Shown here: positions 1 to 46,143 of the stretch, piece by piece
Layout of the letters: each line of letters begins with the position of its first letter
How positions within the stretch are numbered: position 1 is the first letter of the stretch
Assembly: GCA_948443805.1 (NCBI GenBank)
Contig: CAOJUB010000014.1
Span: forward strand, 1-46,143
Direction of reading: 5' to 3'
DNA: 46,143 bases
Origin: an uncultured Clostridia bacterium
GTDB lineage: Bacteria; Bacillota; Clostridia; Oscillospirales; UBA644
Notes under the pieces: generated by a model
What the model saw: only the letters and a program-made list of their open reading frames with translations
Database searches by the model: none
What the model was told of the DNA's origin: nothing
Program-made: the position numbers and the translations under genes

Positions 1-7
1 ATACCCA

Positions 8-62
8 GGAAAAACGAGAACCGTTTTTCCCTAAGAACACAAACGACCACGTTTGTGTTCTT
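8..62 (-). terminator. Terminator region after rplQ
   Basis: Directly after the rplQ stop codon lies a perfect 13-bp stem (33-45 with 50-62, loop of 4). A second 9-bp stem follows (8-16 with 22-30, loop of 5) and includes an A5/T5 pairing. Read on the minus strand the first stem is followed by TTCTTAGG, so its U-tract is short. The pair marks the end of the ribosomal superoperon. Confidence 0.8.
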
Positions 63-63
63 T

Positions 64-402
64 TTATACCAGAGAAATAATCGCCATTTCCGCAGCGTCG
101 CCGCGACGGGGGCCGGTTTTGATAATTCTGGTATAACCGCCATTGCGGTCGGCATACTTCGGAGCGATTTCATCAAAAACCTTTTTGACAACATCCTCCT
201 TGGTAATAAAGCTGAGTGCCTGTCTTTTGGCATGCAGCGTATTTGTTTTTCCGAGAGTTATCATTTTATCAGCAAGACAGCGAACTTCCTTTGCTCTGGT
301 AACGGTGGTTTCAATCTGTCCCTGTTCCAGAAGATAGGTTACCATGCCGCGAAGCATAGCTTTTCTGTGATCGGTCTTTCTGCCCAATTTACGAGTTCCC
401 AT
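64..402 (-). CDS. rplQ: 50S ribosomal protein L17
   Basis: At 112 residues this is a normal bacterial L17, beginning [20 protein letters not shown], the family signature. It is a structural protein of the large subunit near the exit of the peptide tunnel. It is the last gene of the alpha part of the superoperon, 19 bp after rpoA, and a hairpin terminator follows its stop codon at once. Nothing unusual is seen. Confidence 0.98.
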
Positions 403-421
403 TTAAAACAGCCTCCTTCCT

Positions 422-1375
422 CTATTCTTTCTCTTCCATGAAATTCAGCCCGTACGATTCCAGTTTTTCAATAACTTCTTCCAGGGATTTTTTACCCAGA
501 TTACGGACGCGCATCATTTCTTCGGGAGATTTATTAATAAGATCATCAACAGTATTGATTCCCGCACGTTTCAGACAGTTGAAGGAACGAACCGACAGAT
601 CCAACTCTTCAATTGTCATATTCAGGATTTTTTCCTTATTTTCCGAGTCGTCGCCCTTCCAGACTTCGTCGGAAACCTCAACATCACCCGCCAGATCAAC
701 AAAGAGAGAGAGATGCTCGCTCATGATCTTTGCAGAAAGCGAAACCGCCGCCGGCGCGGAAATACTTCCGTTCGTCCAGACTTCAAGCGTCAGCTTATCA
801 TAGTCGGTAATCTGCCCGACACGGGTGTTTTCGATGTTGTAATTTACCTTTACAACAGGAGAATGTGCGGAATCTATGGCAATAAGTCCAATAGGAGAAG
901 ACGCGGGCTTATTTCTGTCCGCAGGGACATAGCCTCTGCCCATACCTATGGTTATTTCCATATAAAAACGGGTTTTTTTGCAAAGTGTAGCAATATGCAT
1001 ATCAGGGTTAAGAATCTCAATATCGGAATCCGCCTTGATATCCGCCGCAGTAACTTCGCCTTCGTCGTTCACTTCGATATAAGCGAACTTTGAAGTTTTC
1101 CCGCCGTGAAGGCGTGTTATCAAGCCCTTCATATTCAGAACGATCTCGGTAACATCTTCTTTCACACCGGGAATCGTAGAAAACTCATGCTGTACGCCAT
1201 CGATTTTCAGCGAAGTAACAGCAGCGCCCTGAAGGGAAGAAAGAAGAATTCTTCTCAGCGAGTTACCAAGGGTTATACCGTAACCTCTTTCAAGGGGTTC
1301 AACTACGAATTTGCCGTATTTGCCGTCATCTGTGACTTTAACAACTTCTATTGTTGGCTTTTCGATTTCTATCAA
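422..1375 (-). CDS. rpoA: DNA-directed RNA polymerase subunit alpha
   Basis: The 317-residue alpha subunit scaffolds the polymerase. The N-terminal dimerisation domain covers about residues 1-230. The C-terminal domain (about 250-310) contains the helix-hairpin segment [14 protein letters not shown], which contacts UP elements and activators. The start codon is TTG at 1375: no in-frame ATG gives the conserved beginning MIEIEKP, and AAAGGGTG lies 8 nt upstream as ribosome binding site. It sits between rpsD and rplQ as in other Firmicutes. Confidence 0.97.
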
Positions 1376-1477
1376 ATATAACGCACCCTTTCTATACGGT
1401 TAAAACCGGTTAATGTAAGCGAAAACATTTGAAAAACAAACATTTTCAGCGGTATTAGTGTGTATAGAATTAAAGCC
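1376..1477 (-). other. rpsD-rpoA spacer with imperfect hairpin
   Basis: This 102-bp spacer is longer than most in the operon. It contains an imperfect stem around 1420-1446 (GAAAATGTTTG and CAAATGTTTTC around a T5 loop, with two central mismatches). No convincing promoter or U-tract was seen. It could lower or adjust rpoA expression relative to rpsD, but that is inference. Confidence 0.4.
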
Positions 1478-2113
1478 TTATTTTGAATACAACTCAACAA
1501 TCAGATGAACTTCCAGCGGCAGATCCACATCTTCAATCGTCGGAAGAGCGGTAACCGTGCCGGTGTAGTTGTTGTTGGCTTTATCTACATCAAGCCACTT
1601 CGGTACGGGCTTAGCGTCGGTACTTTCCAAAATCGCCTTGATTTTGGCAGAATCCTTACTCTTTTCCTTGATAGCAATCTGATCGCCTTCTTTGATCAGA
1701 TAGGAAGGAATATTTACTTTCTTGCCGTTTACGGTAAAATGTCCGTGTGTAACAAGCTGTCTGGCTTCCGCGCGGGAAGAAGCAAAGCCCAGACGGTAAA
1801 CCACATTGTCGAGACGAGTCTCGAGAATCTGCATCAGGTTATCACCCGTTGTGCCTTCTCTTCTTTTCGCAGCCATTTCATAATAATCGGCAAACTGCTT
1901 TTCCAAAACGCCGTAAAATCTCTTTGCCTTCTGTTTTTCACGAAGCTGCATACCGTATTCGGTCAGTTTCTGCCGACGTGCGCCATGCTGTCCGGGCAAA
2001 GGTCTCTCTTTAGTGATGGCACACTTTTCGGAATAGCATTTTTCACCTTTTAAAAATAATTTCTGATGCTCGCGCCTGCACTGTTTGCAAGCCGGCTCTG
2101 TACTTCTTGCCAT
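1478..2113 (-). CDS. rpsD: 30S ribosomal protein S4
   Basis: The 211-residue protein is a primary 16S rRNA-binding protein of the small subunit. Its N-terminus has the zinc-binding form of S4 (CKQC, then CYSEKC). An S4 RNA-binding domain follows at about residues 98-160, including [21 protein letters not shown]. In many Firmicutes rpsD lies elsewhere on the chromosome, whereas here it lies in the alpha operon between rpsK and rpoA, as in many Clostridia. Confidence 0.98.
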
Positions 2114-2134
2114 ATCGTTATACCTCCACTAAAA

Positions 2135-2533
2135 TTATACGCGACGTCTCTTAGGCGGACGGCAGCCGTTGTGCGGAATCGGCGTTACGTCTTTGATCAT
2201 GCTGACTTCCAGCCCTGCTGTCTGCAAAGCGCGGATTGCAGCTTCTCTTCCAGGCCCAGGGCCTTTCACAAAAACTTCAACAGATTTCATGCCGTGTTCC
2301 ATTGCCGCTTTTGCTGCGGTTTCAGCAGCCATCTGTGCGGCAAACGGCGTAGATTTTTTAGAACCTTTGAAGCCCAGTCCACCGGCCGACGCCCAGGAAA
2401 TTGCATTGCCGTTCACATCGGTAACAGTAACGATCGTATTATTAAAGGAAGAACGGATATGTGCAGAACCTCTGTCGATATTCTTTCTGTCTCTGCGTCT
2501 TTTGATGGGGGCTTTCTTTGCCACTTTAGCCAT
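2135..2533 (-). CDS. rpsK: 30S ribosomal protein S11
   Basis: The 132-residue protein ends in the conserved basic tail [18 protein letters not shown], the mark of bacterial S11, which lines the mRNA path at the platform of the small subunit. The segment [16 protein letters not shown] is also conserved. It lies between rpsM and rpsD with short spacers, in the standard alpha-operon order. Confidence 0.98.
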
Positions 2534-2549
2534 AACTTATATCCTCCTC

Positions 2550-2918
2550 TTACTTCTTCTTGTTCGCAACTGTCTTGGTCGGACCTTTGCGGGTTCTTGC
2601 GTTCGTCTTGGTTCTCTGTCCTCTGACAGGCAGACCTTTTCTGTGGCGAACTCCTCTGTAACATCCGATTTCAACCAGTCTCTTGATATTCAGCGCGATA
2701 TCTCTGCGAAGATCGCCTTCCACAACCAGATGTTTATCAATATATTCACGAAGTTTAGAGATGTCGTCGTCACTCAAATCCTTCGCTCTGATGTCAGGAT
2801 TTACTCCTGTCGCTGCGAGTATGTCTTTCGATTTATTGATGCCGATACCGTAAATGTATGTCAGAGCAATCTCGACACGTTTGTTGTTCGGCAGATCAAC
2901 ACCGGCTATTCTTGCCAT
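2550..2918 (-). CDS. rpsM: 30S ribosomal protein S13
   Basis: This 122-residue protein starts [20 protein letters not shown] and ends in a basic tail ([14 protein letters not shown]) that reaches toward tRNA in the P site. The motif [18 protein letters not shown] is typical of S13. It follows rpmJ and precedes rpsK, and a good ribosome binding site (GGAGG) lies just upstream. Confidence 0.98.
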
Positions 2919-2938
2919 ATCCTAGATACACCTCCAAT

Positions 2939-3052
2939 TTATCCTTGTTTCTGTTTATGTTTCGGTTCTTTGCAGATAACCATTACTTTGCCTTTGCGTT
3001 TAATGACTTTACATTTGTCACACATGGGTTTTACAGAAGGGCGTACCTTCAT
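2939..3052 (-). CDS. rpmJ: 50S ribosomal protein L36 (zinc form)
   Basis: This 37-residue gene is easy to miss. Translation gives [20 protein letters not shown] followed by [17 protein letters not shown]. The C-x2-C (residues 11 and 14), Cys27 and His32 form the zinc ribbon of the C+ type of L36. It lies between infA and rpsM, its normal place, and AGGAGG stands 8 nt before the ATG. Confidence 0.97.
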
Positions 3053-3105
3053 AATAAATACCTCCTTTTGATTACAGGGCTTTCAAAAAGCCGCTTTGAA
3101 AAGTT

Positions 3106-3339
3106 TTATACATCGGCTTTTTTGCCGCGCCATGTTATTCTGCCCTTGGTGAGATCGTTCGGAGACATCTCTACCGTTACTTTATCGCCGAGAAGAATAC
3201 GGATATTATTGAATCGCAGTTTGCCTGAAATATACGCTGTGATTCTGTGTCCGTTCATCAGCTCGACAATGAATCTTGTGTTCGGCAAAATTTCCATAAC
3301 CGTTCCTTCGAACTCCATTACATTGTCCTTATTTGCCAA
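3106..3339 (-). CDS. infA: Translation initiation factor IF-1
   Basis: IF-1 is a single OB-fold protein that blocks the A site during initiation. The 77-residue product matches the family through [20 protein letters not shown] and ends RGRITWR-like plus five extra residues. The start chosen is TTG at 3339: it gives the usual number of residues before EGTV and has GGAGG 9 nt upstream, while the first ATG (3318) would cut off seven conserved-length residues. Its first codons overlap the end of the KOW gene by 11 bp, which suggests translational coupling. Confidence 0.95.
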
Positions 3340-3625
3340 GCTTCATTCCCTCCTCACTCAAGAACATGTTCAATGCTTTGCGCAATTCCGCATTTTCAAC
3401 CTTTACGCCGCCGGCCAGCTTTTCTGCAATTTTCTCGCTGCCGCACTGCGCGCAAAGCCTGCAATGCTTTATTTTTTTCTTTTTTGGTTTTTCTATCGGT
3501 CTGAACTTGCCGTCTGCCAAAAGCAGATAATTGTCGCCGTCCGTCCCGATAACAAAGAAAAACTTTCCCTTGTCGTGTCCGGCGGACGAAAGAACAATAC
3601 CCCCCCTGTCGACAGTATCATTCAT
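3329..3625 (-). CDS. KOW domain RNA-binding protein
   Basis: The 98-residue protein begins with a KOW-like segment (residues about 5-45: [20 protein letters not shown]), followed by a Lys-rich stretch and a short Cys pair (CRLCAQC). Clostridia often carry such an L14e-like KOW protein between map and infA, where it is thought to bind RNA or the ribosome. Its exact role is not known. It overlaps infA by 11 bp and follows map by 38 bp. Confidence 0.85.
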
Positions 3626-3663
3626 AAATTAAATAACCTCCTAAGATACCCGGCACTCCGGGT

Positions 3664-4410
3664 TCACAGAGATGTGAGTATTAACGGTTCCTTATCGGTG
3701 ATGGCAATTGTATGTTCATAATGAGCAGACAATTTTCCGTCACTGGTCACAATTGTCCAGCCATCCTGCAATTCTTCGACCTCGGGAACCCCCTGGTTTA
3801 TCATCGGTTCAACGGCGATCGTCATCCCCTCTGAAAGCCTGAGGCCTTTCCCTTTCCGGCCGTAATTCGGAACGCTGGGATCCTCATGCAACTGTGTTCC
3901 TACCCCATGTCCGACGAAATCGTAGACTACCGAAAAACCGTTTTTCAGAGCGTAACGCTCTACGGCGTATCCGATGTCTCCGAGCCGGTTTCCCGCTGCC
4001 GCCGCGGCAATGCCCTCATAAAAGCACTGTTTGGTAACTTCTACAAGTTTTCTGGCCTCGTCGCTGACGTTTCCGCAACAGAAAGTAGCGGCTGTGTCGG
4101 AATAGTAACCGTTCAGAAGAACACCGAAATCAATACTCACGATATCTCCGTCATTCAGCCTGCGCCCCGACGGAATCCCATGAATCACCTCGTTGTTTAC
4201 CGAAATACACGCCGAAGCCGGGAATCCGCCGTAGTTAAGAAACGCAGGTACAGCGTTTTTTTTCTTCACATAATCATGCATGATACGATCAATTTCTTTT
4301 GTCGTCGCCCCGGGTTTTACCGCTTCGCCTCCAAGCCGGAGGGCTTCTGCGGCAATTGCGCCGGACTTCCGCATTAAATCGATTTCTCTTGCAGATTTTA
4401 TGGTAACCAT
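3664..4410 (-). CDS. map: Methionine aminopeptidase type I
   Basis: The 248-residue enzyme removes the initiator methionine from new proteins. The five metal ligands can be seen: Asp in IDFGV, Asp in YYSDTAATF, His in GHGVGTQLHEDP, Glu in IAVEPM and Glu in HYEHTIAI. It has no N-terminal extension, so it is the short type Ia form. It lies one base after adk, as in Bacillus, which ties expression to protein synthesis. Confidence 0.97.
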   Translation of the reverse strand: MVTIKSAREIDLMRKSGAIAAEALRLGGEAVKPGATTKEIDRIMHDYVKKKNAVPAFLNYGGFPASACISVNNEVIHGIPSGRRLNDGDIVSIDFGVLLNGYYSDTAATFCCGNVSDEARKLVEVTKQCFYEGIAAAAAGNRLGDIGYAVERYALKNGFSVVYDFVGHGVGTQLHEDPSVPNYGRKGKGLRLSEGMTIAVEPMINQGVPEVEELQDGWTIVTSDGKLSAHYEHTIAITDKEPLILTSL

Positions 4411-4411
4411 C

Positions 4412-5065
4412 TTATAACGCCTCTTTAAGAACTTTGTTCATATTTGCCGTTGTCTCTGCGAGCTGTTCGCATCCCTGAATTCTGCGGAGTTTTCCCTGTT
4501 TTTCATAATACTCCTTCAAAGAAGCGGTTTTTTCATGATAAACCCGCAGCCGTTCTTCCACGACCTCCGGCGTATCGTCATCCCGAACCGCAAGCGGCGC
4601 ATTGCACTTATCGCACAAATTCCCATTGCGGGAAGGATTGTATTCGGTGTGGAAAGTCGAACCGCAATTTCTGCAGATCCGTCTCCCCGACATCCTGCGG
4701 ACAATATCGCCGTCGGAAACCTCAATGGAAATAACCAGGTCGATTTTCGAATCCAGTTCGGAAAGCATACCGTCAAGCGCCTCAGCTTGGGGAATCGTCC
4801 GGGGAAAACCGTCCAGAATATATCCGTCTTTGCAGTCCGGCTGCCGTAAACGGTTTTTAACGATCTCCACAACATCTTCGTCGGGAACCAACATCCCGCT
4901 TTCGATGATGCCCTTCACTTTCTTCCCAAGAGCCGACTCTTTGGCGATCTCCTCCCGGAGAATAACGCCGGTTGAAATCTGAGGGATACCATAATTTTGC
5001 GAAATCAGATCCGCCTGCGTGCCTTTGCCCGCGCCCGGCGCCCCCAGAAGAATCAGTCTGAGCAT
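4412..5065 (-). CDS. adk: Adenylate kinase (zinc-containing)
   Basis: The enzyme interconverts ATP plus AMP with two ADP. The frame stays open upstream to an ATG at 5164, but the family starts MLRLILLGAPGAGKGT, so ATG 5065 is chosen. This gives 217 residues, the usual length, and GGAG lies upstream. The P-loop is at residues 8-16 and the LID contains the four zinc cysteines (CRNC and CDKC) of Gram-positive enzymes. It lies between secY and map. Confidence 0.95.
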   Translation of the reverse strand: MLRLILLGAPGAGKGTQADLISQNYGIPQISTGVILREEIAKESALGKKVKGIIESGMLVPDEDVVEIVKNRLRQPDCKDGYILDGFPRTIPQAEALDGMLSELDSKIDLVISIEVSDGDIVRRMSGRRICRNCGSTFHTEYNPSRNGNLCDKCNAPLAVRDDDTPEVVEERLRVYHEKTASLKEYYEKQGKLRRIQGCEQLAETTANMNKVLKEAL

Positions 5066-5181
5066 ATCTGACCCACTTTCTCCGGCAGCAAAACAGAAAT
5101 TTCCTCGGCGAAAAGCATCCGCGCTGCCGGGGAAAGGAGCTTTCCGCCTGCCGATTTCAGCCAAACGGCAGAAATTCGGTT

Positions 5182-6489
5182 TTATTCAAGGAAACCTTTA
5201 TAATTCCGCATAATCATCTGAGATTCCAGCTGCTTTACCGTCTCCAGTGCAACGCTTACCAGAATCATGACCGACGTTCCGCCGAGAGCAAGATTCGAGC
5301 TTCCCGGGAAAATCACGCCGAAGATATACGGCAAAACGGCAATGACGCCAAGGAAGAGCGCACCGGAAAGAGTAACCCGATTTACGGTCTTGTGAATAAA
5401 GTCGCTGGTCGGTTTTCCGGGCCGGATACCGGGGATCGTACCGCCGTTGCTCTTGATGTTATTCGCGATTTCAACCGTATTGTACTGAATAGACAGATAA
5501 AAATAGTTGAAAGCAATAATCAGAAGGAAGGTAACGATCATATACAGCGGGGTGGTTTGCGAGAAATAATTCTTCACGCCCGAAGCAAAACCGGAATTCG
5601 GGAAAAACGCAGCGATTGTTGCGGGAAGGTTTACAATAGCGAAGGTAAAGATGATCGGCATAACGCCGGCCATACAAACCTTGATAGGCAGATGCGTGTT
5701 CTGTCCGCCGTAAACTCTTCTGCCGACCTGTCTTTTCGCATACTGGATCGGAACCCGTCTTTCCGCTGTATCCATAAACACAATAGCGACAACCATGGCT
5801 ACCGCAAGAACCAGAACGATCGGAACCATATACCAGCGTCCGCTTACGATTTCAACGCCCAGATACATCACAAAGTCGATGCCTCTCGAAACGATGGAAG
5901 CAAACAGGATGATGGAAATACCGTTGCCGATTCCGTTCTCATTAACGCTTTCGCCCAGCCACATAACAAGGCAAGATCCGGCAACAAGAACCGCGACGAC
6001 AGTAAACGCAACAAGAAAATCATACCCGCCGTTGTCATACGTCTTGAGCGCATTGGCGTTTTTCAGGATCATGTAAAAACCCAAGCCCTGAAGAATACCG
6101 ATCGCAACGGTAACCCAACGGGTAATCTGAGAAATCTTTTTTCTTCCTTCTTCGCCGCCGTCACGCTGGAGCCGTTCCAGTGCCGGGATGGCGATTGTCA
6201 GAAGCTGAATGATAATACTTGCATTAATATAAGGCTGGATCGTCAAAGCAAAAACAGTTCCGCTTGACAAGGCGCTGCCTGAAAGCATGTTCAGATATCC
6301 CAAAAGTGTTTCTCCGACATTGGAACCCGTCGAACCGTTGAAAAACGCAGCCAGTGTGTCTGCATTAATAAACGGAACGGGGATGTTGGAGCCGATTCGG
6401 AACACAAGGATAATAAACAGCGTGTAGAGAATCTTCTTCCGGAGATCCTGTGCTTTCCAGGCGTTTTTCAGTGTTTCAAGTATTCCCAT
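5182..6489 (-). CDS. secY: Preprotein translocase subunit SecY
   Basis: The 435-residue protein is the channel of the Sec translocon, with ten predicted membrane segments. Typical pieces include FRIGSNIPVPFIN in segment 1, the plug region near GSALSSGTVFALTIQPYIN, and the cytoplasmic loop YAKRQVGRRVYGGQNTHLP. It follows rplO by 3 bp and precedes adk in the spc operon, the normal arrangement. Confidence 0.98.
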   Translation of the reverse strand: MGILETLKNAWKAQDLRKKILYTLFIILVFRIGSNIPVPFINADTLAAFFNGSTGSNVGETLLGYLNMLSGSALSSGTVFALTIQPYINASIIIQLLTIAIPALERLQRDGGEEGRKKISQITRWVTVAIGILQGLGFYMILKNANALKTYDNGGYDFLVAFTVVAVLVAGSCLVMWLGESVNENGIGNGISIILFASIVSRGIDFVMYLGVEIVSGRWYMVPIVLVLAVAMVVAIVFMDTAERRVPIQYAKRQVGRRVYGGQNTHLPIKVCMAGVMPIIFTFAIVNLPATIAAFFPNSGFASGVKNYFSQTTPLYMIVTFLLIIAFNYFYLSIQYNTVEIANNIKSNGGTIPGIRPGKPTSDFIHKTVNRVTLSGALFLGVIAVLPYIFGVIFPGSSNLALGGTSVMILVSVALETVKQLESQMIMRNYKGFLE

Positions 6490-6492
6490 ACT

Positions 6493-6936
6493 TTACTTCA
6501 CCTCTGCTTTCCCGCCTGCCGCCTCTATTTTCTCCTGGGCGGATTTAGAGAATTTATCAGCCTTCACGGTTAATTTTACCTCAATCTCGCCAAAACCTAA
6601 AATCTTAACCGCTTTGTTGGGGTCGTTAATCAGACCTTTTTCAAAGAGTTCCTGGGCAGTAATTACACTGTCCGCCGCGAAAGAAGAAAGATCGCAAACA
6701 TTGACAATCTGATACACTTTTGCAAAAGCGGAATTGTCAAAACCACGTTTGGGCATTCTTCTCTGCAAAGGCATCTGTCCGCCTTCAAAACCGGGACGTA
6801 CGCCGCCGCCGGATCTGGCGTTCTGGCCTTTATGGCCCTTGCCTGCGGTTTTTCCGTTGCCGGAACCCGCGCCTCTTCCTTTTCTTTTCGGTTCTTTGAC
6901 CGAGCCGAAAGCAGGAGAAAGATCGGTTAATTGCAT
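6493..6936 (-). CDS. rplO: 50S ribosomal protein L15
   Basis: The 147-residue protein has the glycine- and lysine-rich N-terminal extension that winds into 23S rRNA ([19 protein letters not shown]) and a globular C-terminal half with the conserved [15 protein letters not shown]. It lies between rpmD and secY. Nothing unusual is seen. Confidence 0.98.
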
Positions 6937-6948
6937 TGCAGATACCTC

Positions 6949-7143
6949 CTATTCTTTTACTTCAAGCATATAGCTTATTTTTTTGATTTTTCCGATGGTA
7001 GCATCATTCTTGGGTTGAACGACTGTCTGCCCGATCTTGCGAAGTCCCAAAGATTTTGCCGTAAGCTGATGGCTTTCGAGTCTTCCGATAAGGCTTTTCT
7101 TCAGTGTGATTTCAAGAGTACTACCTGTCTTATTGTCTGCCAT
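6949..7143 (-). CDS. rpmD: 50S ribosomal protein L30
   Basis: This 64-residue protein contains LKKSLIGRLESHQLTAKSLG, the conserved core of bacterial L30, followed by the L30 signature LRKIGQTVVQPKNDATIGKI. It lies between rpsE and rplO with a short 12-bp spacer to rplO. Confidence 0.97.
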   Translation of the reverse strand: MADNKTGSTLEITLKKSLIGRLESHQLTAKSLGLRKIGQTVVQPKNDATIGKIKKISYMLEVKE

Positions 7144-7156
7144 GTAGAACCCCTCC

Positions 7157-7660
7157 TTAGCCTAAAATTTCTTCAACAGTCTTGCCTCTGATTTCAGCAA
7201 CCTGTTTTGCGTCTCTCAGGCCCTGAAGGCCGGCAATTGTTGCCTTGACCAGATTCTTCGGATTCCGGGAACGGAGCGCTTTGGTACGGATATCTTTTAC
7301 GCCCGCCATTTCCAAAACGTCTCTGACGGCGCCGCCGGCAATAACACCGGTACCTTCCGCAGCGGGTTTCAGGATAACCAGGCTCGCGCCGTATTCCGAA
7401 ACGGTCTCGTGAGGAATGGTCGTGCCTTTCAGCGTAACTCTCACAAGATTTTTCTTCGCGTCTTCAATCCCTTTATTGATCGCGTCGGGAACTTCGGTGG
7501 ATTTACCGATACCGACGCCGACGATTCCTTCGCCGTTTCCAACAACCATCAACGCGGAAAATTTCATCTTTCTTCCGCCTTTAACCGTCTTGGAAACCCG
7601 GTCGAGAGAAACCATTTTTTCGCTCAGAGATAAAGTGGATGCGTCAATTTTATCATACAT
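7157..7660 (-). CDS. rpsE: 30S ribosomal protein S5
   Basis: The 167-residue protein has an N-terminal double-stranded-RNA-binding-like domain (about residues 15-75, [20 protein letters not shown]) and a C-terminal S5 domain with the [20 protein letters not shown] loop. It takes part in decoding fidelity and mRNA unwinding. It lies between rplR and rpmD. Confidence 0.98.
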
Positions 7661-7684
7661 AGTATAAAATCCTCCTTTTAAGAC

Positions 7685-8047
7685 TTAGAAATTAAGTCCG
7701 CCCTCTCTTGCACCTTCGGCGAGAGCCTGAACTCTTCCGTGGTACACATATCCGCCTCTGTCGAAAACAACGTCCTTGATTCCCTTTTCAAGCGCGAGTT
7801 TTGCGATATCCTGGCCGACCTTTCTTGCCGCTTCCATATTTCCGCCGTACTGGCCTTCATACTGTTTGCTTTCAGAAGAAAGGGCTACGAGAGTTACGCC
7901 CGCTTTATCGTCGATAATTTGAGCATAAATATTTTTCAATGATCTGTAAACATTCAGGCGGGGGCATTCAGCCGTGCCCGAGATTTTTCCGCGGATGCGC
8001 AGATGGCGCTTTTTGCGGACAATATTGGAATCTTTTCTGCTTACCAT
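7685..8047 (-). CDS. rplR: 50S ribosomal protein L18
   Basis: At 120 residues it binds 5S rRNA together with L5. Family landmarks are [20 protein letters not shown] and the end [20 protein letters not shown]. It lies between rplF and rpsE in the standard spc order. Confidence 0.98.
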
Positions 8048-8069
8048 AATAGTGTTACCCTCCTACGGT

Positions 8070-8612
8070 TTATTTCTTACCGGCTTTTCCTTCCTTCATT
8101 CTGACATACTCGCCGGCATATCGGATTCCCTTGCCATGATACGGTTCGGGCGGTCTCTTTTCACGGATCTGAGCCGCGAACTGTCCGACCTTCTGTTTGT
8201 CAGAACCAGAGACAACAAGCGTTGTCGGGCCGGTAACCTCAATAGTGATACCGGGGATTTCCTCAACTTCTACAGGATGAGAATATCCGATGTTGAAAAC
8301 AGCCTTATTTCCCTGTTTCTGAACTCTGTAACCGATACCCTGAATTTCAAGAGCCTTGGAATAACCCTGGGTAACGCCTTCGATCATATTTGCGATCAGT
8401 GTCCTTGTCAAGCCGTGCAGGGACTTGTGTTTTTTGTCCTCTGACGGACGATTTACGTGAATAACGTTTCCTTCAACTGCAATCTGCATATCGGGATGAA
8501 AAGCCTGAACAAGCTCGCCTTTCGGCCCCTTTACGGTCAAGCAGTTTCCGGACGCCAGCGAAACATCGACGCCGGCGGGTATATTAATAGGTTTTCTACC
8601 AATTCTTGACAT
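8070..8612 (-). CDS. rplF: 50S ribosomal protein L6
   Basis: The 180-residue protein starts [15 protein letters not shown] and ends near [20 protein letters not shown], both L6 signatures. It has the two related domains of the family and lies near the factor-binding site of the large subunit. It follows rpsH and precedes rplR. Confidence 0.98.
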
Positions 8613-8642
8613 GATGATTTCCCTCCAAAATGTTCTGCGCCA

Positions 8643-9041
8643 TTACCAGACGAAAGCAAGGACTTCGCCGCCGACGTTAGCTTTTCTTGCGGCGCGGTCG
8701 GTCATGATGCCCTTCGAGGTGGAAACGATGGCTACACCCAGGCCTCTCATGACCTTCGGCATATCCTCGCAGCTTACATATACTCGGATTCCGGGTTTAG
8801 AAATACGTTTCAGTCCCTGAATAACTCTTGCTTTTCCGGGGCCGTATTTCAAAGCGACCTTAATAACGCCCTGTTTCCCGTCATCAACGACATTGTATGA
8901 CTTAATATATCCCTCGTCGACTAAAATCTGGGCAATTTCCCTTTTCATATTCGAAGCGGGGATTTCGACGCTTTCATGCTTTGCCGCATTCGCGTTGCGG
9001 ATACGGGTCAGCATATCGGCGATAGGATCTGTGATATGCAT
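8643..9041 (-). CDS. rpsH: 30S ribosomal protein S8
   Basis: The 132-residue primary rRNA-binding protein begins [20 protein letters not shown] and carries the C-terminal motif [20 protein letters not shown]. In many bacteria S8 is the translational repressor of the spc operon. I did not identify its mRNA target here. Confidence 0.98.
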
Positions 9042-9083
9042 ATTATGCGAAACCTCCTAATGATTTTTTATGTTTCTCTGATT

Positions 9084-9269
9084 TTACCAGCTTGCTTTCT
9101 TTACGCCGGGGATTTCCCCTTTGTATGCAAGTTCTCTAAAGCAGATACGGCAAATACCGAACTTTCTGAGATAGGCATGAGGTCTTCCGCAGATTTTGCA
9201 TCTGTTATATGCCCTGGTTGAGAATTTTGCAGGTTTTTGCTGCTTTAAAATCATAGCTTTCTTTGCCAT
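9084..9269 (-). CDS. rpsN: 30S ribosomal protein S14 type Z
   Basis: This 61-residue form is the short, zinc-binding S14, with CKIC (residues 24-27) and CRIC (40-43) around the motif [12 protein letters not shown]. It lies between rplE and rpsH with GGAGG upstream. The zinc-free long form is not present in this window. Confidence 0.97.
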
Positions 9270-9282
9270 GTCGCTTCCTCCT

Positions 9283-9822
9283 TTACTTGCTGAACGGTGC
9301 GCCCATCAGCGTCAGAAGCTCTTTTGCCTCTTCATCGGCCTTGGCGGTCGTAATAAACATAATATCCATGCCGCGGATCTTGTCGATCTGGTCGTACTCG
9401 ATCTCGGGGAAAATCAACTGCTCTTTAATGCCGAAGGAATAATTTCCTCTGCCGTCAAAAGAGTTGGGGTTAATCCCGCGGAAGTCGCGGACACGGGGAA
9501 GCGCCACGTTGAAAAGTCTGTCCATAAACTCGTACATTCTTTCGCCGCGAAGGGTTACTTTTACGCCGATGGGCATTCCTTTCCGAAGCTTAAAGTTCGC
9601 AACCGATTTGCGCGCCTTGCACACGGTCGCTTTCTGGCCGGTAATGCGTGTCAAATCATTCACAACAGCGTCGATCACTTTGGAATTGTCCTTGGCATCG
9701 CCGCAGGCAACATTGATGACGATCTTGTCGAATTTCGGAATCTGCATAGGACTGTTGTAATTGAATTTTTTCATCATTGCAGGAGCAACTTCGGTTACAT
9801 ACAAATCTTTCAGTGTTGACAT
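9283..9822 (-). CDS. rplE: 50S ribosomal protein L5
   Basis: The 179-residue protein binds 5S rRNA and contacts S13 across the subunit bridge. Landmarks are [20 protein letters not shown] near the N-terminus and [20 protein letters not shown] in the middle. It follows rplX and precedes rpsN. Confidence 0.98.
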
Positions 9823-9837
9823 CTCTTTACTCCTCCA

Positions 9838-10155
9838 TTAAAAATTCTCGTTACAGTGCTTGCAATATCTGGTTTTTGTTCCGTCTGCAAGAACTCTGCG
9901 GCCTACGCGGGTTGTCTTGCTGCATTTGGGGCAGACAAGCATAACCTTACATGCGCGGACAGGACCGGGAGCCTTGACGATTCCGCCCGCCTGCTGCGCG
10001 TTTCTGGGCTTTACATGCTTGGAAACAAGATGCACGCCCTCGATGATTACCTGCTGGTCAGCGGGAGAAGCTTCCATAACCTTGCCTCTGCTGCCCTTGC
10101 TGACACCGGAGATCACCTCGACCAAATCGCCTTTTTTAATATGCAACTTACTCAT
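9838..10155 (-). CDS. rplX: 50S ribosomal protein L24
   Basis: L24 starts large-subunit assembly. The chosen start is ATG 10155, which has GGAGG 8 nt upstream and gives MSKLHIKKGDLVEVISGVSK with its KOW motif. An upstream in-frame ATG at 10188 would overlap the end of rplN and is less likely. The 105-residue protein has Cys pairs (CPKC and CKHC) in its C-terminal half, which suggests a zinc ribbon. Confidence 0.96.
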   Translation of the reverse strand: MSKLHIKKGDLVEVISGVSKGSRGKVMEASPADQQVIIEGVHLVSKHVKPRNAQQAGGIVKAPGPVRACKVMLVCPKCSKTTRVGRRVLADGTKTRYCKHCNENF

Positions 10156-10168
10156 CAGTTCAACCTCC

Positions 10169-10537
10169 TTACAGTACTTCGGGAGCAAGCGAAAGGATCT
10201 TGGTATATTCCTTTTCTCTTAACTCTCTCGCCACAGGCCCGAAAATACGGGTTCCTCTGGGATTTTTATCTTCTTTTATAAGAACCGCGGCGTTTTCGTC
10301 AAAATGGATGTAGCTTCCGTCCGGTCTTCTGAGTCCTTTTACCGAACGAACAACAACAGCCTTTACGACTTCACCCTTTTTCACTTCGCCGCCGGGCGCT
10401 GCTTTCTTCACAGCAGCAACGATAACATCGCCGATGTTGGCGAATTTTCTGCCCGAGCCGCCCAAGACACGGATGCACATGATCTCCTTGGCTCCGGTAT
10501 TGTCGGCTACCTGCAGATAAGTTTGCTGTTGAATCAT
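10169..10537 (-). CDS. rplN: 50S ribosomal protein L14
   Basis: The 122-residue protein begins [20 protein letters not shown], the strict L14 start, and ends with [20 protein letters not shown]. It forms part of a bridge to the small subunit. It lies between rpsQ and rplX. Confidence 0.98.
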
Positions 10538-10556
10538 ATCTCAATACTCCTTCTGC

Positions 10557-10814
10557 TTATTTCGCTTTTTCGATCACTTCGACCAAACGCCATCTCTTGT
10601 CTTTCGAAAGGGGGCGGGTCTCCATAATCAAAACCTTGTCGCCGATACCGCACTCGTTATTTTCGTCATGAGCCTTCAATTTGTAGGTCTGTTTCACAAC
10701 CTTTTTATAGATCGGATGTCTGACATTCTCAAATATAGCCACGACGATGGTTTTATCCATTTTGTCGGATACGACACGACCGACTCTGGTCTTTCTCAAT
10801 GCTCTTTCACTCAT
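10557..10814 (-). CDS. rpsQ: 30S ribosomal protein S17
   Basis: This 85-residue OB-fold protein binds the 5' domain of 16S rRNA. Its middle has the conserved [17 protein letters not shown] and its end the [20 protein letters not shown] segment. It lies between rpmC and rplN. Confidence 0.97.
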
Positions 10815-10832
10815 CGTTTTACCTCCTCACGC

Positions 10833-11027
10833 TCAACCGTTTATTTCTTTTTCGCGAAGAACGGTCTTCACTCTGGCTATATCTTTTTTCACTGCAGGGA
10901 TGCGCAGCGGATTTTCCAACTGATTGGTAGCATGCTGAAAACGAAGATTAAAAAGTTCCTGCTTGAGATCCTTTAACTTTGTTTCAAGCTCTTTTACAGA
11001 CATTTCTCTTACTTCTGTTGCTTTCAT
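10833..11027 (-). CDS. rpmC: 50S ribosomal protein L29
   Basis: The 64-residue, nearly all-helical protein sits at the tunnel exit, where trigger factor and SRP dock. It carries [20 protein letters not shown], the L29 signature. Its ATG start overlaps the rplP stop by one base, so translation is probably coupled. Confidence 0.97.
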
Positions 11028-11473
11028 TATGCTTCACCTCCGTTGTCCTTGGCAGCATCTTCGAAATCGGATTTCTTAACGAATTTACATTTCAGAGGGA
11101 GCTTATGCATCGCAAGACGGATTGCTTCGCGCGCAACGTCCTCCGGAATTCCGGCCATTTCAAACATGACGCGTCCGGGCTTTACAACGGCTACCCAATA
11201 CTCGGGAGAACCTTTACCGGAACCCATTCGGGTTTCCGCCGGTTTCTCGGTGACGGGCTTGTCGGGGAATATTTTGATCCAGACGTTACCGCCTCTCTTT
11301 ATATAACGGGTCATCGCAATACGGGCCGCCTCAATCTGATTGGACGTTACCCATGCGGGTTCCAGCGCCATCAGACCGAATTCGCCGCTGGAAATGCGGT
11401 TTCCTCTGGTCGCCTTGCCCTTCATGCGGCCGCGGTGAACTCTTCTATACTTTGTTCTTTTTGGCATTAACAT
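11027..11473 (-). CDS. rplP: 50S ribosomal protein L16
   Basis: The 148-residue protein begins [20 protein letters not shown], as in Bacillus. GGAGG lies 9 nt before the first ATG, which supports that start over the second ATG two codons on. It organises the A-site region of the large subunit. It overlaps the end of rpsC by 29 bp and abuts rpmC. Confidence 0.97.
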
Positions 11474-12140
11474 TGCGATTTACCTCCTTTGCTTTGAAAT
11501 TCTTTCCGGAAGTCAGAACCTCGCCTTTATAAATCCAGACTTTTACACCGATTCTTCCGTAGGTCGTGTGCGCTTCATAAAAGCCGTAGTCAATGTCGGC
11601 CCGAAGAGTCTGCAGGGGAATCGTTCCTTCATGGTAGTGCTCGCTTCTGGCGATTTCCGCGCCGCCGAGTCTTCCCGAAACCTGAACTTTAATACCCTTT
11701 GCTCCGGCTTTCATCGTTCTGTCGATCGCCTGACGGGTCGCTCTCCGGAAGGAAATTCTTCTTTCCAGATCGCTCGCGATTCTCTGCGCAACGAGCATTG
11801 CGTTCTGGTCCGGTCTCTTTTCCTCCATGATTGTAATATAAACGGCTTTGCCGATAAATTTATCGATCGCCTGACGGAGTTTCTCGATATCCTGACCGCC
11901 TTTTCCGAGAATAATTCCCGGTTTTGCACAGTGAATAATAATTCTGATCTTACCGGCGGCGTCTCTTTCAATCTCGATCCGGGCAATACCGGCGTTCTTG
12001 ATTCTGCCGAGAATGAACTTTCTGATTTTATTGTCTTCAACCAGGATATCTCCGAATTTTTCGTCGCTGGCGAACCATCTGGAGTCCCAGTTGCGGATAA
12101 TGCCGACTCTCAGGCCGTGCGGATTAACTTTTTGTCCCAT
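11445..12140 (-). CDS. rpsC: 30S ribosomal protein S3
   Basis: The 231-residue protein starts [20 protein letters not shown]. It has a KH domain with the [12 protein letters not shown] loop and a C-terminal domain with the conserved [20 protein letters not shown]. It helps form the mRNA entry tunnel. Its final codons overlap the start of rplP. Confidence 0.98.
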
Positions 12141-12151
12141 AACTCTCCTCC

Positions 12152-12487
12152 TTACTCTTTCTCTGCGAGAACCATCGTGATATGCGAGGATCTCTTAAGA
12201 ATAATATCGGCGCTTCCTCTTGCCCGGGGCATCATTCTTTTCATAATTCTGCCGGGGCCGACGAAACATTCCTTTACATAGAGTTTAGAAACATCCATAT
12301 GGTGGTTTGTTTCGGCATTTGCCATTGCGGACTTTACCAGTTTAAACAGAGGTTCGCTTGCCGCTTTGGGGGTATTGCGAAGGATTGCCATCGCCGTGCC
12401 CACAGGCTTGTTCCGAATCAGGTCAAGAACGATTTTCACCTTTCTGGGGCTTATGCGAAGACCTCTGAGATATGCTTTTGCTTCCAT
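12152..12487 (-). CDS. rplV: 50S ribosomal protein L22
   Basis: This 111-residue protein contains the [20 protein letters not shown] start and the long beta hairpin around [18 protein letters not shown] that lines the peptide tunnel. It lies between rpsS and rpsC. Confidence 0.98.
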
Positions 12488-12512
12488 CTTTCAATTATAC
12501 CTCCTCATGCGA

Positions 12513-12794
12513 CTATTTGCCGGTATTCGAGGTTTTGGAACCCGAATGACCTCTGAATAATCTTGTCGGCGCAAATTCGCCGAGCTTGTGGCCGACCATA
12601 TCCTCGGTAACATAAACCGGAATATGCTTTCTTCCGTCGTGAACGGCAAAAGTATGACCAACGAACTCAGGAAAAATAGTCGATGCGCGTGACCATGTCT
12701 TGAGTATTCTTTTTTCACCCTTTTCGTTCATCTCAACAACTTTTTTATAGAGAGATTTTTCAACGAAGGGGCCCTTTTTAACACTTCTTCCCAT
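12513..12794 (-). CDS. rpsS: 30S ribosomal protein S19
   Basis: The 93-residue protein begins [19 protein letters not shown] and carries the family signature [20 protein letters not shown]. It lies in the head of the small subunit near S13. It stands between rplB and rplV. Confidence 0.98.
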
Positions 12795-12808
12795 TCTTAT
12801 CGCACCTC

Positions 12809-13642
12809 CTATTTAGCGTTTCTGCGTTTTACAATAAATTTATTTGTACGGTTCTTCTTTTTGCGGGTCTTGTAACCCAGAGCCGGTTTGCCCCAAGGCG
12901 TTACAGGACCGGGACGGCCGATCGGGGATTTACCCTCACCACCGCCGTGCGGGTGATCGCAGGGGTTCATAACAGAACCTCTTACGGTCGGACGGATACC
13001 CATATGACGTTTTCTTCCTGCTTTACCAAGCTTAACGTTTTCATGATCCGTATTTCCGATCGTTCCGATAACCGCTTTGCAGTTCAGTCTGACCATACGA
13101 ACCTCGCCCGAGGGAAGTCTTACCTGCGCATAACCGTTTTCCTTTGCCATGAGCTGTGCGCCCATACCGGCGGAACGAACCATCTGCGCGCCCTTTCCGG
13201 GGTTCAGTTCGATATTATGAATGATTGTACCGACAGGGATATTTTCAAGCATCAGGCAGTTGCCGGGCTTGATATCCGCATTGGCGCCGGAAACAACTTT
13301 ATCGCCGACAGAAAGTTTCTGGGGAGCGATGATGTAGCTTTTTTCGCCGTCTTCATACTGAATCAGAGCGATATTGGCGCTTCTGTTCGGATCGTATTCG
13401 ATCGAAAGAACCGTTGCCATGTCGTCCAGACGGTTTCTTCTGAAATCGATCAGTCTGTACTTTCTTCTGTTCCCGCCGCCCTTATGACGAACGGTGATCT
13501 TGCCGTAGCTGTTTCTTCCCGAATGCTTCTTCAGCGGAGCAAGAAGGGATTTTTCAGGTTTATTGGTGGTGATCTCGTCAAATGCCGATACCGACATGCC
13601 TCTTCTTGCGGGAGTGGTCGGTTTATAAATTTTTATAGCCAT
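12809..13642 (-). CDS. rplB: 50S ribosomal protein L2
   Basis: The 277-residue protein is needed for subunit joining and peptidyl transfer. It has the conserved N-terminal segment [20 protein letters not shown] and the histidine-containing C-terminal loop [20 protein letters not shown]. It lies between rplW and rpsS. Confidence 0.98.
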
Positions 13643-13656
13643 TTTCGCACACTCCT

Positions 13657-13953
13657 TTACATCAGGTTATCGAAGAACTCGATCGTTTTGGAATCTTCGG
13701 TCAAGGTCACGATCGCCTTCTTGTAAGAAGCCGTTTTGCCCGCCTTGTAACGGACTCTCTTTTCCTTGCCCTCATACTTCATGGTGTTGACGGCGGAAAC
13801 CTTTACCTTAAACAGTTCTTCAACCGCGTTTTTAATTTCAATTTTGTTTGCGTCGACTGCTACCTTAAAGGTATATTTACGCTGATTACGCATAATGTCC
13901 ATGCTTCTCTCGGTAATCACGGGAGTCAAGATAATGTCCTGCGCGAATTTCAT
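13657..13953 (-). CDS. rplW: 50S ribosomal protein L23
   Basis: The 98-residue protein lies at the tunnel exit and is the docking site for SRP and trigger factor. It contains [14 protein letters not shown] and the core [20 protein letters not shown]. Its start codon overlaps the rplD stop in an ATGA arrangement, which points to translational coupling. Confidence 0.97.
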
Positions 13954-14573
13954 CAGTTATATACCTCCTCCATTTTTTCTACGGCCGATTTGGTAACAAT
14001 AAACTTATCGTATTTGATGATATCGTAAACATTCAGCGTGTTGACATACAGCGTCTTCACATCGGGAATGTTCTTCGCGCTCTGAACAACATTCTTGTTC
14101 GGACCGTCGAGAACGACAAGAGCCTTGTTATCGATTTTCAGCGCGTCAAGAACCTTTACCATGGACTTGGTCTTGATCTCTGCAAAATCCAGCGTATCGA
14201 GAACGATAAACTTGCCTTCGGCCACTTTCGAAGAGAACGCAGACTTCATTGCCAGTCTCTTCGCTTTTTTATTGATCGAATATTTATAGCTACGGGGCTT
14301 CGGACCGAGAGCCACGCCGCCGTGACGCCACTGGGGCGAACGGGTAGAACCCTGTCTTGCACGGCCTGTGCCCTTCTGTCTCCACGGCTTTTTGCCGCCG
14401 CCTCTGACTTCGGTACGGGTCAGGGTGCTCTGTGTGCCCTGTCTCTGATTTGCAAGGTAATTCTTTACCGCTTCATGCAGCAAAGCAACATTCACGGGAA
14501 CAGCGAAAATCTCATCTTTCAGATTGACGGTTCCAACGTCCTTGCCTTCCATGTTATAAACCTTAACTTCCAT
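13953..14573 (-). CDS. rplD: 50S ribosomal protein L4
   Basis: This 206-residue protein has the extended loop typical of L4 ([20 protein letters not shown]) and a Rossmann-like C-terminal half. In Gammaproteobacteria L4 represses the S10 operon by binding its leader. Whether it does so here is unknown, but the long structured leader and the rpsJ-rplC spacer are places to look. It overlaps rplW by the ATGA pair. Confidence 0.97.
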
Positions 14574-14590
14574 TCGACTCTCCTCCTCCC

Positions 14591-15217
14591 TTACGCTTTC
14601 TTGACCGCGGATTTCACCACGATCAGACCGCCGTTGGGGCCCGGAACGGCGCCCTTGATGGCTATCAGATTTTTCTCTGCGTCAACTTTTACAATATCAA
14701 GATTCTGAACGGTTACCTGCTCGGAACCCATGTGGCCAGGCATGCCTTTTCCCTTGAATACACGGGAGGGGTCGGTGTTGGAACCCATAGAACCCTGATG
14801 TCTGTGATAACCGGAACCGTGCGCCATAGGACCGGTGTGGAAACCGTGGCGCTTAATGGTGCCCTGGTATCCTTTACCTTTGGAAATACCGGTTACATCA
14901 ACCTTATCTCCGGCGGCGAAAACGTCAGCTTTGACAATATCGCCCACGCTCAGGCTTTCGTCCAGATCAAATTCTTTCAAAACTCTCTTATACGCTGCCT
15001 GTGCTTTATCAAAATGACCTTTCAGGGGTTTTGTCACGAGTTTTTCGCGAATATCTTCAAAACCCAGCTGAACAGCCGCGTACCCGTCGTTTTCCACGGT
15101 TTTTTTCTGTGTGACCACGCAAGGACCCGCCTCAAGAACGGTTACGGGAATCACCTTGCCAGTTTCGGTGAAAAGCTGCGACATGCCGACTTTTCTTCCG
15201 ATAATACCTTTACCCAT
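14591..15217 (-). CDS. rplC: 50S ribosomal protein L3
   Basis: The 208-residue protein begins [16 protein letters not shown] and contains the long loop near [20 protein letters not shown] that reaches the peptidyl transferase centre. A GAAAGGAG site lies upstream of the ATG. Unlike its neighbours, it is separated from the previous gene by a 235-bp structured spacer. Confidence 0.98.
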
Positions 15218-15452
15218 TTTATATTCTCCTTTCGGCTATTGGTTGGCTTTGCCAACTTGACCGTGTATCCCGCGTACAGCATATTTCGGGATACCGAAAC
15301 GGCCTTTCCGGTTGCATTCTCAGAGTAATGAATAAGAATGTAGTTCGGCGGCGATTCTTCGCCGGCGCTGCGGACCGTTATCGCAGGCGCTGAACAGCAG
15401 AAAGCATGGCGTCTTCGCTACGGTTCTTTTTTTGCTGCATGGCGTATGTTGC
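15218..15452 (-). promoter_or_regulatory. Structured spacer between rpsJ and rplC
   Basis: This 235-bp stretch has no gene. It holds at least four stems: GTTGGC/GCCAAC with a 3-nt loop (15242-15256), an 8-bp stem GTATCCCG/CGGGATAC (15265-15272 with 15287-15294), CGGCGA/TCGCCG (15349-15364), and a longer stem around 15364-15391 with one bulge. The first lies just upstream of the rplC ribosome binding site. No U-tract follows any of them and no clear promoter was seen. It may control rplC onward or be a processed RNA. Confidence 0.6.
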
Positions 15453-15764
15453 TTAAAGTTTGATTTCGATTTCCACGCCCGCGGGAAGTTCTACGCCCAT
15501 CAGCGTATCAACAACCTTCTTGGTGGGTTTGAGAATATCGATGACTCTTTTATGCGTTCTGTATTCAAACTGTTCTCTGGAATCCTTATATTTGTGAACA
15601 GCTCTCAGAATGGTGATGATCTCCTTGTCGGTGGGCAGCGGTACCGGTCCGGAATATTTTACTCCGAGCCTCTTCGCGCTCTCAACGATTTTTTCGGCGG
15701 CCTGGTCGATCAGGTTATGATCGTACGACTTCAGGCGTATTCTCATCTTTTTCTCTTCTGCCAT
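15453..15764 (-). CDS. rpsJ: 30S ribosomal protein S10
   Basis: The 103-residue protein carries the family segments [20 protein letters not shown] and [20 protein letters not shown]. It contributes to the head of the small subunit and also serves as NusE in transcription antitermination. AAGGAGG lies 9 nt before the ATG. It is the first gene of the superoperon, and no fusA or tuf gene precedes it here. Confidence 0.98.
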
Positions 15765-16092
15765 TTTTTTCGCCTCCTTATAATATTGAAAGGGTTTCCC
15801 CTACGGGATCTGCCGCACACTGGGAAAACCCCGAAAATGCGGCACAAGCCGATCAGTAAATCAGGCGATGAAAGACCAAACACGAAGCCGGGCGTTTCAC
15901 ATTTTGAAACAAAAAAAATCGGAACAGGGCAAACCTCTCCGAAATCAAAGTGCGTCGAGCGGTAAACCGCAGAAAAACGGCTTACATCGGCTAAATTTGG
16001 TTTCATCCGATTTTCAATCGGAACAAAGCTCCGCCGAAATTCCCTGCAAATGCAGCAACCTTCGGCATCTATGCTGATTGCCATGCTTGCAA
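15765..16092 (-). promoter_or_regulatory. Long 5' leader of the S10 superoperon
   Basis: About 320 nt separate the promoter from rpsJ. Two mutually exclusive stems are visible near the ribosome binding site. Stem A is 7 bp (15811-15817 with 15838-15844). Stem B is a perfect-length 10-bp stem (15792-15801 with 15822-15831, one G-U pair), and its 5' strand lies in the loop of stem A. Further up there is a 7-bp hairpin TCCGATT/AATCGGA (about 16006-16022). Such alternatives fit a regulatory leader, but the ligand is unknown. Confidence 0.6.
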
Positions 16093-16121
16093 ATTATACC
16101 ACACCGCATAACAAAAAGCAA
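16093..16121 (-). promoter_or_regulatory. Sigma-A promoter of the ribosomal superoperon
   Basis: On the minus strand TTGCTT (16116-16121) and TATAAT (16093-16098) are separated by exactly 17 bp, and TGG just before the -10 box gives an extended -10. Transcription should begin near 16086. Confidence 0.85.
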
Positions 16122-16153
16122 TACTTTTTTGCAAAAAAAACTCCGAACTTTTC

Positions 16154-16184
16154 GTGAAATCGGCCGGAAATCAGCCGATTTCAC
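16154..16184 (-). terminator. Terminator overlapping the end of the PHP gene
   Basis: A perfect 11-bp stem (16154-16164 with 16174-16184, loop of 9) contains the stop codon of the PHP gene. A T8 run follows only after about 14 nt on the minus strand, so efficiency is uncertain. It separates that gene from the S10 promoter. Confidence 0.6.
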
Positions 16185-16918
16185 ACCTTTTTCACAAAAT
16201 AAGCGTCAAAATCCGTCACATCATACCGGGAACAATAAAAAGAAAAACCGCCGGCTTTCAACAATGATACTAGATCCTCCGTGCTTTCTGCACGGCGGGA
16301 AAGCAATACTCCGGCTGAAATATCGTCGGTATCATGCGCGTCAGAGCCGGCAAAGCCGGGAAGGGCATGTTCTTCCGCCCAGCACAGCGCCTGCCGGTTG
16401 GCTTCTTCATGATTCATCCTGCCGCTGAGAATTTCCATGCCGTCCACCTCGGGGAAGGCGCGGGGAAAAATCTTTTTGTCTCCCAGCCAGGGCGCGCGGC
16501 GAAAAGGATGCGCATGCCAGACCATGCCGCCGTAGGAACGAACCAGCGCCGTATATTCCGCCAGCGGAAGGCTGCACAGTTCCGGATGCCGCAGCAAAAA
16601 TTCAGGAGCAACGCCAAACGTCACAAAATCATCCATGGTCTCCCGGAAAGTATACTCCCATCCAAAAAAGACATCCAGCCCGATCTTGTCCCCTTCGGCC
16701 TTTGCCTCCCGGAACCCCTGCAAATACCGTTCTATCTTTTCCTCCCAGGGCTGCTCCGTATGAAAATAGCGGTTGCAGTTAACAAAATGGTCGGTCACAA
16801 TAACACCGGTATATCCCCTTTTTTTATACGCCCTGACCATCTCCGCCGCAGGCGTGACAGCACAGGGGCTGGATTCTTTTGTATGAAAATGCAGCTCATA
16901 TAAAAACCGATCTTTCAT
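16181..16918 (-). CDS. PHP domain phosphoesterase-like protein
   Basis: The 245-residue protein has the metal-binding motifs of the PHP family: HFHT at residues 11-14, Asp-His in VTDHF, HAH in VWHAHPF and SDAH in GFAGSDAH. Such proteins hydrolyse phosphate esters, for example histidinol phosphate or nucleotides. The substrate cannot be told from sequence. It has its own consensus promoter and a short leader, and it stands alone between ylbJ and the S10 operon. Confidence 0.85.
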   Translation of the reverse strand: MKDRFLYELHFHTKESSPCAVTPAAEMVRAYKKRGYTGVIVTDHFVNCNRYFHTEQPWEEKIERYLQGFREAKAEGDKIGLDVFFGWEYTFRETMDDFVTFGVAPEFLLRHPELCSLPLAEYTALVRSYGGMVWHAHPFRRAPWLGDKKIFPRAFPEVDGMEILSGRMNHEEANRQALCWAEEHALPGFAGSDAHDTDDISAGVLLSRRAESTEDLVSLLKAGGFSFYCSRYDVTDFDAYFVKKV

Positions 16919-16971
16919 GATCCCGAAAAATTCCTCTCCGGCCGAAAAAAACTCTCGACCCCGTTTCTTTC

Positions 16972-17000
16972 ATTATAATTGAAAAAAACAGAATTGTCAA
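16972..17000 (-). promoter_or_regulatory. Consensus promoter of the PHP gene
   Basis: TTGACA (16995-17000) and TATAAT (16972-16977) with 17-bp spacing, both perfect matches to the sigma-A consensus on the minus strand. The -35 box overlaps the last codons of ylbJ. Confidence 0.9.
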
Positions 17001-18004
17001 GAGAAAAAAAGGAAAGAACAGAGAACCGTCAATCCGCCGCAGAAAACGGTCTGCAGCAGGCGGGAAAAAAAATACGGACGCAAAGACAAACCGCTTTTCA
17101 GAGAAAATACCCCCACCTGGCAATGAACCGACATTCCCGCCCAGCCAAGAAACAGACCGGAAAAGGCGAAAGCCAATGGAACCGGCAGGAATGCCAATGA
17201 ACCGAAACCGGAAGTCAATTCGCAAAAGCCGGAAAAAATAATTTTTCCGACCCCGTTTTCCGGCAAAAGCCCCATCGAAACAGGAAGACTGGTCAGCATG
17301 ATAAAAAAAATAACAAACGCGCAAACCTTCATTACCGAAAACAGCGCATCGGTTACGCTTTCGGTAAAAAGGAGAGCAAACGGCTTTTCCTTCTCCTCCT
17401 TTTTCACCGGAAAAACCAGATGATCTTCCTTATATATATGAGCCGTAACGATCCCCGCGGCGAAAACCGAAAACAGCTGGCAGAAAAACAACGCCCACCC
17501 GATGGCGGCGCTTTTGAAAATCCCGGCGCCGACCGCCGATATAACAAAGGCCGGCGAAGGATTGTTCGACAAAGCCAAAAGCCGCTCCCCCTGCGTTTTC
17601 GAACATCCGCCCGAAGCATAAAGCGCGGCGCTCCCCTCCGCCCCAACAGGGAAGCCGGAAAGCAGGCCGAGGACAAAAACGCCGCAGCAGGACGCCGGAA
17701 GCGAAAAAAGCTTCATAACCGGCGCAAAAATTTTTCCGAGAACGCCGGCGATTTTCCCGCCCCGGATCAAATTGGACAATACAAAAAAAGGGAACAGGGA
17801 AGGAACGACAACATTCAGACAAAGTTCCATTCCCTGCTTGGCGCCGGAAGAAGCATAGGCAGGAAAGGCAAACAGAAAAACGCTGCATGCGCCAACCAGC
17901 AGGGAAGGCAGAATCTCCGAAAATTTTCTTAGCCTTTTTTCTCTTATCACCAAAACCGCCGCCCCTCTCGCTTTTCCCCTGCACTTTTCTCGAAAATTAC
18001 GCAT
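16997..18004 (-). CDS. ylbJ: Sporulation integral membrane protein YlbJ family
   Basis: The 335-residue protein has about eight membrane segments and the nucleoside-recognition (Gate) type motifs of YlbJ, such as GLLSGFPVGAEGSA and LSNNPSPAFVISAVG. In Bacillus ylbJ is a sigma-E gene needed for spore cortex formation. The N-terminus is uncertain: ATG 18004 has no ribosome binding site, while GAGAGGGG precedes an internal TTG at 17953 (and GTG at 17950), which would remove 17 or 18 residues before the first membrane segment. Confidence 0.85.
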   Translation of the reverse strand: MRNFREKCRGKARGAAVLVIREKRLRKFSEILPSLLVGACSVFLFAFPAYASSGAKQGMELCLNVVVPSLFPFFVLSNLIRGGKIAGVLGKIFAPVMKLFSLPASCCGVFVLGLLSGFPVGAEGSAALYASGGCSKTQGERLLALSNNPSPAFVISAVGAGIFKSAAIGWALFFCQLFSVFAAGIVTAHIYKEDHLVFPVKKEEKEKPFALLFTESVTDALFSVMKVCAFVIFFIMLTSLPVSMGLLPENGVGKIIFSGFCELTSGFGSLAFLPVPLAFAFSGLFLGWAGMSVHCQVGVFSLKSGLSLRPYFFSRLLQTVFCGGLTVLCSFLFFS

Positions 18005-18028
18005 AATTTCATAGAATTGTTATTGATT

Positions 18029-18057
18029 TTTCTCGAATTATATGATAAAATAAAAAG
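18029..18057 (+). promoter_or_regulatory. Likely promoter of pfkA
   Basis: On the plus strand TTGATT (near 18023-18028) and TAAAAT (near 18046-18051) are about 17 bp apart, some 110 bp before pfkA. A second -10-like TATTAT stands near 18137 without a clear -35 box. The exact coordinates given are approximate to a few bases. Confidence 0.5.
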
Positions 18058-18162
18058 AAAACTGCAATATCTGGCTTTTCCGGAAAAAGATCAGCCCGGG
18101 TAATTTTTATACGATAAAAAAGATCATAGAATAAGGTATTATATGAAAGGTGTTCTGAGATT

Positions 18163-19179
18163 ATGAAAACAATAGGTATCTTAACCAGTGGCGGCGACAG
18201 CCAGGGTATGAATGCCGCAACCCGCGCCGTAACAAGAAAAGCACTTGACGAAGGCTTCCGGGTCATGGGGATCAAAAAAGGCTACAACGGCCTGATCAAC
18301 GGAGAGATAGAAGAACTTTTTGCTTCTTCCGTTTCCGGAAAACTGAGCCGGGGCGGAACATTCCTGCAAACGGCAAGATGCCTCGAATTCAAAGAGGAAG
18401 CCGGCATTCTCAAGGCGGTGGAAACCTGTAAGGAATTCGGAATCGAAGGCATTGTCGTCATTGGCGGCGACGGTTCGTTCCGGGGTGCAAGAGACCTCTG
18501 CCTGCACGGAATCAAATGCGTTGCCCTTCCGGGAACAATTGACAATGATATCGTATGCAGTGACTATACCATCGGTTTTGACACCGCACTGAATATCGTT
18601 GTAGAAATGGTAGACAGGCTCAGAGACACCTGCGAATCGCACGACCGTTGCTCGGTGGTTCAGATTATGGGCAAAAATGCCGGATGGGTCACACTGGAAT
18701 CTTCGATTTCCACCGGCGCTACCGCCATGGTCGTTCCCGAAGTGGAATTCGATTTTGAAAGAGATATTGTGCAGAGAATCAGAAAAAGCCAGGCTCTTGG
18801 CAAAAACCACTTTATTATTCTGGTCTCCGAAGGCGTTTTCTTCGATGTGCCTTCCAATAAAAACTACAAATATGTAAAAGAACACGGAATCGATTCTGCG
18901 GCGGCGTTTGCAGCAAAGGTTCAGCAAATGACCGGCGTTGAGGCAAGAGAAGCCATTCTCGGCCATGTTCAGCGCGGCGGATCGCCGACGGCCAGAGACC
19001 GCATTATCGCAACCGAAATGGGGAATTATGCTGTCGGCCTGCTGAAAAACGGCATCTCCAACCGGGTCGTGGTAATGAAAGACAATAAAATTACCGATTA
19101 CGATATCCTGGAAGCGCTGCAGATGAAAAAACCGTTCGATAGGGAACGGTTCAATATGGCTAACGCAATCAACATCTGA
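18163..19179 (+). CDS. pfkA: 6-phosphofructokinase
   Basis: The 338-residue enzyme phosphorylates fructose 6-phosphate, the committed step of glycolysis. Landmarks are TSGGDSQGMNAA near the N-terminus (the usual form is GGDAPGMNA), GGDGSFRGA and PGTIDNDI. The GGDGS form of the second motif is the ATP-dependent type rather than the pyrophosphate type with GGDD. It stands alone, with a strong terminator after it. Confidence 0.95.
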   Translation: MKTIGILTSGGDSQGMNAATRAVTRKALDEGFRVMGIKKGYNGLINGEIEELFASSVSGKLSRGGTFLQTARCLEFKEEAGILKAVETCKEFGIEGIVVIGGDGSFRGARDLCLHGIKCVALPGTIDNDIVCSDYTIGFDTALNIVVEMVDRLRDTCESHDRCSVVQIMGKNAGWVTLESSISTGATAMVVPEVEFDFERDIVQRIRKSQALGKNHFIILVSEGVFFDVPSNKNYKYVKEHGIDSAAAFAAKVQQMTGVEAREAILGHVQRGGSPTARDRIIATEMGNYAVGLLKNGISNRVVVMKDNKITDYDILEALQMKKPFDRERFNMANAINI

Positions 19180-19230
19180 CAGACCGGAAAATCAAACCAA
19201 TACCGGCGGTTTTCCGCTGTTTTCAAAAAA

Positions 19231-19262
19231 AAATACCGCCGAGGAATTTCGGCGGTATTTTT
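19231..19262. terminator. Terminator after pfkA
   Basis: A perfect 12-bp stem (19231-19242 with 19249-19260, loop of 6) ends in TTTTT on the plus strand and begins with a run of A. It ends pfkA transcription before the thiamine gene. Confidence 0.92.
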
Positions 19263-19312
19263 CCTGCCAAAACTCTCTGCTCCCCAAAACGGAACCAACA
19301 AAGGAGGAAACA

Positions 19313-19921
19313 ATGAAAACCTGCTATATCATTGGCGCGGGGGAAGAATTCCAGCCCTTCTCTCCCCGAACAGACGACCTGGTCATCGCCGCCGATGGAG
19401 GCTACCGTTACCTGAAAAAAAACGACATCCGCCCGGCGCTGATTGTCGGCGATTTTGATTCTCTCGGCGCCCCTCCGGAAGGGATTGAAACCATTCGCCA
19501 TCCGGTCATGAAAAATGATACCGACATGCTTCTGGCGGTAAAAATCGGTTTTGAACAGGGATATCGGCATTTCGTACTGTCCGGCGGCATGGGCGGGAGA
19601 CTCGAACATACGATAGCAAACCTGCAAACGCTGATCTATATAGCACAGAACGGAGGAAACGGCGTCCTTGAAGGAGAAAAGCAGAAAATCACCGCCATTA
19701 CAAACAGCAAATACTTTTTCCCCGGTTCTCCCCGGGGAGGCATCTCGGTTTTTGCCGATGGCACAGCGAAAGGCGTAACCGAAACCGGACTTTTGTATCC
19801 GCTTCAAAACGCGGTCGTCCGTTCCGCTTTTCCCATCGGGGTAAGCAACGAGTTTACCAGCGTTCCCGCCAGCGTTGAAGTCAAAAACGGGACGCTCCTG
19901 ATCTTCTGGGATAGACAATAA
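19313..19921 (+). CDS. thiN: Thiamine pyrophosphokinase
   Basis: The 202-residue enzyme converts thiamine to thiamine diphosphate using ATP. Visible motifs are GDFDS (residues 46-50), DTDM (69-72) and GGMGGRLEHT (91-100), all part of the family's nucleotide and metal site. AAAGGAGG lies 6 nt before the ATG. In other Firmicutes it follows rpe and rsgA, whereas here it lies alone after pfkA. Confidence 0.93.
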   Translation: MKTCYIIGAGEEFQPFSPRTDDLVIAADGGYRYLKKNDIRPALIVGDFDSLGAPPEGIETIRHPVMKNDTDMLLAVKIGFEQGYRHFVLSGGMGGRLEHTIANLQTLIYIAQNGGNGVLEGEKQKITAITNSKYFFPGSPRGGISVFADGTAKGVTETGLLYPLQNAVVRSAFPIGVSNEFTSVPASVEVKNGTLLIFWDRQ

Positions 19922-20088
19922 TCGTGCCCCGAAAAGGGTCTTTTCAGCCCAAAATAAAAAATCCGATTCCCTGTTCTGAACAGAGAAAATTGAAAAAAAA
20001 GAACAACATCTTCCCCTATAGCATTATCAATGAAAATCGGCTGCCGGACTTTGCTTCTGATCGGCAAGAAACACGAATCTTTACAACA

Positions 20089-20126
20089 AAGAAAACGGAT
20101 GAATTTTTCAATTCATCCGTTTTCTT
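20089..20126. terminator. Bidirectional terminator thiN/NYN gene
   Basis: A perfect 16-bp stem (20089-20104 with 20111-20126, loop of 6) stands between the convergent thiN and NYN genes, one base from the NYN stop codon. Both sides end in short T-rich runs. Confidence 0.85.
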
Positions 20127-20127
20127 A

Positions 20128-21270
20128 TTAATGGCTGTTTTTCGCCGTATTCGCTGGTTTTCGGGGATAATAATATCGTTTTTTCTTTTTCTTTTTTTCG
20201 GGAACAGGAACAGAATTTTCCTCCGGCGCTTTTTCTACAGCAACCGGATAAACCACTTTGACAGCCGCTGTTTTCTGCACTGTTTCCTTTTTCGGCTGCC
20301 GGTTTGCGGAAACCGGTTTTTCCTTGCTTTTATTCGTTTCGCCTGATTCCGGTTTCGAAACGGAAACCGGGGGTTCTTTTTTCTTTTGCTTTGCCGCTAC
20401 CGGCTTTTTTCGGCTTTCCGCTCCGGAAGCAACAACCTGTGCCGTTTTCCGGCCGTTTTGATGCGAAGACTGCCGCTTCCATTCCGGAGAAGGCTGCCAT
20501 ATGCCGTCCCGCAACAGTTTCGGCCACAAAATCTCCAGCGAAAGAATCTTTCTTCCATCACCGGTAAATTCTTCATGTTCCGCAATATATTCCTGATTCA
20601 TCAAACTGACAAGCGCCCGGCTGATCTTCTCTGCCGGAACTTTATAGTAGGAAGAAACTGCATCTACCGTCCGTTCAAAAGTAATGGAATTTCGTTTGTA
20701 ACCGTTGCCCTCAATCCGTTTCAGATTATCCAGAATCATTTTATAATATTCGCCGTAAAGAAGTTTGTCATCCGGCAGTTCGACCGTCCATGAAGAACAG
20801 TTTTTCAGCTGATGGCTGAACGCGTCTCTTACACCGCAGACGCCAACATCTTTTTTGCAGACATTTTTCAGAAAACTGACAACGGAACTGAAATGTCCGT
20901 CGCCGGAAAAAATAATAAACGTATCGATCCCGTCAGCCGACATCGCCCGCTGATAAATGTGATCGAGCATAATAAAATCGGTAAAGTCCTTTTTATGATT
21001 CTGACTGGCGTTGGCCGTTTGAACAATATTGCTTGAAACCTCCCGGATCCGGTTGATTTCCCGCGCAAGCGTATTATTGGAAAAATCGGCGAAAAATATG
21101 ATTTCTTTTACATTATAGTCTTTGTTCATCGCTTTGACCCATCCATGAAGATCCGGTTTTTCCCCGTAAAGCTTCACCATGGATATATACCAGTGTTCAT
21201 AATCGACAAACGCTACTGCAACCGGTTTCTGCTTTTGTTTCCCAAATAATTTCTCTATGATACTGCTGAT
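20128..21270 (-). CDS. NYN domain (PIN-like) nuclease-like protein
   Basis: From the proposed ATC start at 21270 the protein has 380 residues. The NYN fold covers about residues 16-165: VAFVDYEHW with Asp23, then KDFTDF (Asp95, Asp98) and FSGDGHF (Asp124), the acidic set of PIN-like nucleases. A winged-helix-like part follows (about 175-235), then a Lys- and Pro-rich tail ending KKKKKKRYYYPRK. The first ATG (21180) would lose the first strand and Asp23. No ATG, GTG or TTG lies between 21180 and the upstream stop, but GGAGG stands 9 nt before ATC 21270. It probably acts on RNA, by inference. Confidence 0.8.
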   Translation of the reverse strand: MSSIIEKLFGKQKQKPVAVAFVDYEHWYISMVKLYGEKPDLHGWVKAMNKDYNVKEIIFFADFSNNTLAREINRIREVSSNIVQTANASQNHKKDFTDFIMLDHIYQRAMSADGIDTFIIFSGDGHFSSVVSFLKNVCKKDVGVCGVRDAFSHQLKNCSSWTVELPDDKLLYGEYYKMILDNLKRIEGNGYKRNSITFERTVDAVSSYYKVPAEKISRALVSLMNQEYIAEHEEFTGDGRKILSLEILWPKLLRDGIWQPSPEWKRQSSHQNGRKTAQVVASGAESRKKPVAAKQKKKEPPVSVSKPESGETNKSKEKPVSANRQPKKETVQKTAAVKVVYPVAVEKAPEENSVPVPEKKKKKKRYYYPRKPANTAKNSH

Positions 21271-21279
21271 TCTCTTTCA

Positions 21280-21284
21280 CCTCC
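21280..21284 (-). promoter_or_regulatory. Ribosome binding site that decides the NYN start
   Basis: GGGAGG(TG) ends 9 nt before the ATC at 21270 and no other start codon lies at a suitable distance in that frame. It supports ATC initiation, unless a sequencing error hides an ATG. Confidence 0.65.
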
Positions 21285-21451
21285 CTTTCTTTTTTAATAA
21301 AAGCCTCCTGTTTTCCGGAAAAAGAGAACAACCATCCTTCTTCTTTTCTGGGATCATGAACCCGGAACCGAAAAACACCGACCGGGCTTTGCGCCGTTCG
21401 GCCGAAAAATATTTTTCAAAAAAACGCAAACCGGGAAGGCTTGTGCTTTTT

Positions 21452-21480
21452 ATTGTACCATAAACCTATCGCTTTGTCAA
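21452..21480 (-). promoter_or_regulatory. Promoter of the NYN gene
   Basis: TTGACA (21475-21480) and TACAAT (21452-21457) lie 17 bp apart on the minus strand, with TGG before the -10 box. The -35 box overlaps the yitT stop codon. The leader of about 175 nt holds a stem TTTGCG/CGCAAA around a 14-nt palindrome. Confidence 0.85.
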
Positions 21481-22325
21481 GCGCGGATATCCAGAGAAAA
21501 CCCGCGGCCGAGGATTTCCGTCACATCCCCGACGGTAACGAAGGCCTCCCGGTCATACTCGGTCACAATATTTTTGATCCGATACAGCTCATATTTGCGC
21601 ACGACCGTCATCAGAACCGGCATCCGGCGTCGGCTGAAACCGCCTTCGCCGTCCAGAAGCGTCACCCCCCGCTGCATACGCTCCAAAATTGCCGCCGAAA
21701 TTTCCGCATGCTTTTCCGAAATAATATAAACGCTTTTGCCGGTTGTCGCTCCCGAAAGGACCTTATCGATCACCTCACCTGAAACATAAACGGTAAGCGC
21801 CGAATAAAGACCCGACCGCCAATCCCGGTAACAAAACGCGGCAATCAGCACCACAACAGCATCAAGCATCAAAACCAGCCGTCCGTAAGAAACCGTCGGA
21901 AGCCGATCCGAGATCAGGCTTGCCAGCAAATCCGTACCGCCCGTAGCAAACCCCCGCATAAAAATAAGTCCCAGCCCAACGCCGCACAGAACGCCGCCGA
22001 TCATCGCAGAAAAAAGTTTATCTTCTGAAAAAACAGGCATAAAAATCCCGGAAACATCGATTAATACGGAGGTCACGCATAAGACAAGAAAAGTCCGGAC
22101 AGAAAAGCCCATCCCTCTTTTTACAATCGAAAAAAGAAAGATGGGGAGATTCAGCAAAACGATTAAGGTTCCGACCGAAATCGGAACAAACTGGCAGAAA
22201 GCCGCGGCAAGACCGGTAATGCCGCCGGCGGCAATGGCGTTCGGAATCAAAAAGGTATTCAGGCCAAAAGCCCAGATTATTCCGCCGATCAAAATAAAAG
22301 TACAATCCCAAATCTGCTTTTTCAT
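21477..22325 (-). CDS. YitT family membrane protein with DUF2179
   Basis: The 282-residue protein has five to six predicted membrane segments in its first 200 residues (start MKKQIWDCTFILIGGIIWAF) and a C-terminal DUF2179-like cytoplasmic domain (about 205-282, including GVTLLDGEGGFSRRRMPVLM). The function of this family is not settled. GGGAG lies just before the ATG. It is probably transcribed with mrnC, whose stop lies 62 bp upstream. Confidence 0.85.
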   Translation of the reverse strand: MKKQIWDCTFILIGGIIWAFGLNTFLIPNAIAAGGITGLAAAFCQFVPISVGTLIVLLNLPIFLFSIVKRGMGFSVRTFLVLCVTSVLIDVSGIFMPVFSEDKLFSAMIGGVLCGVGLGLIFMRGFATGGTDLLASLISDRLPTVSYGRLVLMLDAVVVLIAAFCYRDWRSGLYSALTVYVSGEVIDKVLSGATTGKSVYIISEKHAEISAAILERMQRGVTLLDGEGGFSRRRMPVLMTVVRKYELYRIKNIVTEYDREAFVTVGDVTEILGRGFSLDIRA

Positions 22326-22387
22326 ACGGTTCTCCCATTCCGCCGGATAATCCGGCCTGTAAAAATGAACGGCGAACCGATAGAGAG

Positions 22388-22792
22388 TCAGAGAGAAATC
22401 TCTTCAAAAACCAACGTTACAAAATCATGCAGACGCCGGCAGTCGCCCGTCAGATACAAATATCCAAAAAGCGCTTCCAACCCGGTTGCAGCATGATACT
22501 GCCCGGCGTCATTATTTTTATTCGGCACGGCGCCGGAATTTCTTCCCCGGCGAAAAACAGCCTCTTCTTCCGGCGTCAATAACGGCCGGAGGATTTCCAC
22601 CGCGCGGCTCTGCCCCGCGGCGCTCACATAATTTTTCGCAATGCCGTGTAATTTTCCGTTTGACATGTTCGCCCGCAATACCAGTATTTCCCGAACAAAC
22701 ATCTCATATACGCAGTCTCCCAGATACGCCAGCGTCAGCGGGCTGTACTGCGCCGCTTCCAAAGGCGAAACCGGGGATTTATTTTCAATCAA
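22388..22792 (-). CDS. mrnC: Mini-ribonuclease 3
   Basis: The 134-residue protein is an RNase III catalytic domain without the RNA-binding domain. It contains LAYLGDCVYEMFVRE with the acidic metal-binding residues, and in Bacillus it matures 23S rRNA. The start codon is TTG at 22792, with GGGAGG 7 nt upstream. It lies between recR and yitT rather than next to cysS. Confidence 0.9.
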   Translation of the reverse strand: MIENKSPVSPLEAAQYSPLTLAYLGDCVYEMFVREILVLRANMSNGKLHGIAKNYVSAAGQSRAVEILRPLLTPEEEAVFRRGRNSGAVPNKNNDAGQYHAATGLEALFGYLYLTGDCRRLHDFVTLVFEEISL

Positions 22793-22843
22793 AAAAAGCC
22801 CTCCCGCAAAACCGAAAAAACCATTCCGGTTTTCTGCTCACAA

Positions 22844-23443
22844 TCAAAGAACCCGCCGGTTTTCCAAGGCCTGGGAAAGCGTCGGAGAATCCGAATACTC
22901 CAAATCCCCGCCGATCGGAATCCCGAAAGCCAGACGAGAAGCGACAATATCCAGTTCTTTTAAAATCCGGGAAATATACATTGCCGTCGTATCGCCGTCT
23001 ACGGTCGGATTGGTGGCGATAATCAGTTCTTTTACGGCGTCGTCGGAAAGGCGGGCAATCAGTTCCTTTAATTTAATATCGCCGGGGCCGACATTCTCCA
23101 TCGGAGAAATTGTGCCATGCAAAACATGATACAAACCGTTAAATTTTCCTGTTTTCTCTATGGCAAGAACATCCGACGGCCCTTCGACAACACAGATAAT
23201 GCTCCGATCCCGTTTGGGATTCGAACAGATCGAACACAGATCTTTGTCCGTCAGATTCTGGCAGACCGGACAGAAATGAATATCTTTTTTAGCCCGCAGA
23301 AGCGCCGCCGCAAACCCCTCGGCCTCGGCATTGCTCATTTTCAAAACGGCAAACGCCAGCCGCTGCGCAGTTTTCGCGCCGATATTCGGCAGCGTCCGGA
23401 ATTTATCAATCAGTTCTTCCAGCGCGGTTACATAATAAGCCAT
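22844..23443 (-). CDS. recR: Recombination protein RecR
   Basis: The 199-residue protein works with RecO and RecF in loading RecA. It has an N-terminal helix-hairpin-helix (LPNIGAKTAQRLAF), a zinc finger (CPVCQNLTDKDLCSIC) and a Toprim domain (ICVVEGPSDVLAIEKTG). It follows ybaB in the dnaX-ybaB-recR order of Firmicutes. Confidence 0.97.
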   Translation of the reverse strand: MAYYVTALEELIDKFRTLPNIGAKTAQRLAFAVLKMSNAEAEGFAAALLRAKKDIHFCPVCQNLTDKDLCSICSNPKRDRSIICVVEGPSDVLAIEKTGKFNGLYHVLHGTISPMENVGPGDIKLKELIARLSDDAVKELIIATNPTVDGDTTAMYISRILKELDIVASRLAFGIPIGGDLEYSDSPTLSQALENRRVL

Positions 23444-23477
23444 GGTTTTTAAAACCTTTCGGAAATTTTACAGTAAA

Positions 23478-23825
23478 TCAAAGACCCAGTCCGGGAATAT
23501 TCGGCAGATTCATGCCGGAAGTCAGCGCGCCCATCTCATGCTCCGCTTCGCTTTCCACTTTGGAAATGGCCTCGTTGACCGCCGCGGTCAGCATATCCTC
23601 CAGCATTTCAATGTCTTCCGGATCAATTGCTTCAGGCGCGATTTTAATGCTTTTTACCTCTTTTTTTCCGGAGATGACCATCTTCACCATACCGCCGCCG
23701 GCAGTTACTTCATACTCTTTGGCTTCCAGCTCCTCCTGCTTTTTCTGCATATTTTCCTGCAGCTGCTGAAATTGCTGAAGCATTTGCTTCTGGCTTCCGC
23801 CCTGATTTGGAATTCTTACTTTCAT
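23478..23825 (-). CDS. ybaB: YbaB/EbfC nucleoid-associated protein
   Basis: At 115 residues it has a Gln- and Lys-rich coiled-coil start (about 11-40) followed by the YbaB core (VTAGGGMVKMVISGKKEVKS) and an acidic C-terminal part. Such dimers bind DNA in a clamp-like way. It lies between dnaX and recR, as in many bacteria. Confidence 0.93.
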   Translation of the reverse strand: MKVRIPNQGGSQKQMLQQFQQLQENMQKKQEELEAKEYEVTAGGGMVKMVISGKKEVKSIKIAPEAIDPEDIEMLEDMLTAAVNEAISKVESEAEHEMGALTSGMNLPNIPGLGL

Positions 23826-23899
23826 ATCACAAAATCCTTTCTGTTGCCGGCTTTAATAAGCCTGAATCTGTCTGGTTTTCACGGCCGAACAGCCGATTT

Positions 23900-25585
23900 T
23901 TATAAATTAAAGATACCGCTTTCGCGGATATTTTCATAATTTTTCTCTCCGTCTGAAAGATAATCGGCTTTCAACCCGACCTCGGTGCGGAGCAGGCAGT
24001 CGCCTTTCCGGTCTTCTTCCAACGCAGCCTGAATCAACGCCCGGTTTTCCGGCTTGCGGAGTTCTTCCAAATCACTTCGGTTCTGACAGAGAATCAAAAC
24101 TTCCCGACCCCTGCAAAGCGCGCAGCAGGAACGCGAAAGAAGCAGCGACAGCATCCGGTTTTTAGCCTGGACAAGTGCGGAGACCTCATTGAAACCGATA
24201 TATTCCCGGTAACCTTCTCCGCCGTCATCGACAGAAATATGCGGTTTTTCAGGAGACGATACCGAAATTTCCGCTTCGGATTCTTTTTTAGGAACAGGTT
24301 CCGGGGAGACTTCCGGCGCTGTTTGTTGTTCTTTCTCCGGAACGGACAGAGGGGAATCTTGCCGCTTTTCCGGTTTTGCAACGGCAGTCTCCCGCCGCGA
24401 TTCTGCAACAGCGGCAGTTCCTCCGGAACGAACCGGAGACCGAAAATCACCCGAAGAAACGGAGGATTCCAGCGTCGCGATCCTGGCCTGCAGCGCTTTC
24501 AGCGATCCGCCTAACGCAGGCCGCGCACATTTTAAAAGACAAACTTCTGTATCGGCGCGCTTGTCCGAGCTGCGGGAAAGCCCCTGAATACAAGCCTGCA
24601 GCTGTTCCATTACATACAAAATATGTTCCGAAGAAAAGGCTTTTGCCTGAATTTTATACTGTTCAATCTCTTCCGGCGTCTTTTCAATCAGATTTTCAGG
24701 AGCCGCCGTATTTTTTGCCACCAGCAAAAGGCGGAAATGCGCCAGCAGATTCCGGCAAAGAACATGGAAATCACGCGAAGACGCATAAAATTCGGCAACC
24801 GAAGAAAACAACAGATCGGTATTGCCCCCGGCAACGGCGTCGGCAAGGGAAAACAGCAGCCGGTCTTCACAAATCCCAAGCACTTTTCTGATCTCTTCCG
24901 GGTCGTCCAGCTCAAGCACTTTATCCAGAATGGAAAGGCCGTCCCGAACCGAACCATCGGCAAGCGTTGCGATCAGCGCAACAATTTCTTCCGGCATCGA
25001 CCGGCCTTCGGCTTCGATCACTTTTTTCAGCTGTTCCCCGATCGTTGCAGGATTCAGCCGGTGCATATCAAACCGCTGGCAGCGGGAGAGAATCGTTGCG
25101 GGGACTTTATGGACTTCGGTCGTCGCCAGAATAAAAACCGCATGGGACGGCGGTTCTTCCAACGTTTTCAGCAAAGCGTTGAACGCCTTGACCGACAATT
25201 CATGGACTTCGTCAATGATATATACTTTATAGGCGGCCTTCGACGGCGTATACACAATTTCATCGCTGATCCGGCGGATATCGTCAATCCCGTTGTTGCT
25301 CGCCGCATCAATCTCGGAAACATCATAAATATCGCCGTTTAAAAGCCCCCGGCAGATCTCGCACTCGTTGCACGGCTCCCCGTCGCGGGGGGAAAGACAG
25401 TTGATGGCCCGGGAAAGAATTTTCGCGCATGAAGTTTTTCCCGTTCCCCTCGTTCCGGTAAAGAGATAGGCGTGGGCAAACTGCCGGTTCCGAACCTGAT
25501 TGCGAAGGGTTTGGGTCACATGCTCCTGTCCGATAACCTCCGAAAAGGTTTTCGGCCGATATTTGCGGTATAAAGCGTAATACAT
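23900..25585 (-). CDS. dnaX: DNA polymerase III subunit gamma/tau
   Basis: The 561-residue clamp-loader ATPase has its Walker A motif GTRGTGKT at residues 44-51, four zinc cysteines (C63, C72, C75, C78), a DEVH Walker B and the sensor ATTEVHKVPATILSRCQ. After about residue 370 comes a linker rich in Pro, Glu and Lys, then a tau-like C-terminus. GGAGG lies 5 nt before the ATG. It lies downstream of the SRP RNA gene. Confidence 0.97.
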   Translation of the reverse strand: MYYALYRKYRPKTFSEVIGQEHVTQTLRNQVRNRQFAHAYLFTGTRGTGKTSCAKILSRAINCLSPRDGEPCNECEICRGLLNGDIYDVSEIDAASNNGIDDIRRISDEIVYTPSKAAYKVYIIDEVHELSVKAFNALLKTLEEPPSHAVFILATTEVHKVPATILSRCQRFDMHRLNPATIGEQLKKVIEAEGRSMPEEIVALIATLADGSVRDGLSILDKVLELDDPEEIRKVLGICEDRLLFSLADAVAGGNTDLLFSSVAEFYASSRDFHVLCRNLLAHFRLLLVAKNTAAPENLIEKTPEEIEQYKIQAKAFSSEHILYVMEQLQACIQGLSRSSDKRADTEVCLLKCARPALGGSLKALQARIATLESSVSSGDFRSPVRSGGTAAVAESRRETAVAKPEKRQDSPLSVPEKEQQTAPEVSPEPVPKKESEAEISVSSPEKPHISVDDGGEGYREYIGFNEVSALVQAKNRMLSLLLSRSCCALCRGREVLILCQNRSDLEELRKPENRALIQAALEEDRKGDCLLRTEVGLKADYLSDGEKNYENIRESGIFNL

Positions 25586-25641
25586 GTTTGCCTCCGTTCC
25601 GCCACAAACATTTTAAAAAAGAAAGAATTTGATATGATAAC

Positions 25642-25670
25642 CGGGTCTGAAAACCGAATTTTCAGACCCG
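25642..25670 (-). terminator. Hairpin between SRP RNA and dnaX
   Basis: A perfect 12-bp stem (25642-25653 with 25659-25670, loop CCGAA on the plus strand) lies between the SRP RNA and dnaX. No U-tract follows on the minus strand, so it may be a partial terminator, a processing site or an RNA stabiliser. Confidence 0.6.
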
Positions 25671-25687
25671 AAAAGGGGTTTTGAACA

Positions 25688-25795
25688 AAAAAGAAAACGG
25701 GTTACTTGCTGTGCACTCCGACATTTGCTTAATGCTGCTCAGTTCCCTGCCTGACATGGTTCGCAACGCAAAGTCACGCAAGACCCGCTTTCTTT
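25688..25795 (-). ncRNA. ffs: Signal recognition particle RNA, short bacterial type
   Basis: Read on the minus strand, 25727-25765 contains CCATGTCAGG, then CAG-GGAA-CUG, then AGCAGCATTAAG, the Ffh-binding helix 8 with its GGAA tetraloop. The ends pair (AAAGAAAGCGGGTCTTGC with GCAAGTAACCCGTTTTCTTT) and a T6 run follows. At about 105 nt it is the short type without an Alu domain. It lies upstream of dnaX, as scr does in Bacillus. Ends are estimates. Confidence 0.9.
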
Positions 25796-25798
25796 ACT

Positions 25799-25827
25799 AT
25801 TATACTACAAAAGCCCGGAATAATCAA
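25799..25827 (-). promoter_or_regulatory. Promoter of the SRP RNA
   Basis: TTGATT (25822-25827), 17 bp, and TATAAT (25799-25804) on the minus strand, ending a few bases before the RNA. It likely also serves dnaX by read-through. Confidence 0.9.
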
Positions 25828-25932
25828 GAGGCGATTTGTAAACTGTTTGTGTATTCTTCCCCGAGAATGAACCGCCGGAAGGAAAAAAGCAGCCCTACGG
25901 CTCGCCACTTATTTCCAGCGAAAGAAAACGAC

Positions 25933-25961
25933 TTGAAAAACCGAACGAACTGTGGTATAAT
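25933..25961 (+). promoter_or_regulatory. Promoter in front of the four-way-junction element
   Basis: TTGAAA (25933-25938) and TATAAT (25956-25961) with 17-bp spacing and a TGG extended -10 on the plus strand. Transcription would start at the beginning of the structured element. Confidence 0.75.
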
Positions 25962-26031
25962 AGACACATAAATCATTGCTGCGCATTGATTTAGCGGCTT
26001 TGCCGCTCTGTGCGGAGCACAGTTGTGTCTA
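25961..26031 (+). ncRNA. Four-way-junction element, possible novel RNA
   Basis: An 8-bp closing stem (25961-25968 with 26024-26031) encloses three hairpins that follow each other almost without unpaired bases: 7 bp with an 11-nt loop (25969-25975 with 25987-25993), 5 bp GCGGC/GCCGC with a short loop (25994-26006), and 6 bp CTGTGC/GCACAG with a 3-nt loop (26008-26022). It is not a tRNA, since loop sizes and conserved bases do not fit. It could be a small RNA, a leader for the next genes, or a palindromic mobile element. Confidence 0.55.
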
Positions 26032-26042
26032 TTGACGGCCTC

Positions 26043-26074
26043 GCAAAAATGCCCTTGCAAGCAAACATTTTTGC
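26043..26074 (+). other. Hairpin before the cluster promoter
   Basis: A perfect 9-bp stem GCAAAAATG/CATTTTTGC (26043-26051 with 26066-26074) has a 14-nt loop. It ends 7 bp before the -10 box that serves the following genes. It could end transcription from the upstream promoter or bind a regulator. Confidence 0.5.
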
Positions 26075-26081
26075 TTCATGG

Positions 26082-26087
26082 TATAAT
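26082..26087 (+). promoter_or_regulatory. Extended -10 promoter of the membrane-protein cluster
   Basis: TGGTATAAT on the plus strand, with no good -35 box at 16-18 bp because the hairpin occupies that place. The expected leader is about 95 nt. Confidence 0.6.
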
Positions 26088-26187
26088 AAAGAACAGCAAA
26101 CCGCTTCCATGTAATTCAAAGCAACCGACCTGAAAAATATTGTTATTTTTACAAGATAAATAAAGAAAGAGAGGACGAGTTTCAACA

Positions 26188-27000
26188 ATGGATGAAAATA
26201 AAGCCGAAAATAATACGGTTGAAAGCGGAGAAGTATCCGGCCGACCAAACCGTTCCGATCCGATAGAAAAAACAGAAGAAACAGCAAAAGACCAACCTCT
26301 CTCCGAGCAGAAAAACGCACCGCCGGAGACTGCGCCGTCAGAAGGACAAAACGCCGAACTTCAAAAGAACTCTCCTCAGGAGTCGCAAAAACCCGAAAAG
26401 AAGAAACTGGCAGGGCGGAAGCCTGCGCCAAACGGCCAGAAACAAATAAAAAAAGGAGCGGCCACGCTTTTCCGTCTGGCAGAAATTGCGGCAGACCCCT
26501 ATCCCACGCTAAAAAAAATGCCCTGCCCGTTCTGGTTTTTGCTCCTCTTTCCGGTGTCCTCCTATTTATGCGCTTTCCTGCACATTGCCTGGGATAAAAT
26601 CAGCCTTTTTTATCTGCCGGCAGCTTTCCTGTTCCTGTACCTGTTTGCCGGTGCGGCCGCAGGACTCCTTTTTACCGCCGCGGACACCGCAATCACATTC
26701 GGTATATCCCACTTGCTGAAAACCGGAAGAAAAAACACGCCGCAAACACTGGCGGGAGCCCTTTGCTTTCCCGCCATGCTGACAATTCCGATTTCTGTCG
26801 GCGGGCTGTTATTCCGGCTGCTTTTCGGATGGGGAAGCATTCTTTTCGTACCCGTTTCGCTGCTTTTACCGCTTTGTTTCCTGCTGCCGTTCTGGACAAG
26901 ATATTACAAAGGAAAACAGCTTCCGGCCATCCTGTCGGTTTTTGTCTCCGGCCTTCTCCGGATCGGGATTGCCCATATTTTCCTGAACATGAAACTCTGA
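26188..27000 (+). CDS. Membrane protein of unknown function, YIP1-like
   Basis: I do not recognise this 270-residue protein with certainty. The first 85 residues are charged and low in complexity (Glu-, Lys-, Pro-rich). Residues 95-270 hold about five membrane segments, with a first segment around FWFLLLFPVSSYLCAFLHIA and a length and layout that recall the Yip1 family. GAGAGGACGAG stands before the ATG. It is the first of three plus-strand genes that seem to form one operon. Confidence 0.6.
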   Translation: MDENKAENNTVESGEVSGRPNRSDPIEKTEETAKDQPLSEQKNAPPETAPSEGQNAELQKNSPQESQKPEKKKLAGRKPAPNGQKQIKKGAATLFRLAEIAADPYPTLKKMPCPFWFLLLFPVSSYLCAFLHIAWDKISLFYLPAAFLFLYLFAGAAAGLLFTAADTAITFGISHLLKTGRKNTPQTLAGALCFPAMLTIPISVGGLLFRLLFGWGSILFVPVSLLLPLCFLLPFWTRYYKGKQLPAILSVFVSGLLRIGIAHIFLNMKL

Positions 27001-27036
27001 CAAAACCGGATTTCAAAACCAAAGGAGGTCTTTTGC

Positions 27037-27462
27037 ATGAGCAAAACACTGCTGAATAAAAGCGCCGGACTTTTTTCGCTGTTGATTTTTCTGATTCTTT
27101 CCATGCTGAATATCCGGGACGGAATTGAAAAACATATTCTTTTTCTTATACTGGGCTTTGTCCTGATGATCGCCTCGGTCTTTGTTATTTCCAAGGCTTT
27201 TCCCCGGGGCAACGGCGCCTACTGGCTTTCGATCCTTCCTTTTTCTTTATTGGCGGTCGCCGCAAAAATCGTTTTCGGATGGGATATTCTCCTGCCTTTC
27301 ATCCTTTGCGGCTACGGCGCAATGACGATTTCCGGATTCGCCATGAATCCGCCGGAGAAAAAGGGGGAACCGCTTTACAGTCATATTCTGCCTCTTGCCG
27401 TTGTTCTGGCCGCCGCGGCGATCTATATCGGCCTGTGCGCCGTTGTGGGGGTGTATTTATGA
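27037..27462 (+). CDS. Small four-helix membrane protein, unknown function
   Basis: The 141-residue protein is almost entirely membrane: four to five segments, for example SLLIFLILSMLNI, HILFLILGFVLMIASVFVIS and HILPLAVVLAAAAIYIGL. No family was recognised. AAAGGAGG lies 8 nt before the ATG. Its stop codon overlaps the start of the next gene in an ATGA arrangement, so the two are probably made together. Confidence 0.7.
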   Translation: MSKTLLNKSAGLFSLLIFLILSMLNIRDGIEKHILFLILGFVLMIASVFVISKAFPRGNGAYWLSILPFSLLAVAAKIVFGWDILLPFILCGYGAMTISGFAMNPPEKKGEPLYSHILPLAVVLAAAAIYIGLCAVVGVYL

Positions 27463-28916
27463 AACCGAAAAACCTGCTTCTGTTTTTTTTGTTTCTCTTT
27501 CTTTTTTCGTTTTCTGCCCGGGCGGAAAACGAAGCGCAACCAGCGCAAGAAACCACCCCGGTCCAAACAGAACAACCGCCTGCTGAAACCGGACAATCGG
27601 AAGAAGAAACCGAACTCTGCATCTGCGGAAGACCGATTTACGCCGAAAGCGGGCAGGGCTACAGCAAATTTGACTGCACAAAATGCCGCCAAAACTACCT
27701 GCTCTGCCGGTGCGCCTGCTGGTGCGGCGCCGAAACCCACACGGAAACCGAAGGCGAAGGGCAGCCCCTCTTTTGCAACGGCTGCAACAACCGCTGCACC
27801 GAATGTATCTGTGCGGATAAAGAAATTCTGCTGAAACGGGAAAAACAGATCGCCGAGGGGTCGCTGTCTCCGCTCGGTCTGCAAAAGCCCACTTCTTTCG
27901 CGGCAATATCCGTCGTTCTCCTTTTTCTCCTTGCCGCGCTATACTTTGCGCTTACCGCACAGGCGAGAAAAGCGCTGCCAGCAAAAAAAGAACCTCTCCC
28001 AAATGAAAAAGAGGAAAGAATGCCGCCGGAACCAGCCCTTCCGCAAACCGAAGGCCGAACCGCTCCGATTCCGGTCGATATTTCTGAAATCCCGCCGCTT
28101 GACGCCTATGAAGCGGCAGAAGAATGGATCAGCCGGAACATCCGGAAACGTACGGATCTGCTTGAAGAACTGGGAGCGTTCCGTCTCTCGGCAGGACAGT
28201 TTTCAGAACTGAAGGAACGCGCCGGCCTGACGCCGAACAGGAAATGTCCGGTCAATACCGAAGCGCCCAGAAAACCGCTTCCGCAAACGCTGGCGACCAG
28301 AGAATCACTAACGCAGGAAGGGTTATCCGCAGCAAAAACAATTCTTACGCCCGAAAAAATCTACACGGCGGCAAAACGGGGAGAACCGGGCTACAAAATC
28401 TGTTTTTTTGAAAACGCCGCCCGAATTCTCAGCGACGAAGGCCGTTTTTCCGGCGCGCTGACAAAAAAACAAACCGCCGCTTTTCTCCGAAAAGGGTTAT
28501 GCGACTTTTCCGAACACGAAGAAAAATTGAAGACGCCGATCAGCGAACGGTTCCAAAAAGAAACGTTTACCGTTTTGATGGCGCTGTATCTGACCGGAAA
28601 AACCCGGTTTAGAAAAACAGCGGAAGAAAAGCTTGCGCAGCATGCAAAAATCCCTCAGGATCTGTTCCGAAAAGCCATGGAAAAACTTGCAAAAAAAGGG
28701 CTGCTTGAAAACAACGGCGAAGAATACCGGTTGTCCTTCAAAGCCACAACCCTGCTCCCCGAGCCGGGCGACGACACCGTCATGTTCCGCACCGAAAAAC
28801 AACGGATTCTGTTTGTAAACAAAACCGACTGCATTTTATGTATTCATGAACAGAATGACGGCTATTTCATTCTTTCCTGCGAAAAAATACCGTGGAATCT
28901 CTATCTCGGAGAATAA
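27459..28916 (+). CDS. Cys-rich single-pass membrane protein with winged-helix-like C-terminus
   Basis: The start at ATG 27459 is chosen because it gives a clean signal peptide (residues 1-22, hydrophobic core LLLFFLFLFLFSFS) and overlaps the previous stop. The protein has 485 residues. An acidic stretch is followed by 13 cysteines between residues 54 and 118, in CxC, CxxC and CRCACWC patterns that suggest metal or disulfide clusters. A membrane segment lies at 148-167. The inner part is charged and has a possible winged helix near 380-430 (DLFRKAMEKLAKKGLLEN). No known family was recognised. Confidence 0.7.
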   Translation: MKPKNLLLFFLFLFLFSFSARAENEAQPAQETTPVQTEQPPAETGQSEEETELCICGRPIYAESGQGYSKFDCTKCRQNYLLCRCACWCGAETHTETEGEGQPLFCNGCNNRCTECICADKEILLKREKQIAEGSLSPLGLQKPTSFAAISVVLLFLLAALYFALTAQARKALPAKKEPLPNEKEERMPPEPALPQTEGRTAPIPVDISEIPPLDAYEAAEEWISRNIRKRTDLLEELGAFRLSAGQFSELKERAGLTPNRKCPVNTEAPRKPLPQTLATRESLTQEGLSAAKTILTPEKIYTAAKRGEPGYKICFFENAARILSDEGRFSGALTKKQTAAFLRKGLCDFSEHEEKLKTPISERFQKETFTVLMALYLTGKTRFRKTAEEKLAQHAKIPQDLFRKAMEKLAKKGLLENNGEEYRLSFKATTLLPEPGDDTVMFRTEKQRILFVNKTDCILCIHEQNDGYFILSCEKIPWNLYLGE

Positions 28917-28920
28917 CGGC

Positions 28921-28957
28921 AAAAACCGGGACTCTTTTTCAGGAGTCCCGGTTTTTT
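28921..28957. terminator. Bidirectional terminator after the membrane cluster
   Basis: A perfect 14-bp stem (28921-28934 with 28943-28956, loop of 8) with A5 before and T6 after lies between the convergent 27459 gene and the M23 gene. Confidence 0.93.
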
Positions 28958-28959
28958 CT

Positions 28960-29985
28960 TTACGGTTCCGGTTCGGCATTCCAGGTCACCGGATAGATTT
29001 TAACAAGCGCGTTATAATCTTTGGTTTCCTCGTCCTTTCGCGTTTTCATCTGATTTCTCTGAAGAAATTCTACGATGGAATACACATCGACCCAAATTTC
29101 GCCGTTGCCTTCTTTCTGGCTTTCATCAAAAATCAGTTGCAAACCGAGATGCAAATGCGGCTTCTGCATACCGTTCACATTCTCCTGATCGCTGTAGCCG
29201 GTCATTCCGACATACCCGATCACCTGTCCCGGATAAACAATATCTCCCTGTGAAAGAGAAAGATGATACGGATGATTTTTTCGCATATGCGCGTAATACC
29301 AATACCGCTTCCGGTCAAAACTCCGAATCCCGATCCGCCAGCCGCCATAACGGTTCCAGCCGATTTCTTCAACATAACCGCCCTCAATCGCGACAACCGG
29401 CGTTCCCACAGAGGCCAGCAAATCGTTTCCAAGATGACGGCGGCGGTAACCGAACGAACGGGAATTGCCGAAATCCTCATAATGAGAAAATCCGTAACCG
29501 GCGGCGATGGGAGAATACGCATAAAGCCCGTATTTTTTCTCCAGCGCATCGTTGCCGGCATCCTCCCAAAAATCCCCGACAAAACCGCCGAGCACCGCGG
29601 CGTAGGCTTTTTGATAATAGCCGAAATATTCCATTTCTGCCGTCAGACTATCGATGCTTTTTCCCGCGCGGAGTTCCGAAGCAACGCTTTCCATACGGGA
29701 AACCCAGCCGTTTTTAAAAGTTCCCCCGTCTTTTGCAGCACAATAGGCAAGAAGATCGACCCAGTCGATCTGGGAAGAAACGTCTTCCGCCGAAGAAACC
29801 GAAAGCTTATAAGCCTTTGTCATAGCGGCAGCAGGGACATGAAATTCCACCCATTTGATAAAATCGCCGTCCGATGGCAGCGATTCGGCAATCTCTCCGC
29901 GGGGAAAGAAAAACAGGGAAAGAAAAAAGGCCAGGATGCAAAGCGCGACAATCAAGGCATCAAACCATGTAAAACGATCCGTCAT
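28960..29985 (-). CDS. M23 family metallopeptidase, membrane-anchored
   Basis: The 341-residue protein has one N-terminal membrane segment (about 8-27) and a C-terminal LytM-type domain. The zinc ligands are visible: H184 and D188 in HLGND, and H279 in HLHLGL with H277, plus H233 in YYAHM. Such enzymes cut peptide cross-links in peptidoglycan. The ATG overlaps the pdaA stop (ATGA). It is the last gene of an envelope-remodelling operon that may act during sporulation, by inference. Confidence 0.92.
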   Translation of the reverse strand: MTDRFTWFDALIVALCILAFFLSLFFFPRGEIAESLPSDGDFIKWVEFHVPAAAMTKAYKLSVSSAEDVSSQIDWVDLLAYCAAKDGGTFKNGWVSRMESVASELRAGKSIDSLTAEMEYFGYYQKAYAAVLGGFVGDFWEDAGNDALEKKYGLYAYSPIAAGYGFSHYEDFGNSRSFGYRRRHLGNDLLASVGTPVVAIEGGYVEEIGWNRYGGWRIGIRSFDRKRYWYYAHMRKNHPYHLSLSQGDIVYPGQVIGYVGMTGYSDQENVNGMQKPHLHLGLQLIFDESQKEGNGEIWVDVYSIVEFLQRNQMKTRKDEETKDYNALVKIYPVTWNAEPEP

Positions 29986-30803
29986 ACCAATTCGTCAAGA
30001 CTCCGGAAGGTATATCCCTCCGCTTTCCATTTCCGGATAACCGTCTGTAAAATCTCGCTGTTGGTTTTGGAGGTGGAATGCAGAAGAAGCACGGTTCCGC
30101 CATGAATCCGGGAAGACAGTTTTTCCACCGCATAATCGGCAGAGGGCTGCTTGTTTACGTCCCAATCGGCATAGGCAAGGCTCCAGAAAACCGTCTTATA
30201 TCCCAGCTGCTTTGCCTGCTCCAGGTTCGAAACCGAAAATTTTCCCTGCGGCGGACGGTAATATTTTTTCATCGGCTGCCCGGTAATCTCCGTATACAGC
30301 TTTTCAACCGTTTCCAATTCGGCCTGAAAATCGGCAAGGTTGCTGATTTTCCCCATATCGGGATGCGATGCGGTATGATTTGCAACAATATGACCTTCAT
30401 CAGCCATGCGCTGAACCAATTCCGGGTTTGTCTTCAGATAATGCCCGACGAGAAAAAACGCCGCCGGAACCTGCTCCTCAGCAAGAACATCGAGAATTTT
30501 CGGCGTATAGCCGTTTTCATAACCTGCGTCAAAAGTTAAAAAAATCGTTTTTTCACCCGAAGAATCGATAAAATAAGCGTCATATTTTTTCAATTCTTCC
30601 TGCGAAATGTTTCCTCTGGGCGGCTGCCCCGCCTGGTCAAAAGAAAGCCCCCAGTCGCCGGCCGAAACAGCAAGCGCGGAAGACGCTTCCGGAACAGTCA
30701 GGGTCAGAAAAACGCCGACAAGCGCGGCAAGCAAAAAACAAAGCGTAATCTCGCCGCAATGCCGGTCCAGAAAACGTCCGGCGGCTTTTCCTAGATTTCT
30801 CAT
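29982..30803 (-). CDS. pdaA: PdaA-type polysaccharide deacetylase
   Basis: The 273-residue protein (start at ATG 30803, GGAG 6 nt upstream; another ATG at 30815 is possible) has a membrane segment at about 19-37. Its deacetylase domain carries TFDAGYENG (D92), NHTASH (H143, H147), YYRPPQGKFS and VLLLHS. The TFDxGYENG form and the preceding WGLSF segment resemble PdaA, which makes muramic delta-lactam in spore cortex. I infer the same role. It overlaps the M23 gene. Confidence 0.85.
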   Translation of the reverse strand: MRNLGKAAGRFLDRHCGEITLCFLLAALVGVFLTLTVPEASSALAVSAGDWGLSFDQAGQPPRGNISQEELKKYDAYFIDSSGEKTIFLTFDAGYENGYTPKILDVLAEEQVPAAFFLVGHYLKTNPELVQRMADEGHIVANHTASHPDMGKISNLADFQAELETVEKLYTEITGQPMKKYYRPPQGKFSVSNLEQAKQLGYKTVFWSLAYADWDVNKQPSADYAVEKLSSRIHGGTVLLLHSTSKTNSEILQTVIRKWKAEGYTFRSLDELV

Positions 30804-30830
30804 AACAAACTCCATTCTCCCGCAGGGCCG

Positions 30831-31757
30831 CTATTTATGAAAAAACGTCTCGCTGGCGGGAAGTATTTTAAAAAAGTAATCTTCACTCGTCTTGCCGGAG
30901 GGTCGAAGAAACCGGTTGAGCCGATACAGGCAGTTAGGATCCCTGGTAATCCGGTTTACCTTTTCCTCGCAGGAAAGCGTCGCCTTAAAACCCGCCTGGC
31001 GCAGGATTTCCACCGAAGCATCGCTGATCGCGCCGAACGGATAGGTAAAGGCGGTAGGGACGATACCAGTCTTTTCCTTTAAAAGAGCCTGTAATTTTCC
31101 GACGTCTTCCGAAAGCCGTCCGGCATAGGCAGCGTTGCTTTCCCCCCGGATTTTTTTCGCGCCGATATGGGTGGAATTTTTATGCAGATTATATGAATGG
31201 TTCTGAATCTCAACCAGTCCGCTTTCCGCCATTTCCCGTATCTGATCCCAGCTGAGATGGGAATAAAACGGATTGAAATCCTCCGTCTCCGAAAATTTTT
31301 CACTGTAACAGCCAATCACCGAGATCACCGCGCGGCAATTATATTGCTTTAACAGCGGATAGGCATACAGATAATTGTTATAATACCCATCATCAAAGGT
31401 CAACATCACCGGTTTGTCAGGCAACGGGGCGCCGGTTTCCACATAATCGATCAAATCCTGGACAACAATCGTCGTATAGCCGTTTTCGGTCAGATACCGG
31501 AGATCGGACTCAAACAAATCCGGAGAAACCACATATTTCCCCCAATATTTCGAATCTTTCAGCACACCGTGATACATAATGATCGGAACTTCGACCGTCT
31601 CTTCCCCGGAGACAGAAACTGCCGTTTCCGAAGACGGGGGAACCGTTTCCGTATAAAAAGCGGAAATACGGGACAGACAGCCGAAAACGACAAACAGAGA
31701 AAAAAGGAAAAGCATGGAGTCATACTTCTTCACCACAGCCCAAATCTTTTTCCGCAA
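30831..31757 (-). CDS. Polysaccharide deacetylase family protein
   Basis: The 308-residue protein has an N-terminal membrane anchor (about 14-33) and a NodB-type domain with VPIIMYHGV, TFDDGYYNN and IQNHSYNLH. This layout is like the IcaB/PgaB group that trims acetyl groups from surface glycans. The start codon is TTG at 31757, with GGGGGGTG 7 nt upstream; the first internal ATG would lose part of the anchor. It lies 27 bp before pdaA. Confidence 0.88.
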   Translation of the reverse strand: MRKKIWAVVKKYDSMLFLFSLFVVFGCLSRISAFYTETVPPSSETAVSVSGEETVEVPIIMYHGVLKDSKYWGKYVVSPDLFESDLRYLTENGYTTIVVQDLIDYVETGAPLPDKPVMLTFDDGYYNNYLYAYPLLKQYNCRAVISVIGCYSEKFSETEDFNPFYSHLSWDQIREMAESGLVEIQNHSYNLHKNSTHIGAKKIRGESNAAYAGRLSEDVGKLQALLKEKTGIVPTAFTYPFGAISDASVEILRQAGFKATLSCEEKVNRITRDPNCLYRLNRFLRPSGKTSEDYFFKILPASETFFHK

Positions 31758-31837
31758 AAAAACACCCCCCTGAAATTTCGGCCAAAGCCTTCCGTCAATT
31801 CAGCCTATGCGGTGCTGATTTTTTTTATTCCCTTACC

Positions 31838-31866
31838 TTGACAAGAAAAAAGATTTATGTTACAAT
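31838..31866 (+). promoter_or_regulatory. Promoter of the GH29 gene
   Basis: TTGACA (31838-31843) and TACAAT (31861-31866) with 17-bp spacing on the plus strand, about 70 bp before the gene. A short stem TCAGC/GCTGA followed by T8 (near 31800-31828) stands just upstream and may shield it from read-through. Confidence 0.85.
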
Positions 31867-31937
31867 AACATCAAGAAACGACACGGTGCAAAATAATCGA
31901 GCCGCCCGAAAACAGCGGCGGCGGAACGGAGAAAACA

Positions 31938-33179
31938 ATGATTCCCATACCTGAAAAAAGAATCGCGGATTTTGAAAAATTAGGCTTCGGTCTTTTTATC
32001 CACTGGGGACTTTATGCTCAGATCGGAAAAGGCGAGTGGGTCATGAACCTTGCCGATATCCCCAAAGAAGAGTACGCAAAATTAGCGGCAACATTTACAG
32101 CTGAAAATTTCAGCGGCAGGGAAATTGCCAGAACGGCAAAAAAAGCCGGTATGAAATACGCGGTGCTGACAACAAGGCATCATGACGGCTTTTCGCTTTA
32201 TGATACCTGCGGCCTGAACGATTTCGACGCCCCCCACGCCGCCTGCAAAAGAGACCTTGTCCGGGATTTCGTTGACGGCTGCAACAGCGAAGGAATCCTT
32301 CCGTTTTTCTACCACACGACGCTCGACTGGCGAGAGGAATCTTTCCGCACCGATTTTAAGGAATATCAGAAATATCTCCGCCGTTCGGTAGAAATTCTCT
32401 GCACCAATTACGGGAAAATCGGCGGCCTCTGGTTCGACGGAAACTGGTCAAGAACCGATGTCGACTGGGAAGAAGACGCACTCTATTCGCTGATCCGGAA
32501 AAACCAGCCCGATGCCATGATCATCAATAATACCGGCCTCGACGCCCGGGGCTTTATCGGTAATTCTTATATTGACAGCGTAACCTTTGAACAGGGAAAA
32601 CCCTCCAGAATGAACCGGGAGGGAGCGCCTAAATATGTCGCCTCGGAGATGTGCCAGACAATCAATACCCATTGGGGACACGGCAGCCGGGATTTTCTGA
32701 CCAAACCGGTGCCGGAACTGATTGAAACGCTCTGTTACTGCCGCAAACACGGCGCAAACTACCTACTCAATGTTGGGCCGGACGCCTCCGGACAAATCAC
32801 GCCGATTCAAAAAGCAACGATTGAAGAAATCGGCCGCTGGATTTCCGTTACCGGCGATGCGCTTTATGAAGGAAAACCTTCGGAAGCCGTTTCAGGCGGA
32901 AAAGATTTTATGCTGGATAAAGATCAGAAAAGCTATCTGTATATCCACGACCTGGCCGTGCAGGCACAGGAACACGTCGTCGTCGGCGTATCCGGCCAGG
33001 GGCCGCGCTCCTTCAAAAATGCGTTCCGCAAAGTAAAAAACATACGGTGGACCGATAACGGCGCCCCCCTCGAATTTGCACAGAATCCGGAAAACGGATT
33101 GCTCTGCGTTGACTGCACAGGTTACTCTTACGGAGAAAATCTGGTCGTCCGCGTAGCGGAAATAGAATACGAAAACTAA
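31938..33179 (+). CDS. GH29 family alpha-L-fucosidase-like enzyme
   Basis: The 413-residue protein has GH29 landmarks: FIHWG (20-24), TTRHHDGF (78-85) and GGLWFDGNW (162-170), where D167 is the expected nucleophile. There is no signal peptide, so it likely acts in the cytoplasm on an imported fucoside. No transporter or sugar kinase lies beside it, which leaves the substrate unknown. It has its own promoter and GGAG before the ATG. Confidence 0.88.
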   Translation: MIPIPEKRIADFEKLGFGLFIHWGLYAQIGKGEWVMNLADIPKEEYAKLAATFTAENFSGREIARTAKKAGMKYAVLTTRHHDGFSLYDTCGLNDFDAPHAACKRDLVRDFVDGCNSEGILPFFYHTTLDWREESFRTDFKEYQKYLRRSVEILCTNYGKIGGLWFDGNWSRTDVDWEEDALYSLIRKNQPDAMIINNTGLDARGFIGNSYIDSVTFEQGKPSRMNREGAPKYVASEMCQTINTHWGHGSRDFLTKPVPELIETLCYCRKHGANYLLNVGPDASGQITPIQKATIEEIGRWISVTGDALYEGKPSEAVSGGKDFMLDKDQKSYLYIHDLAVQAQEHVVVGVSGQGPRSFKNAFRKVKNIRWTDNGAPLEFAQNPENGLLCVDCTGYSYGENLVVRVAEIEYEN

Positions 33180-33237
33180 AAAAACATTGCGGTGCGAACA
33201 AGATATTCCTAAAATAACACAAAAAGGAGTGCTGCGG

Positions 33238-33555
33238 ATGTTCAGAAAATCCAGAATAAAAGGCGTTGTTTCCATTCTTCTCATCACCGTATGCTGCGCC
33301 TTGCTTACCGCCTGTAACGTCTCTTTCGGCAACGCTCGTGGTGAAATATCCTGGTGGGTCATCGCGGCGCCAGCGTTCGTTATTTTGGTCATTGCGCATA
33401 TCCTCCTTATCCAGCAAACCTATCAGTGTCCGAAATGCGGCGCTAAATTCAGCCCAAAATGGTATGAAATATCCGTCTGTATCCATATAGGAAACGAACG
33501 CCTCGTAAAATGTCCCAGCTGCAAAAAAAGAGGATTTTGCCAAAAAGCGCCTTAA
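33238..33555 (+). CDS. Small lipoprotein-like membrane protein with a C-terminal zinc ribbon
   Basis: The start chosen is ATG 33238, which has AAAGGAG 8 nt upstream. The 105-residue product begins with a lipobox-type signal (LLTAC), then a second membrane segment (WWVIAAPAFVILVIAHILLI), and ends in a cytoplasm-facing CPKC and CPSC pair that should bind zinc. A lipid anchor and a later membrane segment together are unusual. Function unknown. Confidence 0.7.
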   Translation: MFRKSRIKGVVSILLITVCCALLTACNVSFGNARGEISWWVIAAPAFVILVIAHILLIQQTYQCPKCGAKFSPKWYEISVCIHIGNERLVKCPSCKKRGFCQKAP

Positions 33556-33594
33556 ACAGGAAAGGCTTTCCTTTCAAAATGCAGATAAAAAGTT

Positions 33595-33635
33595 GCCGTA
33601 TGAAGAAAGATATTCTTCATACGGCAGTTTTATTT
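33595..33635. terminator. Terminator between the zinc-ribbon gene and vanZ
   Basis: A perfect 13-bp stem (33595-33607 with 33613-33625, loop of 5) is followed by AGTTTTATTTTTATT on the plus strand. It lies between two convergent genes. Confidence 0.9.
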
Positions 33636-34220
33636 TTATTCTGTTTTCGGAAAAGTCCTGCATTTTTCGGCCGCGCCGTAGAAAAAACGGCGAAACAGCC
33701 GGTAAAGCAATACACCAAAGAACCCGCCGAGCGTATTCAGCCACAAATCATCGATATCGGTCGTCCGGGGGAGAAAAAGCTGCGCCGTCTCAATCGCCAA
33801 AGAAAAAAGAAAACAAAATCCAACAACCTTCGGAAGCGAAATCCGCCACAAAAGCGGAAACAAAAAACCAATCGGAATAAAAACGGCGATATTCCCCAGG
33901 AAATTAATCCAAAAGCTAACGGAATTCCCGTTTTTTAAATCCGCAGCCGTTATAGGAAATACCCGGAATAACGAAAGGTTAATATCACTCCGGGCACCGG
34001 GCAGGGAATAACATACGCCGGCAGAAAAATCGGGAAAAACTGTCTGAGACGCCAGCGCTACACAGAAAAGGAGAAAACAAAGAACACCGGTTTCATGCTG
34101 CCAGGAGGTTCCGGTTTTCTGCCTGTGAAGCTGTCGGACCCGAAAGAGGCGAAACAAAAGTACAGCCGGGAAAAACAGCAGAAAAATGCACAGCATTCGC
34201 AAAAAATAAAAACGGATCAT
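33636..34220 (-). CDS. VanZ family membrane protein
   Basis: The 194-residue protein has about five membrane segments and the VanZ-like core NFLGNIAVFIPIGFLFPLLW with SLAIETAQLFLPR and TDIDDLWLNTLGG. VanZ proteins are linked to teicoplanin resistance in one case, but their usual role is unclear. The start overlaps the aroQ stop (ATGA). There is no vancomycin resistance gene beside it. Confidence 0.88.
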   Translation of the reverse strand: MIRFYFLRMLCIFLLFFPAVLLFRLFRVRQLHRQKTGTSWQHETGVLCFLLFCVALASQTVFPDFSAGVCYSLPGARSDINLSLFRVFPITAADLKNGNSVSFWINFLGNIAVFIPIGFLFPLLWRISLPKVVGFCFLFSLAIETAQLFLPRTTDIDDLWLNTLGGFFGVLLYRLFRRFFYGAAEKCRTFPKTE

Positions 34221-34651
34221 TCGGCTTTTTTCTTCGCAAGAAAATATTCCAGCGCAAGGTCATACCCCCGGCTGCCAAGGCCGAAAATTCCGCCTACACA
34301 GACAGCGGAGAGATACGAGTGGTGACGAAATTCTTCTCTTTTATAGATATTGCTGATATGCACCTCAACCGCTTCAATCCCAACGGCGGAAATCGCGTCC
34401 CGCAGGGCGACCGAAGTATGCGTATATGCGGCGGCATTGAGGATCAAGCCGTCAAAATCGGCGTGTCGGTGAATCATCTGCACCATTTCGCCCTCCACTT
34501 CGCTTTGCAGGCAAACCAGTTCCACGCCGTTTTCCGCGGCGGTTTTTTTCAGTCTTTCTTCGATTTCACACAGGGTTTCGCTGCCGTAAATCGCCGGTTC
34601 TCTTTTCCCGAGGCGGCTGAGATTCGGCCCATTCAACACCAAGATTTTCAT
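34217..34651 (-). CDS. aroQ: 3-dehydroquinate dehydratase, type II
   Basis: The 144-residue enzyme forms 3-dehydroshikimate. Motifs are LNGPNLSRLGKREPAIYGSE near the N-terminus, NAAAYTHTSVALRDA in the middle and VEVHISNIYKREEFRHHSYL. It overlaps aroE by an ATGA pair and vanZ likewise, so the three are one translation-coupled group. Confidence 0.96.
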   Translation of the reverse strand: MKILVLNGPNLSRLGKREPAIYGSETLCEIEERLKKTAAENGVELVCLQSEVEGEMVQMIHRHADFDGLILNAAAYTHTSVALRDAISAVGIEAVEVHISNIYKREEFRHHSYLSAVCVGGIFGLGSRGYDLALEYFLAKKKAE

Positions 34652-35439
34652 CTTTCAGAATCCTCCTCTTTACGTTCCTCTGCAAAAAATATCTCCCGGG
34701 CAAGCAACGCCTGTCCGGTCAGCATATCCATACCCAAAACCGTTGGTATACCAAACTTCTCTGCAGTTAAAATCAATTCGGTTTTCCGGGGCGCATACAC
34801 AGCATCATACACCAGCAGGCTATGGCGGACCTGCTCCTCGGTAAAGGGCATTCCCGGCTGGCTTTCGCTGCCTAGAGTCGTGGCGTTGATTAAAATATCG
34901 CCCCGCTGCCCTGCATAGACCGAAATCTCCCGTTCCGGATAAAAAGACGCTAAACAAGCAACCAGAGCCTCGGCCTGCTCTTTTCGGCGCGCGTCGATCA
35001 AAACCCGGCATTCCGGAAGCAACGCCGCCGCCAAACCCCGCGCGGCGCCGCCGGCGCCTTTGATTACCGCGGTTTTCCCGGAAAGGGACAATTTTTCCTC
35101 GATACAGCGTTTTCCGCCCCCGCCGTCGGTGTTGTACCCAATCAGCTTTCCGTCTGCAACCCTGACGGTATTGACCGCGCCGCAGACGCTCGCCGAAAAA
35201 TCAACGGAATCAAGAAACGGAAGAATTTTCTCTTTATATGGAACCGTTACGTTAAACCCTTTCAGATACACCCGGGCAAAAGCGACGAATGTTTCCAGAT
35301 TTTTTTCTTCGGTCGGGAATGCCAGATAAACGGCGTTTCGCCCTTCCTTTTCAGAAAGCTGATTGTGGATCTGCGGAGACATCGTATAATCAATCGGCCA
35401 GCCCAGCAGACCGAAAAGCATTGTTTTCGCGTCGATCAT
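34648..35439 (-). CDS. aroE: Shikimate dehydrogenase
   Basis: The 263-residue NADPH-dependent enzyme reduces 3-dehydroshikimate. Landmarks are the shikimate-binding start GWPIDYTMSPQIHNQL, the NVTVPYK with its catalytic Lys, and the glycine-rich loop VIKGAGGAARGLA of the NADP-binding domain. AAAGGAG stands before the ATG. It is the first gene of the aroE-aroQ-vanZ group. Confidence 0.96.
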   Translation of the reverse strand: MIDAKTMLFGLLGWPIDYTMSPQIHNQLSEKEGRNAVYLAFPTEEKNLETFVAFARVYLKGFNVTVPYKEKILPFLDSVDFSASVCGAVNTVRVADGKLIGYNTDGGGGKRCIEEKLSLSGKTAVIKGAGGAARGLAAALLPECRVLIDARRKEQAEALVACLASFYPEREISVYAGQRGDILINATTLGSESQPGMPFTEEQVRHSLLVYDAVYAPRKTELILTAEKFGIPTVLGMDMLTGQALLAREIFFAEERKEEDSER

Positions 35440-35480
35440 AGTTCTCCTTTCCGTCCGGATAAGCGGACTAAAAAAAGATA

Positions 35481-35509
35481 TTGATTTTTATATCAAAATA
35501 TGGTATACT
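35481..35509 (+). promoter_or_regulatory. Promoter of hflK-hflC
   Basis: TTGATT (35481-35486) and TATACT (35504-35509) with 17-bp spacing and TGG before the -10 box, plus strand. Confidence 0.8.
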
Positions 35510-35584
35510 TGTTGTAATAGAACAATAGGGAAGCGCAAAAAGCGCCCCTGACAACGCCGAGTTGCGGCAGAACGGAGTTTCATT

Positions 35585-36538
35585 ATGGAAAAATCAAAAA
35601 AACTGCACCTGATCTGGATCATCCCGCTTGTACTTCTGATCCTGGCGGTAGCGGCAACCTGCTTTTATACGGTCGGAGAAACCGAACGGGCCGTGGTAAC
35701 AACCTTTGGAAAAGTTTCTTCCACCCAGAGCGCAGGGCTGCAATTTAAATTACCGTATCCCATTCAAAGCGTAAAAAAGGTGGACATGACCACCAGAAAA
35801 CTGATGCTTGGTTATTACGAAGATTCAGCGGGCGTTACCGTAAAAACCGATGAAGCCAAAATGATTACCGGAGACTATAACGTTGTTTCCGTTGATTTCT
35901 TTATCGAATGGAAAGTGTCCGATCCGCAGAAATTCCTGTATCAGTCGCAGGACCCCGCAAAAATCTTTAAATATGTGGCGCAGGCCGCAGCCAGAGACAT
36001 TATGGGCTCAAAAACCGTAGACGATGTTCTGACCACAGGAAAAGCCGAAATTCAGGCCAGCATCAAAGAATTAATCACACAAAAACTTGACCTTTACGAT
36101 ATCGGAATCCAGGTCTTGAATGTAAAAATTCAGGATGCAGAACCCCCGACGGAAGAAGTGGTCGCCGCCTTTAAAGAAGTTGAGACCGCCAAACAGCAGA
36201 TGGAAACGGCGATTAATCAGGCAAAATCCTATGAAAATTCCGTTTTGCCCAACGCACAGGCCGAAGCAGATAAGGTTCTCCGCGCCGCCGAAGCCTATAA
36301 AGAACAGCGGGTCAACGAAGCAACCGGTTCTGCGGCAAAATTTGCAGAAATGTATAAAGAATATTCGCTGAATCCCGAAGTGACGAAAAAAAGAATGTAT
36401 CTTGAAATGCTCGAAGAGGTTCTTCCCGGCGTTGATCTTTATATTGATGCTGGCGGCAGCACACAAAAACTGCTTCCCATCGGAGAGTTTTCTTCGACTC
36501 CGCAAGCGCCGGCGGCCGACAACGGAAATCAGCAGTAG
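35585..36538 (+). CDS. hflK: SPFH membrane protease modulator HflK
   Basis: The 317-residue protein has one N-terminal membrane segment (about 10-30), a SPFH/prohibitin domain starting at TVGETERAVVTTFGKV and a long coiled-coil helical part (about 175-270). With HflC it forms a ring that in other bacteria controls the FtsH protease. No ftsH lies nearby. A Pro-Ala-rich tail ends the protein. GGAG precedes the ATG. Confidence 0.9.
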   Translation: MEKSKKLHLIWIIPLVLLILAVAATCFYTVGETERAVVTTFGKVSSTQSAGLQFKLPYPIQSVKKVDMTTRKLMLGYYEDSAGVTVKTDEAKMITGDYNVVSVDFFIEWKVSDPQKFLYQSQDPAKIFKYVAQAAARDIMGSKTVDDVLTTGKAEIQASIKELITQKLDLYDIGIQVLNVKIQDAEPPTEEVVAAFKEVETAKQQMETAINQAKSYENSVLPNAQAEADKVLRAAEAYKEQRVNEATGSAAKFAEMYKEYSLNPEVTKKRMYLEMLEEVLPGVDLYIDAGGSTQKLLPIGEFSSTPQAPAADNGNQQ

Positions 36539-36556
36539 GAAAGGAGGAAAAATCGT

Positions 36557-37459
36557 ATGAAAAAATATCTGAAAATCATCATCCCCTGCATTCTGGTCAT
36601 TATAGCACTTATTTTTGTCTTTTCTATGACGTATACTGTTGGAGAGGCCGATTACGGCATTATCCGTCAGTTCGGAAAAGTGGTTGAGATCAAAAGCGAA
36701 CCGGGACTTTATCTGAAAACACCGTTTATCGACGAAGTTTCCTATATGCCGAAAAACAACCGTTTTTACGATGTAACCCCCAGCGATGTGCTGACCTCCG
36801 ATAAAAAAGCGCTGGTTATCGACAGCTATATTATCTGGAAAATTACCGATCCGCTGGCCTTTGTGCAAACGGTAGCAACGGTTGAAGAAATGGAAAGAAG
36901 ACTTGATGCGTCTACCTTCAGCGTGGTGAAAAACACCATGGGAACCATGGAGCAGTCCGACATTATTCAGGCCGGATCCGACACACAGAACAACCGTAAC
37001 GCCCTCAATAATCTGATTACAGAAAAAGTAAATGAACAGCTTCATGCGGCTTACGGCATTGACGTCCTGCAAATTGAAGTGAAAAAACTCGATCTTCCCG
37101 AAGCCAACGAAGAAGCCGTTTATAACCGAATGATCTCCGACCGGGAACAAATTGCGGCGGCCTATATTGCCGAAGGAGATTTTGAAGCATCGAAAATCCG
37201 GAACGAAGCCGACAAACAGGCCGATATTCTCGTCAGCCAGGCAAACGCACAGGCAGAAACCATCCGCGGCGAAGCCGAAGCCGAATACATGCGAATCCTC
37301 GCTTCCGCCTACAGCGGAGAAGGAGAACGCGCCTTTTATGAATTTTACCGGGAACTGGAAGCCGCCAAAGCAGCGGTAACCAAAAACGGGGAAAACAAAA
37401 AAGTATTGATTCTGCCGCAAAACAGCCGGCTTGCACAGATATTTATGTCAGTTAATTAG
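36557..37459 (+). CDS. hflC: SPFH membrane protease modulator HflC
   Basis: The 300-residue partner of HflK has a membrane segment at about 7-25, a SPFH domain (YTVGEADYGIIRQFGKVVE) and the HflC-type motif EVYNRMISDREQIA-like segment NRMISDREQIAAAYIAEGD. AAAGGAGG lies before the ATG, 18 bp after hflK. Confidence 0.92.
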   Translation: MKKYLKIIIPCILVIIALIFVFSMTYTVGEADYGIIRQFGKVVEIKSEPGLYLKTPFIDEVSYMPKNNRFYDVTPSDVLTSDKKALVIDSYIIWKITDPLAFVQTVATVEEMERRLDASTFSVVKNTMGTMEQSDIIQAGSDTQNNRNALNNLITEKVNEQLHAAYGIDVLQIEVKKLDLPEANEEAVYNRMISDREQIAAAYIAEGDFEASKIRNEADKQADILVSQANAQAETIRGEAEAEYMRILASAYSGEGERAFYEFYRELEAAKAAVTKNGENKKVLILPQNSRLAQIFMSVN

Positions 37460-37464
37460 AAACA

Positions 37465-37481
37465 AAAAAACAGAGACGGGA
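37465..37481 (+). repeat. Left arm of a split terminator-like inverted repeat
   Basis: AAAAAACAGAGACGGGA stands 5 bp after the hflC stop. Its perfect reverse complement lies at 38051-38067. The two arms would form a shared terminator for hflC and the U32 gene if the 569 bp between them were absent. Confidence 0.85.
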
Positions 37482-37512
37482 CTGAATGATAAGGCGCCGT
37501 AACGAAGGTTTA

Positions 37513-37552
37513 AAAAATCGAGGCAGAGTCTGTTGACGCTGCCTCGATTTTT
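37513..37552. terminator. Terminator between hflC and DUF3795
   Basis: A perfect 14-bp stem (37513-37526 with 37539-37552, loop of 12) with A6 before and T5 after. It can end transcription from both sides, and lies inside the segment between the split repeat arms. Confidence 0.93.
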
Positions 37553-37581
37553 GCTATATATTACTGCCCGAAAGAATGGAA

Positions 37582-37627
37582 CCCATGATGACACTTTCGG
37601 CCGGAGACCGAAAAGATGTCATGTGGG
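37582..37627 (-). other. Interrupted hairpin after DUF3795
   Basis: On the minus strand about 16 bp pair in three blocks: CCCA/TGGG, ATGACA/TGTCAT and TTTCGG/CCGAAA, with small internal loops. It lies 10 bp after the gene and has no U-tract. Its role is not known. Confidence 0.5.
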
Positions 37628-37636
37628 AGATGATAT

Positions 37637-38020
37637 TCAGTTTGTTCGTCTAAGCAAATTCAGAACTTCATTTTCATCTGACAAATCATAGTCGCCCAGA
37701 ACACCCGATCTATGATAAACAGTTCCGTCTTTTTCGTTTTGCTCTAAATAACCGATGAATTCTTTCATTCCATCTTCTTTAATGCACCGAATAAACGCCC
37801 GTGTTTTTATTTTATCAGGCGCAAGCATATCCTTATCACAAGGGAAATCAGAGCATTCCCAGCAACCTTTTATCCCTTTGGTGGTACAACACTCATACTG
37901 GTAACATCCTTGTGGAGACAATCTTTTCCCGCAATTGTTTTCTGATTTGCAACTGCACTTTCCGTCAGAACAACAGAAGCTACAAACTAATCCACAATAT
38001 GCTATTGCGTTCTCAGTCAT
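37637..38020 (-). CDS. DUF3795 Cys-rich protein
   Basis: The 127-residue protein has the DUF3795 pattern: YCGLVCSFC near the start, then CSC, NCGK, GCYQYECC, GCWECSDFPCDK, altogether 15 cysteines in the first 65 residues, likely binding metal. The function is unknown. GGAGG lies 7 nt before the ATG. It is more AT-rich than its neighbours and sits within a terminator-like inverted repeat, so it was probably acquired later. Confidence 0.85.
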   Translation of the reverse strand: MTENAIAYCGLVCSFCCSDGKCSCKSENNCGKRLSPQGCYQYECCTTKGIKGCWECSDFPCDKDMLAPDKIKTRAFIRCIKEDGMKEFIGYLEQNEKDGTVYHRSGVLGDYDLSDENEVLNLLRRTN

Positions 38021-38050
38021 ATGCCTACCTCCGATTATATTCAGCTAAAA

Positions 38051-38067
38051 ATCCCGTCTCTGTTTTT
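38051..38067 (+). repeat. Right arm of the split inverted repeat
   Basis: TCCCGTCTCTGTTTTTT, the exact reverse complement of 37465-37481, including the T-run expected at the end of a terminator. On the inner side both arms are also followed by a CTGAAT-like stretch after a small gap. Confidence 0.85.
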
Positions 38068-38104
38068 TATAGAGATTCCATAAATCGTTCTCTTGGTTCC
38101 AATT

Positions 38105-40075
38105 CTAAAAATGCGCCCGAGTCATGCCTTCCCGGAAACAGGGGGTTCCGCCGGCATATTCCGAGAGGATCTGCGCCGCTGTCCGGGGCGTTTCATCGGT
38201 AAAAATCAATTGCAAAAACGCGGCGTCTGAAAGATCGCGGTCGGCAAGATACAGCGGATCGCTGTTCCATACCGCGTTGCGACAGCCGTATTCGCAGGTA
38301 ACAAGAAAAGTTTTTCCGATCCGGTCGGTCAGGCCTTCCGGTTTATGATGCTGTTTTTTCACACAGTTTTCGGTAACCATAAACGGCAAGCGGCCGTAAG
38401 CAATCATGCCCCGGTTTTCTCCCCGCAGCGCGCGCAGCTGTGCGGCGTTCAGTTCAAACGATAACACCTGAGAAGCCAGTCCCGCTTCTTCATAAAACTC
38501 CGCGGCGGCGGAATTAAACACATTCAGTCCGAAATCGCCGTGAATCTCGACCCCCTCCTGCTGAAGAAGACGAATCTGTCCGATATTGCCGCAAAGGAAC
38601 TTTTCAACGCCGCGCTCCCTTGCCGAACGGACAAAATCAAGAATTTCAGGCGTTTCCCGGTCAAAAAAGATCCGGGGAAGAAAACAACCGGCTTTCCGTC
38701 CGAGTTTTTCAAGCATAACCGGCGCTTTTTTCGAGGCTGCGAACGAAAGAGGAAGCCAGACCGTTTCCAGCGCGGAAACATCCTCCGGCAGAGAAGCGGG
38801 GTTCAGAAACACCGCGCGCAGCGTCTGGTTTTTGGGTTTTTCCCCCGAACCCGAAGACATCGCCGGCAGCTGGAAACCGCTTCCAGAAATCAGCCGCATG
38901 GAAGAAAGCCGTTCGATACAGGCACGGCGGGCACGGTTCAGCGCCGAAACGGCAACAAACATATCGTCAGGGATATCGATCCGAATTTCCCGAACGGTAT
39001 AAAAACTGTCGCCGACCCGGCCAAGCGCTTCCCGGATCCGTTCCCGGTCAAGAGAAAGCGTTTTTGCCGGCTGCAAAAAAAGCTCCTCCTGCGCCGAATA
39101 TCCGTCCGATGAAGTATAGGTAACAAACAAAGTCTCTCCGCGGGCAACCGCCGAAACAGAAAGAGACAGCCGCTTATATTCTTTATGCGGCAGCGGTATT
39201 TTCGCCGTGGTTTCCGAACGGATGCCGAACATGGCTTTTCCTTTTTTCGCCTGATAATAACCATCGGTAAATCCCCCGCGGGAAAAAATCTTCGCCAGCA
39301 ATTCCTCATCGGTGGAAGAATAGGGTTTTCCGTCCCGCACCCTGGCATAGGCCTCGGTAACGGCGGCAACATATTCGGGGGACTTCATCCGCCCCTCGAT
39401 CTTCAACGAAGAAACCCCCATTTGTTCCAGATCTTTTACATATTTCAGCAGACAAAGATCCTTTAAACTCAGCGAATAACCATCCTGATACGGCAGACGG
39501 CAGGGCTGCGCGCAGGCGCCCCGATTGCCGCTCCGGTTTCCGATCAGGCTGCTCATATAACACTGCCCGCTGTAGCACATACACAGCGCGCCGTGAACAA
39601 AAACCTCAATCTCGCAGGGCGCGTGCATCAGAATATAACGGAGATCGGCCTGCGACAGCTCCCGGGATAAAACAACGCGGGAAAAGCCGGCTTCTGCAAG
39701 CGCCAAAATGCCGTCAAGCGTATGAACGGTCATCTGGGTGCTGGCATGCAGCGGAATCTGCGTGGCTCGCTTTAAAAGAGAAGCAAGACCCGTGTCCTGA
39801 ACAATAAAGGCATCCACGCCGCATTCGGCAAAAAAAGACGCGAGCCGCATCGCCTGTGGCAGTTCCCGGTCGGTGACAAGAGTATTCATCGCCGCATAGC
39901 ATTTTACACCCCGCTCCCGGCAAAAGCGAACGCCCGATGCAATCTCTTCTTCTGTAAAGTTTTTTGCCCGGATTCTGGCATTAAAATCACCGCCGCCGAA
40001 ATAAACGGCGTCAGCGCCGGAAAAAACCGCGCTTTTCATAGCCGGAAGCGATCCCGCCGGAGCAAGAATCTCCAT
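38105..40075 (-). CDS. U32 family peptidase with DUF3656
   Basis: The 656-residue protein has the U32 core: MEILAPAGSLPAMKSAVFSG at the start, EVFVHGALCMCYSGQCYMSS in the middle with the conserved cysteines, and GNRGACAQPCRLPY. The C-terminal part (about 300-620) resembles DUF3656. Relatives (RlhA, TrhP) modify rRNA or tRNA rather than cutting proteins. It follows zapA, a common pairing in Firmicutes. Confidence 0.92.
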   Translation of the reverse strand: MEILAPAGSLPAMKSAVFSGADAVYFGGGDFNARIRAKNFTEEEIASGVRFCRERGVKCYAAMNTLVTDRELPQAMRLASFFAECGVDAFIVQDTGLASLLKRATQIPLHASTQMTVHTLDGILALAEAGFSRVVLSRELSQADLRYILMHAPCEIEVFVHGALCMCYSGQCYMSSLIGNRSGNRGACAQPCRLPYQDGYSLSLKDLCLLKYVKDLEQMGVSSLKIEGRMKSPEYVAAVTEAYARVRDGKPYSSTDEELLAKIFSRGGFTDGYYQAKKGKAMFGIRSETTAKIPLPHKEYKRLSLSVSAVARGETLFVTYTSSDGYSAQEELFLQPAKTLSLDRERIREALGRVGDSFYTVREIRIDIPDDMFVAVSALNRARRACIERLSSMRLISGSGFQLPAMSSGSGEKPKNQTLRAVFLNPASLPEDVSALETVWLPLSFAASKKAPVMLEKLGRKAGCFLPRIFFDRETPEILDFVRSARERGVEKFLCGNIGQIRLLQQEGVEIHGDFGLNVFNSAAAEFYEEAGLASQVLSFELNAAQLRALRGENRGMIAYGRLPFMVTENCVKKQHHKPEGLTDRIGKTFLVTCEYGCRNAVWNSDPLYLADRDLSDAAFLQLIFTDETPRTAAQILSEYAGGTPCFREGMTRAHF

Positions 40076-40117
40076 CGATATTCTCCACCTTTCTGCCGGT
40101 TCTCTATTTCTGTCTGC

Positions 40118-40154
40118 AAAAAAAGCAGCCGCTGCCCGAAAAGGACACCGGCTG
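40118..40154 (-). terminator. Terminator between zapA and the U32 gene
   Basis: On the minus strand CAGCCG pairs with CGGCTG and, after a G-G mismatch, TGTCC pairs with GGGCA around TTTTC (40126-40154). A T7 run (40118-40124) follows one base later. It should lower transcription from zapA into the U32 gene. Confidence 0.8.
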
Positions 40155-40187
40155 GAATACAGACGTTTTTTCCCATTTCTCGGGAAA

Positions 40188-40532
40188 TCAATCTTTTCTG
40201 TCGAGCTTTATGTTCATCAGCTCATCCTTCAGTTTGTCGGCAAGGCGGCGCGCATCGTCGCGTTCCGCCAGCGCCCGATTGGTTTCATCCATATAGGACT
40301 TCAGCTGCGTACGCATATTTTCCGCGCCTTCTTTAAGCTTATTGACCTCGTCGCAGTAATCCATCGCCACAAGCAAAGCGGCGTTCACAACGGAAACCGA
40401 AAGGTTGTCCCCGATTATTTCTTTGATCCGTTCATCAACATCACGCGCAATCGACTGCGTGTATTCCTCCGTCTCGGAAGAATACAGCGAAAGCTCCATG
40501 TTTGCGATTCTTACGGTATACACCTTTTCCAT
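40188..40532 (-). CDS. zapA: Cell division protein ZapA
   Basis: The 114-residue protein has the ZapA core (VRIANMELSLYSSETEEYTQ, then VVNAALLVAMDYCDEV) and a C-terminal coiled coil (about 65-112). ZapA promotes bundling of FtsZ filaments at midcell. It is read from a promoter that faces that of uppP. Confidence 0.92.
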   Translation of the reverse strand: MEKVYTVRIANMELSLYSSETEEYTQSIARDVDERIKEIIGDNLSVSVVNAALLVAMDYCDEVNKLKEGAENMRTQLKSYMDETNRALAERDDARRLADKLKDELMNIKLDRKD

Positions 40533-40645
40533 GAAAGATAACCCCCGATTTTATGTAATAACTGGAAGAGAAAAGACCGTTCCGCTCTTTTCGCCGCAAA
40601 CCGTTCCGCTTTCCGGAAAGAAGACGGATTTTTTATCGGCGGCAC

Positions 40646-40674
40646 TTTACTTTTCTAAAAATTTATGCTATAAT
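40646..40674 (+). promoter_or_regulatory. Promoter of uppP
   Basis: TTTACT (40646-40651) and TATAAT (40669-40674), 17 bp apart on the plus strand, about 140 bp before uppP. Confidence 0.75.
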
Positions 40675-40708
40675 GGTTTTTAAAGAAGCACTTTCTCTAT
40701 TCTATATT

Positions 40709-40737
40709 ATTATACTACATATCTTTTTAGCCTTCAA
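40709..40737 (-). promoter_or_regulatory. Promoter of zapA
   Basis: TTGAAG (40732-40737) and TATAAT (40709-40714), 17 bp apart on the minus strand. It faces the uppP promoter; the predicted start sites (about 40702 and 40681) leave around 20 bp of overlap. Confidence 0.8.
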
Positions 40738-40814
40738 CCGTTATTTTACCAGAAAAATGACGAATTTTAGGGGCGGATTTTATTAAAAAATCACAAAGAG
40801 GTGTCTTTTCTTCT

Positions 40815-41654
40815 ATGAATATTTTTCAAGCGATTCTTTTCGGACTGATTCAGGGAATTACCGAATTTCTGCCGGTTTCCTCGTCGGGACATCTGGTTCT
40901 TGCGCAGCAGATCGGTTTGGAAGACCCGGCGGCCGCCGATTTATTCTTTGACATGATCCTTCACGCCGGAACGCTTGCCGCCGTATTTCTTGCCTTCCGG
41001 AAAACGATAGGGAAACTGATCGCCGCCTTTTTCGGAACCGTTGTTCAGATCGGGAAAAAACAATTTCATTTGAAAACGGCGACCGGCGAACAGAAAATAA
41101 TCGGCTGTCTATTTGTATCGCTGCTGCCGTTGCTCGTTGTTTATCCCTTTAAGGACAAGCTGGAATCGCTGTACTCTTCGCTGTTTGCCGTTGGAATCGC
41201 GCTTTTGGTCAACAGCATTGTTCTTTTTTTCTCCGACCGGATCCGTTCCGGCGGAAAAACGGCAAAAACAACCGGCTGGAAAGCGGCGCTCGCCGTCGGC
41301 GCTGCCCAATGCGTCGCCATCATGCCCGGGATTTCGCGTTCCGGCTCGACCATCACAGCAGGGCTGGCCGCCGGTATGAAACGAAGCTATGCGGCAAAAT
41401 ATTCTTTTATTCTCTCCATTCCGACCATTCTTGCAGCCATCCTTCTTGAAATTATCGATATGATCCAGGCCCCTTCGTCTTTTCATCCGGAAATGATCCC
41501 CGCTTATATCGCAGGGTTTCTTACTGCGGCTATTTCCGGCTTTTTCGCCATCCGTCTGCTGAAATATATTCTGAAATCAAAAAAATTTATTGTTTTCTCA
41601 GCTTATTGTCTGATTGCAGGAACCACGGCGATCGTCCTTAGTTTTATCTTTTAA
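40815..41654 (+). CDS. uppP: Undecaprenyl-diphosphatase
   Basis: The 279-residue enzyme recycles undecaprenyl pyrophosphate for cell-wall synthesis and underlies bacitracin tolerance. The BacA motifs are visible: GITEFLPVSSSGHLVLAQQ at residues 14-32 and PGISRSGSTITAGLAAGM near 176-193. It has about eight membrane segments. It lies 49 bp before the ftsK gene with no terminator between. Confidence 0.96.
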   Translation: MNIFQAILFGLIQGITEFLPVSSSGHLVLAQQIGLEDPAAADLFFDMILHAGTLAAVFLAFRKTIGKLIAAFFGTVVQIGKKQFHLKTATGEQKIIGCLFVSLLPLLVVYPFKDKLESLYSSLFAVGIALLVNSIVLFFSDRIRSGGKTAKTTGWKAALAVGAAQCVAIMPGISRSGSTITAGLAAGMKRSYAAKYSFILSIPTILAAILLEIIDMIQAPSSFHPEMIPAYIAGFLTAAISGFFAIRLLKYILKSKKFIVFSAYCLIAGTTAIVLSFIF

Positions 41655-41703
41655 AAGAAAACCAACCACACACAAAACAACAAAAAAGGAGCAATGAAAA
41701 CCA

Positions 41704-44082
41704 ATGGCCGGCAAAAAAACGAAAAAAAATAAAAAAAACCAGCAAACCGATAAAAAACAGGTTGCGGAAATCCTGTGGTCGACAGGCCTTCTGCTTTCGG
41801 GAATTTTTCTGTTTTTATGCCTTCCCGGGCTGATGGGCGGCGCAGGAAATATTCTTAAAAATATCTTAACGGGTCTGTTCGGCATCTGCGGTTATCTCCT
41901 GCCGCTGTTTCTGATCTGCACGGCGGTACTTCTCTTTTTCCGGGAGAAAAAATTCATTTCCAAAACCGTCCTTACCGGCACGCTGCTTGTCTGCCTTTCC
42001 GCGTTTATGAATGTCGTGGTCTACGAGCCTCCGGTTCGGGGCGGGCTGAATTTTTTCGAATATTTTGCCAAACTGACCTCAGATCTGTATATCAAAGGCG
42101 CGGAGCTTTCCTCCGGTGGTGCGATCGGCGGGCTTCTGGGCGTGTTTCTCTCTTCCTTTTTAAGCAGCTTCGGCGCGGGGTTTGTTCTGATTCTCGTGTT
42201 GGGAATTCTGATCTTCTTCCTTTCCGGACTTTCCTTTACCGAACTGATCGGAAAAGGCCGGGAAAAAGCCGTACGGAAAAAAGACGATCTCCTCGCCGCA
42301 CATGAAGCGAAAAAAGCGCAGCCAGAACCGGAAGAAAAAACCGAGCCGGCAGAGGAGAAAAAAACAAAAACCAACGGACGCACCGAATTTGTCATTCCCG
42401 ACGTTGATATAACCGAAGCCGACAAAAAATGGAGTTTCCTTTCTGAAAAACAACCGACCGCAGAAGAACCGGAACTGACCGTTTCCGCGTCCGATTTCGA
42501 AACCGAAGAAGACGATCCGCTCAAGGATGCAACGATCTTGTCTGCCGACAATAAACCCGCTGAAAAAGCGGCTTCCCCGAAAGAAACGGCGGCCTCTCAA
42601 AGCGCCGAAGAAACACCGGAAGCCGCATACCAGTACCCGGATCCGGAACTGCTGAATTTCAAGCCTTCCACCTCCGCTGCCGGAGACGCGGAAATGAAAA
42701 ATACGGCAAGAAAACTCATTGAAGTGCTGAAAAGTTTCAATGTAGAAGCGCGGGTCATCAACGTGTCAAAAGGGCCGACCGTGACCCGTTATGAACTGCA
42801 GCCCTCGGCCGGCGTCCGGATCAATAAAATCACGAACCTCGCCGACGATATCGCGCTTAGTCTGGCGGCAAAGGGCGTCCGGATCGAAGCGCCGATTCCC
42901 GGGAAAGCCGCGATCGGAATTGAAATCCCGAACAACATCACAAGCGTGGTCTATTTAAAAGAACTGATCGCCTCTCCGGAATTCAAAGCGGAAAAAAGCG
43001 CGATCGGCGTTTCCCTCGGAAAAGACATCAGCGGAAGCAAAGTGGTTGTCGATCTTGCGAAAATGCCGCATCTGCTCATTGCCGGATCTACCGGTTCCGG
43101 AAAATCGGTCTGTGTCAATTCGCTGATTCTGAGTCTGCTTTTCCGCGCTTCGCCCAAAGAAGTAAAACTGATTCTCGTCGACCCGAAAATGGTTGAATTA
43201 AATGTCTACAACGGAATTCCGCATTTGCTTATCCCGGTTGTGACCGACCCGAAAAAAGCTGCCGGCGCGCTGAACTGGGCGGTCGGGGAAATGCTGAAAC
43301 GCTACGAAATGTTCAAAGAAAAGGGCGTACGGGACTTTAAAGGCTATAACGCTGCGCTGGATGAAGGCGAAGAAGCGCTGCCGCAGATCGTTATCATCAT
43401 TGACGAAATGGCCGACCTGATGATGACTTCACCGACAGAAGTCGAAGACGCGGTCTGTCGGATCGCGCAGATGGCAAGAGCGGCGGGAATGCACCTGATT
43501 GTAGCAACCCAGCGGCCGTCGGCCGACGTCATCACCGGTCTGATTAAAACCAATATTCCGTCCCGGATCGCTTTTGCCGTTGCGGCGGCAATTGACTCCC
43601 GGATCATTCTGGACACGCAGGGCGCGGAAAAGCTGATCGGTCGCGGCGATATGCTCTACAGCCCGATGGGCGCGCCGAAACCCATCCGCGTTCAGGGCTG
43701 CCTGGTCACCGACGATGAAGTAGAACGAGTTGTTTCGTTTATCAAAGAAACATCAGATTTCGAATACGATCAGGAAATCCAGCAGGAAGTTGACCGCAAT
43801 GCAAAAGAGCTGGCCAACAAAGGCAAAAAAGCCACCGCAGCCGATGCCGACGGGGAAGAAGATGAAATGCTGCCGGCAGCAATCGAAGTTGTTGTTGAAA
43901 GCGGACAGGCTTCCACCTCGGTTCTGCAGAGAAAACTCAAGCTCGGCTACAGCCGCGCGGCAAGAATTGTGGATCAGCTGGAAGCTCGCGGCATTATCGG
44001 CCCGTTCCAGGGCAGCAAACCCCGCTCCGTTCTGATTACTAAACAGCAATGGTATGAAATGAAAAACCGGGGAGAAGAATAA
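41704..44082 (+). CDS. ftsK: DNA translocase FtsK/SpoIIIE
   Basis: The 792-residue protein has four membrane segments in its first 180 residues, a charged linker (about 195-320), the alpha-beta motor with Walker [11 protein letters not shown] near 460, Walker [14 protein letters not shown], and a C-terminal gamma winged helix ([20 protein letters not shown]). It pumps DNA at division or into the prespore. GGAG stands 12 nt before the ATG. Another ATG (41694) in a different frame gives only a 12-residue overlapping peptide. Confidence 0.95.
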
Positions 44083-44098
44083 CTTTTGTAAAAAAATT

Positions 44099-44135
44099 GA
44101 AAGAAATTCATCGATCTTCATTGATCTTTCTTTTT
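44099..44135 (+). terminator. Terminator after ftsK
   Basis: GAAAG/CTTTC and an inner ATCGAT/ATTGAT stem (one G-U pair, loop CTTC) between 44099 and 44130 are followed by TTTTT. A bulge separates the two parts. Confidence 0.75.
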
Positions 44136-44177
44136 CATGGAACGATATATAAATCAGCAAATCGGATTTTAACGATT

Positions 44178-44206
44178 TAGACATTTTTTATATTTCCAAT
44201 TATATC
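44178..44206 (+). promoter_or_regulatory. Possible promoter of the AT-rich pair
   Basis: TAGACA (44178-44183) and TATATC (44201-44206) at 17 bp on the plus strand, about 45 bp before the gene. Confidence 0.45.
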
Positions 44207-44252
44207 TTTTGCCGTTTCTGTATCAAACGTCATTTATGCAGAAGGAGTTTAT

Positions 44253-44933
44253 ATGAAAAGGACGTTTTATACGGAAACCGCTTATGTTATTGGGTTAATA
44301 ACACTTGCCTTGGGTACCGCCTTCATGGAGCGGGCAGATTTTGGCATGTCAATGGTTGTTGCACCGGCATATCTTATCTATTTGAAAGTGTCAGACTCGC
44401 TGAGCTGGTTTTCCTTTGGAATGGCAGAATATTGTTTTCAGGCATTTCTCATTATTATTCTTGCAATCGTTTTACGCAGATTTAAACGAACGTATTTATT
44501 TTCGTTTATAACAGCTTTTCTCTATGGAAGCATACTCGATGTTATGATGAAGGCTGTAGATCTGATTCCCGGAAACGGAATTCTGCAAAGGGCAGCGTGT
44601 TATAGTGTCGGCTTTGTCATGTGCACAGTCGGCGTATCGCTCTTATTCCATACTTATATTTCGCCTGAAGCCTATGAACTGTTTGTAAAAGAAATATCCT
44701 CAAAATTTAATTTGGATATCAGCAAAACAAAAACAGTATATGATTGCTGCAGCTGTATTATCGCCGTGGCTATGTCATTTCTTTTTCTCGGTTTCTGGCA
44801 TTTTGAAGGAGTAAAACTGGGAACGGTTCTGTGTGCTCTGATAAACGGCTGGATGATCGGACAATGGAGCAAATGTTTTGAAAAACACTTTGATTTCGTA
44901 GATGCGCTTGGATTCAGAAAAAGGTTTGATTGA
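44253..44933 (+). CDS. YczE/DUF6198-type membrane protein
   Basis: The 226-residue protein has about five membrane segments and resembles the YczE/YitT-like membrane family: LITLALGTAFMERADFGMSM in segment 1 and RAACYSVGFVMCTVGVSLLF in segment 4. There is no DUF2179 domain. The function is not known. AGAAGGAG lies before the ATG. Its codon use is more AT-rich than ftsK, which hints at later acquisition. Confidence 0.8.
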   Translation: MKRTFYTETAYVIGLITLALGTAFMERADFGMSMVVAPAYLIYLKVSDSLSWFSFGMAEYCFQAFLIIILAIVLRRFKRTYLFSFITAFLYGSILDVMMKAVDLIPGNGILQRAACYSVGFVMCTVGVSLLFHTYISPEAYELFVKEISSKFNLDISKTKTVYDCCSCIIAVAMSFLFLGFWHFEGVKLGTVLCALINGWMIGQWSKCFEKHFDFVDALGFRKRFD

Positions 44934-44970
44934 GCAGAAAAATTCCGGTTTTGTTAAGGAGGAAACAACG

Positions 44971-45192
44971 ATGAGAAAATGTTTAAGATGCCATGCGGAA
45001 ATGGCAGAAAATTTAGATATAAAAGTGCAAGGCGGAGCATACGGAATAAAAGTGACGCAGCAGGGGATTTTCAAAGACAGTTTAGGAAAACTCAACTGCG
45101 CGGTATGTCCGGAATGCGGTTATATCGAAATTTATATGGAAGATACCGATAAAATTAAAAAATTAATGAAAAAAGAAAACACCGTATCCTGA
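44971..45192 (+). CDS. Mini zinc-ribbon protein
   Basis: The start chosen is ATG 44971, which has AAGGAGG 8 nt upstream, although the frame is open from 44902. The 73-residue product has CLRC near the N-terminus and CPECGY near the C-terminus, enough for one zinc ribbon, and the middle GGAYGIKVTQQGIFKDS resembles small nucleic-acid-binding-like proteins of Clostridia. Function unknown. It lies 37 bp after the membrane protein gene. Confidence 0.75.
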   Translation: MRKCLRCHAEMAENLDIKVQGGAYGIKVTQQGIFKDSLGKLNCAVCPECGYIEIYMEDTDKIKKLMKKENTVS

Positions 45193-45206
45193 AAGGAGAA
45201 AGCCGC

Positions 45207-45998
45207 ATGATCGCATGGTTTCGGAATATACAAGTCGCCTATATGGTTACCGCCTCTCTGGGCGGCATTCCGCTCGCCGCGGGCAGCGTGCTGCAAAGAA
45301 AACCGATCCTATTTCTCTTTGCCGTTTTATGGATTTTTTTCTTTGCGGTTTTATTCTCCGTCATCGCACAACGAAAATATGCCGGCGTTATTAAACTGAT
45401 GAACGAAGAATGCCGGATTGCCGAATATATCGAACAGACAAACAAAATCCTGAACCGGTGCAAAAATAAAAAAGCGAGAAACCTTCTGCTTCTCAACCTT
45501 TCGGCCGGTTACTTAAACACAGGAAACGTGACTTGTGCAAGGCAGATTTTCGACCGTCTTATGCCCTTTCCGGACTCGGCGCGGGGCGCTTATGAAAAAG
45601 CGGTTTATTTGAACAACCTCTGTCTTTACCATCTGCTGGTCCGGGATTTTGAAAACGCAGAACTTGCGCTGACCGAACTAAAAAAGACAATCGAAAATCC
45701 CCGGCTGCCCCAACAGCAGAAAAATTGGCTTTTTGACTTTTACGCAAACAGATCCGTCTCTCTCCGTATGGCAAAAGGAGATTTTGAGGGCGCCGAACAG
45801 CATTTTCAGCTGGCGGCAGAAAAACAAAACACCCGGCTGACCAAAATCGCCGTGCAGTATGAACTGGCAAAAGCGTATTTACACGCAGAAAAAACCGAAG
45901 AGGCGCAAAAAGTATTTTTCTCCGTCGCCGAACAGGGGGGAGATTCCCGTTACGCCGCCTTGGCAAAACAAGAACTTGCCGCGATTGAGAAGCTGTAA
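45207..45998 (+). CDS. Membrane-anchored protein with TPR-like helices
   Basis: The 263-residue protein starts with two membrane segments (about 10-30 and 35-57). The rest is helical with TPR-like pairs, such as LLNLSAGYLNTGNVTCARQIF, and repeated Ala-rich helices near YELAKAYLHAEKTEEAQKVF. Such scaffolds bind partner proteins. The partner is unknown. GAAAGGAG lies before the ATG, 14 bp after the zinc-ribbon gene. Confidence 0.75.
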   Translation: MIAWFRNIQVAYMVTASLGGIPLAAGSVLQRKPILFLFAVLWIFFFAVLFSVIAQRKYAGVIKLMNEECRIAEYIEQTNKILNRCKNKKARNLLLLNLSAGYLNTGNVTCARQIFDRLMPFPDSARGAYEKAVYLNNLCLYHLLVRDFENAELALTELKKTIENPRLPQQQKNWLFDFYANRSVSLRMAKGDFEGAEQHFQLAAEKQNTRLTKIAVQYELAKAYLHAEKTEEAQKVFFSVAEQGGDSRYAALAKQELAAIEKL

Positions 45999-46025
45999 AT
46001 TAATTGGGATTTTAAGCGTGGAGTA

Positions 46026-46143
46026 ATGGATAACTGGTTTACAATAGATAAAATTGATGCAAATACATATATTATCAGTGAATACCGCCATTGGGAGGAA
46101 ACGCATTGCTATCTGTTGAATGGAAATACCCGAAGTCTGCTTA
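46026..46143 (+). CDS. Metallo-beta-lactamase-fold hydrolase, N-terminal fragment
   Basis: The 39 complete codons at the window edge give MDNWFTIDKIDANTYIISEY followed by RHWEETHCYLLNGNTRSLL, the usual first strands of MBL-fold hydrolases before the HxHxDH motif. The rest lies outside the window. GGAG stands only 2 nt before the ATG, so the start is not certain, though no other start codon precedes it after the last stop. Confidence 0.7.
   Translation, partial: MDNWFTIDKIDANTYIISEYRHWEETHCYLLNGNTRSLL

Follow-up and report, generated by a model that had tools for sequence, protein, structure and literature searches.

The window, which is the whole stretch of 46,143 nucleotides analysed here, comes from an uncultured Clostridia bacterium and contains a sigma-A promoter followed by a group of tightly packed hairpins and, further downstream, by three genes (26188-28916) for proteins of 270, 141 and 484 residues. 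The promoter, already recognized in the initial annotation, scores 11/12 in a scan of the window (TTGAAA, 17 nt, TATAAT) and carries a TG before the -10 box. The three proteins had been called unknown, and none of them gave a Pfam match; the third (484 residues) contains Cys-rich, zinc-ribbon-like motifs. These genes are incidental to the element described below. A bacterial small SRP RNA (RF00169, 59 bits) is located on the minus strand at 25692-25790, just upstream of the minus-strand genes dnaX-ybaB-recR.

Folding placed the three hairpins where the initial annotation had them. The stem that encloses them exists as well; it is 10 bp long instead of 8 bp, and it does not start where the promoter ends, but inside the -10 box, with AAT (25959-25961) of the left TATAAT as its first part. 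The claim that such a compact junction is unlikely by chance was borne out, as the z-score of the RNA fold is -4.6 and none of 200 shuffled sequences was as stable. It had been stated that the structure is neither a tRNA nor a known riboswitch. In agreement with this, a tRNA search gave no match, and Rfam 15 has no family for the element, even at E<=10.

The four-way junction is the left half of a dispersed element of 126 bp. The remainder, with a further hairpin and a second TATAAT, had been left undescribed in the initial annotation (Table 1), although the interval given there reaches to 26087, the final base of this second box. When the sequence from TATAAT to TATAAT is folded as single-stranded DNA, the z-score is -6.3 on either strand. 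The stems of the right-end hairpin change in pairs; they are, for example, GTAAAAATG/CATTTTTAC in genome G034 and GCAATCGCG/CGCGATTGC in G338.

Table 1. Features of the element and of its immediate flanks (positions in the window).
Feature	Position	Strand	Description	Basis
Host -35 box TTGAAA	25933..25938	+	Host DNA outside the element, 17 nt ahead of the left -10 box	Promoter scan
Left TATAAT	25956..25961	+	-10 box of the host, used as the insertion target	Exact TATAAT in front of 109 of 120 homologous copies; empty alleles
Four-way junction	25959..26033	+	Closing stem 25959-25968/26024-26033; hairpins 25969-25993, 25994-26006, 26008-26022	Folds, covariation
Whole element, 126 bp	25962..26087	+	Begins directly behind the left TATAAT and includes the right one	Boundary table; class-wide copies; filled and empty alleles at two other loci
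ATTGAC	26031..26036	+	Conserved, between the two folded halves; ATT pairs with AAT of the -10 box; candidate guide	Conservation
Right-end hairpin GCAAAAATG...CATTTTTGC, inner TTGC-AA-GCAA	26043..26074	+	Kept across families	
Right end TTCATGG + TATAAT	26075..26087	+	Extended -10 box, probably brought in by the element; lacks a -35 at 17 nt; second TATAAT at 26082-26087	
AAGAACAGCA	26089..26098	+	Left-end remnant of the B family, at the same kind of site	blastn of B element against window 26075-26096; boundary table

A BLASTN search for copies in the same genome (1.81 Mb, 35 contigs), as proposed with the initial annotation, returned 26 matches, and the copies were studied in stretches around these matches. 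About 16 copies or fragments contain the four-way junction. When the extracted copies were aligned, their borders proved sharp, with TATAAT immediately before the first base and ...GCATTTTTGCTTCATGG-TATAAT as the last bases. Their upstream flanks are unrelated apart from the -35 box and TRTGN.

A second family, B, is present in about 37 copies in the same genome and is nested with the first. It consists of a 20-bp palindrome (AAGAACAGCAAGCTGTTCTT) and a three-way junction which ends in a U-run (z-scores of the fold -3.9 and -5.9). B uses the same kind of site and has the same right end, TTCATGG-TATAAT, as the junction family; in many cases it is nested at the TATAAT that ends a first-family copy. 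A search of 196 other genomes of the order found no copy of B. Two subtypes, B1 and B2 (L009-L028 and L049-L078, all from this genome), have a terminator-like U-run and the right end GCGAAATTCATGG-TATAAT. At one site (L022, contig C10, near 51225-51320) a 21-bp palindromic unit, AAAGCACAGTAAACTTGTTCT, is repeated in tandem ahead of a B2 copy and seems to expand on its own.

The distribution of the element was analysed with a covariance model of the junction (R1); our own genome is counted in every tally. Matches were found in 26 of 394 genomes of the order (20 of 168 genera), in 28 of 391 genomes of the class Clostridia and in 2 of 398 genomes from a phylum-wide draw. The right-end pattern occurs in 47 stretches of named genome contigs, mostly from gut Clostridia of rabbits, deer and ruminants. 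Among 2.9 million viral contigs, a single one carries it (L210, IMGVR_UViG_3300032167_006174), and this copy is very similar to that of G043. Tandem arrays of two to three units are present in many genomes; most units are about 122-129 bp long, those of the divergent G346 159 bp. Each genome has stem sequences of its own, set in a constant frame. Together with the tandem arrays, this pattern of sequences points to amplification within genomes. A longer copy with an internal gene was not found: all full-length right-end matches in genome contigs are directly preceded by the junction, and the other matches are cut off where the stretch ends. The tandem pair of G346 (L113, G346:C4:143713-143968) has a different right half with GC-rich hairpins and still ends in TTTATGGTATAAT; it is perhaps a third subfamily. 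In G050, one copy (L091, G050:C43:20805-20900) is located upstream of a Cas9-like gene (DAGTNSVGWAVSD...), an assignment read from the first residues only.

The copies share their insertion site. Apart from a few degenerate ones, they start immediately behind a TATAAT box (Table 1), and all well-preserved insertions are in promoter-like sites. Across 93 independent sites, the upstream host DNA has only TTGACA at 17 nt and then TRTGN-TATAAT in common. TTGACA with at least 5/6 matches at a spacing of 16-18 occurs at 36 of the 93 sites, as compared with 0-5 of 93 for five control spacings. In the genome of the window, a -35 box with 5-6/6 matches precedes 22 of 30 host-flanked insertions, in nearly all cases at 17 nt. 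Other TRTGNTATAAT motifs outside open reading frames have a -35 box about as often (8/29), so that recognition of the motif and recognition of the promoter are indistinguishable here. Nested copies at right ends have no -35 box at their insertion sites, and these sites suggest that the TRTGNTATAAT motif may suffice for insertion.

Filled and empty alleles could be compared at two orthologous loci, which we name after putative functions suggested by the first residues of their open reading frames. At the dehydrogenase locus there are four filled alleles (L107, L172, L202, L207) and three empty ones (L223, L225, L228), the latter with an uninterrupted promoter, e.g. TTGAAAAAGGACGAAAATTATGGTATAATAAGGTATCG in L223. 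At the response-regulator locus, three filled alleles (L083, L166, L193) face 17 empty relatives, which have the form ...ACTTTAACATTT..RTGNTATAAT with a short leader and then the gene immediately behind it. Here the left homology ends at TATAAT or within a few bases of it and resumes past a short gap. The empty alleles, in which the promoter is intact, prove that insertion took place. In many genera of one family, a gene resembling a response regulator is preceded by a strongly conserved promoter, AAACAAAACTTTAACATTT..RTGNTATAAT (L256-L273).

The sequence is thus best described as a non-autonomous mobile DNA element which inserts into the -10 box of sigma-A promoters, a reading to which we assign a probability of roughly 0.86. 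A palindromic mobile element was among the options raised in the initial annotation, and it is the one upheld by the many dispersed copies with unrelated neighbours, the filled and empty alleles, and the nested and tandem copies. The tandem copies might, however, also be products of recombination.

One possibility is a MITE-like element that depends on a DDE transposase, the 7-bp target-site duplication being TATAATA. In the B family of our own genome, TAGAATA, TACAATA and TAAAATA are each present on both sides of one copy, and these three odd boxes speak for a duplication. In the junction family, however, odd left boxes (such as TGTAAT, TATTAT, TACAAT, TATACT and TTAAAT) have no copy on the right. 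The base before the left TATAAT varies with the host (TATGC, TATGT), whereas the right end has CATGG; the right 5-mer is CATGG or CGTGG in 64 of 98 copies regardless of the left host base, and within a single genome (G184, G203, G245) the right ends do not vary. Further, terminal inverted repeats are missing, which distinguishes the element from MITEs: the left end (TACGCAG... or GACACA...) and the right end (TTCATGG) have no complementarity. On balance we consider a DDE-type origin unlikely.

Somewhat less probable still is spread without any dedicated enzyme, by recombination between short repeats that contain TATAAT, with selection keeping only the insertions in promoters. Tandem arrays do occur, as do internal deletions between short repeats (L204), no transposase was found, and insertions within genes would be lost. 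But exact junctions in a fixed orientation at many unrelated promoters are hard to obtain from about 10 bp of shared homology, and heterologous elements (A and B) are nested at exact right-end boxes.

The covariance analysis of homologues suggested with the initial annotation revealed abundant paired changes. Their absence had been named there as a refuting outcome, and their presence had been expected to support an RNA; here we take them as a sign of structured DNA. In 124 distinct sequences, 88.8% of the cells are paired, and double changes occupy 680 cells as compared with 181 after shuffling. The covariation score is 0.506, versus 0.165 for shuffles and at most 0.097 for slides; these values are flattered by an alignment that had been fitted to the model. 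Even so, we regard the contrast to the shuffles as decisive, together with the presence of double changes in each of the five helices. The three pairs between ATT and AAT of the -10 box are AU in 117, AU in 114 and UA in 107 of the 124 sequences, and the first base after TATAAT covaries through all four combinations (A-T, G-C, C-G, T-A).

The position of the fold relative to the promoter is informative on its nature. The 5' arm of the closing stem consists of AAT of the -10 box and of bases 1, 2 and 4-8 after it. Transcripts from sigma-A promoters usually start about 7 nt past the -10 box, and therefore most of this arm should stay untranscribed, and the closing stem is not expected to form in the transcript of the element itself. 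The structure of a leader RNA lies inside its transcript; here the 5' arm extends from the -10 box to 8 nt after it, for the most part ahead of the expected start. Only 3.4% of the standard pairs are G.T. The ratio of G.T to A.C is 98:80 over all cells and 33:13 in clean hairpins, as compared with 16:0 in tRNA acceptor stems; taken alone, this argument is only suggestive, and in the third hairpin 17 G.T stand against 3 A.C. From these data and the expected transcript start, we read the fold as being under selection and acting as single-stranded or cruciform DNA. That a transcript from the promoter at 25933-25961 regulates or senses as a structured 5' leader or small RNA, as had also been proposed, is very improbable: a perfect promoter in front, the stable, covarying fold and the excess of G.T in the third hairpin speak for it, but most of the 5' arm precedes the usual start, the copies lie in front of unrelated genes, Rfam gave no match, the same promoters are found without the element, and the overall G.T content is low.

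The mobile element that we favour resembles the IS200/IS605 family (IS608, ISDra2) in several respects. IS608 inserts 3' of a short target which is kept in the left flank, has subterminal hairpins, and uses guide bases that pair with both cleavage sites (PMC5934647). Like members of this family, our element keeps the target TATAAT on the left and has no terminal inverted repeats. It has subterminal folds at both ends on one strand, with covariation in the left junction as well as in the right hairpin. Its right end is also TATAAT, and the conserved ATTGA is a candidate guide for both. Unlike these insertion sequences, the element contains no gene, its left end is a four-way junction instead of one hairpin, the proposed guide is located 3' of the left fold, and the target is a six-base promoter box.

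We infer that the element moves as single-stranded DNA and that an enzyme provided in trans recognizes its folded ends. ATTGA, located between the folds, may pair with both TATAAT boxes, the one of the target and the one of the right end. Its ATT pairs with AAT in most copies; G203, G266 and G277 have CTTGA instead, and there is hardly any variation in the target. Insertion would restore a -10 box on both sides, leaving the -35 and -10 boxes of the host intact on the left, so that the host promoter should still work. In front of the gene, the element would set an extended -10 that has no -35 box. Expression may change, but its loss should be rare, so that insertion into promoters would be tolerated.

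One candidate for the enzyme was a Y1 transposase. No match to Y1_Tnp was found in the host genome, which is a further difference from IS200/IS605, and no Y1 transposase in other copy-rich genomes such as G050 and G266. Over 51 genomes there was no association with the element: Y1 was present in 15 of 26 genomes with it and in 12 of 25 without it. A Y1 transposase as the mover was accordingly rejected. Repeated insertion sequence genes are often lost from metagenome assemblies, and so the absence of Y1 is not final. The IS200 copies of related genomes differ from the element in both ends and target; copies that share a genome with the element elsewhere differ from it in their ends. Several IS200-type transposase genes (L134, L135, L138, L141, L142, L160, L161) have a conserved leader near a YCATGGTATAAT-like -10 box, with ends unlike those of the element. 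It is conceivable, and we propose this tentatively, that an undescribed class of transposition enzyme reads the -10 box, through a built-in guide or through the melted strand of an RNA polymerase open complex, and that promoters serve as dedicated, self-restoring sites across Clostridia.

Small folded mobile repeats are a known kind. REP sequences are short, palindromic, non-autonomous, intergenic and present in many copies, and an IS200-like tyrosine transposase acting in trans has been proposed to move them (PMC2817692). They are small single palindromes tagged by GTAG or CGTC (PMC2817692, PMC3733652). Our element shares the general features of REP, BIME and REPIN sequences, but it is 126 bp long, two-part, tied to the -10 box and of other sequence, with no detectable RAYT (no Y1_Tnp match in the genome of the window). 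Correia elements are small repeats adjacent to genes which bear sigma-70-like promoters (PMC10969869). They are similar as small promoter-bearing repeats next to genes; however, they have terminal inverted repeats, which our element lacks, and its target is itself a promoter box. The BOX, RUP and SPRITE repeats of pneumococcus are modular, folded, nested and probably parasitic (PMC3049150). Compared by description, our element is likewise modular, folded and nested. We know of no -10 target for BOX, RUP or SPRITE and of no report that Correia elements enter a -10 box. A literature search which covered few subscription papers or preprints revealed no element that targets the -10 box. We know of no precedent for entry into a -10 box combined with a replacement -10 at the other end.

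In eukaryotes, the Ty3 retroelement of yeast inserts at the transcription starts of genes transcribed by RNA polymerase III, a site which spares genes. It is alike in its choice of landing site and has no relation to our element. If this is confirmed, bacteria would have their own equivalent of the eukaryotic elements that use transcription starts as safe sites. A gene that the element enters has its leader and promoter rewritten, and annotation and promoter prediction would therefore be affected in many gut Clostridia. The finding also gives a target for searches, namely a putative class-wide enzyme which recognizes folded DNA together with TATAAT.
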